From NCBI GenBank assembly GCA_001874305.1, contig MPCU01000003.1, positions 62,001 through 126,000 on the forward strand: 64,000 bases of DNA, given 5' to 3'. This document shows positions 1 through 64,000 of the stretch, piece after piece. Under the pieces are notes generated by a model. It saw only the letters and a list, made by a program, of their open reading frames with translations, did no database searches and was not told the DNA's origin. Position 1 is the first letter of the stretch, and every line of letters begins with the position of its first letter. A program made the position numbers and the translations under genes. The stretch is from Bacteriovorax sp. MedPE-SWde. GTDB lineage: Bacteria > Bdellovibrionota > Bacteriovoracia > Bacteriovoracales > Bacteriovoracaceae.

Positions 1-60
1 TATAGAAATGAAGAAGAATTAAATAACTTAGTTGATCAGGTATGTGATCACTTACTTTAA
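1..60 (+). CDS. 3' end of an upstream protein-coding gene (partial)
   Basis: Frame 1 is open from the first base and ends in TAA at 58-60, giving 19 residues (YRNEEELNNLVDQVCDHLL). The stop lies 10 bp before the start of the subtilase gene, and the stop-SD-start spacing is typical of an operon. The fragment is too short to assign a family. An open frame of 19 codons can occur by chance, so the call rests mainly on the spacing. Confidence 0.5.
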   Translation, partial: YRNEEELNNLVDQVCDHLL

Positions 61-70
61 GGATGAAGTA

Positions 71-1291
71 ATGAAGAAAATACTATTACCACTACTATTT
101 ACACAATTTGTAAGTGCAGACTTTCTTATTATGGTTAAAGACCAATCTCTTAATACTATTTTTGAACAGAGAGATTATATTGGGAATTTTCCACATCCAA
201 CATATCAAGTAGAAGACCTTCAGGGCGTAAGTCCAATAATGATTCAAAATGATTCACTTGTTATAGACGTAAATCATGAAACATTTATTTCTAATATTAC
301 GAGTGACCCGATGAGTGAAATTCAATGGGGTTTAAAGAACCTTGGAAATAATGAGCCAAGAAGAGGTGGTGGAAGAATTCCTATCCCAGGTGTCCTTGGA
401 GCAGATATTAATATTGAGAATGTTTGGAAAGATCACCCTGGTTCTAAAGACATTGTTATCGCTGTAGTTGATACAGGTGTTGATTATAAGCACGAGGATC
501 TTAAGGGAAATATGTGGAAGAACACTGCCGAGTTAAATGGCCGACGTGGTGTTGATGATGATGGAAATGGATTTGTAGATGATATCTATGGATATAATTT
601 TTCCAAAGGTAATAGTAATCCAATGGACGACAATAAGCATGGAACTCATGTTAGTGGGATTATCGGTGCTGAACATAATAGCGTTGGTGTTGCAGGAGTA
701 GTAAAGAATGCAACTATCATGGCGGTAAAATTCATGGACAGAAAAGGTCGAGGGGATCTTGCGAAGGCACTACAGGCCACAAAGTATGCGGTGGAAAATG
801 GTGCTCAGGTAATTAATAACTCATGGGGAAGTTTAGGTCATTCTCAAATACTAGAAGATTATATGAGTGCAGCTTCTAAGAAAGGTGTGATCTTTGTTGC
901 AGCAGCAGGAAATAACTATAAAAACCTAGATGAAAGCCCTCTATACCCAGCTGCTTTTAGAATACCAAATCAGATAACTGTTGCAGCATTAAACCCTGAG
1001 AATAGAATGACTGGCTTTTCTTGCTATGGAAGAGAAACTGTTCATCTGGCGGCTCCTGGGCGAAATATAATTTCAACTGCTCCAAAGAATAAATACTTAG
1101 TACTTTCAGGTACTTCGATGTCAGCACCATTTGTTGCAGGGGCGATTGCTCTTTATAAAGCGAAGCATCCAACTGCTTCAGTTAAAGAGATTAAAACTAA
1201 AATTATCGACTCCGCAGTCTACGTTCCTCACTTTTCAGGTAAAACCTACAGTGAAGGTCGTTTAGACATGGAAAACTTCTTAATGCCTTGA
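71..1291 (+). CDS. Secreted S8-family serine protease (subtilase)
   Basis: A 406-residue protein that should be exported and degrade proteins outside the cytoplasm. The start is set at ATG 71, which follows AAGGATG and begins a signal peptide (MKKILLPLLFTQFVSA); the frame is open further upstream but without an SD. The complete catalytic set of the family is visible: Asp134 (VVDTG), His190 (HGTHVSG), oxyanion Asn281 (AAGNN) and Ser349 (GTSMSAPF). An Asp/Asn-rich insert between Asp and His (VDDDGNGFVDDIYGYNF) resembles the calcium-binding insert of many marine subtilases. Residues 20-110 look like a short inhibitor-type propeptide region. It is followed 12 bp later by the cysteine-cluster gene, so the two are probably co-transcribed. 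In a predator it could digest prey protein, but that is inference. Confidence 0.93.
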   Translation: MKKILLPLLFTQFVSADFLIMVKDQSLNTIFEQRDYIGNFPHPTYQVEDLQGVSPIMIQNDSLVIDVNHETFISNITSDPMSEIQWGLKNLGNNEPRRGGGRIPIPGVLGADINIENVWKDHPGSKDIVIAVVDTGVDYKHEDLKGNMWKNTAELNGRRGVDDDGNGFVDDIYGYNFSKGNSNPMDDNKHGTHVSGIIGAEHNSVGVAGVVKNATIMAVKFMDRKGRGDLAKALQATKYAVENGAQVINNSWGSLGHSQILEDYMSAASKKGVIFVAAAGNNYKNLDESPLYPAAFRIPNQITVAALNPENRMTGFSCYGRETVHLAAPGRNIISTAPKNKYLVLSGTSMSAPFVAGAIALYKAKHPTASVKEIKTKIIDSAVYVPHFSGKTYSEGRLDMENFLMP

Positions 1292-1303
1292 TATACAAGG
1301 CAT

Positions 1304-1906
1304 ATGCTATTTAAAGAATTACTAGGCGAGATCTACGACTCCCACAATATTTCAAAGGCCTCTAAGAGAAGAGAGCTGCTCGCAGAGCAAATGCTTTCAA
1401 ATGAAAAGGCCGGAAAAGACTGTATGAGTTGTACAGGTCGTTGCTGTACATTCGAAGCAAATTCTATGCAAATGACTTCTCTCGAAGCGCTTGAAGCAAT
1501 GACTGTTCTTGAAGAGAAGGGTCTCTTAAATGACGAAGTGAAATCTCGTCTTCAAAAATGTATTGATGAGTTTAGACTAGATAAGTATATCCAAATTGGC
1601 CCAGGTGAATACTTTAGAAAATCATACACATGTCCATTTTTCTTCTTTCCAGAGTTTGGCTGTGGACTTGGCATTGATAATAAGCCATATGGTTGTATCG
1701 CTTTTAATCCATGTGAAAGTGGAATTGAAGACGGTGGAAATTGTCAGTCTGATTTAGATATTCAAGAAAAGAGAAATGATTTATTTGAAGAGGAAGAAGA
1801 TAGAGCCAATGAAGCACTATTTAAAGAGAAAGGGATCAGCATTTTAAAAGAGCCGATCCCAATTAAGTTACTAGAGTTTTGGAATAAATTCGTCAAAGAA
1901 AGCTAA
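1304..1906 (+). CDS. YkgJ-type cysteine-cluster protein (putative zinc/iron-chelating)
   Basis: A 200-residue cytoplasmic protein with the CxxCxxxCC signature at Cys40, Cys43, Cys47 and Cys48 and a second set at Cys110, Cys120, Cys131 and Cys137. This is the arrangement of the YkgJ/UPF0153 family, which is predicted to bind zinc or an iron-sulfur cluster and has no firmly established reaction. The C-terminal third is charged and rich in Glu. It lies 12 bp after the subtilase gene on the same strand. Its last 36 bp overlap the 3' end of the convergent gene at 1871-2815. Confidence 0.8.
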   Translation: MLFKELLGEIYDSHNISKASKRRELLAEQMLSNEKAGKDCMSCTGRCCTFEANSMQMTSLEALEAMTVLEEKGLLNDEVKSRLQKCIDEFRLDKYIQIGPGEYFRKSYTCPFFFFPEFGCGLGIDNKPYGCIAFNPCESGIEDGGNCQSDLDIQEKRNDLFEEEEDRANEALFKEKGISILKEPIPIKLLEFWNKFVKES

Positions 1907-2815
1907 GAAAGATCCCGTAGATGGATCGTACTTACTAAAACAGCCTTTTACTTTTCCAGTAGAAATTGTTGCCTGACTCATAAGTTGAGATTTATTAGTG
2001 AAGCTAAATAGCCTTCTCTTTGGCCATAATTTACGTGCTCTCATCAGCTTCTTTGTAGGATAGACAAAGATGAAGTCAAGATTTTGTGAATAGAGCATAC
2101 CATCAATAAGCTCTAAGCTTGGCTCATGCAATGCTTCTCTGTTTTGTTTTATAGATATTGCCTTTAACTTATTTAAACTCTTATCAGCAATTACAAGGCC
2201 TTCAAATGCTCTTGTCTTCTTTCCAAAGTCATAAGTTACATTATCGTATGCGATATAAACTTTGTTCTCGTTTCTATCGACTGCAATTCCTGTCGCTGCC
2301 GAAAGATGATTCTTTGCATGTGGAAGTTCAAATAACTTCTCTGTTCTAGTATTCGTTGTCATATCTATTTCTGAAACTCCTAAGCTTCCATGAGCAACAT
2401 AGATTTTATCAGCAATAACTTCAATCTCTCTTGGCATTTGATGTTTGTGATCAATATAGGTATCAGTCGTTGAGAATGCATTTAATGGAATAAGAGTGGT
2501 TTTATCTAATACTAAAACAGTATCAAAACTAAGAATAAATATTTTCTGACCAACTTCTTTGAGATCGATAACTTCATCGCGTGATGGAATTGAATAGCGA
2601 CTACCATTCTTGTAGAAGCCTACAAAGTTTCCTGATGAATGAGATTTTCCATAGATATAAAGTCTATCAATACCTTGATGAAACTTAATATCATCCCTAA
2701 TAAGTTGACTGCCTTCAACTTTAATAGACTCTTGGCAAAACTCATTTAATATTGAGTTTGATAGAACTGAAGTAGAAATTAACAAAGCAAGCGATAGTAT
2801 TTTAAATACTTTCAT
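1871..2815 (-). CDS. Exported beta-propeller-like protein, function unknown
   Basis: A 314-residue protein with a clear signal peptide (MKVFKILSLALLISTSVLS) and an AAGGGG SD just upstream of the ATG. The mature part is a run of beta-rich repeats such as KIFILSFDTVLVLDKTT and NKVYIAYDN, with the pattern 'KIYVAHGSLGVSEIDMTTN'. This is typical of YncE/NHL/glutaminyl-cyclotransferase-like propellers. I cannot assign a specific family or see a catalytic residue set. It probably acts in the periplasm or outer envelope. The 3' end overlaps the cysteine-cluster gene by 36 bp in convergent orientation. Confidence 0.7.
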   Translation of the reverse strand: MKVFKILSLALLISTSVLSNSILNEFCQESIKVEGSQLIRDDIKFHQGIDRLYIYGKSHSSGNFVGFYKNGSRYSIPSRDEVIDLKEVGQKIFILSFDTVLVLDKTTLIPLNAFSTTDTYIDHKHQMPREIEVIADKIYVAHGSLGVSEIDMTTNTRTEKLFELPHAKNHLSAATGIAVDRNENKVYIAYDNVTYDFGKKTRAFEGLVIADKSLNKLKAISIKQNREALHEPSLELIDGMLYSQNLDFIFVYPTKKLMRARKLWPKRRLFSFTNKSQLMSQATISTGKVKGCFSKYDPSTGSFLAFFDEFIPKL

Positions 2816-2881
2816 ATATACCCCTTTAAGTTATAAATAGATTACTATTTTCACCTATAAGGACACTTGTTGAAAGTTACA

Positions 2882-3358
2882 TTATCTATCATTTACACGT
2901 AGAGAAACGTCCTTTTTGATAACCTGTTTAAGACTAATAAATGATTCAGTTGATTGAACTTCTTTGATACTTTGAAGCTTACCAATTAAAAACTGATGGA
3001 AGTGCTCGATATCATGTAGAAGTACCTTAACTATGAGTGCATATGATCCAGTCGTGTAATAGGCCTCGACAATCTCATCTATCTTCTCCATTTGGGCGAT
3101 AACCTTTTCAACATCTTTAGCATTCTTTAGGTGAACCCCAAGTAATACTGTGACGTCAAAACCTAACTTCTTATGATCGAGTTGAATTGAGCTACCAGAG
3201 ATGATCTTAGCTTCTTTTAACTTCTCAACTCTTTGGTGAATAGTTCCACCTGAGACATAGAGCTTTCTCGCCATTTCTAGAAAAGGCATTCGAGCATCCT
3301 TTCTTAAATAGTTGAGAATTTTAATATCGAGACTATCGATTTCGTAGTTTGTATCCAC
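2882..3358 (-). CDS. Lrp/AsnC-family transcriptional regulator
   Basis: A 158-residue regulator with an N-terminal winged helix (IDSLDIKILNYLRKDARM; helix-turn-helix LYVSGGTIHQRVEKLKEA) and a C-terminal RAM/AsnC ligand-binding domain (from about residue 65, with YYTTGSYALIVKV). The frame is open back to GTG 3400, but GTG 3358 has AAAGG seven bases upstream and gives the usual family length. It diverges from asnB across about 130 bp. In E. coli, AsnC controls an asparagine synthetase gene, so this regulator probably controls asnB and itself in response to asparagine or a related amino acid. The regulatory link is inference from position. Confidence 0.9.
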   Translation of the reverse strand: MDTNYEIDSLDIKILNYLRKDARMPFLEMARKLYVSGGTIHQRVEKLKEAKIISGSSIQLDHKKLGFDVTVLLGVHLKNAKDVEKVIAQMEKIDEIVEAYYTTGSYALIVKVLLHDIEHFHQFLIGKLQSIKEVQSTESFISLKQVIKKDVSLRVNDR

Positions 3359-3440
3359 TATTACACCTTTGAAATGAGGATTTAATAGAAAATTTATCAC
3401 TTTGGTAATTTCTTCGCAAAAGTAATGGTCATCTATTGAA

Positions 3441-3465
3441 AAATATTCAGTAAATGGCGATATTT
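3441..3465. promoter_or_regulatory. Dyad in the asnB/Lrp intergenic region, possible regulator site
   Basis: AAATAT (3441-3446) and ATATTT (3460-3465) form inverted arms around a 13-bp centre, directly upstream of the asnB SD. Lrp/AsnC proteins bind AT-rich dyads of about this size. AT-rich arms like these arise easily by chance. Confidence 0.3.
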
Positions 3466-3485
3466 AGTAATGAATCGGAGGAAGT

Positions 3486-5072
3486 ATGTGTGGATTTCTA
3501 GTAGTTACAGGTGAATTAGGTAAGTTTGAAAAGAGTTTTGAGGATGCATTTCAAAGCATAGCTTTTCGTGGTCCAGATCAACAAGAGGTTTTAGAGCTTA
3601 AGAAAGGTCGATTAGGATTTCATCGATTGGCCATAATGGACCTTTCTTCCAAAGGTGGACAGCCATTTAAGACAGCAAAAGAGACACACCTCGTTTGTAA
3701 CGGAGAGATCTATAATCATAGAGAATTAAAATCAGACTATAGAGAACGCTATGACTTTCGATCAGATTCTGATTGTGAAGTTATACTTCCAATCTTTGAA
3801 GAATATGGGATTGAAAAACTTTGTCATATTTTAGATGGAGAGTTTGCATTTATTTTAGAAAGTGATGGAATATTCTATGCTGCTAGAGATCCTCTAGGTA
3901 TTAGACCTTTATTTGCAGGCAAGTCTAAATTTGATGGCTCTCTTTGCTTTGCTTCAGAGGTTAAGGCACTTGTTGATTTATGTGAAGACATTAAACCATT
4001 TCCTCCTGGATATTATTATGATGGAGCAGAGTTCATTTCTTTTTTTGATGTAAGAGAAATTGAATATAGAGCGAAAGAAGCTCTTGAAGATATTTATATT
4101 GGTGTTCACGATCATCTCGTTGCAGCCGTAAAAAAGAGGCTTGATTCGGATGCTCCTGTTGGATTTCTGCTTAGTGGTGGACTTGATTCGTCACTAGTCT
4201 GCGCAATAGCCGCAAAACTATCTGATAAGCCGATAACTACTTTTGCCGTAGGAATTGACACAAACCCAATTGATTTAAAATATGCAAAAATTGTCGCCGA
4301 CTATCTAGGGACTGATCACCATGAAGTAACGTTCACTAAAGAAGAGACATACGATCATTTAAGCGATCTTATTTATCATCTTGAAACTTGGGATATTACA
4401 ACTATTCGAGCAGCAATGGGTATGTCTAAGGTTTGTGAGTATGTAAAAGAGAAAACAGATATAAAAGTTATTCTAACAGGTGAAGTTAGCGATGAGCTAT
4501 TTGGATATAAGTATACTGATTTTGCACCAAGTCCATTGGAGTTTCAAAAAGAGGCGCAAAAACGTGTTGAGGAATTATATATTTACGATGTACTAAGAGC
4601 AGATAGATCAATCAGCGCTCACTCTCTTGAAGCAAGAGTTCCATTCAGTGATAAAGATTTTGTTACTTATGTGATGGGTATTAACCCTGAACAAAAAATG
4701 AATTGGAGTGGAGAGGGGAAGTATCTATTGAGAAAAGCTTTTGATAGAGATGATTACCTACCACAGGAAATTCTCTTTCGTGAAAAGGCGGCTTTTTCAG
4801 ATGCTGTAGGACATGATCTTGTTGACTGGCTTAAGGAGCTAGCAGAGAGTAAATATAGCGATTCTGATTTTGAGAAAAAGAAGCAAAAGTATGAATATGG
4901 TACTCCTTTTACAAAAGAGTCACTTCTATATAGGGAGATATTTGAAGAGCACTTTAAGGGACAGGCCAAGCTTATTAAAGATTTCTGGATGCCCAATAGA
5001 GAATGGAAGAACTGTGATGTAAAAGATCCATCAGCAAGAGTTCTTCCAAACTATGGAAAGAGTGGTCAGTAG
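3486..5072 (+). CDS. asnB: Glutamine-hydrolysing asparagine synthase
   Basis: This 528-residue enzyme converts aspartate, glutamine and ATP to asparagine, glutamate, AMP and PPi. The N-terminal class II glutaminase domain starts with the catalytic Cys2 (MCGF) and contains RGPD and CNGEIYNH. The C-terminal synthase domain has the ATP pyrophosphatase loop SGGLDSSL near residue 230 and the downstream GEVSDELFGY and SLEARVPF motifs. The start is fixed by GGAGG five bases upstream and by the need for Cys at position 2. It diverges from an Lrp/AsnC regulator. Its stop codon abuts the stop of the convergent gene with no spacer. Confidence 0.96.
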   Translation: MCGFLVVTGELGKFEKSFEDAFQSIAFRGPDQQEVLELKKGRLGFHRLAIMDLSSKGGQPFKTAKETHLVCNGEIYNHRELKSDYRERYDFRSDSDCEVILPIFEEYGIEKLCHILDGEFAFILESDGIFYAARDPLGIRPLFAGKSKFDGSLCFASEVKALVDLCEDIKPFPPGYYYDGAEFISFFDVREIEYRAKEALEDIYIGVHDHLVAAVKKRLDSDAPVGFLLSGGLDSSLVCAIAAKLSDKPITTFAVGIDTNPIDLKYAKIVADYLGTDHHEVTFTKEETYDHLSDLIYHLETWDITTIRAAMGMSKVCEYVKEKTDIKVILTGEVSDELFGYKYTDFAPSPLEFQKEAQKRVEELYIYDVLRADRSISAHSLEARVPFSDKDFVTYVMGINPEQKMNWSGEGKYLLRKAFDRDDYLPQEILFREKAAFSDAVGHDLVDWLKELAESKYSDSDFEKKKQKYEYGTPFTKESLLYREIFEEHFKGQAKLIKDFWMPNREWKNCDVKDPSARVLPNYGKSGQ

Positions 5073-5912
5073 TTACTGATCACTCTCGCTTAATTGAATA
5101 TAGATATATGGTGCATTAACTTTCATCGTGTCACTTTGGGCCTTTCTTAGCTCTTTAAATAATGTCTTTTTAACATTAATGAAGCCGGCCTTCGCTTTCG
5201 TTAATTTAATTCTAACTTGACGCTTGGCTTGAAAGTAATGTGTTTGACCTTCAAACTTAACTTTCATTCCTTTTGTCACATCACCTTTAATTTGTCCTGA
5301 GAAGCTATGATTATTGATATTAATTCTTAGTTTATCTAATGATATTTGAGACCCTAAGATTTCACCATCGCCATACTCATTAGGTATAATTGATACAAAC
5401 TCACTTTTACCTGTATTAAGTCTTAGGTTGTTGAGAGAAACTGAAGCACTCTTAAGACATGCGCTTAAAAGGTCATCAGTTACATCATCATAAACCTTTT
5501 CACGATTACAATTAATTGAAGCACCGTTGAAGCTAGTACTCATATCTTCAGCTCTAGCATTAGCACTCGCCATTCTTAATCCAATCTTCTTTTCTGAATT
5601 GTTGAAGTAGAGTTGCGATAAATTAATTCTATCTGCATCAGTGATACCAAGAGCGCTAAGATCTAGTTCAAAAGATTTATCTTCATTTTCACCAGTGAGG
5701 TTAAAAACTAATAATCCGTTGTAGTTTTCTACTTCTAGTTTAGGTGAAGTATACTCACCGAACTCTTGAAACTTTACGTAGTCTGCTGATCCTGTTCCAC
5801 TTGGTGTTGAATACTTTGCGTTGAGATTGTCGAGTTTACCTTTTGGTAGTCCGGCCTCTGTAGCAAAAACACTAGTGGCCAGAGTCATAATTAGAAATGA
5901 CTTCATTAACAT
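5073..5912 (-). CDS. Exported protein of unknown function
   Basis: A 279-residue protein with a short signal peptide ending near VFA|TEAG. The rest is hydrophilic and beta-rich, with many Asn/Ser residues and a conserved-looking core (ASINCNREKVYDDV; SFSGQIKGDVTKGMKVKFEG). It may fold as a periplasmic beta sandwich, but I recognise no family. AAGGAGG lies four bases before ATG 5912 and ten before the in-frame ATG 5906, so either start is possible. The stop codon sits directly against the asnB stop. Confidence 0.65.
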   Translation of the reverse strand: MLMKSFLIMTLATSVFATEAGLPKGKLDNLNAKYSTPSGTGSADYVKFQEFGEYTSPKLEVENYNGLLVFNLTGENEDKSFELDLSALGITDADRINLSQLYFNNSEKKIGLRMASANARAEDMSTSFNGASINCNREKVYDDVTDDLLSACLKSASVSLNNLRLNTGKSEFVSIIPNEYGDGEILGSQISLDKLRININNHSFSGQIKGDVTKGMKVKFEGQTHYFQAKRQVRIKLTKAKAGFINVKKTLFKELRKAQSDTMKVNAPYIYIQLSESDQ

Positions 5913-5976
5913 ATGGCCTCCTTGTCTGATATGTCTGTGTGACAGTCATATCGGCAAAAAGTGCCTAATACATTAC

Positions 5977-6633
5977 TTATGCTTTTTGAATAAGGAAGAT
6001 CCCGTCTCTGAGGGGCAGTAGAGTAGCGTAGAGATTTACTTGGTTTTCTACATAGTCATTAAACTCTTTCAAATAGACTGTTGATTTATCTTCCTCGTCG
6101 CCTTCCATTCCATCAACGACACGCGCACTCCATAGAACATTGTCGACAATGATTATTCCTTTCTCTGAAAGAAGTGGAAGAGTTTGTTTGAGATAGTTAA
6201 TGTAGTTTCTTTTGTCTGCATCGATAAAAACCATGTCAAAAGTTTTCTCTTCTTCAGCAAGTTCAGGAATTACTTTAATTGCTTCTCCAAATACGGCCTC
6301 AATCTTTGGGCCATGATCAGATCTGTCCCAATAGGACTTTGCAAATTTATTGATTTTCTTATTCTTATCTATTGTTATAACACTTCCATCTTCTGGTAGT
6401 GCTTCGGCCATGGCCAATGCTGAATAACCTGTAAAGGTACCAATTTCTAAAATATTCTTTACTCCATGACTCTTAATAAGAAAACCAAGTGTTGACGCTA
6501 CAAGGTCGCCACAAACCATTCTTCCAAGTGGATGATTTTCTTTTGTATATTCACCTAACTCATTACAAAGAGTTGATGGTGTATTTGATTTTTGGATAGC
6601 GTAATTTTCTATTCTTTTGTCGATGAAGTTCAT
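5977..6633 (-). CDS. Class I SAM-dependent O-methyltransferase (CCoAOMT-like)
   Basis: A 218-residue cytosolic methyltransferase of the caffeoyl-CoA/catechol O-methyltransferase type (PF01596). SAM-binding motif I is LEIGTFTGYSALAMA, followed by the acidic ribose-binding ITIDK, the metal-site FIDADKRNY and the IIVDNVLW strand. These residues bind SAM and the divalent cation that orients the substrate hydroxyl. The bacterial substrate is usually unknown and cannot be read from sequence. No good Shine-Dalgarno precedes ATG 6633, so the start is less certain than the family. Confidence 0.9.
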   Translation of the reverse strand: MNFIDKRIENYAIQKSNTPSTLCNELGEYTKENHPLGRMVCGDLVASTLGFLIKSHGVKNILEIGTFTGYSALAMAEALPEDGSVITIDKNKKINKFAKSYWDRSDHGPKIEAVFGEAIKVIPELAEEEKTFDMVFIDADKRNYINYLKQTLPLLSEKGIIIVDNVLWSARVVDGMEGDEEDKSTVYLKEFNDYVENQVNLYATLLPLRDGIFLIQKA

Positions 6634-6692
6634 GAGAATAAATTAACATGGCGAGGATCGCTTGGGAAGTTCACAAATGTATTGAGAGAGAG

Positions 6693-6729
6693 GATAACTC
6701 ATGAAGTATTTCAACTATCATGAGTTATC
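6693..6729. other. 12-bp perfect inverted repeat (hairpin) between two leftward genes
   Basis: GATAACTCATGA (6693-6704) and its exact reverse complement (6718-6729) flank a 13-base loop. It lies downstream of the lipoprotein phosphatase and upstream of the O-methyltransferase on the minus strand. Neither strand has a U tract after the stem, so it is not a textbook terminator. It could be an RNA processing or stability hairpin, or an operator. Confidence 0.5.
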
Positions 6730-6749
6730 TCAAGGAAGGGGGGAGATTT

Positions 6750-7280
6750 TTATTGTAAGAATTCTCTTAACTTTTTCTCCATTTTCTCTTTAGTCATTCC
6801 AACACCTTTAGCAACAGTTATTGATCTTTCAATATCAACACCGTGATCTAGGTTTAAGTGGGCACCGAGCCATGCAGCCGCTCTGTTTCCACTTGAGCAA
6901 TGAATAAATATCTTCTTATTATGATTATCTCTTACTATTTTATGAATATCTTGAATTGCTTTGCGAGATATTCTCTTGTCTTTAGTAAAGAAAGGAACTT
7001 GGAAATAATCAAGTCCAGATTCTTTTACAATCTTTTCTTCATCAAATTTCTTGAATTCATTCTTTCCTCTTAGATTGATCACTAGCTCATAGTTTTGATC
7101 TTTAAGGGACTTTAGAGATTTAATATCTGGTTGACCAGCAAAGGTCAGAGGTCCATATCTTTTTAAATCTATTAATGTTCCAATGTCCTTTGCCTTTTCA
7201 ATACTGTGAGGGTGCTCTCCAAAGCTTGCGCAAGAGACTGTAATAAAGGCGACTAGGATCAACGTAATTAAATTCTTCAT
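6750..7280 (-). CDS. Lipoprotein with DUF442/BLH-type phosphatase-like domain
   Basis: A 176-residue protein with a lipobox ending at Cys17 (TVSCAS), so probably a lipoprotein of the inner or outer membrane. Residues 40-145 match the cysteine-phosphatase-like 'beta-lactamase hydrolase-like'/DUF442 fold: TFAGQPD at the start, GLDYFQVPF, and the P-loop IHCSSGNRA with Cys128 and Arg133. Spacing is C-x4-R, as in this family and rhodanese-type loops, rather than the C-x5-R of classical PTPs. The substrate is unknown. A lipid-anchored version outside the cytoplasm is unusual but known for dual-specificity-like folds. Confidence 0.78.
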   Translation of the reverse strand: MKNLITLILVAFITVSCASFGEHPHSIEKAKDIGTLIDLKRYGPLTFAGQPDIKSLKSLKDQNYELVINLRGKNEFKKFDEEKIVKESGLDYFQVPFFTKDKRISRKAIQDIHKIVRDNHNKKIFIHCSSGNRAAAWLGAHLNLDHGVDIERSITVAKGVGMTKEKMEKKLREFLQ

Positions 7281-7370
7281 GTAAACTCCTTTTGTATCTA
7301 ATTAAACTGTAACAGAGCTGAACGAAAGAAAGTTTGATTTAGGTCAAGTTCTTGTCAATAATTTGAGAAC

Positions 7371-8180
7371 TTAGACTTTTTTCTTCTTTAAGTTACGGTA
7401 TTTCTTAGGTGTCTCGTCCATAAAAGTCTTAAACTCTCTATTGAAATGTGCTTGGTCGAAATAACCACTCTCGTGTGAAACATCAGTTAAGGAATCATCT
7501 CCGTCTTTTGCAATAACTGACTTGGCCTTTGTTATTTTTTGAACTCTTGCATAAACACTTGGTGAGACTCCTACGAAATTTTTGAATTTACGCTGTATAT
7601 CTCGAGATGATATTGAAAAAGTGTCACTAAGCTCTTGTGTAGTAGCTTCTGGATTACTATCAATATACTTGATGATTTCATCGAGTTTTTGATCAAATTG
7701 AATTTTATCTATTTTCTTTATCAGAGCTTTTTCTATACATGTCTGAATGTCTTTATCGTCATCTAAATTGTCTAGATCCTTATACAGACCTTGTGCAAAG
7801 TCGCAGTGGTCAGAATTAGTTTCTATGATTTTATCAATCAATTCTTCCATTGGAACTGAAAAGTAATGATGACCTGTATTTGGAAAGAATCTTATCCCTA
7901 CGGCCCTAACTCTGCCTTTAAAAATAAATTTCATTAGGTGTCTCGTTGGGCCCATCGTTGTAATCTTATGGTTTTTGGAATTATGAACTCCATCTTGCTC
8001 ATAAGTAACGCTATCACCAAAGTTAAAAACAAGCCCTGAACAGCAATCAGTTAGGACTTTAAAGCTGTGTTCTTCTTTAAGCCCTTCTTGATTTGTTACA
8101 AACCATACTGACTTAATATATCGCCTAAGGTCATCGCACGGTTCAAAAATTCGTAAATTTATTTCTTCTAAGTTTTGCAT
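7371..8180 (-). CDS. AraC-family transcriptional regulator
   Basis: A 269-residue regulator. Residues about 165-265 form the AraC/XylS DNA-binding domain with two helix-turn-helix units; the second has the family signature GYFDQAHFNREFKTFMDETPKKYR. The first is TTQELSDTFSISSRDIQRKFKNFVGVSP. The N-terminal half resembles the DUF6597 sensor domain seen in many such regulators (FEPCDDLRRYIKSVWFV; GIRFFPNTGHHYF). It diverges from the AhpD-like/DoxX-like pair, its most likely target. A weak hairpin (AAGTTCT/AGAACTT, 7346-7372) sits at its 3' end. Confidence 0.9.
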   Translation of the reverse strand: MQNLEEINLRIFEPCDDLRRYIKSVWFVTNQEGLKEEHSFKVLTDCCSGLVFNFGDSVTYEQDGVHNSKNHKITTMGPTRHLMKFIFKGRVRAVGIRFFPNTGHHYFSVPMEELIDKIIETNSDHCDFAQGLYKDLDNLDDDKDIQTCIEKALIKKIDKIQFDQKLDEIIKYIDSNPEATTQELSDTFSISSRDIQRKFKNFVGVSPSVYARVQKITKAKSVIAKDGDDSLTDVSHESGYFDQAHFNREFKTFMDETPKKYRNLKKKKV

Positions 8181-8247
8181 TTGTCGCTTTTATACAATTT
8201 CTGGTTTGTTTTCTCCACTATAGTAAATCAAAAACAAGGAGAAATGA

Positions 8248-8724
8248 ATGAAATCACGTATAGAATTTTACAAAACATCACCTGATGCTATGGCAGTATC
8301 TATGGAGCTAGAAGCATATATAAGAAGTTGTCATACAGAAAGGATGACACTTGATAAAAAATTGATTGAACTTGTTAAGCTAAGAGTCTCACAAATTAAT
8401 CAATGTGCTTATTGTATAGATATGCATACTAAGGATGCGAGACATATTGGTGAGAGCGAGGAAAGAATTAATCTTTTAAGTGCATGGAAAGATGCACCTT
8501 CATATACTGCAAAAGAAAGAGCTGGGCTTCTTTGGGCCGAAAGACTGACAAACATTGCTAATTTTGGTGTTAGTGATGAAGATTTTGAAAAAACAAGAGC
8601 TCACTTTTCTGAAGAAGAACTCGTAGATCTAACAGTTGTAATCAATGCCATCAACTCATGGAATAGACTAGCAATTAGTTTTAGACCTATTGTGGGGCAG
8701 TATCAAGCAGGCGACTATGCGTAA
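8248..8724 (+). CDS. AhpD-like carboxymuconolactone decarboxylase family protein
   Basis: A 158-residue all-helical protein of the CMD/AhpD alkylhydroperoxidase superfamily. The redox signature CAYCIDMHTKDA contains Cys53, Cys56 and His60, the pair and proton relay used in peroxide reduction. Many such proteins next to DoxX-like membrane proteins and AraC/Sigma regulators take part in oxidative-stress defence, with substrates undefined. The SD AAGGAG lies nine bases before ATG 8248. The next gene starts inside this one (8-bp overlap), so the two are translationally coupled. Confidence 0.88.
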   Translation: MKSRIEFYKTSPDAMAVSMELEAYIRSCHTERMTLDKKLIELVKLRVSQINQCAYCIDMHTKDARHIGESEERINLLSAWKDAPSYTAKERAGLLWAERLTNIANFGVSDEDFEKTRAHFSEEELVDLTVVINAINSWNRLAISFRPIVGQYQAGDYA

Positions 8725-9136
8725 TGAGAGAATAGCTTTAAGCGTGGCAATATCTTTAAGCTACTTATCTGCAGTTGCTGATCGCTTTGGTCTCTGGGGA
8801 AAAACTGGTGAGTCTGGAGTTGCTTGGGGGAACTATAAGAACTTCCTTGATTATACAAAGCATTTAAATTCTTGGGCACCTGATTCGATAATTCCAATCC
8901 TTGGGGGGGCAGCAACGGGACTTGAAATCATTTTAGCAATATTACTTATTTGTAATTACGAAAGACGCTTTGTTGCTACTATTAGTGGTGTACTTCTATC
9001 TAGTTTTGCTGTGGCGATGGTTTTAGCTGATGGAATTAAGGGACCTTTTGATTATGGGGTCTACACTGCTATTGCTGCATCTTTTCTACTTGCTAAGATT
9101 AAAGATGACGGTCAAATGGAGAAAGCTAGTATATAA
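8717..9136 (+). CDS. DoxX-like four-helix inner-membrane protein
   Basis: A 139-residue hydrophobic protein with about four membrane helices. The patterns RIALSVAISLSYLSAVADRFGLWG, ILGGAATGLEIILAILLI and the LLSSFAVAMVLADGIKGPFDYGVY segment fit DoxX/DUF417-like proteins. The frame is open to 8690, but ATG 8717 overlaps the upstream stop by 8 bp, which suits coupling to the AhpD-like gene. DoxX-family proteins are linked to redox stress, though the molecular job is uncertain. The pair AhpD-like + DoxX-like is common in bacteria. Confidence 0.75.
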   Translation: MRNERIALSVAISLSYLSAVADRFGLWGKTGESGVAWGNYKNFLDYTKHLNSWAPDSIIPILGGAATGLEIILAILLICNYERRFVATISGVLLSSFAVAMVLADGIKGPFDYGVYTAIAASFLLAKIKDDGQMEKASI

Positions 9137-9166
9137 TAGGCCTATATATATGAAGTAGAGGCCAAT

Positions 9167-10633
9167 GTGATATTTGATAAGTTCATTCAGCAAATAATTG
9201 ATGAAAAGAAGAAAAATACTACTCGAAGCATTCTTATGCAATTTGTGGGAATGCTCGTTTTTCTTATTATCTGGAATATTGATCTCGGCCTTGAACTAAA
9301 GGCACATCGTTTCTTAGCGATATTCTCCTATGTAATTTGTCAGTGGCTCTTTTCAAGCGTGCAACTATATATAAGTGGAGTAATAGGTGTTTGTTTAACT
9401 GTTTTAACTGGCGTCGCAACACCTAATGAAGCATTCTCAGCTTTTGGTAATCCTATACTCTTTCTCTTTCTTGGAGGGTTTCTCCTTGCAAGAGGAATGG
9501 AGTCCTTAGGGTTGGATAAGAAGCTTTCGCTCTTCATTCTTTCAAATAAATTAATCAATGGAGACTTTAAAAGAACCTATCTTGCGATGTTGCTTTTAAC
9601 AGCAATATTTTCAATGTGGGTATCAAATACGGCGACTATGGCAATGATGTTGCCCATAAGTTTGGGGATAATTAAGAGTTTTAAAATTAAAAAGAAAGAA
9701 ACTAAGGGAGTTCTACTTCTTGGTATTGCATATGCCGCAACTGTTGGAGGACTTGGTACACCAATAGGTTCTCCTCCAAATATTATTGCGCTTGGAATGT
9801 TAAAGGAGCTGGCCTCAATAGACTTTTCATTTCTTGACTGGACTTCAATTGGGCTACCTCTTGTGGGAATTTTTCTTATCGTTATTTATTACTATTCTAT
9901 TTTGAGAATAAAAGAGCCTATTTCTAATCTTCAAGGAAACTTTATAGAAGAGGAAATGCAAAAGACTGGTGAGCTTGGGCCTAATGAATATCGTGTAATG
10001 CTATTATTTGCTCTAACTGTTATCTTGTGGTTCTTACCAAGTATCTCTGCTCTTATTCTAGGAAAGACTCATGAGCTTTCGATTCTATTTAAAGCAAGAC
10101 TAAACCCTGGCGTTGTTGCAATGGTTACGGGATGCCTTTTATTTATTCTTCCAACATTTTCTAAAGATAAACTTTTAAAAAAGGAAGACCTGGTGAAAAT
10201 AGATTGGGGGTCTTTATTACTATTTGCTTCCGGCCTATCGTTAGGGAGTACGCTATTTGCTACAGGCCTGGCAGAGCTTGCAGGTAATGCTGTTGTAACA
10301 TCTCTAGGGAGTTTGAATTTTAAGCTTCTATTAATAGGAACAGTTGTTGCGACGATAATGGCGACAGAGTTAACTTCAAATACTGCGGCCGCTAATATAC
10401 TGATACCAATTATGATTGCAGCGGCATTAAAGTCTGGATTCTCTCCTCTTTATTCAACTCTTGCTGTAGCAATTAGTTGTAACTTGGCCTTCATGTTACC
10501 AGTTGCAACGCCACCAAATGCTATTGTTTATGGAAGTGGAGAAGTTGAACTATCCCAAATGATGAGATCTGGTTGGATCTTAAACATTGTAGGGATAGTG
10601 GTTATCTCTTTAGGAATACTATTTGTTGCTTAG
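9167..10633 (+). CDS. DASS/SLC13-family sodium-coupled anion symporter
   Basis: A 488-residue inner-membrane carrier of the divalent anion:sodium symporter family. Both Ser-Asn-Thr sodium/substrate motifs are present: SNTATMAMMLP (about residue 160) and TSNTAAANILIP (about residue 405). They come with the paired GGLGTPIGSPPN and PVATPPNAIVYG loops that line the site in VcINDY. Likely substrates are C4-dicarboxylates such as succinate or malate, but sulfate or citrate cannot be excluded. The start is GTG 9167, preceded by AGAGG; an ATG two bases upstream runs straight into TGA. The 3' end overlaps the convergent methyltransferase by 4 bp. Confidence 0.92.
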   Translation: MIFDKFIQQIIDEKKKNTTRSILMQFVGMLVFLIIWNIDLGLELKAHRFLAIFSYVICQWLFSSVQLYISGVIGVCLTVLTGVATPNEAFSAFGNPILFLFLGGFLLARGMESLGLDKKLSLFILSNKLINGDFKRTYLAMLLLTAIFSMWVSNTATMAMMLPISLGIIKSFKIKKKETKGVLLLGIAYAATVGGLGTPIGSPPNIIALGMLKELASIDFSFLDWTSIGLPLVGIFLIVIYYYSILRIKEPISNLQGNFIEEEMQKTGELGPNEYRVMLLFALTVILWFLPSISALILGKTHELSILFKARLNPGVVAMVTGCLLFILPTFSKDKLLKKEDLVKIDWGSLLLFASGLSLGSTLFATGLAELAGNAVVTSLGSLNFKLLLIGTVVATIMATELTSNTAAANILIPIMIAAALKSGFSPLYSTLAVAISCNLAFMLPVATPPNAIVYGSGEVELSQMMRSGWILNIVGIVVISLGILFVA

Positions 10634-11229
10634 TTTAAATTTTTAAATACAGCTAAGAATTGATTATATGATTTATCATTCTTCTCAACGGTGTCAATGA
10701 TTGTAATATTGGACTCTAACTCTAGTTCCTTTGCCCAGTTGCTAAGCTTTGTATTAGAAAAGCCAAAATGTTTAACACCAGCTTTTGCATTATCAGAATG
10801 AAAAGTTCCATCTTCCTCATCAAGATCTACGATAGCGATTTGGCCGTTTGGTCTTAGTAGCTTTCTTAGCTTCGCAAGAACACTTTTTGGATCATCAAGG
10901 TGATGAAAAGTCATAGAGCTCACAATGAGATCAAACTTCTGATCAATGTCTTCATTCTCAAGATCAGTATTTAATGAATTGATATGTGCATGTTCTTTGG
11001 TCTTGTTATCGAAGACTTCTAGCATTCCTGTAGAAGTATCAATCCCTAAGAGAGACTTAGCATGATCAGCAAACTCAAGTCCAAATAGACCAGTTCCACA
11101 TCCAAAATCTAAGATATCGATTTTTTCTGAAATATTTAAGTGCGATTGGGCCTTTCTTGCAAGCTCACCCATAAACTTTATTTTACCTTCACTATCCCAT
11201 GAACTCGCTGCGTGATTGAAATGACTCAT
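10630..11229 (-). CDS. Class I SAM-dependent methyltransferase
   Basis: A 199-residue methyltransferase of the UbiE/Methyltransf_11 type. Motif I is ILDFGCGTGLFGLEFA, the ribose-binding acidic residue is in LLGIDTS, and the post-motif IVSSMTFHHLDDP and VDLDEEDGTFH segments resemble small-molecule methyltransferases. No substrate clue is visible. The 3' end overlaps the symporter gene by 4 bp tail to tail. The start has TAAGGAGATAGGT just upstream of ATG 11229. Confidence 0.88.
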   Translation of the reverse strand: MSHFNHAASSWDSEGKIKFMGELARKAQSHLNISEKIDILDFGCGTGLFGLEFADHAKSLLGIDTSTGMLEVFDNKTKEHAHINSLNTDLENEDIDQKFDLIVSSMTFHHLDDPKSVLAKLRKLLRPNGQIAIVDLDEEDGTFHSDNAKAGVKHFGFSNTKLSNWAKELELESNITIIDTVEKNDKSYNQFLAVFKNLN

Positions 11230-11372
11230 ACCTATCTCCTTATTTTTAAAGAGTTTATAAAATTATGAAGCGTAGGAGAAGAAGAATCAGTAGCTTTTAC
11301 ATAGTAGACCCTAGATTCTGTGACTAAGTCCCTAAAATGTGGCATGGTGCAAAGAAAAAACCATGGATAATT

Positions 11373-12620
11373 ATGTCAGATTTTAAATCTCTAAACCTTC
11401 ACCCTGCAATACTCAAAGAACTGGAAGCTAACTCATATGTGACGCCGACACCAATTCAAGCTAAGGCGATACCACATCTCTTAAATGGAAAGGATCTCTT
11501 AGGAATTGCACAGACTGGGACGGGGAAAACGGCTTCATTCTCTTTGCCGATGATAAATCGTTTTGCAAGTAATCCAATAAAGCTAGAAGCTAATCATACT
11601 CGTGCTGTTGTGATGGCACCCACTCGTGAATTAGCAACACAAATACATCAAAATATAGCTAAGTACACAGCATCTCTAGATATCTCTTCAACCGTGATTA
11701 TTGGTGGTGTTCGTAAAGAAAACCAAATAGAAGAAATGAAAAAGGGAGTTGATATTGTTGTAGGAACTCCTGGGCGCTTAATGGATCTTATGCACGGAGG
11801 AAACCTTCTCTTCAATCAACTAGAAATTTTCGTTCTAGATGAGGCAGATATGATGCTTGATATGGGCTTCTTTGAAGATGTTAAAGTCATCTCAAGTCGC
11901 TTACCAGAGGTCAGACAAAATATTCTCTTCTCTGCCACTATGCCAGCAGAGATAGAAGCACTTGCAAAGGGACTTCTTATTAAGCCTGTTAAGGTTGCCG
12001 TTGCTCCTGAGTCAACGACTGTCGATACTGTTGATCAGAAAATATACTTCGTAGAAGAAAATGATAAATATGACCTTCTCTCGCTACTTCTTAATGATGA
12101 ATCAATTGAGCGTGCCCTTATTTTTTGTAAAGCAAAGTACGGTGTCGCCAACGTTATTAAAGTTCTAGATGAAAAAGAAATAACAAGTGGAGAAATCCAT
12201 AGCAATAGAACTCAGTCTCAAAGAGATCAAGCTATAGCTGACTTCACAGAGGGCAAAATTAGAGTTCTCGTTGCAACAGATATTGCCAGTCGTGGAATTG
12301 ATGTAAAGGGCGTAAGTCACGTTATCAACTTCAATCTACCTGAAGATGCTACTTACTATGTTCACCGCATTGGGAGAACTGGTCGAGCAGGTAAAGAGGG
12401 AACTGCAATCTCTCTTTGTGGTGAAAGAGATCTATCACTTCTTAGAAATATTAAGAAACTTATAAAAGTTGAAATACCATCAATCTTAGACCACCCATTT
12501 CATAAAGAATTCCCGCCAATTAGCGCTAAGAAAAGAAGCCAAGGACCGAGATCTAGAAATCGCAAAAGACCTTCGCAAGCAAAGAGAAGAGCTAAGCAAA
12601 AATTCATCGAAAATTTATAA
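11373..12620 (+). CDS. DEAD-box ATP-dependent RNA helicase (RhlE-like)
   Basis: A 415-residue helicase with all family motifs: Q motif (TPTPIQAKAIP), I (AQTGTGKT), Ia (PTREL), Ib (TPGR), II (DEAD), III (SAT), IV (ALIFCKAK), V (TDIASRGID) and VI (HRIGRTGRAG). The C-terminal 35 residues are strongly basic (KKRSQGPRSRNRKRPSQAKRR in part), as in RhlE/SrmB-type helicases acting in ribosome assembly or RNA decay. The frame extends back to 11337, but ATG 11373 (MSDFKSLNL) matches the usual family start. No strong SD is visible. A bidirectional hairpin terminator follows. Confidence 0.93.
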   Translation: MSDFKSLNLHPAILKELEANSYVTPTPIQAKAIPHLLNGKDLLGIAQTGTGKTASFSLPMINRFASNPIKLEANHTRAVVMAPTRELATQIHQNIAKYTASLDISSTVIIGGVRKENQIEEMKKGVDIVVGTPGRLMDLMHGGNLLFNQLEIFVLDEADMMLDMGFFEDVKVISSRLPEVRQNILFSATMPAEIEALAKGLLIKPVKVAVAPESTTVDTVDQKIYFVEENDKYDLLSLLLNDESIERALIFCKAKYGVANVIKVLDEKEITSGEIHSNRTQSQRDQAIADFTEGKIRVLVATDIASRGIDVKGVSHVINFNLPEDATYYVHRIGRTGRAGKEGTAISLCGERDLSLLRNIKKLIKVEIPSILDHPFHKEFPPISAKKRSQGPRSRNRKRPSQAKRRAKQKFIENL

Positions 12621-12634
12621 TTTGGATTTTGGAC

Positions 12635-12670
12635 AAAAAAAAAGCCTGAAGTGGGTTAGAAATCAGGCTT
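12635..12670 (-). terminator. Rho-independent terminator of tRNA-His (also near the helicase end)
   Basis: AAGCCTGA (12642-12649) pairs with TCAGGCTT (12663-12670). On the minus strand the stem runs into nine T residues (12635-12643), so it terminates the tRNA transcript. On the plus strand the tail (AGATATTTTT) is weaker but could also stop the helicase mRNA. Confidence 0.8.
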
Positions 12671-12705
12671 AGATATTTTTCACTCCGAAGAGATTCAAAT
12701 TAAAA

Positions 12706-12782
12706 TGGGGTGACCGATGGGGCTCGAACCCACGACAACCAGAATCACAATCTGGCGCTCTACCAACTGAACTACGATCACC
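12706..12782 (-). tRNA. tRNA-His (anticodon GTG)
   Basis: The minus strand folds into a full cloverleaf. The 7-bp acceptor stem is GTGATCG/CGGTCAC, the anticodon stem is CCAGA/TCTGG with loop TTGTGAT, and the T loop is GGGTTCGAGCCCC-like. The histidine-specific extra G(-1) (base 12782) faces C73 (base 12709), the identity element of tRNA-His. CCA is encoded (12708-12706). A strong promoter lies 20 bp upstream and a terminator follows, so this is a single-gene transcript. Confidence 0.96.
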
Positions 12783-12802
12783 ATAATTAGTTTTGAGGGT
12801 CT

Positions 12803-12831
12803 TTTATAATAAGAATTTGGCCCCACGTCAA
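12803..12831 (-). promoter_or_regulatory. Sigma-70-type promoter of tRNA-His
   Basis: On the minus strand TTGACG (12831-12826) is separated by exactly 17 bp from TATAAA (12808-12803), followed by the tRNA 5' end about 20 bp downstream. Each box matches the consensus at 5 of 6 bases. Confidence 0.75.
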
Positions 12832-12858
12832 TAATATTGTTAAATTTTCTTAAAAAGC

Positions 12859-12888
12859 TTGCCGTTCTTTGCGTCATTTCCGTACAAT
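12859..12888 (+). promoter_or_regulatory. Putative sigma-70 promoter of the barrel-like exported protein gene
   Basis: TTGCCG (12859-12864) and TACAAT (12883-12888) are separated by 18 bp and lie 40 bp upstream of ATG 12929. Match is 4/6 and 5/6 to consensus. Confidence 0.5.
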
Positions 12889-12928
12889 ATAGGAGATAAC
12901 TAATTGAATAGTCCCATGGAAGGTGAAT

Positions 12929-13534
12929 ATGAAAAGAATTTTAGCTACTATAGCAACATTAGCTTCTGCCGGTGTAATGGCATATGGTGTAGGTCAATCA
13001 ACAAGTCCTATGCAAGAAGGGAAGAAATTAATCTCAACTGAAATGACTGGTATCGCATCTGACAATGGTGGGATGGGAATGCAGGTTAGATATACTCAAA
13101 AACTAAACAGAATTCTTTCATTTGATGGTGGTTTAGGAATTTCTGGTGGTGATAGAGCTCAACGTCTCTTCATTGGTGCAGATTACGAAATCTACCCAGA
13201 CTATTTAAGACAACCAAGATTTTCAATGAAAGCGAATATCGAAAGAGCAGAAGAGTTCGAAGAAACGAAGACTATTGTTTCTATCGCGCCAACTATTTCT
13301 AAAGGATTTAACTTTTGGGGAAAGGAAGCATTTCCATATGTATCAATCCCAGTTGGTCTAAATCTTAATGGTGATAAGAAGTCGTATGAAAGTACTATCA
13401 GTCTTAATACTGGTATTAACGGAAATATTCCTCTTAAAGGTTACCGTCACTTAAAAGGAAATCTTGAAGTACAAGTTGGAGTTCAAAACTCATTTACTGC
13501 TTTCTTAGCTGGTGTTTCTTTCCCAATGAATTAA
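12929..13534 (+). CDS. Exported, beta-barrel-like protein of unknown function
   Basis: A 201-residue protein. ATG 12929 follows GGAAGG; an in-frame GTG at 12923 lacks spacing. An N-terminal signal peptide ends near VMA|YGVGQ. The rest alternates polar and hydrophobic residues in strands (MGMQVRYTQKLNRILSFDGGLGIS; RLFIGADYEIY; VSIPVGLNLNG) with a terminal aromatic-containing strand (FTAFLAGVSFPMN). This pattern suits a small outer-membrane barrel of about eight strands. It has its own promoter and terminator, and its codon use looks like that of a well-expressed gene. The family is not recognised. Confidence 0.72.
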   Translation: MKRILATIATLASAGVMAYGVGQSTSPMQEGKKLISTEMTGIASDNGGMGMQVRYTQKLNRILSFDGGLGISGGDRAQRLFIGADYEIYPDYLRQPRFSMKANIERAEEFEETKTIVSIAPTISKGFNFWGKEAFPYVSIPVGLNLNGDKKSYESTISLNTGINGNIPLKGYRHLKGNLEVQVGVQNSFTAFLAGVSFPMN

Positions 13535-13547
13535 TTTTTTAAATATC

Positions 13548-13571
13548 AAGGGAGCTTAGGCTCCCTTTTTT
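13548..13571 (+). terminator. Rho-independent terminator
   Basis: AAGGGAGC (13548-13555), loop TTAG, GCTCCCTT (13560-13567) and a T-rich tail directly follow the barrel-like protein gene. Confidence 0.88.
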
Positions 13572-13666
13572 ATTTGCACGACGCAATGTATACTTGCGTG
13601 CCCAGGATGGGCTTAAAGCAAGTATGACTAGCTTGTTAGTATAATTTTAATTTTCTTGGATATTAT

Positions 13667-14395
13667 ATGACTCCCAAAATTATCTTTTCCGACTTTGATG
13701 GAACCCTAACTGATCACACTGAATTCTCTCCTAAGTTTCTTGAGATAATAGAGTTTAGTACACAGAGAAATATTCCATTCGTGATCGTAACTGGCCGTAG
13801 TTTATCTTGGGCGCATTTCTTCTTAACTCATTTCTCTAAACTCTCTCATGTAATTTCTGAAGGGGGAGGGGTGATAAGTTATAGAGATGAGAAAGGAATA
13901 ATTGTTGATGAGTTCCAGGTTGAAAGTGAAGAGTTAAATTGGCTTGAGAAGTTTTCAAAAGACTTAGTCGAGCGATTTTCAATCTCACTTTCGGCAGATT
14001 CTCTTGGGAGAGTTAGTGATAGGGCAATTGAGCTTAGCGATCTTAAAGACGTCGAGCTTAAAGAAAAGATATGTAAGAGAATGGAACAAGAGAATATTAA
14101 CTTTTCGACTTCCAATGTTCATCTAAACTTTTGGTGTGGTGAAATCTCTAAATACAATGCCGTAAAGTCCTTCTTATCAAGTCATATGCCAAATATCTCT
14201 GTAGAAGAAAGTGTCTTCTTTGGTGATAGTCTTAATGACCAAACAATGTTTGAAAGTATTGAGCACTCAGTTGGTGTTTCAAATATTGATGAAGTAATCA
14301 CTCAGCTTGTTCATAAGCCTAAAGTAATATTACATGGTGATGAGAATAAGGGACCAAATGGGGTACTGAATTACTTAAAGAAAATCTATAAGTAA
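13667..14395 (+). CDS. HAD-superfamily phosphatase (Cof/HAD-IIB type)
   Basis: A 242-residue hydrolase with nucleophile motif I FSDFDGTLTD (Asp9 nucleophile, Asp11 general acid), motif II VTGRS, a capped middle region, and motif IV FFGDSLNDQTMFE with the magnesium aspartates. The cap placement fits type IIB enzymes such as Cof, sucrose-phosphate phosphatase and mannosyl-phosphoglycerate phosphatase. The substrate is probably a sugar phosphate and cannot be refined. It lies on its own between a terminator and the convergent prkA gene. Confidence 0.87.
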   Translation: MTPKIIFSDFDGTLTDHTEFSPKFLEIIEFSTQRNIPFVIVTGRSLSWAHFFLTHFSKLSHVISEGGGVISYRDEKGIIVDEFQVESEELNWLEKFSKDLVERFSISLSADSLGRVSDRAIELSDLKDVELKEKICKRMEQENINFSTSNVHLNFWCGEISKYNAVKSFLSSHMPNISVEESVFFGDSLNDQTMFESIEHSVGVSNIDEVITQLVHKPKVILHGDENKGPNGVLNYLKKIYK

Positions 14396-14409
14396 CCCAG
14401 TACTGTTTT

Positions 14410-16605
14410 CTAGTATCTTTCTTTTATTAAGTATTTAATTAACTCTAATGCACCACTCTTAGAGTATCCGTGCTTGTTTTCAATATTATTGATAGTTGTC
14501 TCTATTTCTTCCCTGTCTTCTTTATTAAGTGAAACATGGCGTCCTTCTGACTCACCAACAAGCTCCGCTTCATAGAAGACAATATTTTTTGCAATAGATT
14601 GAATCGCTTTCTTTTGTTCATTTCGAAATGATTCTTGAAGTCTATTTACAACATCAGGGAATACCTCTTTATATGTAATCTCTTTACCTGGGTTATCTAA
14701 ATACCAGGCACCAAGTTTAGATATTAAGTATGATCTAAATTTTTCAGGATCTTCTTTTAGAGCAATGTTATTTTCAAATTCCTTAATAAAGAAATCATCA
14801 CTTTCTTCGTACTTTCCTGTGACGATATTCTTAATTTTTTCGCCTTTAATACGAGCATTAATATTAGAGATATATCTTTTAACATATTCTTCATAAGATC
14901 TATCGTCGACTAGACCAAGAGATTCTCTTAGGTCATGATCAAACTCATCAAGCGCATCATTTTTGATTAGCTCTAGAAAGCGTGCCGGATTGTGATAGTC
15001 GCCATGTGAAGACATATTTAAGAAATCAAACTCATTCTTCTTTTGAATCAACTTTCCTAAGTATTTAATTGTATCTATGAAAGTTACATTTTCGTGAAGG
15101 TCGGACAATTTATAGATGATATTTTTGATATCTCTTGGAGAAATACCAAACTTCCCTTCGTAGAGATTATCATTAACAAACTCATCCTTTATTTTAGCAA
15201 TACCGTGTTTAAGAATTTGTTTCTTCTCAACATCAAGTCTTTGTGGCATGTGAGAGTCAGAGCTATAGAGGTAACACTTTTCAAGTGGCGTAAGCCCTGT
15301 AACAATCGCTGTTAGTTTTGAATTGTCATAATGTTTACCCATGCATGATCTCATTCTTGTCATGACTGAGAACTTGCAAAGAGTTTCGAGAGCACCAGGC
15401 TCAAACTTGGCCCTATCATGAAGACCATTGATTTGTTTTTGATATATCTTTTCTTCCTGTTGATAATCAAGAAGATAAGGGACTTTTATAAAATTGAATC
15501 GCCCTTTAAAAGAATTAAAATCGGGGTGTTGCTTAAATGCTGCTAAATGTACTTCATTAGATGTACCAACAAAGAAAATATCTAGCTCTGTAAGAATTCC
15601 GCCAATATTTAAGTTACCTGTTTCCATTGTCATAAGAAGATACTTAAAAGTATCAAGAGGCCTTTTTAATAAATCCGAAAATTCAAGGATTCCTCTATTT
15701 GCAAGAACAGCTTCTCCTTGCATTGAAAATAAGTTTAATGACTGTAGAGATGGAGGAAGAGAGGCCAGTCTCTTATCCATTGTGATTTGCTGTAGTTTAG
15801 CGTCAATATGTAGTTGAGGCTCTATTGTCACTGCACCAGTTGAGTATCTCTTTGATATTGTAAATCTCTCTACTCGAATATGCTTTAAGACTTCTGCGTG
15901 CTTACCCTTATAGTTTTTTAAGAGTGCATCATAGATCATCTTATTTCTTTTTGAGAGGTCACCTCTAAAAAGGTAAGACTTCTCAATTGATTCGAGTTGA
16001 GCTGGTGAGTTTACTAAAGCATCACTAATAACTTTCTTTCTATGTTCTAATGGAATTAGGAGTAGAGGATGATCTTTTAGCTCACTAGTAATAATGGCCG
16101 CGATATCCTTATCATCAAGGTGAGCGAAGCTATTTAAGTCTCTACTTTCTTGAGCTTGATTTAAACCTAGAGTACCTTTTGTAACATTGTTAATTGGAAA
16201 GACCCAACTGAATGAATAAAGGGCACCTTCATCTGTTTCTGAATATTGCTCAGCACCTTTCATTAACTTTTTAACAAGACTACTTTTTGAAGAGCCATTT
16301 GGTCCAACGAGTAGAATGAACTTATTATTAAAACCTTCTTCTTCGAAGTTTCTGAGGTTTTGTAAAATTCTCTTTTCTATTTTACCTTGGCCATATACCG
16401 CCGGAGCATCTGAATCATCTTGAACAAATAACTCATGATCTCCTAATTCATTTTCACCATATGATGAAAGCATATCGTGAAGATATTTGAATGTTGGACG
16501 ACAATGTCTTTCGGGATTACTCATAAAAAGATCATGGTAATCATAGAAAGATAAAATTTCACTATTTGATGCTTTTTGGTCTGTAGCGTTTTCAATCCAT
16601 TCCAT
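14410..16605 (-). CDS. prkA: PrkA/YeaG-type serine protein kinase
   Basis: A 731-residue protein with the PrkA architecture. An AAA+ ATPase domain has Walker A GPNGSSKSS (Lys107) and the conserved arrangement around LLVGPNG...SYSFSWVFPINN. It is followed by LFSMQGEAVLANRGILEFSDLLKRP and the EVHLAAFKQHPDFNSFKGRF segment typical of YeaG. A C-terminal PrkA domain shares weak similarity with kinases. Known members phosphorylate proteins during starvation or sporulation, and recent work treats some as AAA+ proteases or unfoldases. It is longer than typical (about 640-680). No YeaH or SpoVR partner is adjacent. AGAGGAATCT precedes ATG 16605. Confidence 0.9.
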   Translation of the reverse strand: MEWIENATDQKASNSEILSFYDYHDLFMSNPERHCRPTFKYLHDMLSSYGENELGDHELFVQDDSDAPAVYGQGKIEKRILQNLRNFEEEGFNNKFILLVGPNGSSKSSLVKKLMKGAEQYSETDEGALYSFSWVFPINNVTKGTLGLNQAQESRDLNSFAHLDDKDIAAIITSELKDHPLLLIPLEHRKKVISDALVNSPAQLESIEKSYLFRGDLSKRNKMIYDALLKNYKGKHAEVLKHIRVERFTISKRYSTGAVTIEPQLHIDAKLQQITMDKRLASLPPSLQSLNLFSMQGEAVLANRGILEFSDLLKRPLDTFKYLLMTMETGNLNIGGILTELDIFFVGTSNEVHLAAFKQHPDFNSFKGRFNFIKVPYLLDYQQEEKIYQKQINGLHDRAKFEPGALETLCKFSVMTRMRSCMGKHYDNSKLTAIVTGLTPLEKCYLYSSDSHMPQRLDVEKKQILKHGIAKIKDEFVNDNLYEGKFGISPRDIKNIIYKLSDLHENVTFIDTIKYLGKLIQKKNEFDFLNMSSHGDYHNPARFLELIKNDALDEFDHDLRESLGLVDDRSYEEYVKRYISNINARIKGEKIKNIVTGKYEESDDFFIKEFENNIALKEDPEKFRSYLISKLGAWYLDNPGKEITYKEVFPDVVNRLQESFRNEQKKAIQSIAKNIVFYEAELVGESEGRHVSLNKEDREEIETTINNIENKHGYSKSGALELIKYLIKERY

Positions 16606-16628
16606 AGATTCCTCTTCTTTTTACTCGC

Positions 16629-16642
16629 ATACAGAACTGTAT
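16629..16642. promoter_or_regulatory. Palindromic operator-like site between prkA and the SUMF1-like gene
   Basis: ATACAG (16629-16634), AA, CTGTAT (16637-16642) is a perfect 14-bp dyad 24 bp upstream of prkA and 47 bp upstream of the divergent gene. It is the right size for a dimeric regulator. No factor can be named. Confidence 0.35.
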
Positions 16643-16688
16643 ACATATATAATTTTACCTTGATTAGGCCCTCGTTTTAAGAAGGAAA

Positions 16689-17843
16689 ATGAAAAAAATA
16701 GTAATAATTACAGGCGTTTTGACACTGACTATATTAGTCGGATATTTTTTTCAGCATAAAAATCAACGAAAGTTGACTCTTGTTGAAAAATCAGACTTTT
16801 TACAGGCCTTTGCTACCGAAATTGGGCAACTCTGGCGTAATGCAGACTTAGAGGGTGATCAACTATGTAAGAAGGCTTTGAACGTAGATGATAGTTACTA
16901 TCAATGTCATCCAGATTATTTTAAATGTTTGATTGATAAAAACTTAATAGACTTTAGAATGAAGAAGAAAAAAGTCTCTCTTAAGATATCTTCTTCTTAC
17001 AAATCAATACAAAGGCCAACTCATATAGAATATCTCTTTCCTTTAAAAGTTAATGGGCTATATGATCTTAAATTAAGACTAAAAGATAGTTGTAGAGAAG
17101 TTTTTCTTCCGCAAAGGTATTATCCTTTTCTTGCGAATCAAAGAGACGTAACTATTGAATGGGATAATTTTAATAAGAAGGTATTTGTAGATCGCAATCT
17201 CTCTCGTGTTTGGGAAGTCCGACAATGGGCCACAAAAGTTAAAAATAATATTGTTCTAAAAAAACTTAAAGAATTACCAGCTTCAGATATTGCAATTAAT
17301 TTAGAAATAGTCGAAATGCAAAAGTATTGTTCATATCAAGGCAAGCATATTCTTTCTGCTAAAGTGTACGATGCTATGTCACTACACCCTGAAGATATCT
17401 CGTCTCCAGAGGTCAAACTCTTTAGGGCGCCTTATTTTCCATGGTCAAGAAAGAATACAAAAACAAATATATTTAAAATACAAAAGAAACAAGACATTAC
17501 TCTTACAGAAAAGCAGAGTGAAAACTTATGTAAGCGTGTCTATGCTAAGAACTGTACTTCAGTTCCATTTCAGTCTTATAGTTCACTTAGCAGTACTTGG
17601 ATGGGGGCACGTGAGACTCTCGGTGGTGTAATGGAATATGTCACTAATACAGTTCACCCAAAAGAAAATATTATTCTAAGTTCTAAGTACTATCCTTGGA
17701 GTTCTCATGTACATAGAGTTGGAATTAGAGGGTATTGGGATGGTGAGGGTAGAAGTATGAATAACTTTGATTTTGGTAAGTATCCTATTCAAGTTTTTCC
17801 AAACTCATTAGATATTGGATTTCGTTGTATGAGGTTCAAATGA
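16689..17843 (+). CDS. Membrane-anchored protein with a C-terminal SUMF1/FGE-sulfatase-like (C-lectin fold) domain
   Basis: A 384-residue protein with one N-terminal membrane helix (residues 3-20), followed by a periplasmic region. Residues 210-384 show weakly the landmarks of the formylglycine-generating-enzyme/SUMF1 family: YCSYQGKHILSAKVYDAM (cf. YCxWxGKRLPTEAEWE), GGVMEYVTN (cf. GNVWEWTSD) and the C-terminal GFRCMR (cf. GFRCVR). The catalytic cysteine pair of true FGEs is not obvious, so this is probably a structural or binding version, as in many predicted lectin-like surface proteins. Residues 45-205 are unassigned. Its stop overlaps the ATG of the next gene (ATGA), so the two form an operon. 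Confidence 0.6.
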   Translation: MKKIVIITGVLTLTILVGYFFQHKNQRKLTLVEKSDFLQAFATEIGQLWRNADLEGDQLCKKALNVDDSYYQCHPDYFKCLIDKNLIDFRMKKKKVSLKISSSYKSIQRPTHIEYLFPLKVNGLYDLKLRLKDSCREVFLPQRYYPFLANQRDVTIEWDNFNKKVFVDRNLSRVWEVRQWATKVKNNIVLKKLKELPASDIAINLEIVEMQKYCSYQGKHILSAKVYDAMSLHPEDISSPEVKLFRAPYFPWSRKNTKTNIFKIQKKQDITLTEKQSENLCKRVYAKNCTSVPFQSYSSLSSTWMGARETLGGVMEYVTNTVHPKENIILSSKYYPWSSHVHRVGIRGYWDGEGRSMNNFDFGKYPIQVFPNSLDIGFRCMRFK

Positions 17844-18658
17844 TTCAGGTCTTATTAATATTATTCACTTTCATTTCTTGTAATCAAGAGAGTTGGGAAA
17901 CCTCTTTGCAGTATGATCTTTCATCTATTAACAAAGTTAATTTTGCTAAGAACTATTTAAATAAGGGGGACCTTAAAAATCCTCCTAATACATGGCTAAA
18001 GCTGGCCACATTTGAAAGAGTGAATAAGAAGAAGTGTTTATTTTATAAGACTCCATATCGAGAGAAGAAAGGAGTTTTAAAAATTGTAGAATCCTTGGCC
18101 GGAAAGTGCTCAGCTTTTTCTAAGGGGAGAGTATATAATGATAATTTTTCTGCATTTCGTATAAATTACGTATCAAGTACTCATGCCGAAAAATCAAATA
18201 TTCTTGAAGCTATATATAGTACAGGTAAGGAACAGCTTGCCCTGGATATTCCTCTTATCAATATTACTTCACCTAAAAAGTATGAGCGCTATGATAATCA
18301 ATTAGATTTTAGTCTTGTGCCTGATGTGTCCTTTGGTGAAGAGAGTAATCAGCTTCTTCTTGAGAATGGTAAGGTTTGCCATGGTGTAAATAGTGAGTGC
18401 CAGGAAGTTGTTGGTTATAAGTGCGATAAGTGTCAAAACGGAGTAGTTGAAGTTGTTGATTACAATTGTCCTCAGGGAGGATCAAAATATTGTGGCCCTA
18501 ATAAATGTGGAAAGAAGAATCAAATTGCTTGCCCAAGAGGGTATAAGATTTTAAATACAAAGCTTAATTCTCTTTGCTTTGAAGGTAGCCCTGCTGGATT
18601 CTGTGAGCCTGGACTAAGAACTTATTGTAACGAAAAAAATATTCTAATTTGCCTTTAG
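17840..18658 (+). CDS. Cysteine-rich lipoprotein, function unknown
   Basis: A 272-residue protein whose ATG shares the ATGA overlap with the upstream SUMF1-like gene. The N-terminus (MIQVLLILFTFISCNQ) is a lipoprotein signal with the acceptor Cys14. The C-terminal 90 residues contain about a dozen cysteines in tight pairs (YKCDKCQNG; KYCGPNKCGKK; CPRGYK), suggesting a disulfide-stabilised or metal-binding knob exposed in the envelope. The middle is beta-rich without a known family. The 3' end overlaps the convergent gene by 15 bp. It probably works with the upstream protein. Confidence 0.6.
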   Translation: MIQVLLILFTFISCNQESWETSLQYDLSSINKVNFAKNYLNKGDLKNPPNTWLKLATFERVNKKKCLFYKTPYREKKGVLKIVESLAGKCSAFSKGRVYNDNFSAFRINYVSSTHAEKSNILEAIYSTGKEQLALDIPLINITSPKKYERYDNQLDFSLVPDVSFGEESNQLLLENGKVCHGVNSECQEVVGYKCDKCQNGVVEVVDYNCPQGGSKYCGPNKCGKKNQIACPRGYKILNTKLNSLCFEGSPAGFCEPGLRTYCNEKNILICL

Positions 18659-19780
18659 GTAGTTCACAATATCAAGACTTGGAACAATCGTGCTATCAAG
18701 AAATTTAGCAACATCAAGCTGATATCTACTTTCTTTAATTTGCTTTCTCTTTGCTCCGTGATCTTTATCTACATGACAGTCTTGAGTCGATTTATAGAAT
18801 CTCGAACATAGTTTTAGAGGAGGATAGATTTTAGTATTGGAGTTAATAAGCTTCTTAGCTTTAGTATCGTAGTACAAATCAAGTTGACCTAGGTACTTAC
18901 CATGACCAAAATTTTGAATGACTGGTATTCCTTGAATGAATTCAGATCCATAGTTTGAATCACCACCAATGATGACATCTACTAGGTTGGGAGGAAATCT
19001 TTTAACCAGTTTTTTTAACTTCTCGTTATTGTCGGGACACTCTTTTAAATCACTTTCACCATTGGTTGAACACTTTGTTTGCATGTGAACTAGGGCAACG
19101 ATGATGTCTGACTTTTTCTTAAGTTGAGATCTCATCGTAATTAGACTGGCAACAGGATCATCAAATAATAACCCTGAAATATTACCTTCAGTTTTTAATT
19201 TGGACTTGTATATTGAAATTCCAACTATCGCAACTCTTACCCCATTAACTTTTTTAATTATATATGGAGTTGAGCCAAACTTATTTATAACTCTATTCTC
19301 TTTAAGATTAATGACATTTGAGTTTACGAATGGGAGTTGAATCCCATGGTCACTTTGTAAATTTAAAATCTCATTTTCTGATAACAGAATGGCATCATAA
19401 GAAAGGATCTCGTAGAGTTTCATTGTTCTTTTATTAATGACAGGGTTCTTCTTTGAGTTAACAAAGTACCCTGCATCAACAAGGAGAACCTCGTCTTTAT
19501 ACTCTTTTCTAAGAATTTCTAGATAACTTGGAAGAAAGTCTGCTCCACCTATAGCAATTGGTGCTTGAGAGAAAGTACTATCAGTAATTCCTGATACAGA
19601 GCTATTAAAGTTATTAGTTGTGGCAATAACTATTCTCTTCGTATGGTTATCTAATGTGAGATTGATTTTCTTTGGTGTATTTGGTCTTGAGAATTCTGGA
19701 CGAATAATCTCCTTCTGACATGAAATCAGAAGGAGAAGTAAAAATATATTAATAGCTTTTAATTTTTGCAAGTTTCTCAT
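18644..19780 (-). CDS. Lipoprotein with a degenerate 5'-nucleotidase/UshA-type metallophosphatase domain
   Basis: A 378-residue lipoprotein (lipobox LLLLIS|C21) that follows the order of the calcineurin-like UshA/5'-nucleotidase fold: IVIATTNNFNSS, SYLEILRKEYKDEVLLVDAGYFVNS, SYDAILLSENEIL, IVALVHMQTKC and VDVIIGGDSNYG. The usual metal ligands are altered: DAGD is DAGY, GNHE is SENE, and the final GHSH is GDSN. The fold seems retained, but metal binding and catalysis are probably lost or changed. The start lies inside the cysteine desulfurase gene (32-bp overlap) with no clear SD, so translation is probably coupled. It is the last gene of the leftward operon. Confidence 0.68.
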   Translation of the reverse strand: MRNLQKLKAINIFLLLLLISCQKEIIRPEFSRPNTPKKINLTLDNHTKRIVIATTNNFNSSVSGITDSTFSQAPIAIGGADFLPSYLEILRKEYKDEVLLVDAGYFVNSKKNPVINKRTMKLYEILSYDAILLSENEILNLQSDHGIQLPFVNSNVINLKENRVINKFGSTPYIIKKVNGVRVAIVGISIYKSKLKTEGNISGLLFDDPVASLITMRSQLKKKSDIIVALVHMQTKCSTNGESDLKECPDNNEKLKKLVKRFPPNLVDVIIGGDSNYGSEFIQGIPVIQNFGHGKYLGQLDLYYDTKAKKLINSNTKIYPPLKLCSRFYKSTQDCHVDKDHGAKRKQIKESRYQLDVAKFLDSTIVPSLDIVNYLKAN

Positions 19781-20891
19781 AAGTCGCTGTTAGGGCCTCA
19801 AGTATTGTATCATACATGCTTGGGTCAGAACAAAGACCAATGGAAATTCTTACTACACCTCGACCAACATCGTCGGATACTCCCATTGCTTTAAGAACTT
19901 TGGAAGTTACAGGCTCATTGTCAGAACAGGCTGACGACGTAGTTACGAAGATTTCTTTAGATTCTAATTCTATTTGAACTGCTTGCCCGTGTATTCCTGG
20001 GTAGGCAACATATGTCGTTGACGCTAGTCTTGGAGAGTCTTCACCAATAATAACGATATTAGAAAATCTTTCTTTAAGCTTCTTTTCAAAGTCTAATCTT
20101 TTGTTATTGAGTGTTTCAATATTATCAAGATTTTTTTCAAAGTAGTTTAGAGCGACAGCAAGAGTTTCGTAACCAAGGTAGTGTTGTGTTCCACCTCTTT
20201 TTCCACCTTCTTGTCCACCACCGATTATAATTGGTTTAACCTTACTAGGTTCTTTTGCAAGAAGAATTCCTGTTCCTGTCATTGCTCCCATTTTGTGACC
20301 AGACATAACAGCGTAATCAGCTCCACATGTCTTAAAGTTAAAGAGAGTCTTTCCAATAAATTGAGTAGTGTCGCAAATAAATGGAACATCTTTTTCATTA
20401 CAAAGTTTAGAAATTTCTAGGTAGGGTTGGATAACACCTGTTTCATTATTTGCTGCCATAATAGATACTACAGCAGTATCTTCATTGATTTGTGACTTTA
20501 GGTCTTCAAGATCAATGATTCCAGCAGGAGTAGTTTTGATAACACAAACTTCACAGCCATGTTCATCAGCATAGTACTTTGCTGTATTGATAGTTGCTGA
20601 GTGTTCTATTCCTGAAATGATTATTTTCTTCTTTGATGTTTCAGTCATTACTGAATGGAAAGCTGTTGATAAACCTTCGGTAGCACCAGAGTTGAAGATG
20701 ACTTGTTTAAAACTTGCACCAAGGGCCTTAGCACAAACCATTCTCGAGTTCTCCATTGCCATAAGAACTTTACTTCCTAGGTGGTGAATCGCATTTGGGT
20801 TTGCAAATGGTCCCTCGTTAAGACGTTTTATTAAATATTCTTTTACGTCTTTGCATATCGGAGCACTTCCATTGTAGTCCGCGTATATCAT
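19749..20891 (-). CDS. Cysteine desulfurase (NifS/IscS family)
   Basis: A 380-residue PLP enzyme that takes sulfur from cysteine for iron-sulfur clusters and other uses. The PLP lysine is Lys200 (MSGHKMGA), the catalytic base His97 (GIEHSAT), and the persulfide cysteine Cys322 in SSACSDNEP, on a loop of type I (IscS/NifS-like) form. GGGAG precedes ATG 20891. It lies 21 bp downstream of nadA and near a rhodanese gene. Other bacteria also place a dedicated desulfurase beside nadA, where it supplies the NadA [4Fe-4S] cluster, so that is the most likely role here. Confidence 0.92.
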   Translation of the reverse strand: MIYADYNGSAPICKDVKEYLIKRLNEGPFANPNAIHHLGSKVLMAMENSRMVCAKALGASFKQVIFNSGATEGLSTAFHSVMTETSKKKIIISGIEHSATINTAKYYADEHGCEVCVIKTTPAGIIDLEDLKSQINEDTAVVSIMAANNETGVIQPYLEISKLCNEKDVPFICDTTQFIGKTLFNFKTCGADYAVMSGHKMGAMTGTGILLAKEPSKVKPIIIGGGQEGGKRGGTQHYLGYETLAVALNYFEKNLDNIETLNNKRLDFEKKLKERFSNIVIIGEDSPRLASTTYVAYPGIHGQAVQIELESKEIFVTTSSACSDNEPVTSKVLKAMGVSDDVGRGVVRISIGLCSDPSMYDTILEALTATYEKLAKIKSY

Positions 20892-20912
20892 ATGTCTCTC
20901 CCGTTTGACTTA

Positions 20913-22019
20913 TTATTTACTTAGCTCAAGCATACGGTTAAGCGCCGTCAAAGAGTGTTTCTTTGTTTCGTCATCTACCGTAATTACATTTATAGGATTA
21001 TTGTCCTTTATTGCACGGAAGCTGGCAAGAAGCCAACGAGGTCTAACTCTATACATTGTTGTACATAAGCATTGGTATGGAGAAAGAGAGAAAATTTCTT
21101 TATCCGGAAACTCTGCAGCAAGTCTATTAACAAGATTGATTTCTGTTCCAACAGCAAAAGCACTTCCTGCTGGGGCATCCTTAATCTTGTTAATTATATA
21201 GGCGGTAGATCCATTATCGTCAGATGCACTTACAGTTTCGAAGTTACATTCTGGATGCACGATAACTGTTACTTCTGGTCTTTCTGCCTTGATCTTATTT
21301 ACTTGTTCAGCTGTGAAGCCTTGGTGAACAGAACAGTAACCATACCAAAGAATAACTTTAGCGTTATCAATTTGTTCTGCAGTAAGACCACCATTGTACA
21401 TATTTGGGTTGTAAACAACCATATCTTCTAGTGGAATACCCATTTCAAAACAAGTATTTCTTCCAAGATGCTGATCAGGGAAGAATAGTAGTTTTTCACC
21501 TTGTGAAAACGCCCATTCAATAATTGATTTAGCATTTGATGAAGTACAAATAGTTCCACCATTTTCACCAACGAATGACTTTAATGTAGCAGCACAGTTG
21601 ATATAGGTAATTGGAACAATTTTATCTTTAGTACTTGATGTGATGAAGTCCCAAGACTTATCAATCTCTTCTCTGTTGGCCATGTCTGCCATAGAGCATC
21701 CAGCATTCATATCAGGTAGAATTACTTTTTGATCCTCACGTGTGAGCATATCAGCAGTTTCGGCCATGAAGTGAACACCGCAAAAAACGATGTGTGGACT
21801 TTGAAGGCTTGCAGCATCTTGTGCAAGCTTAAGTGAGTCACCTTTATAGTCAGCGAACTCGATTACATCATCTTGTTGATAATGGTGACCAAGAACTACA
21901 ACCTTGTCTCCAAGCTCTTTTCGAATCTTGTGAATTTCCTTGATGACTTGTTCGTCATTAAGCTCTTCTTCCGAAATTAGAGGTTTGTAATCGTCTTCTT
22001 TGTTAAAGAGATCTAGCAT
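20913..22019 (-). CDS. nadA: Quinolinate synthase A
   Basis: A 368-residue enzyme that condenses iminoaspartate with dihydroxyacetone phosphate to quinolinate in de novo NAD synthesis. The length and layout match the Bacillus-type NadA. Motifs include VVLGHHYQ, FCGVHFMAETAD and HPECNFE. Probable [4Fe-4S] ligands are Cys108, Cys229 and one of Cys317/Cys319 (YQCLCT), at the positions of Bacillus Cys110/230/320. The start follows AAAGG. The neighbouring desulfurase and rhodanese suggest local sulfur supply. No nadB or nadC is in this window, so the rest of the pathway must be elsewhere. Confidence 0.95.
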   Translation of the reverse strand: MLDLFNKEDDYKPLISEEELNDEQVIKEIHKIRKELGDKVVVLGHHYQQDDVIEFADYKGDSLKLAQDAASLQSPHIVFCGVHFMAETADMLTREDQKVILPDMNAGCSMADMANREEIDKSWDFITSSTKDKIVPITYINCAATLKSFVGENGGTICTSSNAKSIIEWAFSQGEKLLFFPDQHLGRNTCFEMGIPLEDMVVYNPNMYNGGLTAEQIDNAKVILWYGYCSVHQGFTAEQVNKIKAERPEVTVIVHPECNFETVSASDDNGSTAYIINKIKDAPAGSAFAVGTEINLVNRLAAEFPDKEIFSLSPYQCLCTTMYRVRPRWLLASFRAIKDNNPINVITVDDETKKHSLTALNRMLELSK

Positions 22020-22034
22020 CTTTATACCTTTATA

Positions 22035-22358
22035 TTAATCTTGGATAACTTCGTATCCATTGTTTTGCCAACCGATGATTCCACCATCTAAATTATAGAG
22101 GTTAGAAAAATCTTCATGCATAAGAAGCATACAAGCGTTTAAGCTTCTCTTCCCACTTCTACATTGCATAACAATTTTGGCGTCTTTATTTTTTAATTTA
22201 CTTTCCCACTGAGCACCAAAGTCACTTAGTGGAATAAAAATAGCTTCCTTTATATGACCTTCATCCCATTCACCTTGCTCTCTACAGTCAACAAGAATAA
22301 ATTCTTCACCGTTGTCGATTAGTTGCTTTAGTTCAGTGGCATTCATTGAATTAATCAT
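22035..22358 (-). CDS. Single-domain rhodanese-like sulfurtransferase
   Basis: A 107-residue rhodanese of the GlpE/PspE size class. The domain begins at FILVDCREQGEW and ends at GGIIGWQNNGY. The active-site loop is QCRSGKRS with persulfide-forming Cys66. It lies 15 bp before nadA on the same strand and probably carries sulfane sulfur between the desulfurase and acceptors in the same operon. AAGGGG lies about nine bases before ATG 22358; an in-frame ATG at 22346 is a possible alternative. Confidence 0.92.
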   Translation of the reverse strand: MINSMNATELKQLIDNGEEFILVDCREQGEWDEGHIKEAIFIPLSDFGAQWESKLKNKDAKIVMQCRSGKRSLNACMLLMHEDFSNLYNLDGGIIGWQNNGYEVIQD

Positions 22359-22484
22359 AATTAAGTCCCCTTAAAATATCCCGTAATGTTCCGTGTAGAC
22401 TGCGAATTTAGTAAAGTATACGCCTTCTGTCTATAGTGTATGTTGGTAAGCGTCATACTAATACGACTTAGTTGTTAATTTTTT

Positions 22485-22513
22485 TTGACGTTGTGTGATG
22501 AATTTCTTACCAT
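22485..22513 (+). promoter_or_regulatory. Putative sigma-70 promoter of parA
   Basis: TTGACG (22485-22490) and TACCAT (22508-22513) are 17 bp apart, 57 bp upstream of the parA ATG. The -10 box is weak (4/6). The 211-bp gap between the rhodanese gene and parA holds no reading frame and nothing else I can name. Confidence 0.4.
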
Positions 22514-22569
22514 TTTAAGTAGATACATACAAAATTGGTCAAGGGTAGGACCAAGACAAGGAGCGTTAC

Positions 22570-23343
22570 ATGGAAGTGATTACAGTCGCTAATAATAAAG
22601 GTGGAGTTGGTAAAACAATGCAATGTTACCAATTGTCATGTCACCTAGCGAGTAAGGGACATAAAGTCCTAGTTATTGATCTCGATTCGCAAGCAAACTT
22701 AAGCTCAACTTTTAATCTTCAAATTCATAGAACTCTTATTCCAGAGTGGCTAATTGGTGACGTTTCAATAGAAGACGTTATGGTGCCTTCTGAAGGTAAG
22801 GGCGATATTCATAAGAATATTACTGTTATTCCATCAAGTCGTCATATGGCGAATCTTTCTAAACTTCTTATCCTTTCAGAGGCGGAGATTAGAAAAGAAG
22901 CTGGTCGTAAAGAAAGACTTATGAAGCGTCGTTTAGAACAAGCAGAAGGTATGTTTGATTACGTTGTAATTGATACACCTCCAATGCTTGGTGATGAACT
23001 GATTATGGCACTTGTGGCCAGTCGTAAGATCTTTATCCCAACTCAAGCTCAAGATTATTCAATCGATGGTCTTGAAGAGTTAATGGATACTTTCGAAATC
23101 ATAAAAGAAACTGAAAACCCACAACTTGAGTTCTCTATTATTCCTTCAATGGTTAATACGAGAAGAAAGATTGAAAGACAAAGACTCGAAGAGCTTGCTC
23201 AATCTTTTAATATCACTCCACCAATTAGAAACCTTGTACAAATGCAAGAGTCTATCTCTATGAGAAAGCCAATTTGTAAGATGGGTAAGAAATCTAAAGG
23301 TAGAGCTGATTATTCAGAACTATGGGAATCACTTAACCTTTAG
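22570..23343 (+). CDS. parA: ParA/Soj-family partition ATPase
   Basis: A 257-residue P-loop ATPase that positions DNA, working with ParB. The deviant Walker A motif is KGGVGKT, with the signature lysine in KGG; the next residues are MQ rather than the usual TT. Walker A' is VIDLDSQAN (usually DPQGN) and the switch region is VIDTPPM. The protein is complete and close in length to chromosomal ParA (about 255-265). CAAGGAG lies eight bases before ATG 22570. It is followed 110 bp later by parB. The two substitutions are conservative, so activity is expected. Confidence 0.9.
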   Translation: MEVITVANNKGGVGKTMQCYQLSCHLASKGHKVLVIDLDSQANLSSTFNLQIHRTLIPEWLIGDVSIEDVMVPSEGKGDIHKNITVIPSSRHMANLSKLLILSEAEIRKEAGRKERLMKRRLEQAEGMFDYVVIDTPPMLGDELIMALVASRKIFIPTQAQDYSIDGLEELMDTFEIIKETENPQLEFSIIPSMVNTRRKIERQRLEELAQSFNITPPIRNLVQMQESISMRKPICKMGKKSKGRADYSELWESLNL

Positions 23344-23367
23344 TCTTAAATTATTTTGATTCGTAGG

Positions 23368-23427
23368 ACACACGGATGTGTTGCACGATTTTTATTATAG
23401 TCGCTGTTTATGGAAGTAAGCAGCGAC
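23368..23427 (+). other. Two tandem hairpins between parA and parB
   Basis: The first has arms ACACA (23368-23372) and TGTGT (23377-23381) around CGGA. The second has arms GTCGCTG (23400-23406) and CAGCGAC (23421-23427) around a 14-base loop. No U tract follows the second. They may set relative parA/parB expression or stabilise the parB mRNA. No parS-type 16-bp palindrome (TGTTTCACGTGAAACA) is visible in the window. Confidence 0.5.
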
Positions 23428-23453
23428 TTAATCAAGGAAGATAGGATTATATT

Positions 23454-24341
23454 ATGGCAAAGAAATTTGCACCTCGTGTTTCAAAAAGAGAAAGAAAAAC
23501 AATCGACCTAACAGCAGGTCTTGATCAAGAAATCTATAAGAAATTATCGACAGACAAACTTCTTCAAGGCGCTAAGCTTGATGAAGTCTTCTTAAAAGAT
23601 ATTGTCGTTAAAGATCAGGTAAGAACTAAGTTTAATGATAGCTCGCTCAAAGAGTTATCTGACAATATTAGAGTTAATGGTCTTATTCAACCACTTGTTC
23701 TCCATAGAGATGGGCTTGGCAGATTAACTCTTATTTGTGGTGAAAGACGATTTAGAGCAATGTCTCTAATCAAGATGGCAAAATGTCCGTGTTTCATTCT
23801 AGATAATAAGAACGCTGATGAGTTGATGGCAATTCAATTCTCTGAAAACTCTTCAAGAGAGGCCCTTCACTTTATTGACAAGGCAGATGGTATTTTAAAT
23901 TACCAAAAGGCCACAAAAGCGAGTGAGAGAAAAATTCAAGCAGCACTTGGAATCTCTAAGTCTGAAGTTCATAGATCTCTAATGATCGCAAAAATGACTA
24001 AGAAGATGAAAGAAGCAGCAAAAATCCATGATATTGAGAAGTATGTTCTTCTTGAGCTTGATGCTCTCGATAAAGGTTCTCTTAGAACTAAGCTTACTAA
24101 ATTAGTTCTTTCTGGTGAAATTACTAAGAGAGCTCAGCTTAAAAGAGCAATTAAAGAAGGTGGAGTTCTTAAGGCCGGTAAGAAGACGACTCGTAAGAAG
24201 TCAGCGCTTCCTAAAGGTTTAACAGCTAATGCATTCCTTAAAGCACTGAATACACAGGCTAAAGGGAAGAAGTTGGATAAGAAGACGCAATCAGCTCTAA
24301 AGCAGCTTCTTTCTGAAACTCAAGATATGGTGGATATGTAG
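23454..24341 (+). CDS. parB: ParB/Spo0J-family partition protein
   Basis: A 295-residue CTP-switch DNA-binding protein. The N-terminal CTPase domain has LKELSDNIRVNGLIQPLVL, the box II GERRFRA and box III SENSSREAL. A central helix-turn-helix (RKIQAALGISKSEVHRSLMIAKM) recognises the centromere site. The C-terminal basic linker (about residues 235-260, KAGKKTTRKK) precedes a short dimerisation region. GGAAGATAGG precedes the ATG. The pair with parA indicates segregation of this chromosome or of a large replicon. The target site is not visible here. Confidence 0.9.
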   Translation: MAKKFAPRVSKRERKTIDLTAGLDQEIYKKLSTDKLLQGAKLDEVFLKDIVVKDQVRTKFNDSSLKELSDNIRVNGLIQPLVLHRDGLGRLTLICGERRFRAMSLIKMAKCPCFILDNKNADELMAIQFSENSSREALHFIDKADGILNYQKATKASERKIQAALGISKSEVHRSLMIAKMTKKMKEAAKIHDIEKYVLLELDALDKGSLRTKLTKLVLSGEITKRAQLKRAIKEGGVLKAGKKTTRKKSALPKGLTANAFLKALNTQAKGKKLDKKTQSALKQLLSETQDMVDM

Positions 24342-24391
24342 AGAAAATATATCCCCATAAGACAGTTACCCACATAAATTTGTTAAAATAT

Positions 24392-24418
24392 AAGGCAGAA
24401 CTCAGAGTTCTGCCTTTT
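24392..24418 (+). terminator. Rho-independent terminator after parB
   Basis: AAGGCAGAACT (24392-24402), loop CAG, AGTTCTGCCTT (24406-24416) form an 11-bp perfect stem with a short T tail. Confidence 0.82.
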
Positions 24419-24489
24419 ACGTTTTGGCATACTCATTGCAACTAAATTACTGAGAGAAGAGACAAATTATGTAATTTAGGGGACTTATT

Positions 24490-25314
24490 ATGAAGGGTAC
24501 ATTAGGAAAAGTTTTTACAGTGCGACTAAACTTTGTACACCTAGCGGTTATTGTAATGCTAGGAGGAAATTGTTTTGCCGAAAGTAAGAATCTATTTAAG
24601 GCCTTCAATCCAAACTACAAAATCCAAACACGTGGACCACAAAGTCATATACCAGATGTCGATTACACACCAGCTCCAGAGAGGGTTACTTCTTGGTATG
24701 AGCACGTTTTAGTGGAGAGTGATGCAGGCGTATTAAAGTCTATGAAGAGGGACTTTGATCGTTGGGACGAAGAAGAGAACTATGTTACTAATTGGAACCT
24801 ACAGTCCACTGGGCTATATCCGATTAAATCTCGTGAATCTCGTAAATCATACTTCTCTAAGAGAATTCTAAGATACTTTGATAAGAGGCTTAGTGGAGAG
24901 GTTAAAAAGGCCGAAAAGGGGTCTACACTTGCAAGTGTTGGTAATGTACAAACTGCTCTAAGACCAAATACTAAAGTTAGTGTATCAAAGAACGTAAAAC
25001 TGAAGTTTAAAGCAAAAGTTCTTCAGGGAATGGCCATCATGAAGGTGGTAAACCCATATGTTGATTACAATGCGTCTTATAGTTTTAGTGATGGTCTAAA
25101 GATGAAGATGAAAAAAGAGTTTAAAGGTGTCCGTGCAACGGCAAGTGTTGATTATAAGCCTGAAGATAAGACTTATGTTACAAACTTTGATAAGAACTTA
25201 ACTGATACTGTTTCAGCAAGAGTTTCGTCAAGTCAGGCGGATGATGCAGTGATTTTTTCTAATGATTCTGACTCAAGAGTTCAGTTGATGTATTCAAGTC
25301 CATTTAACTTTTAA
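24490..25314 (+). CDS. Exported protein with beta-rich C-terminus, function unknown
   Basis: A 274-residue protein with a long signal peptide ending near CFA|ESKN. Residues 30-140 are polar with aromatic and basic clusters (FNPNYKIQTRGPQ; YFDKRLSGEVKK). Residues 165-274 form about six amphipathic strands (LKMKMKKEFKGVRATASVDYKP; DTVSARVSSSQADDAVIF) ending in SSPFNF with a terminal Phe, the hallmark of outer-membrane insertion signals. It may be a small barrel or a lattice subunit. No family is recognised. It is monocistronic between the parB terminator and gdhA. Confidence 0.6.
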   Translation: MKGTLGKVFTVRLNFVHLAVIVMLGGNCFAESKNLFKAFNPNYKIQTRGPQSHIPDVDYTPAPERVTSWYEHVLVESDAGVLKSMKRDFDRWDEEENYVTNWNLQSTGLYPIKSRESRKSYFSKRILRYFDKRLSGEVKKAEKGSTLASVGNVQTALRPNTKVSVSKNVKLKFKAKVLQGMAIMKVVNPYVDYNASYSFSDGLKMKMKKEFKGVRATASVDYKPEDKTYVTNFDKNLTDTVSARVSSSQADDAVIFSNDSDSRVQLMYSSPFNF

Positions 25315-25468
25315 TAGCTAAAAAATATTTAATTCAACATATGTGCTGCACGGCCTGTGCAGCATGTCTCAAAAACTGATTTTTTCCTGTATTTTTAATC
25401 TTGGCACTCTGATAAAATTTGGAGTAAATTAGCTAACAATTATTATCAAAGTTATTCGGAGTTTGAAG

Positions 25469-26728
25469 ATGAGCTTAATGGAAAGCCCGCTTTATCAAGA
25501 TGCGGTAGCGCAACTAGAAGAATCAGCGGCAATCATGGGTCTAGACCCAAACATTATGGAACGATTGAAGTACCCAAAAAGAGCACTTCAAGTTGCAGTA
25601 CCTATTAGATTAGATGATGGTACAGTTAAAACTTTTCAAGGGTATCGTGTTCAACACAATATGACTCTTGGACCAGGTAAAGGTGGAATTCGTTTTCACC
25701 CAAAAGTAGACCTTTCTGAAACAGCTGGTCTTGCAATGCTTATGACATTTAAGTGTGCACTAGTTGGACTTCCTCTTGGTGGAGCAAAAGGTGGTATCTC
25801 TGTAGATCCATCAACTCTTTCAAGACAAGAGCTTCAGGCCCTTACAAGAAGATATACAACAGAAATTAACATGATTATTGGACCTAATATTGATATCCCT
25901 GCTCCTGATATTGGAACAGATGGACAAACAATGGCGTGGTTCATGGATACATATTCTCAGCTTAAAGGTTATACAGTTCCAGGTGTTGTAACTGGTAAGC
26001 CAATTACAGTTGGTGGATCTCTTGGTCGTGCAGAAGCTACAGGTAAAGGTGTTGCCTTTTGTGTAAACTTTGCTGCTGAGAAAATCGGGATGAAGATTGG
26101 ACCAGATACAACTGTTGCTATTCACGGTTTTGGTAAAGTTGGTATTCCAGCTGCTGAAGATTTAAAAGAGCAGGGTGCAAAAATTGTAGCTATCTCTGAT
26201 GTTTCAGGTGCTGTTTATAATAAAGATGGAATTGATATCGATAAAGCTGCTGACTTTACAAAAAGAGGCGGACTTCTAAAAGAGTTTCCAGGTGTTGAGC
26301 ATATCTCAAATGGTGAACTTCTTGCTTTAGATGTTGATATTCTTATTCCAGCTGCAATTGATGGTGTTATCACTGTTGATAATGCTGACAGTGTAAAAGC
26401 TAAGATGATTGCTGAAGGTGCCAATGGTCCTTTAACTAAAGAAGCTATTGATATTATCTCTGCTAAAGGAACATTCATTATTCCAGATATTCTTTGTAAT
26501 GCTGGTGGTGTTATTGTTTCTTACTTTGAGTGGGTACAAGGACTTCAGAACTTTTTCTGGGACCTAGATCAAATCAATGCGAAGTTACATGATATCTTAA
26601 AGGAAGCTTTTGATAGTGTTTATGAAGCTCACCAAAAGTATGAAGTTGATATGAAGAAAGCGGCATTTATCGCAGCATTCAAGAGACTTATGAGAGCTAT
26701 GAGATACCGTGGATTATTCCCAGGATGA
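25469..26728 (+). CDS. gdhA: Glutamate dehydrogenase (Glu/Leu/Phe/Val dehydrogenase family)
   Basis: A 419-residue enzyme interconverting glutamate and 2-oxoglutarate plus ammonia. The N-terminal domain has GYRVQHNMTLGPGKGGIRFHP, the catalytic lysine motif LPLGGAKGGI and APDIGTDGQTMAWFMDTY. The C-terminal Rossmann fold has AIHGFGKVG, followed by the acidic switch ISDVSG, which leans towards NAD rather than NADP. The length matches RocG/GudB. ATG 25469 follows TCGGAG; a TTG two codons upstream is less likely. Codon use is strongly biased, suggesting high expression. In a peptide-feeding organism it would feed amino-acid carbon to the TCA cycle. Confidence 0.93.
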   Translation: MSLMESPLYQDAVAQLEESAAIMGLDPNIMERLKYPKRALQVAVPIRLDDGTVKTFQGYRVQHNMTLGPGKGGIRFHPKVDLSETAGLAMLMTFKCALVGLPLGGAKGGISVDPSTLSRQELQALTRRYTTEINMIIGPNIDIPAPDIGTDGQTMAWFMDTYSQLKGYTVPGVVTGKPITVGGSLGRAEATGKGVAFCVNFAAEKIGMKIGPDTTVAIHGFGKVGIPAAEDLKEQGAKIVAISDVSGAVYNKDGIDIDKAADFTKRGGLLKEFPGVEHISNGELLALDVDILIPAAIDGVITVDNADSVKAKMIAEGANGPLTKEAIDIISAKGTFIIPDILCNAGGVIVSYFEWVQGLQNFFWDLDQINAKLHDILKEAFDSVYEAHQKYEVDMKKAAFIAAFKRLMRAMRYRGLFPG

Positions 26729-26743
26729 TCCTAAGTTTTTTTA

Positions 26744-27220
26744 ATGTTTAAAAAAATATTTTTAATATTATTAGTGACCCCCTTCGTTCTTGCGAAACTC
26801 GAAAGAGTCCAAGAGGAGGGGGTTTCTATTAAGCGCTATGCCTTTAAAGAAGTCTGTAACTCATTTGGAGTTAAAGATGCACTCCTTGTTGAAAAAAAAG
26901 ATACCAAGACGATTGATTGCATGGGGAAAGATTTCTTAATCGAAAAATTCTGTCTCAATAAATTTGAGAAAGTTCACAACTACACTAAGGCAAGATTCGA
27001 CTCTGTAGAATCAAATGTTAACTGCTACTTTTCTGAGACTGTAATTCTCTCAGTTGTATGTGATAAAAAGCATGGACACTATTGTAAGAACCCAAAGAAG
27101 GGCTGTACAAAACTATCTAGTAACTTCGCTAGAAATTTATCGCTATCTAAATCGATGCTACTTGAAAAATATCCTATGACACTAAAGTGCTTTTATTCTT
27201 CAAAAAGTATTCTTCAATAA
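26744..27220 (+). CDS. Small exported cysteine-containing protein, function unknown
   Basis: A 158-residue protein with an N-terminal signal peptide (MFKKIFLILLVTPFVLA|K) and about nine cysteines in the mature part (KEVCNSF, DCMGKD, EKFCLN, SNVNCYF, VVCDKKHGHYC, KKGCTK, LKCFY), mostly at regular intervals. That suggests several disulfides in the periplasm. It starts 15 bp after gdhA, with a poor SD, so coupling or a longer leader is possible. The family is not recognised. Confidence 0.6.
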   Translation: MFKKIFLILLVTPFVLAKLERVQEEGVSIKRYAFKEVCNSFGVKDALLVEKKDTKTIDCMGKDFLIEKFCLNKFEKVHNYTKARFDSVESNVNCYFSETVILSVVCDKKHGHYCKNPKKGCTKLSSNFARNLSLSKSMLLEKYPMTLKCFYSSKSILQ

Positions 27221-27313
27221 TTGATATCAAGAAAATAAATCTCCAATACTCTAAGTAGCTTAGCGCTTGCTGCTTTTTTATACACCTTGCACTCTGTTGT
27301 GTGGAGGTTAAGT

Positions 27314-27829
27314 ATGCACAAGCAAATGTATGCCCTTGTTCCTGGGGGAAGCAGCTCACACGTCATGGAAATCTTTGGCTATTCTACAAAAGGTATTCCA
27401 GGTGTTGAAATAGTTGGTTTAGGAGCAAAAGGTAAATCTATTAAAGAGAAATTTATTTTTCTGAATAAGAAGTTAGAATTTAAAATTCCAGCGAGAAGAT
27501 ATGTTCTCTGTGTTGAGGATTCTCTTTTTTCAACTAGCAAGGATGATCTCTACCGCTGGCTAGAGTTGCCGTTTCTCATTATGTACTGGTCAATGGCCAA
27601 TATCCTACCAATTCAAAACCTTGATAATTGTCTCTGTGGAGGAAAGATAACAGCGAGGGGAAAGATTAGCAGCGAGCTCTTTTCAGATGGACCAAATAGC
27701 GAAGTTCTCGAATACCTTGAGAACGGACTTAAGTTGATTACAGCAAATTCGGCAATGTTTAAGGATGAGCAGGTTATACCGTTAAAGGAGGTTATGGGCA
27801 GAAATGACTTAGTTATTGATAAATCTTAA
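27314..27829 (+). CDS. Stand-alone ComM/YifB N-terminal (ChlI, Lon-like fold) domain protein
   Basis: A 171-residue protein preceded by GGAGG. Residues 1-110 follow the N-terminal domain of ComM/YifB ATPases: 'ALVPGG...VMEIFGYSTKGIPGVEIVGLG', then SIKEKFIFLNKKLEFKIPARRYVL (cf. ESRERVRAALKNSGFEFPRRRITVNL), then the LPFLIMYWSMANIL helix (cf. DLPIALGILAA) and FSDGPNSEVLEYLENG. The AAA+ helicase and magnesium-chelatase domains that follow in ComM are entirely absent, and the frame ends cleanly before umuD. It is probably a dedicated accessory to the Y-family polymerase that follows, not ComM. No established function for a solitary version is known to me. Confidence 0.6.
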   Translation: MHKQMYALVPGGSSSHVMEIFGYSTKGIPGVEIVGLGAKGKSIKEKFIFLNKKLEFKIPARRYVLCVEDSLFSTSKDDLYRWLELPFLIMYWSMANILPIQNLDNCLCGGKITARGKISSELFSDGPNSEVLEYLENGLKLITANSAMFKDEQVIPLKEVMGRNDLVIDKS

Positions 27830-27866
27830 CGTGTTTTCAGGGCTTTATCATGTGTTATGTTTTATC

Positions 27867-27888
27867 TTGTGCGTAAGTTGTGCGTAAG
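27867..27888 (+). repeat. 11-bp tandem direct repeat upstream of umuD
   Basis: TTGTGCGTAAG occurs twice without a spacer (27867-27877 and 27878-27888), 13 bp before the umuD ATG 27902. A direct repeat of one helical turn suits a head-to-tail dimer binding on one face of the DNA, so this may be the operator of a DNA-damage regulator. It falls in the coding sequence only if umuD starts at 27857. Confidence 0.5.
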
Positions 27889-27901
27889 TTATACTCAAAG
27901 A

Positions 27902-28294
27902 ATGAAGTCACACAACCATTCAATACTTAAGGCAAATTGTGGACTCTTTGGAATTTCAGATGATTATATTGAAAAGTATCAATCTCTAGATGAGAAATTC
28001 ATAAAGAATAAGTCTTCGACATTCTTCTTTGAGGCCACTGGCGACTCTATGGAGCCAGTGGTTTTTTCTGGGGATGTTCTTGTTGTGGACAGGTCAATCG
28101 ACTGGGTTCACGGGAAGATAGTTATTGTCTATCTTGAAGGACAGTTTATGTGTAAGAGGCTTTTAAAGTCTCCTCGTGGAATAATTCTTAGATCTGAAAA
28201 TAAGCTACATCGCGATATTCAAATTACTGAAGAGATGGACTTTCTCATTTGGGGAGTTGTTATTGCACAAGCTAGAGATTTAAGGAATTTCTAA
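27902..28294 (+). CDS. umuD: UmuD-like SOS mutagenesis protein (S24 self-cleaving)
   Basis: A 130-residue S24 peptidase that, after RecA-stimulated self-cleavage, forms polymerase V with UmuC. The cleavage site is Cys13-Gly14 (ANCGLFG), with catalytic Ser49 (TGDSMEP) and Lys85 (MCKRLL). Cys-to-Ser spacing is 36, as in E. coli UmuD (Cys24/Ser60), and Ser-to-Lys is 36 (37 there). The N-terminal arm before the cleavage site is short; the frame is open back to 27857 (28 residues to Cys), which would be nearer E. coli's 24. No strong SD exists at either start. umuC follows with a 1-bp overlap. Confidence 0.85.
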   Translation: MKSHNHSILKANCGLFGISDDYIEKYQSLDEKFIKNKSSTFFFEATGDSMEPVVFSGDVLVVDRSIDWVHGKIVIVYLEGQFMCKRLLKSPRGIILRSENKLHRDIQITEEMDFLIWGVVIAQARDLRNF

Positions 28295-29565
28295 TGACAA
28301 AACTCTACGCCCTTGTTGATTGTAATTCATTCTTTTGTAGTTGTGAGAGACTATTTCGTCCTGATTTAGAAGGACGTCCTGTTGGGGTTCTTTCTAATAA
28401 CGATGGATGCTTTGTCTCTCGAACAAATGAATTAAAGTCACTAGGTGTAAAAATGGGAGATCCATATTTTAAAGTGAAATCACTATGTGAGAAAAATGAT
28501 GTTGCAGTGTTTTCTTCAAACTTTGCTCTCTATACAAATATTTCAGATAGGGTAATGAGTGTGCTCTCAACCTTCTCACCTGAAATAGAGGTTTACTCTG
28601 TGGATGAAGCTTTCCTTGATTTAAGTGGAATCGATGTCGATCTTAATGAGTATGCAAGAGAGATACGAGATACTGTATTTAAGTGGACGGGAATACCTGT
28701 GAGTGTGGGAATTGCACCAACGAAGACCTTAGCAAAAATAGCAAATAATATTGGAAAGAAGTCAAAGAAAGCGAATGGAGTAGTTGTCCTTGATAATGAA
28801 AAAATAACGGACATCGCTTTAGCTCGTACTGAAATAAGTGACATCTGGGGAATTGGTTCAAAGAATGCAGTTAAGCTAAGAGGTCTAGGAATTAAAACTG
28901 CATTAGAGTTTAAAAAATATAAGAATACCAAAAATATCCAAAAGATTTTTACTAAGCTTGGAAGAATGACTCAAGATGAACTTAGAGGAGTGTCATGCTT
29001 TGAATTGAATATTGTCTCAGAAAAGAAAAAGGAAATAATGTGCTCTCGCAGTTTTGGAACACCGGTATCGGACTTGCGAGGCTTAAGGGAATCAGTTGCA
29101 AACTATGTAACAAGTGCATGTGAAAAAATGAGAAAACAAAATAGTGCATGTGCAATTATTGAAATCTTTTGCCATAGCGACCCCTATAAAGTCGGTGAGG
29201 AAACTTACTTTGGAAAAGATCGTGTGAAATTTCTTACGCCCACAAGTGACACTAGGAGAGTTATCAAATATGCATGGAAGGCATTAGATGGTCTCTTTCA
29301 AATGGGAGTTCTCTATAAGAAAGCAGGAGTTAAGTTAGGATCTCTCGCTGATGACAATGAAATGCAATGCTCTCTCTTTGGGGATACTGATAACCAGAAG
29401 TCCTTAGAGCTAATGAAGGTAATAGATAAAATAAATACCAGAGAAGGTGATCAAGTCATAAGGTCAATGGCCTGTGGAGTAGATAATAAGTCTTGGAAGA
29501 TGAGGCGAGAACACCTTTCTCAGAGGTTCGTAACGGGTTGGTCAGAACTTCCAAAATGTTCTTAA
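28294..29565 (+). CDS. umuC: UmuC-like Y-family DNA polymerase V catalytic subunit
   Basis: A 423-residue error-prone translesion polymerase. The palm carboxylates are in ALVDCNSFF (Asp8) and YSVDEAFLDL; the fingers contain VSIG-like SVGIAPTKTLAKIAN. The C-terminal little finger has GTPVSDLRGLRESV. Like UmuC rather than DinB, it carries the extended C-terminus (residues 350-423: LGSLADDNEMQCSLFGDTDNQKSL, probable beta-clamp binding QCSLF). ATG 28294 overlaps the umuD stop by one base, with AAGGAA upstream. It completes the ComM-domain/umuD/umuC cassette. Confidence 0.95.
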   Translation: MTKLYALVDCNSFFCSCERLFRPDLEGRPVGVLSNNDGCFVSRTNELKSLGVKMGDPYFKVKSLCEKNDVAVFSSNFALYTNISDRVMSVLSTFSPEIEVYSVDEAFLDLSGIDVDLNEYAREIRDTVFKWTGIPVSVGIAPTKTLAKIANNIGKKSKKANGVVVLDNEKITDIALARTEISDIWGIGSKNAVKLRGLGIKTALEFKKYKNTKNIQKIFTKLGRMTQDELRGVSCFELNIVSEKKKEIMCSRSFGTPVSDLRGLRESVANYVTSACEKMRKQNSACAIIEIFCHSDPYKVGEETYFGKDRVKFLTPTSDTRRVIKYAWKALDGLFQMGVLYKKAGVKLGSLADDNEMQCSLFGDTDNQKSLELMKVIDKINTREGDQVIRSMACGVDNKSWKMRREHLSQRFVTGWSELPKCS

Positions 29566-29574
29566 TATAAAAGC

Positions 29575-29603
29575 TTGACATGTATGATGGCGTGAATTAA
29601 AGT
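29575..29603 (+). promoter_or_regulatory. Putative sigma-70 promoter of the di-haem peroxidase gene
   Basis: TTGACA (29575-29580, perfect) is followed 17 bp later by TAAAGT (29598-29603, 4/6). It lies 137 bp upstream of ATG 29740, leaving a leader that contains three hairpins. Confidence 0.5.
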
Positions 29604-29613
29604 TTGATTAAGC

Positions 29614-29725
29614 AAACACTTCGGTGTTTATTAGTCATGATACAAATCATGACGATAATAAGATGACTATTCTTGAAGGATGACGTCTCGGGTTCTATCA
29701 TTTACTTAGATTCTTATTTAAGTAA
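29614..29725 (+). other. Hairpin-rich 5' leader of the di-haem peroxidase gene
   Basis: Three stems occur in order. The first is AAACAC-TTCG-GTGTTT (29614-29629), a stable cUUCGg tetraloop. The second is GTCATGAT-ACAA-ATCATGAC (29634-29653), a perfect 8-bp stem. The third is TTACTTA/TAAGTAA (29702-29708/29719-29725), 7 bp with a 10-base loop. None has a U tract. The leader may set mRNA stability or translation. I cannot match it to a known riboswitch. Confidence 0.5.
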
Positions 29726-29739
29726 CAAAGGTAGGCCAT

Positions 29740-31044
29740 ATGACTAAATTCTTCTTGATGACTCTTATCGTTTCCATTCTAATTTGCCCGCAGGAGGGGT
29801 ATGCGAATATCCCTTCTGCATCTTTAAACTCGGGCACACAAGATAAAGCGTTAAGTGAATATATAAAGAAATTCAATTTTACGTCACCAGTCAAGGACAG
29901 TTCTAAAAATTTGCCCTTGTATGAATTAGGTAGAGAGTTATTTTTTTCTACTAAAATGTCCTTGGCTGGTGATATTTCATGTGCACACTGTCACCACCCA
30001 ACAAGAGGAACCGGTGATAATCTTCCACTAGCAATAGGTACCGGAGCAGAAGGCGATATAGCTTTTAGAGTTCAAGGTAATGCTGGAATCACAACTCGAA
30101 ATTCACCAGCTCTCTGGAATAGATCACTTAAAAGTGTGAAGTCATTATTTTGGGATGGGAGAGTTTCATTTCATAAAAATGAAAACTATGTCATGACTCC
30201 AAGTGAGCTACTTTCAGGAAAAGATCCAATTCTAGCTGATGTAGCAAAGGAAATGATAAATGCGGCAGCAGCACAGGCCTTATTCCCTCCAACGAGTACA
30301 CTTGAAATGAAGGGACCACTTTTAGATGGTGAGCCTGAAGATATAGTTTGGAATGCAATTTTAGAAAACCTTTTAAAAGAAGAGAACTTAAGAAGTTTCT
30401 TCTCTTTTGCATACCCAGGTGTTGAGGAACTTAATATCGGTCATGTCGGAAAGGCGATTGCTCACTTTGAAGAAATTGAATTCTTTGTAAACGATACACC
30501 ATGGGATGATTATCTAAGTGGACAGAAGGAAGCACTTTCAATTGCTGAAAAAAGAGGAGCAATACTCTTTATGGATAAAGCTAAATGTGCTGAATGCCAC
30601 TCTGGAGAAAGATTCTCTGATAATTCATTTGAAAATATAATGATCGCAGATATCGGAATGAAGGAAGCTCCAAATGATATGGGACGCTTTGATGTCACGG
30701 CTAAAGATGAAGATAAGTATAAGTTCTTAACACCAGGGCTTAGAAATATCTCTCAAACAGCACCATATATGCACAATGGTCTCTTTGCGACATTAGAAGA
30801 AGTTATTGATCACTACGATCATCCAATGAGAACACTGATGCACTTTAATCCAGAAGTGTTAAATGAAAGATTTGGTAAATTCTATAATGAGAAATTTGTA
30901 AGAAGTTGGGACAGAGAGAAAGTTAAGGCCCAGTTCGATAACAAGTCTTCAAAGCTAGCAATGAACTTGAGATTAACTGAACAAGAGAAAGAAGACCTTC
31001 TTCTCTTTCTAGAAAAATCACTAACTAGTAAAAAAATAAAGTAA
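29740..31044 (+). CDS. Di-haem cytochrome c peroxidase (CcpA/MauG family)
   Basis: A 434-residue periplasmic protein with a signal peptide ending near GYA|NI. Two haem c motifs are visible: CAHCH at Cys81/Cys84/His85 and CAECH at Cys283/Cys286/His287. The layout LYELGRELFFSTKMSLAGDISCAHCH, the ARNSPALWN-like TTRNSPALWN, and the FKTPGLRN-like KFLTPGLRNISQTAPYMHNG with its distal Met/His are typical of bacterial cytochrome c peroxidases. It reduces hydrogen peroxide with cytochrome c electrons or, as in MauG, oxidises a partner protein. It is longer than the usual 320-350 residues owing to an insert around residues 150-235. The leader is hairpin-rich. Confidence 0.9.
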   Translation: MTKFFLMTLIVSILICPQEGYANIPSASLNSGTQDKALSEYIKKFNFTSPVKDSSKNLPLYELGRELFFSTKMSLAGDISCAHCHHPTRGTGDNLPLAIGTGAEGDIAFRVQGNAGITTRNSPALWNRSLKSVKSLFWDGRVSFHKNENYVMTPSELLSGKDPILADVAKEMINAAAAQALFPPTSTLEMKGPLLDGEPEDIVWNAILENLLKEENLRSFFSFAYPGVEELNIGHVGKAIAHFEEIEFFVNDTPWDDYLSGQKEALSIAEKRGAILFMDKAKCAECHSGERFSDNSFENIMIADIGMKEAPNDMGRFDVTAKDEDKYKFLTPGLRNISQTAPYMHNGLFATLEEVIDHYDHPMRTLMHFNPEVLNERFGKFYNEKFVRSWDREKVKAQFDNKSSKLAMNLRLTEQEKEDLLLFLEKSLTSKKIK

Positions 31045-31074
31045 TAAAAAAGGAGCCTTAGAGCTCCTTTTTTT
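31045..31074. terminator. Bidirectional terminator between the peroxidase gene and pfkA
   Basis: GGAGC (31052-31056) pairs with GCTCC (31063-31067), flanked by an A tract (31045-31051) and a T tract (31068-31074) that serve as U tails in either direction. It overlaps the stop codon of pfkA. Confidence 0.8.
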
Positions 31075-32062
31075 ATATCGAAAGTGTTTTAACAATATCT
31101 ATAAACTGTGGATCAGTGTCAAACTTCTTTCCTAAGCATTCTTTAAAAGGAACAGAGAGTACTTTTCCATTACGTTGAGCTGCTACCGTTGCAACCTCTC
31201 CATTGATAAGAGAAGCCACTGCTATATAACCCATCTGGCTAGCTAAGAATCTATCGTGAGCCGTTGGGTTTCCACCTCTTTGGATGTGACCGAGAATACA
31301 AGTATGTGAGTCTATAGAGTACTTGTCTTTAAGAACTTCTTTTATTCTGTGACTAAGACCTTCTTTTTCACCTTCAGCAGCGATGATAATAGATGAACCT
31401 TTACCTCTACTTATTCCTCGTTTGATATCACTTACTATTTGATCGAAATCAATATCTTCTGTGGTTGGTAGAATAATATTTTCAGCTCCAGTACAAAGAC
31501 CTACGTGAAGGGCAATCGCTGGAGACTTCCTTCCCATTACTTCTACTATAAAAGTTCTATCGTGAGAGTGGGCCGTATCTCTAATCTTATCCACGGCCTC
31601 AACTGCTGTTTGAACGGCAGTATCAAAACCAATTGAGTAATCAGTGCCTTCAATATCATTATCAATTGTCCCTGGTATCCCAACAACAGAAACACCGTGT
31701 TCTTCGTGTAAGCTCCATGCTCCATTAAATGAACCATTACCTCCGATAACAACTAGGGCGTCTATACCTTTTCTTTTAAGAATGTGGGCCGCTTCTTTTC
31801 TTATCTCTTCTTCATGAAATTCTGGACAACGTGAAGTTTGAAGAATTGTTCCGCCATGTTGAAGAATATTTCCAACACTTGATGCATCCATCTTTTTAAC
31901 GTTACCTTCAAGAAGTCCTGCATATCCTCTTTGGATACCATATACATCTAAATCATTAGCAACTGCCGTACGAACAACTGCACGAATTGCACAATTCATC
32001 CCAGGACTATCACCACCACTACAAAGAACAGCAACAGATTTGATTTTAGTTTTTTCTTTCAT
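31073..32062 (-). CDS. pfkA: 6-phosphofructokinase
   Basis: A 329-residue enzyme that phosphorylates fructose 6-phosphate in glycolysis. Motifs are CSGGDSPGMNC, GGNGS, PGTIDNDIEGTD (catalytic Asp134/Asp136) and GRKSP. Gly110 in GGNGS and Gly131 in PGTIDND are the ATP-type residues (PPi-dependent enzymes have GGDDS and PKTIDND). The residue at Asn109 is normally Asp (E. coli Asp103, which contacts Mg-ATP), a change worth noting. It sits nine bases from gpmI on the same strand, so the two glycolytic enzymes form an operon. Its stop overlaps the terminator. Confidence 0.93.
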   Translation of the reverse strand: MKEKTKIKSVAVLCSGGDSPGMNCAIRAVVRTAVANDLDVYGIQRGYAGLLEGNVKKMDASSVGNILQHGGTILQTSRCPEFHEEEIRKEAAHILKRKGIDALVVIGGNGSFNGAWSLHEEHGVSVVGIPGTIDNDIEGTDYSIGFDTAVQTAVEAVDKIRDTAHSHDRTFIVEVMGRKSPAIALHVGLCTGAENIILPTTEDIDFDQIVSDIKRGISRGKGSSIIIAAEGEKEGLSHRIKEVLKDKYSIDSHTCILGHIQRGGNPTAHDRFLASQMGYIAVASLINGEVATVAAQRNGKVLSVPFKECLGKKFDTDPQFIDIVKTLSI

Positions 32063-32071
32063 ATAGATTCC

Positions 32072-33601
32072 TTACTCAAAAATATTCTTTCCTTCAAAAA
32101 TTTCAGGACGCTCAATTCCCATTGTATATAGCGCCGTTGGAGAAACATCCATTAACGAGTGCTCCCCATCTGTAATTGAAAACTGTAACCCCTTAAGCTT
32201 CTTATTTATTACACAAAAGGGAACAGGTGCCCCCGTATGTGATGTATGTGGCTTTCCATCTTTGTGTACCATCATATCACTATTTCCATGATCCGCAGTA
32301 ATGAGAACTGTGACATTCTCTTCCAAGCACTTATTAACAAGTTTTCCAATACAATCATCAAGAGCTTCTATTGCTTTGATTGCGGCGTCGTACTTTCCAG
32401 TATGGCCAACCATATCTGAGTTTGCATAATTAACCACCATGAAGTCAAAGTCTTCAGTTACAGCTTGTAGTAATTTATCTGTAACTTCGGGAGCACTCAT
32501 CTGTGGCTTTTGATCATATGTAGAAACTTCTTTTGGTGAAGGGATGAGAAAGTGTTCCTCTCCTGGGAAGGGCTTTTTCTCCCCACCATTAAAGAAGAAG
32601 GTAACATGGGCGTACTTTTCAGTCTCTGCTATTTTTAATTGCTTCTTACCGATACTTGAGAGGTAGTCAGTAATACCTCCTGTAACTTTCTCTTTATCAA
32701 AGAGGATAGGAAGCTCTACTTCATCAGGTATGTAAGGAGTCATACAGAGAAAATAAGGAGGAATGAAATCTCTTTTAAATTCAGAAAAGTCAGGGTCATT
32801 AAATGCAAGTGAAAGCTGAATGGCCCTGTCTGGTCTAAAGTTAATAAAGAAGATAGAATCCCCTTCAGCTATAGCAGCATTCCTGTAAAAGAGATTTGGA
32901 TTAATAAACTCATCCTCTCTACCATTACTATATTCTTCTTCTAGGTATTTAACGTGATCAATCTCTTTGGAGTCAGTTTTTCCTGTTAACATGTCATAAC
33001 AAGATTGAATCTTCTCCCAGCGACGATCCCTATCCATTCCAATTGACCTACCCTGCATTGATGCAAAGGTAAATCCAGGAACCTCTAGTAATTCCTTAAT
33101 ATATTTCTTTCCAATATCTGGCGCCGTATCACGTCCGTCCATAAAAGCATGAAAGAAAATATCTAATTCCATATTCTTAGATAGTGTTTTAATTGTCTCT
33201 TTTATGTGATCAATATGTGAATGAACTCCTCCATCAGAAAGGAGGCCCATTATATGTATACGTTTTGTATTCTTCTTTGCAACTTCAACGAGCTCATTAA
33301 GTTTAGGCATATCTTTATAAGTATTAGCTTCAATTGCTTCATTGATTCTTACGAGGTCTTGTCTAATAGGTCGACCAGCACCAAGGTTCATATGTCCAAC
33401 TTCAGAATTCCCAGGAACTCCCTTTGGTAGCCCAACAAGAACTCCTCCGGCCTGTATTGTTGTATATGGATAATTAGAGAATAAATTATCAATATTTGGA
33501 GTTTTAGCATCAAATATTGCATTCTTATCTCTGTTATCGTTGATACCGTAACCATCCATGATAACGAGAAGGGCCTTGTCGCCGATAGCTTTAATACTCA
33601 T
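32072..33601 (-). CDS. gpmI: 2,3-bisphosphoglycerate-independent phosphoglycerate mutase
   Basis: A 509-residue alkaline-phosphatase-fold mutase interconverting 3- and 2-phosphoglycerate in glycolysis and gluconeogenesis. Metal and nucleophile motifs are visible: LLVIMDGYG, Ser66 in GVPGNSEVGH, DGRDTAP, FINFRPDRA, NYANSDMVGHTG and ITADHGNSD. The length is typical of the family (about 510). GAGGTTCTAT precedes ATG 33601. It is transcribed with pfkA. Confidence 0.96.
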   Translation of the reverse strand: MSIKAIGDKALLVIMDGYGINDNRDKNAIFDAKTPNIDNLFSNYPYTTIQAGGVLVGLPKGVPGNSEVGHMNLGAGRPIRQDLVRINEAIEANTYKDMPKLNELVEVAKKNTKRIHIMGLLSDGGVHSHIDHIKETIKTLSKNMELDIFFHAFMDGRDTAPDIGKKYIKELLEVPGFTFASMQGRSIGMDRDRRWEKIQSCYDMLTGKTDSKEIDHVKYLEEEYSNGREDEFINPNLFYRNAAIAEGDSIFFINFRPDRAIQLSLAFNDPDFSEFKRDFIPPYFLCMTPYIPDEVELPILFDKEKVTGGITDYLSSIGKKQLKIAETEKYAHVTFFFNGGEKKPFPGEEHFLIPSPKEVSTYDQKPQMSAPEVTDKLLQAVTEDFDFMVVNYANSDMVGHTGKYDAAIKAIEALDDCIGKLVNKCLEENVTVLITADHGNSDMMVHKDGKPHTSHTGAPVPFCVINKKLKGLQFSITDGEHSLMDVSPTALYTMGIERPEIFEGKNIFE

Positions 33602-33789
33602 ATAGAACCTCTTTAATATTGTAGCAGAATGTAAAAAGTTGCATTGATTTTAGCTCATTGTCCATTATTTAGACAGTTCTATTGGTCATATTGGCCAATA
33701 TACAGTCAAAACTTGGCACAGCTCTTGTATATATAAAAGACAATTAGATTTAAATGAATACTGTATTAGAAATAACACGAGGAATTACT

Positions 33790-34464
33790 ATGAAAAGAAA
33801 GAACGCATTTACATTTATTTTTGCAGGTCTTTTGGCCTTATCTTTAGCTTCATGTGGTGGAGGAAATTCTGCTGGAGGAGATGGAGGTAGTACGTCAGGT
33901 AGCACTTCTCAAGAACTAAACGGTGGAGTGGCATCGGGAACAACTGCTAATGCAGATCAACTTGCAGCAAATATTAGAAGTGGAAGCTTTTCACAACAAT
34001 CTGTCCCTGGAGTTTATCTCTTTCAAAAAGCATCAGGCTCGATTAATTCATCATGTACTTGGAATAAGTATTATGGAAATGAAGATGAGAAACTAGGTGT
34101 TAGGGCATTAGGGAATGACCTTTCAATACTTAGAGATTACGATATTCAAAGATGTGGTGACCCGGTTAGAATTACATTTAGCGAAGAGGCTCATTATGGA
34201 GCTAATCTTGGAGAGCTGGCAAACTTCTTAGCAGATAAAGTAGTTGAAGCTAAGAATGCTCATTCAACTTATAATATCAGACTAAAGAAGGTCGTTAATG
34301 GAGCCCTTGTAAGTTATGTCGCACCAGATGCTGAGTGTTATGGAAATTCACAATGTGAATATATTAAAACTGTAGATTCAAAAATTTGGGATGTATATTA
34401 TGAAGGTGGGTGGAAGAGAATTGATCTTAACCAAGCGCTAATTAAGCAACCGATTTTAAGATAA
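33790..34464 (+). CDS. Gly/Ser-rich lipoprotein, function unknown
   Basis: A 224-residue lipoprotein. The start is ATG 33790 behind GAGGA; the frame runs back to 33754. The lipobox ends at Cys22 (SLASC), followed by a flexible Gly/Ser/Thr linker of about 30 residues (GGGNSAGGDGGSTSGSTS). The globular part (residues 70-224) has paired cysteines (INSSCTWNKY, QRCGDPV, AECYGNSQCEY) and a mixed alpha/beta pattern. No family is recognised. It is monocistronic with its own terminator. The linker suggests a surface- or peptidoglycan-directed domain. Confidence 0.7.
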   Translation: MKRKNAFTFIFAGLLALSLASCGGGNSAGGDGGSTSGSTSQELNGGVASGTTANADQLAANIRSGSFSQQSVPGVYLFQKASGSINSSCTWNKYYGNEDEKLGVRALGNDLSILRDYDIQRCGDPVRITFSEEAHYGANLGELANFLADKVVEAKNAHSTYNIRLKKVVNGALVSYVAPDAECYGNSQCEYIKTVDSKIWDVYYEGGWKRIDLNQALIKQPILR

Positions 34465-34491
34465 AATAAATTTTAAAATACTTGATTATAG

Positions 34492-34518
34492 AGCACGGTC
34501 ATCGACCGTGCTTTTTTT
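34492..34518 (+). terminator. Rho-independent terminator after the lipoprotein gene
   Basis: AGCACGGTC (34492-34500), loop ATC, GACCGTGCT (34504-34512) then seven T residues. Confidence 0.92.
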
Positions 34519-34587
34519 GTTTTCAATGCGTGTTCATCAAAATTCTTATATAATAAATATAGCTTTAAATTTAATAAGGATATTGAT

Positions 34588-36324
34588 GTGGCAAACTACA
34601 AAACAGATCTAAGAGATGTTCATTTTAACCTATTCAAAATGTGTAAAATTCAAAAGGCAGCAGAAGAACTTGGCTATGGTGAACCAGAGTTAAAGGACAT
34701 AGTTGAACAGTTTGATAAATTTGTTGAGAACGAAATTTATCCAACAAGAATACCTAGTGATGAAGAAGGCGTAAAAATGGTAGATGGGAATGTTAAAGTT
34801 CCTGAATGTTTTGGCCCATTAAATAAGAAATTCTACGAGAACGGTTGGTATGCTTTAGGATACCCTGAAGAGTTTGGTGGAATGCCTGCACCACACGCAT
34901 TAAAAATTGCATGTTACTCAATGGCCATTGGTTCAAATGTGTCTTGGTCAATGTACTATGGGCTTACTCAGGGTGCTATGAACGTTATTATGAAAGTAGG
35001 TTCTCAAGAACAAAAAGATCTCTATGTTCCCAAAATGATGGAAGGTACTTGGGGTGGGACAATGTGTCTTACTGAAGCAGGTGCAGGTTCTGATGTTGGA
35101 AATGCAAACACAACAGCTAAGCCAATTGGTAATGACAAGTATGTTATCAATGGTACAAAGATATTTATTTCTTCAGGAGAAAGTGATCTCTACGAAAATA
35201 ATATTCACCTTGTTCTTGCGAGGCTTCCAGGAGCAGAGGAAGGAACAAAAGGACTTTCATTATTTATTGTTCCTCGTTTTCATATCAATGATGATGGTAC
35301 AAACGGAGCAACTAATAATGTACGTTGTACAAAGCTTGAAGAGAAGATGGGATTACATGCACAGGCCACTTGTGAATTAACTTTCGGTCAAGATGGAGAG
35401 TGTGTAGGTGAGTTAATCGGAAAAGAAAATGAAGGTATCGTAAATATGTTCATTATGATGAACGAAGCAAGACTACTTTGTGGACTTCAAGGTGAATCAC
35501 AAGCAAACCTTTCTTACATGTTAACGGAACAATATGCTAAAGAGAGAAGTCAATTTGGCACAGAGATAATTAATCTTCCAGATGTTAAAAGAATGTTATT
35601 AAAGATGAGATCTACATCTAGAGGGCTTAGAGCACTTTGTCTTCACACTGGAAATCTCTTTGATAGTGCTGATAAAGGAGATGAGGTTGCTGAAAAAGAG
35701 ATCGCTCTTTTTACTCCTATCTGTAAGGCCTTTTGCTCTGATGAAGCGTTCTTTATTTCTTCTGATGCAATTCAAACACATGGCGGTTATGGATATTGTA
35801 CTGAGTATGGTATTGAACAGTTTACGAGAGATACAAAGATTGCTGCAATATATGAAGGAACAAATGGTATTCAGGCCATTGACTTTGTGATGAGAAAAAT
35901 TCTAAAAGATAAAGGTGAAACATTCTTTGCTGTAGGTAAGAAAATACAAGCGACTATGCAAAGAGAAGAGGCGAAGCAATTTCCACACGAAGTATCAATG
36001 ATTGGTAAATCGATGGAGATGAGTGAAAAGGTTCTTCAGAAATTTGGTAAAATGCTTGCAGAGAAAAACCATGCAGGTGTTCTTGCACATGCAACAGACT
36101 TTCAAACTTACTGTGGGAATCTTGTTGTTGCATGGTTATTACTAGAGCATGCTTGTGAAGCAAGTAATGAGTTAAAGTCTGCAACAGGTGAAGACGATAA
36201 GAAGTACTATCAATCTAAAATGGATGATATCAAAGTCTTCTGTCAATATCAGCTAACACGTAATATTGGACTAGCACACTCTGTTCTCAACTTTGAAGAA
36301 GATTTAACAAACATTACAGTTTAA
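34588..36324 (+). CDS. Acyl-CoA dehydrogenase (large, C-terminally extended type)
   Basis: A 578-residue flavoenzyme that oxidises an acyl-CoA thioester. Core motifs: CLTEAGAGSDVGNANT (FAD/acyl site), ITKIFIS-like GTKIFIS, LCGLQGES, QTHGGYGYCTEYGIEQFTRDTKI and the catalytic-base segment AAIYEGTNGIQAID. The extra approximately 120 C-terminal residues fit the family with an acyl-CoA dehydrogenase C-terminal domain (as in DmdC or FadE-like proteins). The substrate could be a medium or long-chain acyl-CoA or a methylthio acid; sequence alone does not decide. The start is GTG 34588 behind AAGGA; the ATG two bases upstream is out of frame. Confidence 0.9.
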   Translation: MANYKTDLRDVHFNLFKMCKIQKAAEELGYGEPELKDIVEQFDKFVENEIYPTRIPSDEEGVKMVDGNVKVPECFGPLNKKFYENGWYALGYPEEFGGMPAPHALKIACYSMAIGSNVSWSMYYGLTQGAMNVIMKVGSQEQKDLYVPKMMEGTWGGTMCLTEAGAGSDVGNANTTAKPIGNDKYVINGTKIFISSGESDLYENNIHLVLARLPGAEEGTKGLSLFIVPRFHINDDGTNGATNNVRCTKLEEKMGLHAQATCELTFGQDGECVGELIGKENEGIVNMFIMMNEARLLCGLQGESQANLSYMLTEQYAKERSQFGTEIINLPDVKRMLLKMRSTSRGLRALCLHTGNLFDSADKGDEVAEKEIALFTPICKAFCSDEAFFISSDAIQTHGGYGYCTEYGIEQFTRDTKIAAIYEGTNGIQAIDFVMRKILKDKGETFFAVGKKIQATMQREEAKQFPHEVSMIGKSMEMSEKVLQKFGKMLAEKNHAGVLAHATDFQTYCGNLVVAWLLLEHACEASNELKSATGEDDKKYYQSKMDDIKVFCQYQLTRNIGLAHSVLNFEEDLTNITV

Positions 36325-36337
36325 TAAGGCATATATT

Positions 36338-37159
36338 GTGGACATGGATAGTTTATTTAACTTTATAGATACATTTAATGGGGAAACCCATGGAACAACA
36401 GATTACTATAAAGAAACGATTTATATAGTAAAAGATGGTGAGTTCTTTACACCATTAAGCTACCTAAAAAAGAAAGTTGAAGGCTTTGATGAGGACCTCT
36501 TGCTGAAGCAGGGTTATATCTATGACTCACTTGAGTTAATAGGTGATGAAAGGTTCTCAAGTTGGTATGAGAAGCAATTCTCTCGTAAACTTAAGCGAAG
36601 CCATGCAAAGAAAACATTATTCTTACATCTTCCAGATAATAAGATGATCTTCGATGCTATTGAAACAGTGAATAAGAGCTACGAGACACTAAGATCTCAG
36701 AAGATTCTTTTTAACGGAAAGAAGCTTCCTGTTCAGTTAGGTGAATGGTACGCCAAGTGTATTTTTGGTCTCATGCAAAAGAAGTCAACTTCTCAAAGAG
36801 GTTTTGATTTCTATATAGGTGAAAAACGCGTTGAAGTTAAAGTTCACTGGGGAGATCATACATCTCCTAAGGGCGTAAAAGTTAGAAAGTCTCTCGTTGA
36901 TCTAAGTGATTACGTTGTTGTAATTTACTTGGCAAGAAACTTAATGATTAGAGAAGTTTGTTTTCTAGATTCAGATTTTGTAATGAGAAAGTTTTCAGGA
37001 AAGGGACATACCGTTTTCTTAAAAGACTCTGATATAGTTTCCTATTTCTTTTCTAAATCAAGTAAACACGGGGATAAAGTTGCGAATGCAAATGCTTTGA
37101 TGAAGTATGCGCTTCCTAATTTGGCCATGAATTTAGCTGAATCATTTGGTAATCAATAA
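36338..37159 (+). CDS. Predicted PD-(D/E)XK nuclease-like protein
   Basis: A 273-residue protein. The central region has the arrangement of the PD-(D/E)XK restriction-endonuclease fold: a helix with Glu136 (LGEWYAK), then Asp157 (RGFDFYIG), then Glu166-x-Lys168 (RVEVKVH) eight residues later, then a following beta strand (DYVVVIYLA). The flanking N-terminal 130 residues are not recognised. No methylase or toxin-like partner is adjacent; it follows the acyl-CoA dehydrogenase at 13 bp, with AAGG before GTG 36338. It could act in DNA repair or defence. The call rests on the motif pattern only. Confidence 0.55.
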   Translation: MDMDSLFNFIDTFNGETHGTTDYYKETIYIVKDGEFFTPLSYLKKKVEGFDEDLLLKQGYIYDSLELIGDERFSSWYEKQFSRKLKRSHAKKTLFLHLPDNKMIFDAIETVNKSYETLRSQKILFNGKKLPVQLGEWYAKCIFGLMQKKSTSQRGFDFYIGEKRVEVKVHWGDHTSPKGVKVRKSLVDLSDYVVVIYLARNLMIREVCFLDSDFVMRKFSGKGHTVFLKDSDIVSYFFSKSSKHGDKVANANALMKYALPNLAMNLAESFGNQ

Positions 37160-37162
37160 TAT

Positions 37163-37189
37163 TAGGTCCTGAAAAGGACCTAGCTTTTT
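37163..37189 (+). terminator. Rho-independent terminator of the acyl-CoA dehydrogenase operon
   Basis: TAGGTCC (37163-37169) and GGACCTA (37176-37182) around TGAAAA, then GCTTTTT. The right arm and tail overlap the last codons of the convergent histidine kinase gene. Confidence 0.8.
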
Positions 37190-39063
37190 GGAAAGTAGTT
37201 ATTAATTAGTTGTACAATATTATCTTTTGTTACTGGCTTTGTTAGAACTTCATCGAAACTATTATCTTGTTTAGAAATAGTAACATCTGCCGTATACGCA
37301 ACGAAGATTCCTTTCTTATTCATCTTGTCTAATTCTGCAAGTACTTCTAGACCTGTCATGTCCGGCATATGAATATCAAGAATATAAATATCGTACTCGT
37401 CTTTTCGAGCATTCTTAATTACATCCAGCCCTGAGTCGTAGTCAGTTACAACTTGACCTGTTTTTTCTAATGTACTCTTTAACAGCTTTAAATTAATCTT
37501 GTTGTCATCTACGATGAGAATCTTTAAACCTTCACGACAAGTTAATTTCTTCTCTTTCGTTTCTTGAACTATATCAGGAACTATTGGATCTTTAAGAATT
37601 GGTAGAGTTATTTCAAACTTCGTTCCACTCCCAAGTTCACTTGTTGCTGAAATACTACCGTTTAGAAGATCGATATACGCCTTTGAAATACTTAGGCCAA
37701 GACCAGAGCCTTGATACTTCTTTTTAGCAGTTGAATCTAGTTGATGAAAAGGATTGAATATATTTGATAGGGCATCCTCTGCTATACCAACACCTGTATC
37801 TGCTATAGTAAAAACAAGATTTCTCTTAATCATTGTAGCGCTAAAAGAGATTGTTCCCGAATCAGTAAACTTGAAAGCATTTCTAATAAAATTAATTAGG
37901 ACTTGCTTGACCTTGTACTTATCCGTATAGAATTGAGAAGGTATAGAGTCCGATGCTCTAAAGTCCCAATTTAGACCTTTGTCTTCCATTACAAAACTAA
38001 AGCTTTGATTAATATCGGTAACCAACTCTGGAAGTGAAATGAAGTCTAGGTTTGGTTTTAACTCACTCTTAGAGAATTGAGAGTAGTCTAAAATCTGATT
38101 AACAAGTTCTAAGAGGTTCTTAGTTGAAGAGTTGATAATTGATAGTGATTCCTCTCTTTCTTTATTATCTTCACTTGTAAGGTTATCAAAACCTAGAATA
38201 ATATGGTTGAGAGGAGTTCTTATTTCGTGGCTCATATGCGCAAGAAACTTATCTTTAATATCAGAAGCTTTTTTAAGTTCGTCCATTGTGACCATTAGCT
38301 CTTTAGTTCTATGAGTAACGGTCATTTCAAGATCATTATTAATTTTAGTAATTTTATCGATGAGCTTCTTATTTCTTAGATTTGCGAAGTAAACTTGAAA
38401 AGAAGTCTCATTTATTGACTTAACAAGTAATTGTAACTCATCGTCTGTTCTTTCGCGATCTAGTACTATTTTAAAATCAGGAGTCTCTCCAATCTGTTGT
38501 AGCTGAATTGACTTGGCCATATTATTTATATGGCTAATAATTGTTGAATTAATTATAAAATAGATGATGATAGAAATAATGAGTGAGATAATTAAATATA
38601 CAAAAAAGTTTTCTATAGTAACTGTAATGAGTTCTTTTGATTTATAGTCCGTCGTATAGTTTACAATCAACATACCTATATTTTCGGCCTTAACAACTGG
38701 ATCGAATAGAGTAAGTTTTCTAGAGTATGTTGTAGAAAATTTCCCCTTCTTTCTCTTATGTGTAATCTCACGTGCTTCTTCATCTCTGACAGTTACGGAA
38801 ATTATCTCTTTGTAAGAAAGAAGACTTTGAGTAAAGTTCTTTAATAGTTCAAGATCATATTTCCACAGAGTCGAGGCTATAGGTCTTGAAAAATCTTTTG
38901 CTGTTGATTTAATTGAGTTATGAATCTCTTTATCAAAATTATTGAAGGTGTAAGAGAATTGAGCAATAGTGATAATTATAGATATGAGTACACCACTAAG
39001 GAGAACTATTCCCAGTGTTCTTCGAGATAAAGAGTGTGTTTTTATATCATTATTTTCAATCAC
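37180..39063 (-). CDS. Hybrid sensor histidine kinase/response regulator
   Basis: A 627-residue membrane kinase. There are two membrane helices (about residues 16-38 and 153-175) around a 115-residue periplasmic sensor, then a HAMP-like linker (to about 225), a coiled coil, and the HisKA domain with phospho-acceptor His279 (AHMSHEIRTPLNH). The HATPase_c domain has N box NFIRNAFKFT, G1 DTGVGIA and G2 GSGLGLSI. The receiver domain (about 510-625) has LIVDDN and phospho-Asp near residue 562 (YILDIHMPD). It lacks an Hpt domain, so it must pass phosphate to a separate partner or act internally. The signal is unknown. The gene is isolated from any response regulator. Confidence 0.93.
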   Translation of the reverse strand: MIENNDIKTHSLSRRTLGIVLLSGVLISIIITIAQFSYTFNNFDKEIHNSIKSTAKDFSRPIASTLWKYDLELLKNFTQSLLSYKEIISVTVRDEEAREITHKRKKGKFSTTYSRKLTLFDPVVKAENIGMLIVNYTTDYKSKELITVTIENFFVYLIISLIISIIIYFIINSTIISHINNMAKSIQLQQIGETPDFKIVLDRERTDDELQLLVKSINETSFQVYFANLRNKKLIDKITKINNDLEMTVTHRTKELMVTMDELKKASDIKDKFLAHMSHEIRTPLNHIILGFDNLTSEDNKEREESLSIINSSTKNLLELVNQILDYSQFSKSELKPNLDFISLPELVTDINQSFSFVMEDKGLNWDFRASDSIPSQFYTDKYKVKQVLINFIRNAFKFTDSGTISFSATMIKRNLVFTIADTGVGIAEDALSNIFNPFHQLDSTAKKKYQGSGLGLSISKAYIDLLNGSISATSELGSGTKFEITLPILKDPIVPDIVQETKEKKLTCREGLKILIVDDNKINLKLLKSTLEKTGQVVTDYDSGLDVIKNARKDEYDIYILDIHMPDMTGLEVLAELDKMNKKGIFVAYTADVTISKQDNSFDEVLTKPVTKDNIVQLINNYFPKS

Positions 39064-39093
39064 ACACTCTTATCGGTAAATAAATTGAATAGG

Positions 39094-40293
39094 TTAAGAC
39101 AATTCGTAGCGGAATAGTCGACAATCGAGATCACCATTTTGGAACTCAATCTTGCGACTAACCTTTAGGCGAATATTCTTTCTTAGGTCACCATGTAGAG
39201 TGAAGATATAGGCCCTTGAACCTTTATAGAAGTTCTTAAGCTTCTCTCCGATGTCGTGGTAGAAACCATCAATATCTTCAATACGACAAAGTCTTTCACC
39301 GTATGGAGGGTTGAAAAGTACTAGACCTGCAAAGTCTTCAGGTGCTGGCATTTCTAGAAAGTCATCGCATGTAAAATCTACGAAATCTACTCTTCCAAAA
39401 CACTTTCTTAAGTGCTTCTTACATAGCTTAAGATTACTGTCTTCGAGATCATTTGCGTAGAATGTTCCATATTCAAATGCATCGATTTTCACTCTAGATT
39501 CTTCAATTATAATTTTAACTTCTTGGTAGTACCAATCTACAAGATCTGAATCTTTAAACCACTTTTGTCTAGTAAATGAATATGGAGTCGTATCATACTT
39601 TAAGTTTAGGTATGAAGGTGGAATATCTTCTTTATATAGAATTGCTTCAATTAGAATAGTTCCTGATCCTACCATTGGGTCGAAGAATTTTTCTGTTTCT
39701 TTTTTCCAATCTGTAGACATTACAAGAGCTGCCGCAAGATTCTCTCTTAAAGGCGCCATATGACCAGATTGCCTATAACCTCTTTTATCAAGAGAGATCC
39801 CAGTCATGTCGGCATAGACTTGTACTCTAAACTCACCTTTAAAGCTTTCAATTCTTTGTAAGAATGAAATACTTGGGTTCTTAATATCAACATCTGGTCT
39901 TTTATTAAAAATCCCTCTCATGTGATCAGCTAGTGAATCCTTTAAAAGCTGTGATAAGAAAATTGAGTTGTTAAATGTTTGGTTTGCTTCTCTGTCTAAA
40001 AGAGTTGTAATTTTAAAAGTATCATCTAGGGAAATATACTTATCCCATTTAATATTTCTAGCATTACGGTAAATTTGCTTTTCATTTTTTATATTAAAAT
40101 TATGTAGCTCTTTAAATACTCTACTTGCGATACGAGTTCTAAGTATAAATTGAATAGCATTTTGATCATTAGTCTTAAATGATACGCCACCTTTTCCTGA
40201 CTTTCCTTTGAGGTCGAAACTATTTACTTCACTTAATAGAAGTTCTTCTGATCCTCTAGGACAAGAGGCAAAAAAGTTAGATTCATTATTCAT
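39094..40293 (-). CDS. rlmL: RlmL-type THUMP-domain 23S rRNA guanine-N2 methyltransferase
   Basis: A 399-residue RNA methyltransferase. It has an N-terminal ferredoxin-like/THUMP region (FFASCPRGSEELLLSEV...GGVSFKT; LRTRIASRVFKEL; EFRVQVYADMTGISLDKRGYR), then the SAM-binding domain with FDPMVGSGTILIEA and catalytic motif FNPPYGERL. This matches the N-terminal methyltransferase of RlmL/YcbY, which makes m2G2445; the RlmK half fused to it in E. coli is absent. The start overlaps the end of the APH-family gene (4 bp). Confidence 0.88.
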   Translation of the reverse strand: MNNESNFFASCPRGSEELLLSEVNSFDLKGKSGKGGVSFKTNDQNAIQFILRTRIASRVFKELHNFNIKNEKQIYRNARNIKWDKYISLDDTFKITTLLDREANQTFNNSIFLSQLLKDSLADHMRGIFNKRPDVDIKNPSISFLQRIESFKGEFRVQVYADMTGISLDKRGYRQSGHMAPLRENLAAALVMSTDWKKETEKFFDPMVGSGTILIEAILYKEDIPPSYLNLKYDTTPYSFTRQKWFKDSDLVDWYYQEVKIIIEESRVKIDAFEYGTFYANDLEDSNLKLCKKHLRKCFGRVDFVDFTCDDFLEMPAPEDFAGLVLFNPPYGERLCRIEDIDGFYHDIGEKLKNFYKGSRAYIFTLHGDLRKNIRLKVSRKIEFQNGDLDCRLFRYELS

Positions 40294-41222
40294 TGAGACA
40301 CCGTTTGTTTAAAAATTTCAGCTCTGTAAAGAAGCTGCTTATAGCTATCTGCCATAAGAGGATTGAGGTTCCCTTCTTTGAATCTTTTGATTCGCCAAAG
40401 TGATATAGAAAAAAGACCTAAGTAAATGGCCTCATTAATAAATTCTTTTTCGTTTGCTGGAAGATGTCTTACTGATTCATATCCCTTTAAATAAGAGTCT
40501 ATGAGACATGGACTTATTCTTCCTTTTTCAAGACAACATCCTGACATCGATATTCCAAGGTCTAGAATGAAGTTACCAATTCCGCTTTGCTCGAAATCTA
40601 GCACGGCCGTAATGTGATTATTATCAAAGAGAGTATTATCGTAATAAAGATCTCCGTGAATAATACCTGTCGCAAAACTTTGAGTTAAATACTTTTCAAT
40701 TTTCTTACCGAGAAGGTCTTCAAAGAGTTTCTTGAAGTCTTCTGGGCATGTTTCTGTTTTAGTATATTCATAAATTACTTTTGCCGGAAAACTTAGCTCG
40801 TCACAAGAGCGTAGCCCTTCAAACGGTCCTGCTACATTGTGGAGGGCCGCAAGAGCAGCTCCAATCTCAAAACATGTATTATCGTTTGGTCCAGGAGGGA
40901 TTCCCTCTACAAATGGAAACAAAACTCCGTATACATGTTTGTATTCGTAAACGAGTTCATCCTTCTTGGTTTTGTAAGGAATAATTGAATACTTATAGTC
41001 CTGTGACCTTAAGTAATCGAGAATAGTCATTTCCCCAAGAACTTCATCAGCATCTTTGTCATCAGAAACTTTTAGTAAGTACTTGTTATTATTTGTATTA
41101 ATCTCGTAATTAGAGTTGGAGATCCCCAAAGAGAGTGGGCGAAAGTCTACGACCTTCTCATCTGTATATAAATCTATAATGTTTTGAATCTCTCCAAAGC
41201 CAAGTTTAGTATAGTCACCCAT
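40290..41222 (-). CDS. APH/homoserine kinase II-family phosphotransferase
   Basis: A 310-residue small-molecule kinase of the protein-kinase-like fold. The catalytic loop is IIHGDLYYDN (His189, Asp191, Asn196) and the metal Asp209 is in AVLDFEQ. The glycine-rich region is GISNSNYEI and the ATP lysine lies in KYLLKVS. The best match is ThrB type II (homoserine kinase) or related N-acetylhexosamine/choline kinases; aminoglycoside resistance is unlikely. The gene overlaps rlmL by 4 bp, so they are transcribed together, but the pairing gives no substrate clue. Confidence 0.82.
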   Translation of the reverse strand: MGDYTKLGFGEIQNIIDLYTDEKVVDFRPLSLGISNSNYEINTNNNKYLLKVSDDKDADEVLGEMTILDYLRSQDYKYSIIPYKTKKDELVYEYKHVYGVLFPFVEGIPPGPNDNTCFEIGAALAALHNVAGPFEGLRSCDELSFPAKVIYEYTKTETCPEDFKKLFEDLLGKKIEKYLTQSFATGIIHGDLYYDNTLFDNNHITAVLDFEQSGIGNFILDLGISMSGCCLEKGRISPCLIDSYLKGYESVRHLPANEKEFINEAIYLGLFSISLWRIKRFKEGNLNPLMADSYKQLLYRAEIFKQTVSQ

Positions 41223-41301
41223 AATTAATTTCCCTTATGAATAGGGTGTATATTCAATGGTCCATTGTGTCAATGACAACATTAAAGGTTGTGGCCCCAT
41301 C

Positions 41302-41307
41302 TATAAT
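41302..41307 (+). promoter_or_regulatory. Perfect -10 element upstream of ahcY
   Basis: TATAAT lies 58 bp upstream of the ahcY ATG with no convincing -35 box at 16-18 bp. An imperfect dyad centred on GTCAATGAC (41269-41277) is just upstream and may be a regulator site. No SAH or SAM riboswitch sequence is seen. Confidence 0.4.
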
Positions 41308-41364
41308 AATGATATAGTTAGCCGGTAATTTACTGATAATTCAAAAATAAAAAGTGAGGAACTC

Positions 41365-42660
41365 ATGAGTTTTACAGACTACAAAGTAGCTGACATGTCC
41401 CTAGCAGACTGGGGAAGAAAAGAAATTAATATCGCAGAATCTGAGATGCCAGGACTAATGTCTCTTAGAAAAGAATTTGGTGCTGAAAAGCCACTAAAAG
41501 GTGCAAAAATCGCTGGTTGTCTTCATATGACAATTCAAACAGCAGTTCTTATTGAAACTCTAGTTGAACTAGGTGCAGAAGTAAGATGGTCATCATGTAA
41601 TATTTATTCAACTCAAGATCAAGCAGCAGCGGCAATCGCAGCAGCTGGAATTCCTGTTTTTGCTTGGAAAGGTCTTTCTGAAGAAGATTTTGACTGGTGT
41701 ATCGAGCAAACACTTAAGTGGCCAGATGGTTCAGGTCTTAACATGATCCTTGATGATGGTGGAGATTTAACTAATATGGTTCACGATAAGTTCCCTGAAC
41801 TAATCGAAGCAATCAAAGGTCTTTCTGAAGAAACGACTACTGGTGTTCATAGACTTTATGAAAGAGTTGAAAATGGAACTCTTAAAATGCCAGCAATCAA
41901 TATCAATGACTCTGTTACAAAGTCTAAGTTTGATAACCTTTACGGATGTAGAGAATCACTTGTAGACGGTATCAAGAGAGCAACTGACGTTATGATCGCA
42001 GGTAAGACTGCTGTTGTAGTTGGTTACGGTGATGTTGGTAAAGGTTCAGCTCAGTCTTTCAAAGGATTAGGAGCAAGAGTTATCGTTACAGAAATCGATC
42101 CAATTTGTGCTCTTCAAGCAGCAATGGAAGGTTTTGAAGTAATGAAAATGGACGACGCTGCAAAGCTTGGTGATATTTTCACTACAACTACTGGTTGTGT
42201 TGGAGTTATCAACGCTAGTCATCTTGATAATATGAGAGATGGTGCAATCGTATGTAACATTGGTCACTTTGATTCAGAAATTGAAATCAAGCACCTTCAC
42301 GATAACTACACTGAAGACAATGTTAAGCCACAGGTTGATATGTACACAAACAAAGAAGGAAAGAGAATTATCCTTCTTGCTCAAGGTCGTTTAGTAAACC
42401 TTGGATGTGCTACAGGTCACCCTTCATTTGTTATGTCTAACTCATTCACAAACCAGGTAATGGCACAGCTTGAGCTATGGCACAACTCTTCGAAGTATGA
42501 CAACAAAGTATATATGCTTCCTAAGCACCTTGATGAGAAGGTAGCTCGTCTTCACCTTGAAAGAATCAACGTTAGACTTGATACACTTTCTGAAGAGCAA
42601 GCTAAGTATCTTAACATCCCAGCTGAAGGTCCATATAAGCCAGAGCATTACAGATACTAA
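41365..42660 (+). CDS. ahcY: Adenosylhomocysteinase
   Basis: A 431-residue enzyme that hydrolyses S-adenosylhomocysteine to adenosine and homocysteine, relieving product inhibition of methyltransferases such as the several encoded in this window. Motifs: [30 protein letters not shown], the NAD-binding [22 protein letters not shown] and the C-terminal [12 protein letters not shown] (the terminal KxxHYRY tail contacts the neighbouring subunit's NAD). AAGTGAGGA precedes ATG 41365. Codon use is strongly biased, suggesting high expression. Confidence 0.97.
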
Positions 42661-42666
42661 ACATAT

Positions 42667-42764
42667 CCGCAGCATCTCTCCCTAAGGGAGAGATTTGATG
42701 CGGTGTTAGCTCCCTTCGAATGGAGCAGTTACTTGTAGAGGTGTAAGTGCTTGTCACTTACACC
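42667..42764 (+). other. Three consecutive hairpins in the ahcY-rpiB intergenic region
   Basis: Stem I: CCGCA/TGCGG (42667-42671/42699-42703) enclosing the 9-bp ATCTCTCCC-TAA-GGGAGAGAT (42674-42694). Stem II: GCTCC-8-GGAGC (42709-42713/42722-42726). Stem III: GGTGTAAGTG-CTTGT-CACTTACACC (42740-42764), a perfect 10-bp stem. No U tract follows any of them, so they are not classical terminators. The SD-like AGGAG (42772-42776) lies 18 bases before the rpiB start. The structure could control rpiB translation or be a processed small RNA. Confidence 0.7.
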
Positions 42765-42794
42765 GAATTACAGGAGCAAAACACTAAATTATCA

Positions 42795-43250
42795 ATGAGT
42801 ACTATGAAAATATTTATCGCAACAGATCACGGTGCCCTAGAAAGCAAAGAAAGCCTCGCATTGTTTATTAAAGAAGAACTTGGTCATGAGTTAGTTGACC
42901 TTGGGACTCATAGTTTAGACAGTTGTAATTACCCTGAATACGCTACAAGTTTAGCGACTAACGTAGTAAAGGAAAATGCTCTAGGTGTTCTTCTTTGTGG
43001 ATCAGGTATTGGTGTATCAATCGTTGCGAATAAGTATCAAGGAATCACAGCGGCACTTTGTAGAACTACTGAGGATGCTAAACTTAGCCGAGCACATAAT
43101 AATTCTAATGTTATTTGCTTTGGTGGTCGATTCACAAGTACTGAAGAAATGAAAGAGATGATTAAAGTTTGGTTGGCCACAGAATTTGAAGGTGGTCGAC
43201 ACGAAGTAAGAACTAAGATGTTTGAAAACCTAGGAACCAAAATATCATGA
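42795..43250 (+). CDS. rpiB: Ribose-5-phosphate isomerase B
   Basis: A 151-residue RpiB/LacAB-family isomerase converting ribose 5-phosphate and ribulose 5-phosphate. Hallmarks: KIFIATDHG, the catalytic-base Cys68 in LLCGSGIGVSIVANK, and AHNNSNVICFGGR. Candidate starts are ATG 42795 and ATG 42804 (MKIF, closer to the usual family N-terminus). The AGGAG is 18 bases from the first, which is unusual, so a structured leader may bring it into register. The stop overlaps the next ATG (ATGA). Confidence 0.9.
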   Translation: MSTMKIFIATDHGALESKESLALFIKEELGHELVDLGTHSLDSCNYPEYATSLATNVVKENALGVLLCGSGIGVSIVANKYQGITAALCRTTEDAKLSRAHNNSNVICFGGRFTSTEEMKEMIKVWLATEFEGGRHEVRTKMFENLGTKIS

Positions 43251-43924
43251 ATATGAAGTGGACTGAGAAACTTGGCTATGCATTCATTTTTTCTATCGTT
43301 ATTGCTGGTGTGATAATGTCACATACCCATCAAAAGTTTTATGAGGGTGTTTATACAAGAGAAGATGGTTTTGTTGAGTGGCTAACTGTATTTGGTCTAT
43401 TGGCCGGTGCTGCAACTTGCTTTTATAGAGCTAAGGTTCTTGCAAAGTTTAGAAGTCCTATTTTTATTCTTGGATTAGTTGGTATGGGCTTTATCTTTAT
43501 TTTCGGAGCGGGTGAGGAGATTAGCTGGGGACAGAGAATCTTTGACTGGCAGGTTCCATCTTTCTTCGCAAAAAACAATTCTCAAGGTGAAACGAACCTT
43601 CACAATCTTGTTGTAGGCGGAACAAAAATTAACAAACTCTTCTTTGGTTTAATTCTTGGTATCTGCGTTGCCATATATTTCTTAATAGTACCTGTACTAT
43701 ATAGAAAGTTTGAAAAGCTAAAGAACTTAATCGATCGTTTCGCAATTCCTATTCCAAAGAATAGTCATATTGCTGCTTACTTACTATTATTTGGTTTATC
43801 TCAAATTATTAACGGACATAAGCCGGGTGAGATCTTAGAGTTTGGTGGTTGTTGGATTTTCTATCTCATGATACTTGAGCCACTAAATAGACCTCTCTTT
43901 TCGAGAAAATCATTTAATCGATAG
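43247..43924 (+). CDS. Multi-pass inner-membrane protein, function unknown
   Basis: A 225-residue protein with about five to six hydrophobic helices (e.g. GYAFIFSIVIAGVIM; FGLLAGAATCFY; FILGLVGMGFIFIFGAG; LFFGLILGICVAIYFLI). A distinctive loop motif GAGEEISWGQRIF with NLHNL downstream is conserved in a family of uncharacterised membrane proteins. It overlaps rpiB by ATGA and is thus translationally coupled. No enzymatic signature is seen. The stop codon abuts the convergent glycosyltransferase stop. Confidence 0.72.
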   Translation: MNMKWTEKLGYAFIFSIVIAGVIMSHTHQKFYEGVYTREDGFVEWLTVFGLLAGAATCFYRAKVLAKFRSPIFILGLVGMGFIFIFGAGEEISWGQRIFDWQVPSFFAKNNSQGETNLHNLVVGGTKINKLFFGLILGICVAIYFLIVPVLYRKFEKLKNLIDRFAIPIPKNSHIAAYLLLFGLSQIINGHKPGEILEFGGCWIFYLMILEPLNRPLFSRKSFNR

Positions 43925-44653
43925 TTAAATTAGCTTTCCAATCATCTTTAGAAAACGAAGTTTTAGAACTGCGAAGAAGGCTTCCCAGACTATTCCTCCG
44001 GCCATCTTAGATTCACCATCTCTTCTTTCATAGAAGATAATAGGGACTTCTTTAATTGGAAGACCTAGAGTCCAAACTTTATAATTAAGCTCTAACTGAA
44101 AAATATAACCATTAGCGATGATTTCATCTAACTTTAAAGAGGACAGTGCTTTTCTAGAGAAGCATTTAAATCCACCTGTTGTATCTTGGACAGGAATACC
44201 TGTAACAAATCGAGTATATATCGAGGCCATATAAGAAAGTAGGAGTCTATGAAATGGCCAGTTAATGATTCTAATTCCATCTAGATAACGTGAACCAATA
44301 ACAAGGTCATGAGTTTGTGCTGCTTCTAAAAGGTTCGGGATTTGAGTTGGGTCGTGTGAAAAGTCACAGTCCATTTCAAAGACGTGTTCAAAATCTTTTT
44401 CAAGCGCCCATTTAAAGCCTGTTATATATGCTGTTCCAAGTCCAAGCTTTCCAGATCTTTGAATCATGTGAAGGTTAGAGTGTTTTTCTTGGTACTTTTT
44501 AACAACGTCAGCTGTACCGTCAGGTGATCCATCCTCAATAACTAAAACAGAAACATCTGGATATAGACCGAAAACAGAATTGATCATATTTTCAATATTC
44601 TCTATTTCATTAAAAGTTGGAATTATAATTAGTGTTTTATTATATGGTAGCAC
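43925..44653 (-). CDS. GT2 glycosyltransferase of the DPM1 (polyprenyl-phosphate mannosyltransferase) type
   Basis: A 242-residue soluble GT-A enzyme. Motifs: IIIPTFNEIENI, VLVIEDGSPDGTADV, the DxD-like EMDCDFSHDP and GSRYLDG, and the QDTTGGFKCFSR segment. These match the DPM1 group, which uses GDP-mannose or a related sugar nucleotide to load polyprenyl phosphate. There is no C-terminal membrane domain. The start is GTG 44653 with AGGAG seven bases upstream. The stop is back to back with the membrane protein on the other strand. It lies 23 bp from the DCC gene upstream. Confidence 0.9.
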   Translation of the reverse strand: MLPYNKTLIIIPTFNEIENIENMINSVFGLYPDVSVLVIEDGSPDGTADVVKKYQEKHSNLHMIQRSGKLGLGTAYITGFKWALEKDFEHVFEMDCDFSHDPTQIPNLLEAAQTHDLVIGSRYLDGIRIINWPFHRLLLSYMASIYTRFVTGIPVQDTTGGFKCFSRKALSSLKLDEIIANGYIFQLELNYKVWTLGLPIKEVPIIFYERRDGESKMAGGIVWEAFFAVLKLRFLKMIGKLI

Positions 44654-44676
44654 CTGTAGCTCCTAAAATTGCTTCA

Positions 44677-45057
44677 TTATTTTGTACATGTCCCACACTT
44701 CTTTATCAAGGTCTTGCGGTACTTATTTGTCATGTTGTGAAAGTAGTTTACGGCTTTCTTTCCCATGTTACTTTCGATTAGCCATGAGAATTTATTTACG
44801 ATTGGAAAAAGCTTTATAAGATGTTCTAAGGCATCTTCTCCTGCGAGAATGTGGCCTTCAGATGAAATATAGTGGACTTTAGATTCACACTCTTCTTTAT
44901 TTAAAAGAGGGAAGTCAATGTAGACTTGTTCATTATAGATACTTACTGGAGTGATTTTTTCAGTACCCTCAATCAATTTAAGAGAATCTTTAAACCGTAC
45001 GCAAAGAGGACATTCTGAGTCAAAAAGTATTATTGGTGCACTTAGTTTCTCTTCCAT
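44677..45057 (-). CDS. DCC-family thiol-disulfide oxidoreductase-like protein (DUF393)
   Basis: A 126-residue thioredoxin-like protein with the family signature IILFDSECPLCVRF, where the Asp and two Cys (DxxC-P-x-C form) define DUF393. A second cysteine pair, CGTC, lies at the extreme C-terminus. The role is unknown but the fold suggests redox or metal handling. AAGGAG precedes ATG 45057. It is co-directional with the glycosyltransferase and the large exported protein. Confidence 0.8.
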   Translation of the reverse strand: MEEKLSAPIILFDSECPLCVRFKDSLKLIEGTEKITPVSIYNEQVYIDFPLLNKEECESKVHYISSEGHILAGEDALEHLIKLFPIVNKFSWLIESNMGKKAVNYFHNMTNKYRKTLIKKCGTCTK

Positions 45058-45084
45058 GAAAAACTCCTTATTTGTATTTAGTTA

Positions 45085-46920
45085 TTATTCAACATCTAGT
45101 CTTTTTCTTGCTGTAACTTGATAGCGCCTTGAGATTATTCTAAAAATATCCTCAGACTTGTCCTTTGTAATTTGAGCTGAGCGGCTGGCCTTTTCAGCAA
45201 ACTTCAAGACATTGCTATTATTCTTAGATCCTTTCTTACCTTTCTTTCCAAACTTCTTTAAGAAGTTTGAATACTGGTCACGACTCTTACCAGAGGACTT
45301 ACTTTTGCTAATACCTTTACCTCCGGAGAACCTTAGAGTATTAGATTTACCTCTTCTCTTATATCTCTTTCCACGATAAGAGCTATACCTTCTATTTGAA
45401 GATCCTTTAAACTTTGATAGATTTTTTTCGGCATTAGCATTAAGCTTCATGCTCGCAAGACCTTTTGCTGCCTTTAATGGTAGGCCCATTTCAACAAACT
45501 TATTAGCAGCTTCTGTCTGATCTTTGGAAAGTTTTCCAAGAGGAATATTAACCTTGTCTGCATTATCTCTTAGCAATCCCTTTGCTACTGCGAAGAGTTT
45601 ATTAGATCCGGAGTTCACTGAGAACTGCCCTGAACCAGGCTTCTTCACACCTTTAGTCATTTCAAAGAATGGATTTAAATTATTCGTTGCAGTCGCAGGA
45701 ATATGCATGGATTCCATATTTGTTCTAATCGTCTTATCAAGACATGTATTGTCTGCGACACACTGACATTGCGGATCCTGTTGAAGATTTTCATTAACAC
45801 ATGAAAGTTGATAGTCCTGTGAATTGCCAGTTCTTGCTCTGATTTGAGGCATACAGAACTTTACATCATTCATTGTTTCCGGCTGTGAGCAGTAACAATC
45901 TCTATCTGAAACAGGGTTACAATCTCCCGCGCCTTTTAGTTTTGCTGCTACAGAGTCGACAATTCCTTTTGCTTTTTCATGTTCGCCTTTTTCCCAGTCA
46001 TAGTAACGCCACATTAGCATTGAGGCACCAAGCTTTAGATAGTTCTGCCAAGATGTCACACTTGCTGGTCCAATCATCATAGCTGTATAGCATGCTGTTG
46101 TTGCTCCCCATCCTACAACTTGAGTATTTACATTTCTTGCTCTCGCTCCATGTGCTCTTGATTGCTTTTGAAGAGCAACGACCTGAGCAGTTTCCGTACG
46201 TGACGGAGTCTCGGCAATGAAGTCCTGGTCTGACTTTCCTTGAAACATTGCAATCGTTTCGGTACCCATCGCTACGAAGCGACAGTAGTCTTCCATTTCT
46301 TCGTCTTCTTTTTTCTCAGCATCTTTATTAGCTTTTTCATGCTTATCATTTAAAGCATCTTTTTCTTTTTGAGTAACACCGTCTTTGTTTGCTAGCTTTT
46401 CTTTTTCCTTGGCCTGGCTCTCTAAGCGGTTAGATTTTTCCTCTGTCATCTTATTCGCTTCTTTCTTTGCAGCTTCATTAGTTTCTTTACAAGAATCTAA
46501 GTCTTTTCCTGTATCAGTTCCGCAACCGGCCTTAATTGCTTTACTTGTATTCCATTCACCATCAGCGTTAGAAACAAGCTTACTACCAAGATCGGTCATA
46601 CCGATAACCATAGTGTAGGCTTGAGCAACACCTTTCATCATAGTGGGAGACATACCCATAAACTTTTCATTTTGAGTTGCGTCTCTACCTTTAGCTAATG
46701 CGTTACACTCAGCAGCACTCTTTCCATTGGCACTACACTCTGCCTGTAACTTCTCTTCATAGTCACGTTGGAGGTGACCTGTGTGTTCGAAGTTTTCCAT
46801 GATGATCTTTTCTTCATCAGAAATATTTCCATCATCAATATCTTGTTGAGTCGGAAGTGGCTGCTGGGCCATGAGGCCAACAGAAATGAATGAAATGAGT
46901 ATCGTTTTTAAAAGTTTCAT
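45085..46920 (-). CDS. Large exported protein with coiled coil, cysteine cluster and basic tail, function unknown
   Basis: A 611-residue exported protein. ATG 46920 (MKLLKT) is preferred to 46926, since AAGAG is then eight bases away. The signal peptide ends near LMAQ. Residues about 125-205 are extremely charged and helical (EKEKLANKDGVTQKEKDALND), probably a coiled coil. A cysteine-rich block (about residues 340-395, GDCNPVSDRDCYC, QCQCVADNTC) follows. The C-terminal 110 residues are Lys/Arg/Ser-rich (SSNRRYSSYRGKRYKRRGKS). It may bind an acidic polymer or nucleic acid in the envelope. I recognise no family. Confidence 0.65.
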   Translation of the reverse strand: MKLLKTILISFISVGLMAQQPLPTQQDIDDGNISDEEKIIMENFEHTGHLQRDYEEKLQAECSANGKSAAECNALAKGRDATQNEKFMGMSPTMMKGVAQAYTMVIGMTDLGSKLVSNADGEWNTSKAIKAGCGTDTGKDLDSCKETNEAAKKEANKMTEEKSNRLESQAKEKEKLANKDGVTQKEKDALNDKHEKANKDAEKKEDEEMEDYCRFVAMGTETIAMFQGKSDQDFIAETPSRTETAQVVALQKQSRAHGARARNVNTQVVGWGATTACYTAMMIGPASVTSWQNYLKLGASMLMWRYYDWEKGEHEKAKGIVDSVAAKLKGAGDCNPVSDRDCYCSQPETMNDVKFCMPQIRARTGNSQDYQLSCVNENLQQDPQCQCVADNTCLDKTIRTNMESMHIPATATNNLNPFFEMTKGVKKPGSGQFSVNSGSNKLFAVAKGLLRDNADKVNIPLGKLSKDQTEAANKFVEMGLPLKAAKGLASMKLNANAEKNLSKFKGSSNRRYSSYRGKRYKRRGKSNTLRFSGGKGISKSKSSGKSRDQYSNFLKKFGKKGKKGSKNNSNVLKFAEKASRSAQITKDKSEDIFRIISRRYQVTARKRLDVE

Positions 46921-47135
46921 CGTCATAGCTCTTGATTAAGTTTTATTTATTAAATTTTAGCACGTTGAATAGGGCGGTGCGTAGCACGAGAATAACTTGC
47001 CTTCAATATATACTGTAATTTCGAGCGGTTAGCATGATAAAGCCAATTCTATTTGGCCACACTTAGTGCAACAGAAAATTGACATATATCAGCTGAAAGT
47101 TGCAATAAAACAGGGTTCTTGTTAAAGTTGACTAT

Positions 47136-47681
47136 ATGACTACAGAAAAAAAAGCTAGAGAAGCTGAACTCTCACACTCAATGGTCCACTACCTTTTAAC
47201 AATTCATAAGTTAAAAGAAGATCGTGGCTATGCACGTGTTACAGATATTGCTCGTGACTTAGGATTAACTAAGGGAAGTGTTTCAACTGCTCTGAATAAC
47301 CTAAAGAAAAAAGGACTAGTAAAAGAAGAAGAGGATACAAAGTTCTTACTTCTTACTGACCTTGGTCATGATGAAGTTCACAGAATTCTATCTTCTAGAA
47401 CACTTCTCTTTTACTTCTTAAAAGACTTTGTTGGTGTAGATGAGGAAATAGCTGCTCATGATTCTTGTATGATGGAACACTTAATGAGTGCTCAAACAGG
47501 TAAGAAGTTTTTCGACTTCATGAAAAATCTTGCTTGCTCTTGCGAAGATCTCAGTAAACAAGGAAAATTACCTGAAGGTTTTAATTTCAAAACCACTCTT
47601 GACCTTTGCGAGTTTAAAAACGCAGAAGATTTTATGGAAGGTCAAAAAGGTGACAAATACCTTGATGAAGATCATCACTAA
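47136..47681 (+). CDS. DtxR/MntR-family metal-dependent repressor
   Basis: A 181-residue regulator. The winged helix (YARVTDIARDLGLTKGSVSTALNNLKKKGLVKEE) is followed by the dimerisation/metal domain with AAHDSCMMEHLMS, which carries the Cys/Glu/His ligands of the primary site. The C-terminal 50 residues, including CSCEDL, may hold ancillary ligands. The metal could be iron or manganese. The 3' end overlaps the exported-protein gene by 17 bp. A TTGACA (47079-47084) lies in the 209-bp upstream gap with a weak -10; otherwise that gap is featureless. Confidence 0.88.
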   Translation: MTTEKKAREAELSHSMVHYLLTIHKLKEDRGYARVTDIARDLGLTKGSVSTALNNLKKKGLVKEEEDTKFLLLTDLGHDEVHRILSSRTLLFYFLKDFVGVDEEIAAHDSCMMEHLMSAQTGKKFFDFMKNLACSCEDLSKQGKLPEGFNFKTTLDLCEFKNAEDFMEGQKGDKYLDEDHH

Positions 47682-48351
47682 AAGTTTACTATTATTGTTA
47701 TTGCTGCCAAGCCTATCTTTGGCAGCAACATATTGTTTAAAAAAATCCCAATCATTATTCAAAGCTAAAAAAGAAATTAAATCAATTCTTCTTCCAGATG
47801 AAGCTGTTCTTATAGATTCAAGAACACATTGTTTAGAAGTTGCTGTCAGAGACTATCGAAAAAGTTTGGTAAATAAGTATATTAGAATGAGTTTTACAGT
47901 AACTTCGCAAAGTCAAAGTAGTCCATCTCGTAGAAGGATATGTAAGATTAAAGTGAAGAAAGTTATTAGTAATACTTTGAATTCTAGATCCCTTAACTTA
48001 GGGAATAGAGTTGATATTAGAGATAATATTGATGACTTACAAGAGACCTCTAACTCGGAAATGATTGTAATGGAGGGGAGACAGGGGTCAATCTCAACGG
48101 ATAACTCTGCTTTATTTATTACTTGTCATAAATCAGGAGAAGGACATGAATTAACTTTCTCTGCGACTAGCGGTTCATCCTCAGGTCTATCTACAACTGT
48201 CTATGTATCTCCTGGGAAATGGGTAAATGCTGGCCAAATTTCAACTAACCTTAATAATAAAACAAATAGTAAATCGCTAAGTACTGGTTTGAAAAACTCA
48301 AAGTCTAGTGGACAAAAGAAAACAACTTACTTCATTACGGTAATAGACTAG
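47665..48351 (+). CDS. Exported protein of unknown function coupled to the DtxR gene
   Basis: A 228-residue protein. The frame is open inside dtxR back to 47530, but ATG 47665 begins a signal peptide (MKIITKSLLLLLLLPSLSLA) and overlaps the dtxR stop by only 17 bp. The mature region is beta-rich and Ser/Asn-rich with three to four cysteines (TYCLKK, THCLEV, RRICKIK, FITCHK). The last 50 residues are a low-complexity Ser/Thr/Asn/Lys stretch. It is unknown. It might be metal-regulated by the DtxR-family protein, which is inference from position. Confidence 0.65.
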   Translation: MKIITKSLLLLLLLPSLSLAATYCLKKSQSLFKAKKEIKSILLPDEAVLIDSRTHCLEVAVRDYRKSLVNKYIRMSFTVTSQSQSSPSRRRICKIKVKKVISNTLNSRSLNLGNRVDIRDNIDDLQETSNSEMIVMEGRQGSISTDNSALFITCHKSGEGHELTFSATSGSSSGLSTTVYVSPGKWVNAGQISTNLNNKTNSKSLSTGLKNSKSSGQKKTTYFITVID

Positions 48352-48354
48352 AAG

Positions 48355-49614
48355 ATGTTAATAGATGCTATAAGAAATATTCACAAAGAGTTTATAGAAC
48401 TTGATAAGGCAGATAGAAAACCTATTCTAATTGTAGCGTTTAATTTATTTGCAATTCTATTTTCGTATCCAATGATAAGGTCTGCGTCTACTGCTATGTT
48501 TGTTGATAGCTTTGGAGCGAAGAATACTCCTTGGGTATGGATACTGTCAGTGATTGGTCTTGCTATTTCTGTATCTCTATTTAATATATGGCAAAAGAAG
48601 AGAAGTATTTATTTCTTATATTCGAGCATTTCCTTATTTAGTACTTTCATCTTTATAGCATGTAATACACTCTCGATTTTTAAAGTTAACCTTGTGGCCT
48701 TCCCTTATTATGTTTGGAAGGAAGTCTATATTGTCCTTCTTGTTCACCTTTCAATAGGCTATTTAAACTCTAAAGTTGATTATAAAGTTGCAAAACTTAC
48801 ATATGGACCTCTTGGTGCACTAGGAAGTCTAGGTGGAATACTAGGAGGACTATTAACAGCTAAGTTAATTCCTTATGTTAACTCAAACTTCACTTCAGTT
48901 GATGGACTTTTTATTGTTGGTATTCTTGGGACTATTATTATTTTTCTTACGACATTCTTGTTTTCAACAACAAGAGGTGAGTATCTTCAAAAGGTTGAGG
49001 ACAAATTTGAGAGCCCTTTAGCATCGCTAAAAGATGTAAAGAAATATGTATTTCTAATGGCCGCGATTGTTGCGATTTCACAGTTTGTAATTAACTTGGC
49101 CAATTATAAATTTAACTTGAGCTTGGAGCAATTTGTTATAGGTGCACAAGATAAGGGAGCATTCCTTGGTAAGGTTTACTCAGGAATTAACTTAATTAGT
49201 TTTTCATTTCAGATTCTCTTTATTCCAATACTACTAAAGCTTGTACGAGTTCGTATTCTTCATATGGTGATTCCAACCATTTTTGGGTTATTTTTTATTA
49301 CTTCGATGCTTACTCAGGGAGCTTTTCTGCCTATTGCTCTACTGTTTATTGTCTATAAAGGGCTCGATTACTCTTTATTTTCAACGGCTAAGGAGATGCT
49401 CTATTTCCCACTATCTAAAGTTCAAAAGTTTGGTGCTAAATATATTGTTGATATGATCGTCTACAGGGCGTCTAAGATGCTTATTTCGGTGATTTTACTC
49501 ATTGAAAAATCGGCCTTTTTTGTTGACGCACTTCTAGGAATTTGCTTAATTATTTGGGTCGCTTTAGCGTCCTTACTTTATGCAGAGCATACAAAAAGTA
49601 CTATTGATACATAA
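48355..49614 (+). CDS. ATP/ADP-translocase-like (NTP/NDP exchange, AAA/Tlc family) membrane carrier
   Basis: A 419-residue membrane protein with about ten to twelve helices. Its C-terminal half follows the plastid/Rickettsia Tlc nucleotide carrier family: KGLDYSLFSTAKEMLYFPLSKVQKFGAKYIVDMIVYRASK (cf. xxxYSxFxPxKEMxYIPLxxExKxKGKAxIDxxxxRxGK) with the KEMLYFPL core. Members exchange ATP for ADP or import other nucleotides. Typical Tlc proteins are about 490-520 residues, so it is short. For an intraperiplasmic or epibiotic predator such a carrier could take nucleotides from prey, but substrate and direction are untested. It starts four bases after the preceding stop. Confidence 0.62.
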   Translation: MLIDAIRNIHKEFIELDKADRKPILIVAFNLFAILFSYPMIRSASTAMFVDSFGAKNTPWVWILSVIGLAISVSLFNIWQKKRSIYFLYSSISLFSTFIFIACNTLSIFKVNLVAFPYYVWKEVYIVLLVHLSIGYLNSKVDYKVAKLTYGPLGALGSLGGILGGLLTAKLIPYVNSNFTSVDGLFIVGILGTIIIFLTTFLFSTTRGEYLQKVEDKFESPLASLKDVKKYVFLMAAIVAISQFVINLANYKFNLSLEQFVIGAQDKGAFLGKVYSGINLISFSFQILFIPILLKLVRVRILHMVIPTIFGLFFITSMLTQGAFLPIALLFIVYKGLDYSLFSTAKEMLYFPLSKVQKFGAKYIVDMIVYRASKMLISVILLIEKSAFFVDALLGICLIIWVALASLLYAEHTKSTIDT

Positions 49615-49628
49615 TCTCAGGAGATTTC

Positions 49629-51662
49629 ATGAGTAATCCATTTTTAACTGAATTTACTACAGCATTCGGTGCTGTACCATTTGATAAAATTTCAAATGAA
49701 CATTATCTTCCGGCACTTGAAGTGGCGATGAAGCAACACAAAGAAGAAATTGAAGCGATAAAAAATAATCAAGAGAAAGAAACATTTAGCAACGTAATTG
49801 AAGCGTATGAGAAATCAGGATCTTTACTTGGTGTTGTTGCAGGTGTCTTTTTTAACTTACACTCAGCTAATACTGATGACGAAATGACTGAAATTGCAAA
49901 GGAGTTCTCTCCAAAGCTAACAGCACATTCAAACTCAATTACATTAGATGAAGGTCTATTTAATAAAGTTAAAGCAATCTATGATATGAGAGAGACTCTA
50001 GATCTTTCTGTTGAGCAGACAACACTCTTAGATAAATTCTACAAAGACTTTACAAGAAATGGTGCTCTATTAAATGAAGAACAAAAAACTAAACTTAAAG
50101 GTATTGATGAAGAAATGTCTAAGCTTGGTCTTCAATTCTCTGACCATGTTTTAAAAGAAACAAATGCTTTTGAAATGGTTATTGAAAATGAATCAGACCT
50201 TGAAGGATTACCTGAAGGTGTAAAAGAAGCTGCAGCAATGACAGCAAAAGAAAAAGAGAAAGAAGGTAAGTGGATTTTTACTCTTGATTATCCAAGCTAC
50301 ATTCCATTCGTAACATATTCTTCAAATAGAGCTCTAAGAGAAAAGTTAACTAAGGCAATGAGCTCACGTGCTTCAAAAGGTAATGAAAGAGATAATAAAG
50401 AAATCGTTAAGAGAATTGCTAATCTAAGATTTGAAAGAGCAAATATTCTAGGATACGAAACACATGCTGATTTTACTCTTGAGCAGAGAATGGCACTAAA
50501 AGCAGACAATGTTTTTAACCTTCTTGATGACTTAAAGAGCAAGGCGTTCCCTGCTGCTAAAGAACATATTGCTGAAGTTAAAGAATTTGCAAAAAAACTT
50601 GATGGTATTGAAGAACTACAGTCATGGGATTATGCATTCTACTTTGAAAAACTAAAGAAAGAAAAATATAGCATTGATGATGAAATGCTAAAGCCATATT
50701 TCAAACTAGAGAATGTTCTAGATGGTGTTTTTAAAGTGGCTAATAAATTATTTGGTTTAACATTTGAAGAAAGAAAAGATATTCCAAAATACCATGAAGA
50801 TGTAATTACATACGAAGTAAAAGATGCAGATGGAAATCATGTGTCAGTATTCTATGGAGATTACTTTCCAAGAGCTGCTAAAAGAGGTGGTGCATGGATG
50901 ACTCTATTTAGAGAACAACATATGGACGGATCAACTGATGTTAGACCTCATGTTGCAAATGTTTGTAACTTCACTAAGCCAACTGATTCTAAGCCTTCTC
51001 TTTTAACTTTTAATGAAGTTACGACTTTATTCCATGAGTTTGGACATGGTTTACACGGAATGCTTTCAAAGTGTAATTATGAGACTCTAGCTGGAACAAA
51101 TGTTTACTGGGATTTCGTAGAGCTTCCTTCTCAGATTCTAGAAAATTGGGCATATGAAAAAGAATGTCTTGATCTTTTTGCTAAGCATTATGAAACAGGT
51201 GAGTTAATTCCATCTGATCTTGTTGAAAAGCTTAAAAGAAGTGCTAACTTTGGAGAGGGAAGAGCAACGCTTAGACAAATCTCTTTAGCGAAACTTGATA
51301 TGTCATGGCACTCAGCTGACCCAAGTGATATTTCTGATGTTGAAAAACATGAAGAGCTAGCTACTGAAGAAGTTCGTTTATTACCTAAAATTGAAGGTGC
51401 ATGTACATCGACTTCATTTGGGCATATTTTTGCTGGTGGATACTCTTCTGGTTATTATAGCTATAAGTGGGCCGAAGTTCTTGATGCTGATGCATTTGAG
51501 GCCTTTAAAGAAAATGGAATCTTTGATAAATCAACAGCTGATAAGTTTAGAGAAAATATTTTAGAAAAAGGTGGCTCTGAGCACCCAATGGAACTTTATA
51601 AGAAGTTTAGAGGTCATGAACCAACTGCAGATGCTCTTTTAAGAAGAGGCGGATTAATTTAA
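49629..51662 (+). CDS. prlC: M3-family metallopeptidase (oligopeptidase A-like)
   Basis: A 677-residue zinc oligopeptidase of the thimet family that cleaves peptides of about 5-20 residues in the cytoplasm. The zinc site is HEFGH (His469, Glu470, His473) within TLFHEFGHGLHG. The third ligand Glu lies in FVELPSQILENW. The downstream TSFGHIFAGGYSSGYYSYKWAEVLDADAF segment is typical of PrlC/Dcp. Length and order fit OpdA rather than Dcp. GGAGA precedes ATG 49629. It would finish degradation of imported or internally produced peptides. Confidence 0.93.
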   Translation: MSNPFLTEFTTAFGAVPFDKISNEHYLPALEVAMKQHKEEIEAIKNNQEKETFSNVIEAYEKSGSLLGVVAGVFFNLHSANTDDEMTEIAKEFSPKLTAHSNSITLDEGLFNKVKAIYDMRETLDLSVEQTTLLDKFYKDFTRNGALLNEEQKTKLKGIDEEMSKLGLQFSDHVLKETNAFEMVIENESDLEGLPEGVKEAAAMTAKEKEKEGKWIFTLDYPSYIPFVTYSSNRALREKLTKAMSSRASKGNERDNKEIVKRIANLRFERANILGYETHADFTLEQRMALKADNVFNLLDDLKSKAFPAAKEHIAEVKEFAKKLDGIEELQSWDYAFYFEKLKKEKYSIDDEMLKPYFKLENVLDGVFKVANKLFGLTFEERKDIPKYHEDVITYEVKDADGNHVSVFYGDYFPRAAKRGGAWMTLFREQHMDGSTDVRPHVANVCNFTKPTDSKPSLLTFNEVTTLFHEFGHGLHGMLSKCNYETLAGTNVYWDFVELPSQILENWAYEKECLDLFAKHYETGELIPSDLVEKLKRSANFGEGRATLRQISLAKLDMSWHSADPSDISDVEKHEELATEEVRLLPKIEGACTSTSFGHIFAGGYSSGYYSYKWAEVLDADAFEAFKENGIFDKSTADKFRENILEKGGSEHPMELYKKFRGHEPTADALLRRGGLI

Positions 51663-51694
51663 TTTTTATTGAAGTTAAATATGTTTTAAAATAG

Positions 51695-51720
51695 GGGTCA
51701 CTAATGTGACCCTTTTTTTT
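51695..51720 (+). terminator. Rho-independent terminator after the oligopeptidase gene
   Basis: GGGTCAC (51695-51701), loop TAAT, GTGACCC (51706-51712), then eight T residues. The right arm and T tract lie inside the last codons of the convergent saccharopine dehydrogenase gene, so they serve both roles. Confidence 0.9.
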
Positions 51721-52774
51721 GCTCAAAAATGCTGTTTGCATTTCTCCATGTATAGTCCTCTTCTCCTTTGAGACCTAAGTTAATTAGGTGAGAGATAAGT
51801 TGCTCCGAGAAGTCCTCTGAGCTCTCTCGTGGAAGAGCTGAAGGCAAGTTATCAATTGCAATTACAGAGAGATTACTCTTTGATTGTTTACATCTGTATA
51901 GAGGATTGTCCCACGTTGTATGGTCATCATAAACAGGAATTGGATTTAGATCACTATTGGGATCACAACTAACATCTCCGATTATTCTAAGAGTGTCATT
52001 AGACTTTAAAAGTTCATTGTTTATAAATGGCTCAATTTTTTTACTCATGAGTACTGTATTAATGAAAATGTCATGTTCTATGATTTCTTGAAAAGGACCA
52101 CCTTTCTTTGTTTCTTCATAGTCCCAAGGAGTACATTCAAGTCCTACATCTGTGAGAAGTGATTTTGCTCCTGTTCCACATCTTCCAAGTGCTCCAATGA
52201 TAATAGTATTTGGTATTTTGCAGTCTAGTAACTTATTTTTAATTACTTTAACCCAGTCGTTCTTACTTTCAAAAAACCTAAGAGGGCATGGACCGAGTCC
52301 TTTTTCTTCATGAATATAAGACTCAACAGCAAGAGCAGTACCTATATATCCGGCCCAAAAACCAAAGGCCGCAACTCTTCTTCCTGTCTCATTTTGTAGA
52401 AACTCTAGATCGTAAAGTTTACCTCGACCTTCTTTATATCGTTTAAACACATCTTCGGCACCTTCTTGACCTTTAAAAATATGTGCAAAATAGATATGCT
52501 GATGTTTAATTGGAAATGTCTCAGTGTCATCTAACTCTTTTAGTCCAAGTATATATACGTCGGAAGAAACTGGAGCATCAGTTACCCAAGAGTTGCTGTC
52601 TCTCATTTCACAACCAATTTTTTCATACTCAGAATCATCAAAAATTCGTATTGGGGATCTTTCTACAATAACCCTAATATCTTTAGCTAAAAGCTTTGAT
52701 GCATCCTCTGGAGTAAGTGGAGTACGCTTTTCATTTTTCTTGGTCTCATGGCGAAGCCAAATAGTCGCTGACAT
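51701..52774 (-). CDS. Saccharopine dehydrogenase (NAD+, L-lysine-forming; LYS1-like)
   Basis: A 357-residue oxidoreductase of the fungal LYS1/alanine-dehydrogenase fold. The signature KELDDTETFPIKHQHIYFAHIFKGQ parallels KELP..TFPL.HTHIYFAHCYK of LYS1, with catalytic Lys near 78 and His near 96-97. The NAD domain has IIIGALGRCGTGA, and DPNSDLNPIPVYDDHTTW and AIDNLPSALPRESSEDFS follow, both LYS1-specific. In yeast it makes lysine from saccharopine. Here it might make or degrade lysine; no other alpha-aminoadipate gene is visible. It lies three bases from the MFS exporter gene on the same strand. Confidence 0.82.
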   Translation of the reverse strand: MSATIWLRHETKKNEKRTPLTPEDASKLLAKDIRVIVERSPIRIFDDSEYEKIGCEMRDSNSWVTDAPVSSDVYILGLKELDDTETFPIKHQHIYFAHIFKGQEGAEDVFKRYKEGRGKLYDLEFLQNETGRRVAAFGFWAGYIGTALAVESYIHEEKGLGPCPLRFFESKNDWVKVIKNKLLDCKIPNTIIIGALGRCGTGAKSLLTDVGLECTPWDYEETKKGGPFQEIIEHDIFINTVLMSKKIEPFINNELLKSNDTLRIIGDVSCDPNSDLNPIPVYDDHTTWDNPLYRCKQSKSNLSVIAIDNLPSALPRESSEDFSEQLISHLINLGLKGEEDYTWRNANSIFEQKKGSH

Positions 52775-52777
52775 GAT

Positions 52778-54034
52778 TTATCCTTTTCCTAGTTGATCTT
52801 GAACAGAAGTATCTCTTGTGACCTTCTCATCGTTAGAATTATACAACAATTGCATATTTTTAAAAAAGAGTCGGGGAAATATTCCTAAGATAAATAATAT
52901 TGATACTGTAAATAATATGTCACGAGTTGAGATTGCCTCTCCAATAATAGAGACGATAATACCACTCGCAATATTTGGAATGACGAAGGCAAGATCTATT
53001 AGTGAATAGACTCTTGTGAGATACTTGGTTTCTACTTTATGTGAAATGAAATTAAGTTGTGTTGTCATTCTGATGACAACAACAGCACCCCAAATAAGAA
53101 ATATTGCTATTGTATTGTAATACCCTGGTATCGCAATCCAAAGAAGCATGAGTATCGGCTCCATACAAAGAGTCCAGATATTTACTTTACCTGCAGGCCA
53201 TCTCTTAGATATTTTCTCACTAAAAAAACCTCCTAGAATTCCTCCGAGACCAAAGAAAGAGAATGCAATTCCATAGGCCCTTTCATCAAGATGGAGAACT
53301 TCTATAAAGAAGGGAAGGAGTAGAGGGATTAGAAATCCAATACATAGGCCAGCTACGGCGGTATTAGTGATAAGAGCAAAGAGTTCTTTCTTTTTAAGTA
53401 CGTATTTCATACCGTCTACTAGCTCACTTCTAATAGACGACTTCTTAACTGTTTCTTTTTTTGGAGCTTTATAACTAATTGTACCAATTAAGTAGATACC
53501 GATAAAGTATGTGAGTAGGTCAAAAGAAAGAACCTCATTTATCCCATTAAAATGAGAGTAGAGAAAAGCTCCTAAGAATGGACCCAGCATATGAAGAATG
53601 GCAAAGGTTGAACCAAATAAGGCATTTGCCTTTGGAATATCTTCCTGAGGAACAATGTCGTTAACTGTTGCCTGGCGAGTAGGATTATAGATTCCGGTGA
53701 AAAGAGCAATTAGTCCATCAGCAATGATGACCCAGTAAACCTCTTGAAAGATAAATAGAGATATAACTAAGGGAATACGAGCATAGTTTGTAAAATTGAG
53801 AACATCTTTTCTGTTAAACTTTTCACCAAGTACACCTCCAAAGAGATTTCCAATTGTAAGAAAGATGAGAAAGACAGCTCTGGCAAGGCCAAGATAGGCC
53901 TTGTTCTTATTACTTAACTCAAAAACGGTAAGCATAAGTGCGGTTTCTGTAATAAAAGAGCCTAACTCGGAAGTTAGGCCTGCATAATATAATCGTTTAA
54001 AATTAGGATAGCTTAATACTTTTGGTGTGCGCAT
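52778..54034 (-). CDS. MFS transporter (MFS_3 / EntS-like exporter)
   Basis: A 418-residue protein with twelve predicted helices. It has the MFS_3 signatures TPKVLSYPNFKRLYYAGLTSELGSFI at the start, GGVLGEKFNRKDVLNFT (motif A), and GIYNPTRQATVNDIVPQEDIPKANAL, all typical of enterobactin-exporter-like and macrolide-efflux-like carriers. The substrate is unknown. The start lies between the NMO gene (three bases away) and the saccharopine dehydrogenase gene (three bases away), so the three form an operon. Confidence 0.9.
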   Translation of the reverse strand: MRTPKVLSYPNFKRLYYAGLTSELGSFITETALMLTVFELSNKNKAYLGLARAVFLIFLTIGNLFGGVLGEKFNRKDVLNFTNYARIPLVISLFIFQEVYWVIIADGLIALFTGIYNPTRQATVNDIVPQEDIPKANALFGSTFAILHMLGPFLGAFLYSHFNGINEVLSFDLLTYFIGIYLIGTISYKAPKKETVKKSSIRSELVDGMKYVLKKKELFALITNTAVAGLCIGFLIPLLLPFFIEVLHLDERAYGIAFSFFGLGGILGGFFSEKISKRWPAGKVNIWTLCMEPILMLLWIAIPGYYNTIAIFLIWGAVVVIRMTTQLNFISHKVETKYLTRVYSLIDLAFVIPNIASGIIVSIIGEAISTRDILFTVSILFILGIFPRLFFKNMQLLYNSNDEKVTRDTSVQDQLGKG

Positions 54035-54036
54035 TC

Positions 54037-55023
54037 TTAACCCTGCTTAGATAGAAACTCCTTTAAAGCTTCATCGTATTCAGATACAAGTCTCTCGACA
54101 ATTTCTTTAACAGGTTCAATTTTATTAATAAATTCTATCGATGGACCTGCACACCATACTGTTTTATAAGTAGCTGCAAATGCCGCATTTTCAACAAGCT
54201 TCATTCCCTTATAGTAAGTCAGCATCTTTACATACTTTTTTACACTTTTATTCTTCGCAAGAAGAGACTCAACTAGGTTTTGATCTGTACCAATCTTTTG
54301 AACATAAGGAGTGTTGATTACAGTACATGGAGTACCAGAAACTTTTGTTGATAGAACGATGTCTTTAGCTCCATATTTAACAACTGCCTCTTTGTACTCA
54401 TTGCTAACAGGGCTTTCTTCTGTTGCAATAAATGGACTCCCTATTGAAACCCCTTCGGCTCCAAGAGAAAGGACACTAAGTAGACCTGCTCCTGTTCCAA
54501 TCCCACCTGCTGAAATGACAGGAAGGTTGCAGTTCATTTTAAGCATCGGTACTAATAATGAAGCCGGTGTTGGACCAGCGTGTCCACCAGCTCCAGAGTT
54601 AACAGCAATTACTGCATCAGCTCCGAGAGATTCAACTTTTTGAGCATATTTGATATCTACAACATCACAAATTACTTTCGTACCATTTGGCTGACATTTT
54701 TTTATGACTTCTTCAGGGCTTCCAAGAGAAGTAATGATAAAATCTGGTGCATACTTAGCACAGATTTCAATTTGTTTTGGTAGGTGAATATTTGACTTAT
54801 TAACTATGAGATTAATTCCGAAAGGACCTTTACACTTTTCCTTAAGTTCCTTCATTGCCTCTTCGAATTCTTCTGGTGATCGCCAGTTTAATGCTGGAAC
54901 ACAACCCATGATACCGGACTCCGCGGCCTTAATAAGCATCTCGTTATTAGATACGAGGAACATAGGTGCCATGATAATAGGATACTTAATATTAAATGTT
55001 TCTGTTAGCCAACTTTTGATCAC
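54037..55023 (-). CDS. Nitronate monooxygenase-family FMN enzyme
   Basis: A 328-residue TIM-barrel FMN enzyme of the NMO/2-nitropropane dioxygenase/FabK group. Motifs: KYPIIMAPMF at the N-terminus, NSGAGGHAGP with the active-site His, PVISAGGIGTGAGLLSVLSLGAEGVSIGSPFIAT for FMN-phosphate binding, and a C-terminal NMO helix. It probably detoxifies nitronates, or acts as an enoyl-ACP reductase of FabK type; sequence does not settle it. AAGGAG precedes ATG 55023. It is the first gene of the three-gene leftward operon. Confidence 0.88.
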   Translation of the reverse strand: MIKSWLTETFNIKYPIIMAPMFLVSNNEMLIKAAESGIMGCVPALNWRSPEEFEEAMKELKEKCKGPFGINLIVNKSNIHLPKQIEICAKYAPDFIITSLGSPEEVIKKCQPNGTKVICDVVDIKYAQKVESLGADAVIAVNSGAGGHAGPTPASLLVPMLKMNCNLPVISAGGIGTGAGLLSVLSLGAEGVSIGSPFIATEESPVSNEYKEAVVKYGAKDIVLSTKVSGTPCTVINTPYVQKIGTDQNLVESLLAKNKSVKKYVKMLTYYKGMKLVENAAFAATYKTVWCAGPSIEFINKIEPVKEIVERLVSEYDEALKEFLSKQG

Positions 55024-55145
55024 AAATATCTCCTTATAGATAAGTGCTATTATACGCTGAATAACTAAAATCTGCTAGCGAGTAAAGGTACTTTAATGGC
55101 CTATTGTACCTTGCGTAAATCTCATACTTAACGTACCTTAAAACC

Positions 55146-57779
55146 ATGGCAAAAGAACTATCGGCATTACCTGATTTCGAAGAAATTAAGGGCCAAATCG
55201 AAACAGAAAGAAAATCAATTATCAAAGTTAATAACTTCTCTGAAGAGGAAGGTTATGTAAGATCCTCAGAGGATGCATTACTAATCTTAGACTTTCTACA
55301 AGAAACATTAACACCTCTTTGGACAGTATTTGAAGAACACCCATCTTTGATGAAGTTCTTCTCTGAAGAGTACACAGCGTTTAATGCTCTACTCGCAAGA
55401 GAGACTGTCCTTGAAATTCTCTTTTTAGATGATTGTTTAATTCCTGAAAAGGAAATGTTCTTCTTTGGCCAAGACGGTGGGATTAGCACAAAGATTTTAG
55501 ATATTCATAAAAGTGGTTTAATAAGATGGGTTAACCAAAAAAAGGATAACCATGAATTGACTCAGACTTTTATCAAAGATGGAGATATCTTTGACTCTAA
55601 GATTGCGGAGTTAAAGTGTCAGTGTGTGAAATGTACTGCTGATTATAGAGCAAAACTTAGAGATGCTGTATTTGATATGAGTATTGCCATCATTGATGGT
55701 GCAGAAGATAAAATTATTGAAAACCTCACTGCTGGTGTTGAAGTTGTATCTGACATTTTTCATAAGATGCAAAAAGAGCTTGATAAGAACTTCTATCGAG
55801 TGAGATACCGCTTAAAGAGATCATCTCTAAATAGATTAGAGAATCAAATAAAAGGAATCTTAAAAGAAAGGTTCTGTTATCCAGGTAAGTTGGCAATGGA
55901 GTATCGTCCACAACTTCAAATGGTATTTGATCAGTTTCTAAGTGATAATGAATACAATACTGATCTTATAAATGATCAAGAGTATGACAAATTCTTATCG
56001 ACACTTTCGACTAATATTTGGAAGCATAATAGGTTTCTTGAGCGTGAGTTTAAGAAATTTGTAAAATCTATAGTAATTCTTAAAAAGAAAGATGTTTCTT
56101 CAAAAATTCTTCAAGAGTACCTTGGAGAGTTCTGGGTTCATTCAACTGCTAGAGATATAAAGAGAAAGATCATATATCACATGGGTCCTACCAACTCGGG
56201 AAAGACCTATCATGCAATCGAAGGATTATCTAAGGCAAAGAATGGGTGTTACTTAGCGCCTCTTAGGCTACTTGCTGCTGAGCTTTACGATACTCTAAAT
56301 TCAAAAGGTTGTGTAACTACACTTCTTACAGGTGAAGAAGTTATTGAGAAGGAAGGATCAACTCACTACTCATCTACAATTGAAATGGCTCGATTTGGTG
56401 AGTTCTTTGACTGTTGTGTAATTGATGAGATTCAAATGATTACTGATAAGCAAAGAGGTTGGGCCTGGACAAGGGCCCTAGTAAATATATTTGCTGATGA
56501 GATACATCTTTGTGGAGATGCATCGGCACTTGATCTAGTAAAAGTTATTGTCGATTTATGTGGCGATGAACTTGAGATAAAAGAATATACTCGAATGACA
56601 GAATTAACTGTTCTGCCAAAGAAAATTGTTCTAGCTGATTTAAACAAAAATGATGCTCTTATCGTTTTCTCTCGAAGAAATGCTCTAAGATATAAGAGAG
56701 ACCTTGAGAGAATTGGATACTCTGTTTCAATTGTCTATGGGAGATTGTCTCCTGAAGTTAGAAGAGAACAGGCCCGTAAATTTGATCAAGGGGAAACAGA
56801 TATAATCGTTTCTACTGATGCAATTGCTATGGGAATGAATCTTCCTATTAAAAGAATTGTTTTTTCAACACTTTCAAAGTTCTACAATAATCAAGAACAT
56901 GAAATTACAATGAGTGAGATCAAGCAAATTGCTGGTCGAGCTGGTCGCTATCAAAGGTTTCCGGAAGGAACTGTAACTTGTCTTCAAAAAGTTGATGATG
57001 GGATTGAAAGAGTCCGTGATAATTTATATGGGACGCTTGATCAAAGTACACAGTGTATGGTTGGTCCAGATTTAGACATTTTTAACCAAGTTAATAATGC
57101 TCTGGTTTCTAATAATCTACCAAAGCTAAAGTTATCTGAGTTCCTTAGGTTATTTAACACTATGATCTTTAAGAAACCTTTCTATTGTGTAGATATGAAG
57201 GAAATGATCGAGTTAGCAGAAATAGTTGAAGACGCTGATCCAAAAGGTGAGCTGTCCGATGCTGAAATATTTGGTTATGCCTGTGCTCCTGTTAATTTAG
57301 GTCTATTAGAGCATGTACAGTATTACATGTGGATACTTAATAAGTATGTAAGTGGCGAAGGTATTGCCAATGAGCCAATTGACTATGATTCAAATGATAT
57401 AGACTATCTTGAAACATCAATTAAGTGTGTCGAATTATATCAGTGGCTTTCAAGACACTTTAATAATAAGAATTTTCACTTTGATGACTATACTCTTCAT
57501 AACAATAAACAGCTTGCCATTGATAAACTGAATACGCTCTTGTCAGATAAAATTGTTCCGACTTGTAGTAGCTGTGGCTGTAAGCTTCCTGAAACATCGA
57601 GGTTTCCTATCTGTGAAGAGTGTTTTGAGAAAAGAAAAACACAAAGACGTCGTCCGCGTTATGATAAAAAGAAAGGTGACGGTAAAGGCAGTCGATCTGG
57701 TAAAGATGGTGGTAATCGCCGATTTGCAGGAAAGAAGAAAGTATCTAGAAAAAGAAAATCTAATACATCTAAAAAATAA
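55146..57779 (+). CDS. SUV3-like (SUPV3L1/Suv3) ATP-dependent RNA helicase with N- and C-terminal extensions
   Basis: An 877-residue SF2 helicase. The helicase core (about residues 335-690) carries the Suv3 signatures: motif I GPTNSGKTYHA, motif Ia LAPLRLLAAELYD, TGEE, II VIDEIQMI, III-type GDASALD, IV DALIVFSRR, V ATDAIAMGMNLPI-like STDAIAMGMNLPIKRI and VI QIAGRAGRY. In mitochondria Suv3 unwinds RNA for PNPase-driven decay; bacterial members are rare and little studied. The 340-residue N-terminus is unassigned, with a CQCVKC cluster near 157-162. Residues about 806-825 hold a zinc-ribbon-like cluster (CSSCGCK...ICEEC) and the last 50 residues are Lys/Arg/Gly-rich. No clear SD. The next gene starts in the stop codon (TAATG). 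Confidence 0.85.
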   Translation: MAKELSALPDFEEIKGQIETERKSIIKVNNFSEEEGYVRSSEDALLILDFLQETLTPLWTVFEEHPSLMKFFSEEYTAFNALLARETVLEILFLDDCLIPEKEMFFFGQDGGISTKILDIHKSGLIRWVNQKKDNHELTQTFIKDGDIFDSKIAELKCQCVKCTADYRAKLRDAVFDMSIAIIDGAEDKIIENLTAGVEVVSDIFHKMQKELDKNFYRVRYRLKRSSLNRLENQIKGILKERFCYPGKLAMEYRPQLQMVFDQFLSDNEYNTDLINDQEYDKFLSTLSTNIWKHNRFLEREFKKFVKSIVILKKKDVSSKILQEYLGEFWVHSTARDIKRKIIYHMGPTNSGKTYHAIEGLSKAKNGCYLAPLRLLAAELYDTLNSKGCVTTLLTGEEVIEKEGSTHYSSTIEMARFGEFFDCCVIDEIQMITDKQRGWAWTRALVNIFADEIHLCGDASALDLVKVIVDLCGDELEIKEYTRMTELTVLPKKIVLADLNKNDALIVFSRRNALRYKRDLERIGYSVSIVYGRLSPEVRREQARKFDQGETDIIVSTDAIAMGMNLPIKRIVFSTLSKFYNNQEHEITMSEIKQIAGRAGRYQRFPEGTVTCLQKVDDGIERVRDNLYGTLDQSTQCMVGPDLDIFNQVNNALVSNNLPKLKLSEFLRLFNTMIFKKPFYCVDMKEMIELAEIVEDADPKGELSDAEIFGYACAPVNLGLLEHVQYYMWILNKYVSGEGIANEPIDYDSNDIDYLETSIKCVELYQWLSRHFNNKNFHFDDYTLHNNKQLAIDKLNTLLSDKIVPTCSSCGCKLPETSRFPICEECFEKRKTQRRRPRYDKKKGDGKGSRSGKDGGNRRFAGKKKVSRKRKSNTSKK

Positions 57780-58600
57780 TGGATATTATTGAATATGCTA
57801 AAACACTATTACTGTCTGGTAAGTTAGAAGATAAACTTCTAGATCCAGCAGTAATAGAAAGTTATAGCGGATCTTGTATAGATAATGATCTGAAACATAT
57901 GAAGCCAAAAAGAGAAGATAAAATAATCTTCTCTGATCAACAATTAAAGTTCCCCAAAAAAAGTACCTTTCACCTTGACGAGAGAAAAGCTCTTGCTATG
58001 CATTTTTTTGCTAACCACGAACTCCTCGCTATAGAGATGATGGCGGCAGCTCTTTTATACATTCCTGTAGAGGATGAATATAGTAAAAGGGTTCGAACAG
58101 GGCTAGTTAAAACAATTCAAGATGAACAGAAACATTTTAAAATGTACGTTAATAGAATAAATGAGTTTGGAATTGAGTTTGGTGATTTTCCTGTAAATGA
58201 TTACTTTTGGCGACAAATGCAAAAAGTAAAAACTTATGATGAATACTTCAGTGTTATGGCCCTAACTTTTGAAGCCGCAAACTTAGACTTTGCTAAGTAC
58301 TATGGTGAAATATTTAAGAGTGTTGATGATGATAAGTCATCTAAAATAATGGACGTTGTCTATCAGGATGAGATTTCGCATGTTGCATTTGGAGTTTACT
58401 GGTTGAATCAGTGGCGAAATGAAAAGTCCCTCTGGAATTACTATAAAGAGAGCTTACCTGATCTCTTAACGCCTGCAAGGTCAAAAGGTATATCTTTTGA
58501 TAGTGAAGGGAGATTCAAATCAGGAATGGATCAGGATTTTGTAGATAAAGTTAAAGACTATAAAGATGAGTTCATCGTTACAAATCGAAAAGAGTGGTGA
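57779..58600 (+). CDS. DUF455 ferritin-like diiron protein
   Basis: A 273-residue helical protein of the DUF455/ferritin-like superfamily, distantly related to MiaE-type hydroxylases. A complete carboxylate diiron set is visible: Glu81 or Glu86 (HELLAIE), Glu116-x-x-His119 (DEQKH), Glu165 (TFEAANLD) and Glu198-x-x-His201 (DEISH). It therefore probably binds two irons and activates oxygen or peroxide. Its ATG overlaps the SUV3-like stop by one base, and the ATP-grasp-like gene starts three bases after its stop, so all three form one operon. The substrate is unknown; the neighbouring RNA helicase makes an RNA-linked role conceivable. Confidence 0.78.
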   Translation: MDIIEYAKTLLLSGKLEDKLLDPAVIESYSGSCIDNDLKHMKPKREDKIIFSDQQLKFPKKSTFHLDERKALAMHFFANHELLAIEMMAAALLYIPVEDEYSKRVRTGLVKTIQDEQKHFKMYVNRINEFGIEFGDFPVNDYFWRQMQKVKTYDEYFSVMALTFEAANLDFAKYYGEIFKSVDDDKSSKIMDVVYQDEISHVAFGVYWLNQWRNEKSLWNYYKESLPDLLTPARSKGISFDSEGRFKSGMDQDFVDKVKDYKDEFIVTNRKEW

Positions 58601-58603
58601 TTA

Positions 58604-59581
58604 ATGAGCTTTAGAGTTAATCTCGACTTTGATCAGGCACTACAGAAAAATAATCCACGTTATGAAAATCCAAGAATCAATAAGGCCTTCGAATATATCT
58701 TTATTCTTCTTAACGAATCTGAAGAGAATGAACTTTATAATTACAATGACTATGAAGAAAGTTATTTAACTTACTTGAGTGCAAAAGGCTTCGTTATTCC
58801 CCGCTTTAATAAGGGTGGGAAATATTCAAATTGGTGGGGTAATACTGATGAGTTTGAACTTGGTCGTAAGTTAAACTCTAAGATTGAAACTTCTTTATTC
58901 GCTCATAATAATGATCTCTGTCCGTCTGGATTGACTATTATTAATAATGAAGCCGAGTTAGTTAGCGCTACTGATTCAGATGAATCAACTAGGTTTTATT
59001 ACCGTTCTGAATATGGGTTCTCAGGAATGGGGAATAAGGTAATTGAAGTTAATAAGAAATACTCTCTTCGCTATCCAGGAACACTAGTCAATTATCTAAA
59101 TAAAGAACTTAGCTTTGGTATTACTGTTGATCTTAAAACCATGAAGTACTTTATTTGTGAGAATACTATTGATGATAGAGGAACATTTTGTGGCGGACGA
59201 ATTATAGATGAAACTTTCTTAGCAAGCTTATTAGGTATAACGAGAGAGAAATTCATAGAAGAGCTTTTAGTCGTTTTTGAGAAGATTCGTAGACAATACG
59301 GACCATTAAAGATTCAGTTTGATTCTATGATCTATAAAGAAGAAAGCATTAATAAGTGGTATAAGCTTGTTGAAATAAACTATAGAAGAACAATGGCCGA
59401 AGTCATATATCAATTACACTCCAAGCAAGGACGTGGGAAGTGGGTAATTGAGAAAAATATATACACTGATAAGTCTATCTCTGAGTTAGAGACTATATTA
59501 GAAAAACAAAGTAAGAAGAATATTGTTGTTACTTCTCCTTCAGATGCGCCGCTTTTAAGCTACTACCAAACCGAAAAGTAG
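58604..59581 (+). CDS. ATP-grasp-like protein, function unknown
   Basis: A 325-residue protein with ATP-grasp hallmarks, though not all. A glycine-rich flap segment RFYYRSEYGFSGMGN (residues about 128-143) resembles the ATP-binding K/R-x-x-x-G-x-S-G-x-G loop. A later acidic/metal segment KLVEINYRRTMAEV (about 274-287) resembles ExNxR. The N-terminal region contains SAKGFVIPRFNKGG and SNWWGNTDE. The reaction could be formation of a carboxylate-amine or peptide bond. Proteins of this sort occur next to DUF455 genes in my recollection, but I cannot verify that here. It is the last gene of the SUV3-like operon. Confidence 0.5.
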   Translation: MSFRVNLDFDQALQKNNPRYENPRINKAFEYIFILLNESEENELYNYNDYEESYLTYLSAKGFVIPRFNKGGKYSNWWGNTDEFELGRKLNSKIETSLFAHNNDLCPSGLTIINNEAELVSATDSDESTRFYYRSEYGFSGMGNKVIEVNKKYSLRYPGTLVNYLNKELSFGITVDLKTMKYFICENTIDDRGTFCGGRIIDETFLASLLGITREKFIEELLVVFEKIRRQYGPLKIQFDSMIYKEESINKWYKLVEINYRRTMAEVIYQLHSKQGRGKWVIEKNIYTDKSISELETILEKQSKKNIVVTSPSDAPLLSYYQTEK

Positions 59582-59732
59582 TAGAGCGTTTTCCTACAAT
59601 ACTAGTTTTTTCAATAAAAAACACACCTTTATCTTTAGACACTTAAAGAGCTGCCAAAAAAACTCGATAAGAATAACAGTATGTTATAGAAATGGTCGTC
59701 GTATAAGAATATGTCCATAAAGGGAGCGCATT

Positions 59733-60770
59733 ATGATCGGAAAACTTCTCGATCAAATTAAAGATAAGGTCACACCTCTGAAGAAGAAATTCTCCAAGGA
59801 TTCTGATGATGAATATGAAGAGTATGAAGATGATGAAGAAGAGGATGATATAGATTCAGATGATAATACTGAACAGGTAGAAATGCCCGATCTTGATGAT
59901 GAAGAGGAAGATGATGACAGCGAAGATGACTCTGGCGATGAAGATGATGAAGAAGATGAAGATGAAGACGACGACGACGACGATGAAGATGATGACGACG
60001 ATGACGATGAAGCTGCGGCTAAAGCAAAGAAGAAAAAACTAATACAATTAGTTCTCATTCTGGCCATTGGTTATTTAGCTATTGATACATTCTTCTTAGG
60101 CGAACCTGAAAATACAGTACCAGAAGTTAAACAGGTTAAAAGGAAAAGACCTAAGAGAAGAAAACCTCGTAGAGCAAAGAAGAAAGTTGTCGAGGCAAAA
60201 AAAGTAGATACAGCTAAGAAGGTTGAAACGAAAGTTGAGCCAGCAAAAGAAGTTGTAAAAAAAGAAGAACCAAAGAGGATTGAGCCAAAACCAGAACCTA
60301 TTGTAGAAAAAAAGATAGAGAAGACTAAAGAAAAGCCAGTCCCTGAAGTTAAAAAGCCTTCAGCTCAACCTGTTGTAAAAGAAGAAGTGATTAGCGCAGA
60401 AGAGAAAATGAATGTGGATCCAATGTCATCATTAAATTCTAACAAAAAAACACAGGAATCTTTGGACAAACAATTGAGTAAAATAATCGAGAAAGTAGAG
60501 GATGTAAAAGAAGTAAAAAAACTTGAGTATTCCTCTCCTCCTAATTATGAAAACTTTGGTAAATCACTTGTCTATAATTGTAAGGGAAAACACTGGGCCT
60601 GTGTAGATAAGAAGGCACACTTCCAATGTTTAAATAACCTTAATTGGTCAAAGCAGAATTCTAAGAATCCTGAGTGTGTGACATCCAAAATCATGGCCAC
60701 TCCAAGTGATTGTAGAGTGATGCAACTATATAATATTAATACGGTTATTGAAGTACCTGATTGTAAATAA
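59733..60770 (+). CDS. Single-pass membrane protein with extreme acidic N-terminus and Lys/Pro-rich periplasmic linker
   Basis: A 345-residue protein. Residues 23-93 are almost only Asp and Glu. A basic KAKKKK anchor and one membrane helix (103-122) follow, then a Lys/Arg/Pro/Val/Glu-rich linker (about 128-230, in TonB-like style) and a C-terminal domain with six cysteines (YNCKGKHWACVDK...HFQC...PEC...SDC...PDC). The topology would put the acidic tail in the cytoplasm and the cysteine domain outside. AAGGGAG precedes ATG 59733. It sits 89 bp before cheA. The acidic tract is made of GAY/GAR codons and its opposite strand reads as poly-Ser, which is an artefact. Confidence 0.7.
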   Translation: MIGKLLDQIKDKVTPLKKKFSKDSDDEYEEYEDDEEEDDIDSDDNTEQVEMPDLDDEEEDDDSEDDSGDEDDEEDEDEDDDDDDEDDDDDDDEAAAKAKKKKLIQLVLILAIGYLAIDTFFLGEPENTVPEVKQVKRKRPKRRKPRRAKKKVVEAKKVDTAKKVETKVEPAKEVVKKEEPKRIEPKPEPIVEKKIEKTKEKPVPEVKKPSAQPVVKEEVISAEEKMNVDPMSSLNSNKKTQESLDKQLSKIIEKVEDVKEVKKLEYSSPPNYENFGKSLVYNCKGKHWACVDKKAHFQCLNNLNWSKQNSKNPECVTSKIMATPSDCRVMQLYNINTVIEVPDCK

Positions 60771-60859
60771 AGGGTTTCGGCAATATATTTCTTCTAGCGT
60801 CCCATATTGATAATGTTAAAATAATTTTGATTTAAAATTGTTAATTTGAGGACGCGTTC

Positions 60860-63625
60860 ATGGTTGATGTCAATTCACCAATTGTAAAAGAATTTTTAAT
60901 AGAGTCATTTGAAAGTTTATCAAATATTAGTGAAGAGCTAACACAGTTTGAGAAGAGCTCTTCAGATTCAGATTTGTTAAATGCTATATATCGTAAAGTA
61001 CATACACTAAAAGGTTCTGCGAGCTTTTTAGGTCTTAAAGTTTTACAAAATATTACACATCTGTCAGAAAATATCCTTGATGAAATTCGAGAAGAAAAAA
61101 CAAAGATTGATGGAGATATCGTTGATGTTCTTCTTGCTAGCTTCGATGCGTGTATGACTATTCTAAAGTCAATAGAAACATCGGGAAGCGAGGGGAGTGA
61201 TGACTATAGTACTTTATTAGCAACACTTAAAAAAGTTGAAGAATCACATTTCTCTAATGAACAATCACAAGAGTCTCTTGGGATTGATGTGGGTACGGTA
61301 AGAAACTCTGAAAATATAAATACTCAAGAAATTAACCTCGAGAAGACTTCTCAGCCAGCTGTTGAAGTAGTGAAAGATGAAATTGTAATTAAAGAAACAG
61401 CTCCTAATATTGAAGAGATTAAGGTAGATGTCGTAAATGAAAATGTAGCGGCCAGTAAAACTGGAGATGATGAACTACATAAGTTAAGGCTTAAGGCAGA
61501 AGAACTTAAAGAAACGTTAAAAGAAGAGAAAGCGAATAAGGGGAAGGTTCCAAAAGAGACAGTTGCTGTAAAAAGCTCGTCCTCTAACCTCGTCGACTCT
61601 GTCGTACGTGTCAACGTATCACTCTTAGATAAAATTATGAATGTTGTTGGAGAATTGGTTTTAAATAGAAACCAAATCTTACAGTTTGCTAATAACGATA
61701 CGTCATCGGAACTTAGTCGACTTGCACATCAGTTAAATGCCATAACAACAGAACTTCAAACAGATATAATGACAACTCGAATGCAACCAGTTGGTAGTGT
61801 TTTAAGTAAATTTGAGCGTGTCGTTAGAGATCTTTCTAGGCAACAAGGAAAGAATATCAAGCTGTCGATTTCTGGGAAGGAAACAGAGCTAGACAAAACT
61901 CTTCTTGAAGCGATTCGAGATCCTTTAACACATTTAATTAGAAATTCTGTCGATCATGGTGTTGAGATACCTGAAAAAAGATTGTCGAATGGAAAGACCG
62001 AACAAGGTGCAATCAATATTCGTGCTTATCACGAAGGTGGGCAAGTTACGATAGAAATTGCTGATGATGGAAATGGAATAGACCCTGAGAAGATTCTTGC
62101 AAAAGCAATATCAAAAGAAATTATCTCCGCGGAACGTGGAGCTTCTCTTAGTAAGAAACAAGTTCTAAACCTGGTATTTACACCAGGGTTTTCAACTGCT
62201 GAGCAAGTTACAAATATATCCGGCCGTGGGGTTGGAATGGATGTTGTAAAATCTAATATTGAAAAAATTGGTGGATCAGTTGATGTAAGCTCTAAAGTTG
62301 GGGAAGGAACAGTTTTCAAACTAAAGATCCCATTAACTTTAGCAATTGTACCTGCATTAGTTGTACAGAGCTGTAATGAAACTTATGCTATTCCTCAAAC
62401 CAACCTTGTAGAGCTTGTAAGAATTGAAGAAAATGATGATAAAAAAATAGAGAATATTCAAAATTCAGAGTTCTTTAGATTGAGAGGTGATCTCATTCCT
62501 ATCTTTAGATTAGACTCTAGTCTTGCGTTGGAGAATTGTGCCGAAGGTGAAGAAATATCTGAAGATGTAAACATCGCGATACTTAATGCTGAAGGTGCAA
62601 TATATGGTTTGGTCGTTGATCAAGTCTTAGATACTGAAGAGATTGTTGTTAAACCACTTAGTCGAGAACTTAAAGAGATCTCAATCTATGGTGGTGCTAC
62701 AATCATGGGTGATGGATCTGTTGCATTAATTATTGATGCTCTTGGGTATTACAATCATATGGGAAGAGTTCAAGCAACGAAGAAATCTGAAGTTGATCTT
62801 TCTCAGAGACACTCAGAAAAAGAAGTCGCTTATAATGATGAAGTTCTACTTTGTTTACTTGAAGATGGAAGAGAATATGGAATTCCATTGGCAATCGTAC
62901 ATAGATTAGAAGAATTTAAGAAAAGTGATATTGAATGGAGTGGTGAAATGCCTCTTGTCAGATATAGAGGCAAAGCAATGCCACTTATTCAATTAGAAAA
63001 AACAATTGGTGTCTCTAAAGATTCAGCACTTAATTCAAAAGAAGAAGATATCGCGGTTATTGTTATTAATGCAAGGGGTGTACAACTTGGTTTCGTAGTA
63101 ACTGAAATACGAGATATCGCCATTAACCATTCAAAAATTTCTACTGAAACATCTGACAGAGATGGTTTTGTTGGAACAGCATTTATAAATGAAAAAACAA
63201 TTACGATATTAGATATTTATAAAATCGTAGACTCGCTTCCATACGGATCAGAATCAAATACTTCTTCACATAAGGGGAAGGTATTAGTTGTGGAAGACTC
63301 TGAACTGTTTCTTAGGATTCAAAGAGAAATGTTTACTGAGTCTGGTTATGATGTGGACACCGCTATCGATGGTGTAGACGCAATGACAAAGATTAATTCA
63401 AAGTATGTTGCAGTTGTAACTGATGTAGATATGCCTAATATGAATGGTGTCCAACTTCTTAAAAAGATAAGAGAGAGTGAAGAGCTTAAAGAACTTCCTG
63501 TTCTTGCTGTCTCTTCTGTTGTTGAGAGAAAATACGATGAATTGATGAATGAAGGATTTGATTTTTGTTTCGACAAACAAAATAATTATAAAGCAATTGA
63601 AGTTATAGATAAGTTAATAGGTTAA
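60860..63625 (+). CDS. cheA: Chemotaxis histidine kinase CheA with two CheW domains and a receiver domain
   Basis: A 921-residue hybrid. The Hpt domain carries phospho-acceptor His48 (KVHTLKGSAS). A linker of about 100 residues (140-250) leads to the dimerisation/ATPase part, with the N box HLIRNSVDHGVE, G1 DDGNGID and G2 ISGRGVGMDVV. Two CheW-like domains follow: the first begins PALVVQSCNETYAIPQTN, the second EVLLCLLEDGREYGIP. The C-terminal receiver (800-921) has LVVEDSE and phospho-Asp near 855 (VVTDVDMPNMNG). No P2 CheY-binding domain is apparent. It probably signals to a receptor array through the adjacent CheW. The start has GAGGACGCG before ATG 60860. Confidence 0.93.
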   Translation: MVDVNSPIVKEFLIESFESLSNISEELTQFEKSSSDSDLLNAIYRKVHTLKGSASFLGLKVLQNITHLSENILDEIREEKTKIDGDIVDVLLASFDACMTILKSIETSGSEGSDDYSTLLATLKKVEESHFSNEQSQESLGIDVGTVRNSENINTQEINLEKTSQPAVEVVKDEIVIKETAPNIEEIKVDVVNENVAASKTGDDELHKLRLKAEELKETLKEEKANKGKVPKETVAVKSSSSNLVDSVVRVNVSLLDKIMNVVGELVLNRNQILQFANNDTSSELSRLAHQLNAITTELQTDIMTTRMQPVGSVLSKFERVVRDLSRQQGKNIKLSISGKETELDKTLLEAIRDPLTHLIRNSVDHGVEIPEKRLSNGKTEQGAINIRAYHEGGQVTIEIADDGNGIDPEKILAKAISKEIISAERGASLSKKQVLNLVFTPGFSTAEQVTNISGRGVGMDVVKSNIEKIGGSVDVSSKVGEGTVFKLKIPLTLAIVPALVVQSCNETYAIPQTNLVELVRIEENDDKKIENIQNSEFFRLRGDLIPIFRLDSSLALENCAEGEEISEDVNIAILNAEGAIYGLVVDQVLDTEEIVVKPLSRELKEISIYGGATIMGDGSVALIIDALGYYNHMGRVQATKKSEVDLSQRHSEKEVAYNDEVLLCLLEDGREYGIPLAIVHRLEEFKKSDIEWSGEMPLVRYRGKAMPLIQLEKTIGVSKDSALNSKEEDIAVIVINARGVQLGFVVTEIRDIAINHSKISTETSDRDGFVGTAFINEKTITILDIYKIVDSLPYGSESNTSSHKGKVLVVEDSELFLRIQREMFTESGYDVDTAIDGVDAMTKINSKYVAVVTDVDMPNMNGVQLLKKIRESEELKELPVLAVSSVVERKYDELMNEGFDFCFDKQNNYKAIEVIDKLIG

Positions 63626-63630
63626 TAATT

Positions 63631-64000
63631 ATGGAAATAGTAGAAAACAACGAAGAAATAAAAGGAAAGCAAATCTCAAAGCAGCTATGTGGCTTTAAGA
63701 TAAAAGGGGATTACTATGCGGTTTCAGTTCTTGACGTTCAAGAAGTGATTAAGCCTCATTCGTTAACACCTGTGCCTCTTTCTCCTGATTATGTAAAAGG
63801 TTTGATAAACCTTAGAGGACAAATAGTTACCTCTATTAGTCTAAGAAGATTATTCAAAATGGATGATGCTACTGAAGCTGATCATATGAATATAATTGTT
63901 AGAAGCGGAGATTCTCTATACGCATTGATGGTAGATGAGATTCTTGATGTTATTGATGTCGAAGAACAAACATACGAGAACATACCCGATACGATAAATG
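63631..64000 (+). CDS. cheW: CheW chemotaxis coupling protein (partial, runs past window end)
   Basis: The first 123 residues of a CheW domain start at ATG 63631, five bases after cheA. Hallmarks: CGFKIKGDYYAVSVLDVQEVI, LTPVPLSPDYVKGLINLRGQIVTSISLR and ALMVDEILDVI. It couples receptors to CheA. The N-terminus of 18 residues is polar and charged. The end is beyond 64000, so total length and any fused domain are unknown. Confidence 0.9.
   Translation, partial: MEIVENNEEIKGKQISKQLCGFKIKGDYYAVSVLDVQEVIKPHSLTPVPLSPDYVKGLINLRGQIVTSISLRRLFKMDDATEADHMNIIVRSGDSLYALMVDEILDVIDVEEQTYENIPDTIN

Follow-up and report, generated by a model that had tools for sequence, protein, structure and literature searches.

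Diiron enzymes of the ferritin type activate O2, ATP-grasp ligases proceed by way of an acyl-phosphate that they join to an amine, and BesC and BesA, a diiron protein and an ATP-grasp ligase, belong to one pathway. At least 25 clusters place a diiron oxidase of the heme-oxygenase-like (HDO) fold next to an ATP-grasp amino-acid ligase, the studied case being that of mangotoxin, MboA with MboC and MboD (PMC13185094). The locus analysed here, at positions 55146-59581 of a DNA stretch of 64,000 nucleotides (the window), encodes a DUF455 protein next to an ATP-grasp protein and may share with mangotoxin and BesC/BesA the logic of encoding an O2-activating diiron protein together with an amino-acid ligase of the ATP-grasp type. 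It departs from these systems in that their oxidases have the HDO fold whereas DUF455 is predicted to be a ferritin-type bundle, and in that many lineages fuse DUF455 to ATP-grasp and whole families retain both, with no other shared cluster genes seen. The original prediction had joined both proteins with an upstream Suv3-type helicase in a three-gene RNA system; we favour instead, with moderate confidence, the explanation that DUF455 and ATP-grasp are two halves of one oxygenase-ligase enzyme system and that the helicase is a mere neighbour. The literature searched yielded no earlier description of a DUF455/ATP-grasp fusion and no function for either partnered or solo DUF455.

Organisation of the locus and the Suv3-type helicase

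The three genes lie head to tail on the (+) strand and encode a Suv3-type RNA helicase (55146..57779, ORF of 877 aa), a DUF455 ferritin-type diiron protein of the FANHELLAIE-motif subfamily (57779..58600, 273 aa) and an ATP-grasp protein resembling amino-acid/peptide ligases (58604..59581, 325 aa), all three ORFs being truly coding at a level far beyond chance. When the letters are read directly, the helicase/DUF455 junction is TAATG at 57777-57781, a 1-base overlap, and the DUF455/ATP-grasp junction is TGA-TTA-ATG at 58598-58606, a 3-bp gap, which confirms the stop/start overlap and the spacing first described for this operon. Promoter and terminator scans at the locus performed no better than chance, and no structured RNA was found there, the only Rfam match at gathering thresholds being a tRNA at 12709-12781. 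A defence system was considered and rejected, as PADLOC returned generic helicase matches only and left DUF455 and ATP-grasp without a match. Downstream, the gene at 59733-60770, a neighbour conserved in the window's family, encodes a protein with a very acidic stretch at the N-terminus as well as a hydrophobic segment and a basic stretch. In most family genomes read, a class II aldolase-like gene (L218:3101-3709 and its equivalents) faces the ATP-grasp gene; the copy of genome G012 had no match in the window's genome. G012 also carries, at L207:4197-6182 and adjoining a glutathione synthetase gene, a gene whose product combines an N-formylglutamate amidohydrolase domain with a MATCAP (tyrosine carboxypeptidase-like) domain.

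The assignment of the first protein to the SUV3 type held, as the motifs GPTNSGKT (residues 347-354), VIDEIQM (425-431) and QIAGRAGRY (594-602) are present, Pfam DEXQc_Suv3 scores 207 bits (cut-off 27) and residues 310-617 match SUPV3L1 chains at E 4e-71. The DEXQ core spans residues 332-481 and the helicase C domain residues 498-602; SUV3_C scored 14.9 bits (cut-off 27) and covered residues 754-775 only. Relative to the mitochondrial helicase SUPV3L1/Suv3, with which it has this core in common, the window protein adds a long N-terminal region of about 330 residues, which had been noted before, is without a Pfam match and carries an invariant CxCxxC (158-163), and it also adds a Cys4 ribbon (807-826) and a basic tail. 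The ribbon agrees with the zinc-ribbon-like C-terminus predicted for the window protein, and is missing from two divergent relatives.

The DUF455 and ATP-grasp proteins

The second protein scores 167.8 bits against Pfam PF04305 (cut-off 34.3), a family found in bacteria, with an anemone listed as well. Its AlphaFold model (pLDDT 93.9) has four long helices in a bundle, and an alignment of 42 sequences shows the seven residues of the diiron set, E81/E86, E116xxH119, E165 and E198xxH201, to be invariant, so that the earlier description as a ferritin-like protein with a full diiron set stands, and the protein is modelled as a ferritin-type diiron bundle with a complete putative ligand set. Among its top structural matches aldehyde-deformylating oxygenase could be aligned over the greatest length (about 186-190 residues, at Z about 14), and bacterioferritin and Dps chains scored Z about 14-15 over about 140-150 residues; for a helical bundle a Z of about 14 is close to what a common arrangement gives and points to the fold of the DUF455 model, not to its function. 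MiaE is a diiron protein hydroxylating a tRNA base, and a MiaE-type tRNA hydroxylase was absent among the DUF455 structural matches listed, an absence that carries no weight. A ferritin-type diiron bundle is common to DUF455 and aldehyde-deformylating oxygenase, and Pfam Ald_deCOase scores 28.8 bits, just over its cut-off of 28; however, the NCBIfam equivalog TIGR04059 scores 26.9 bits, below its cut-off of 222.65, and no acyl-ACP reductase partner was present among the genes read around DUF455. As ferritin-like bundles also serve iron storage or redox roles, which counts against an oxygenase-ligase pair, DUF455 could be an iron-storage or peroxide-scavenging protein with ATP-grasp merely its operon neighbour. 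We regard this as very improbable: bacterioferritin and Dps do score level with the oxygenases, but the aldehyde decarbonylase model that DUF455 just passes describes an enzyme family, and the pairing and fusion data described below also speak against it.

The third protein gave no hit to Pfam or NCBIfam, yet its AlphaFold model is that of a full ATP-grasp ligase (mean pLDDT 95.8), and a structural search with this model returned 768 chains at Z >=8, of which the best 50 were all ATP-grasp enzymes. The best match was 3wvr, which we take to be PGM1, the pheganomycin peptide ligase (Z 22.1, rmsd 3.5, 303 residues), followed by the Streptomyces ATP-grasp peptide ligase 8ynd (21.8), BesA (21.8) and SAOUHSC_02373, presumably LdmS, an L-Asp-L-Met ligase (19.3), with generic ATP-grasp enzymes trailing at Z 17.1 and below. 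PGM1 couples a nonproteinogenic amino acid with a core peptide (PMC8939145). The fold is thus common to PGM1, 8ynd and LdmS over the whole chain (Z 19-22), although the identity of the window protein to them is only about 9-14%. The label ATP-grasp-like was therefore right, with model and conserved residues in agreement, and can be narrowed on account of the nearest folds to the amino-acid/peptide ligase branch of PGM1, BesA and LdmS, a placement by closest resemblance of the predicted structure. A sequence trace of LdmS is detectable in one of the fused homologues described below (E 0.003, 16.3 bits) and in a Bacteroidota homologue (E 8e-8, 31.4 bits); these scores lie far below the cut-off of 475 bits of the LdmS equivalog NF047900, to which the window protein itself has no hit. 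In an alignment of 30 relatives K93, the FSGxG loop, D240, E257-x-N259 and R261 are invariant or nearly so, the corresponding motifs in the window protein being LNSK (90-93), R134 with its Gly loop (134-143), D240 and E257-x-N259-x-R261. The position of the second ATP-binding lysine, occupied by Lys in most relatives, is Arg134 in the window protein, which tells against an oxygenase-ligase pair. The ATP-grasp protein is also the fastest evolving of the three, its same-genus identity being 33-37%, where DUF455 reaches 63-70% and the helicase 70-72%.

Pairing and fusion of DUF455 and ATP-grasp

The neighbourhood survey covered 116 genomes of the window's order, all of one family and from 46 genera; its counts come from a single phylum and from draft genomes of uneven completeness. 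DUF455 was found in 92 of the 116 genomes and the ATP-grasp gene in at least 82 by a single-sequence search, with more recovered by profile, and when both searches were combined at least 89 of the 92 DUF455 genomes also carried the ATP-grasp gene. This last figure is a lower bound because G099, scored as lacking the gene, encodes a divergent copy at L209:2376-3257. The ATP-grasp gene follows DUF455 at a distance of <=60 bp in 84 of the 89 genomes (median 8). Outside the window's family most matches to the ATP-grasp profile among 291 genomes of the phylum sit in the same long frame as DUF455, and this fusion was verified in at least 12 genomes from seven other families of Bdellovibrionota (G129, G141, G172, G194, G195, G196, G206, G219, G236, G238, G257 and G264), nine of which were read out and aligned across both window proteins; an example is the 687-aa protein of G257 (L181:3586-5646). 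The split ATP-grasp protein and the C-terminal half of the fusions match in a profile-profile comparison with a probability of 99.7 (E 3e-26, 332 columns). Co-occurrence, close spacing and gene fusion together provide very strong evidence that DUF455 and ATP-grasp belong together, and they weigh against DUF455 as an iron store, as does the finding that the partnered form has a subfamily of its own: while the score over the PF04305 cut-off and the full diiron ligands are shared features of DUF455, in a tree rooted at its midpoint the ATP-grasp-partnered subfamily is separated from the solo DUF455 of Bdellovibrionaceae and others with a support of 100/100. The split DUF455 of the window's family (100/99) nests among the fusions in this tree, so the simplest account is that one chain has probably been split into two genes in the window's family. 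In G262 (L190:3423-5631) the fusion reads in two overlapping frames of 453 and 477 aa, representing either an assembly error or a real split.

A contig search with three fusion C-termini identified four loci (two in Oligoflexia, one in Bdellovibrionales and one listed as 'bacterium'), and no homologue was found in viral contigs. Members of the ATP-grasp family also occur with other partners: G083 encodes an 879-aa fusion to a NodU-like carbamoyltransferase (L205:3838-6474) and is the only genome of the window's family with an ATP-grasp family member and no DUF455, G004 encodes an unfused member with a NodU-like carbamoyltransferase and an adjoining glycosyltransferase (L198:3634-6278), and standalone homologues are present in Bacteroidota, where the records are listed as plasmids (E 1e-14, with 58% of a fusion covered). 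These members without DUF455 count against the oxygenase-ligase pair, as they indicate that the ligase family extends beyond the pair and that the ligase can function where no oxygenase is present.

If DUF455 and ATP-grasp are indeed two halves of one system, DUF455 would activate O2 and oxidise a substrate that is amino-acid-like or a peptide, the ATP-grasp half would use ATP to turn a carboxylate into an acyl-phosphate and join it to an amine, with ligation placed before or after the oxidation, and the product might be an oxidised amide or short peptide, or else a protein with a modified end. The fusion neighbours vary by family, with a glutathione synthetase in f23, a VWA protein in f12 and MscL in f22. 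The neighbourhoods read showed no transporter or regulator genes in common, and no recurring small gene of the graspetide precursor kind was noticed beside the pair in gene lists that started at 80-90 aa. As the pair is kept broadly and without shared cluster genes, a core metabolite or protein modification would fit better than a sporadic antibiotic. One sub-case of this oxygenase-ligase explanation is that the product of the pair is a small redox or thiol metabolite, akin to glutathione-type dipeptides, which protects or buffers the cell. The nearest ATP-grasp folds are dipeptide or peptide ligases, the fusion adjoins glutathione synthetase in two f23 genomes, and the pair is as widespread as a core function would be, with no transporter or regulator in common, all of which would suit such a role; the glutathione synthetase neighbour is nevertheless confined to one family while others differ, and we consider this sub-case unlikely.

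Relationship of the helicase to the pair

The helicase was found in 113 of the 116 genomes of the window's family and lies <=400 bp from DUF455 in 81 of the 92 DUF455 genomes, a proximity that favours a three-gene RNA system in which the helicase would open RNA, DUF455 would hydroxylate a base and ATP-grasp would ligate an amino acid to the base or to a ribosomal protein. Against this, 18 genomes of the family possess the helicase without a DUF455 match, and an opposite-strand gene intervenes between helicase and DUF455 in G004, G067, G030 and G016. A control gene encoding nitronate monooxygenase (54037-55023), which is on the opposite strand and thus not in an operon with the helicase, was situated <=5 kb from the helicase in 72 of the 80 genomes with a listed orthologue. 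Since neighbourhoods are, as this control shows, generally conserved in the window's family, adjacency to the helicase says little about joint work. Strong Suv3 matches outside the family were obtained for G122 and G211 only, the weaker ones (E 1e-5 to 1e-11) covering part of the domain and looking like other helicases, and a strong Suv3 match was absent from all 12 genomes with a verified fusion, which come from seven families and do not include G211. Among 55 genomes of the order of G211, 16 carried all or a large portion of the fusion and two a Suv3 helicase, with both occurring only in G211, where, at L217:1-3285, the fusion (cut by the contig end) lies on a 4-kb contig 27 bp from the Suv3 gene in divergent orientation. 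G211, from another family than the window, is the best remaining evidence for the helicase link and keeps the three-gene explanation alive. That explanation also draws on pseudouridine synthases near the f23 fusion (in G257, besides the glutathione synthetase) and near the solo DUF455 of Bdellovibrionaceae, the latter also being found near YebC; no RNA enzyme, however, was among the ATP-grasp structural matches listed.

We therefore judge a three-gene RNA system improbable. The part of the original prediction that survives is the DUF455/ATP-grasp unit, retained in at least 89 of 92 genomes and as fusions; these two genes belong together, and the helicase is the looser neighbour. Conservation of all three genes together across lineages was contradicted by the survey, in which the pair occurs without the helicase in seven families and G211 is the sole recurrence seen outside the window's family. 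The link between the pair and the helicase, and hence an RNA-processing system, remains weak, and the helicase appears to be a mostly independent neighbour, a core RNA helicase of the window's family whose place beside the pair is coincidental. This result corrects the reading that tied the DUF455/ATP-grasp pair to RNA decay and illustrates that neighbourhood conservation by itself misleads in the window's family.

Returning to the oxygenase-ligase explanation, we tentatively propose, as a possibility with somewhat less than an even chance, that partnered DUF455 is the first ferritin-type diiron oxygenase to form one machine with an ATP-grasp amino-acid ligase, making in Bdellovibrionota a widely kept and as yet unseen oxidised peptide-like cofactor or protein-end modification. 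That DUF455 is fused to an ATP-grasp ligase hints directly at its substrate class and makes a vague operon idea testable on one soluble protein; if the proposal is true, DUF455 would gain its first testable chemistry.
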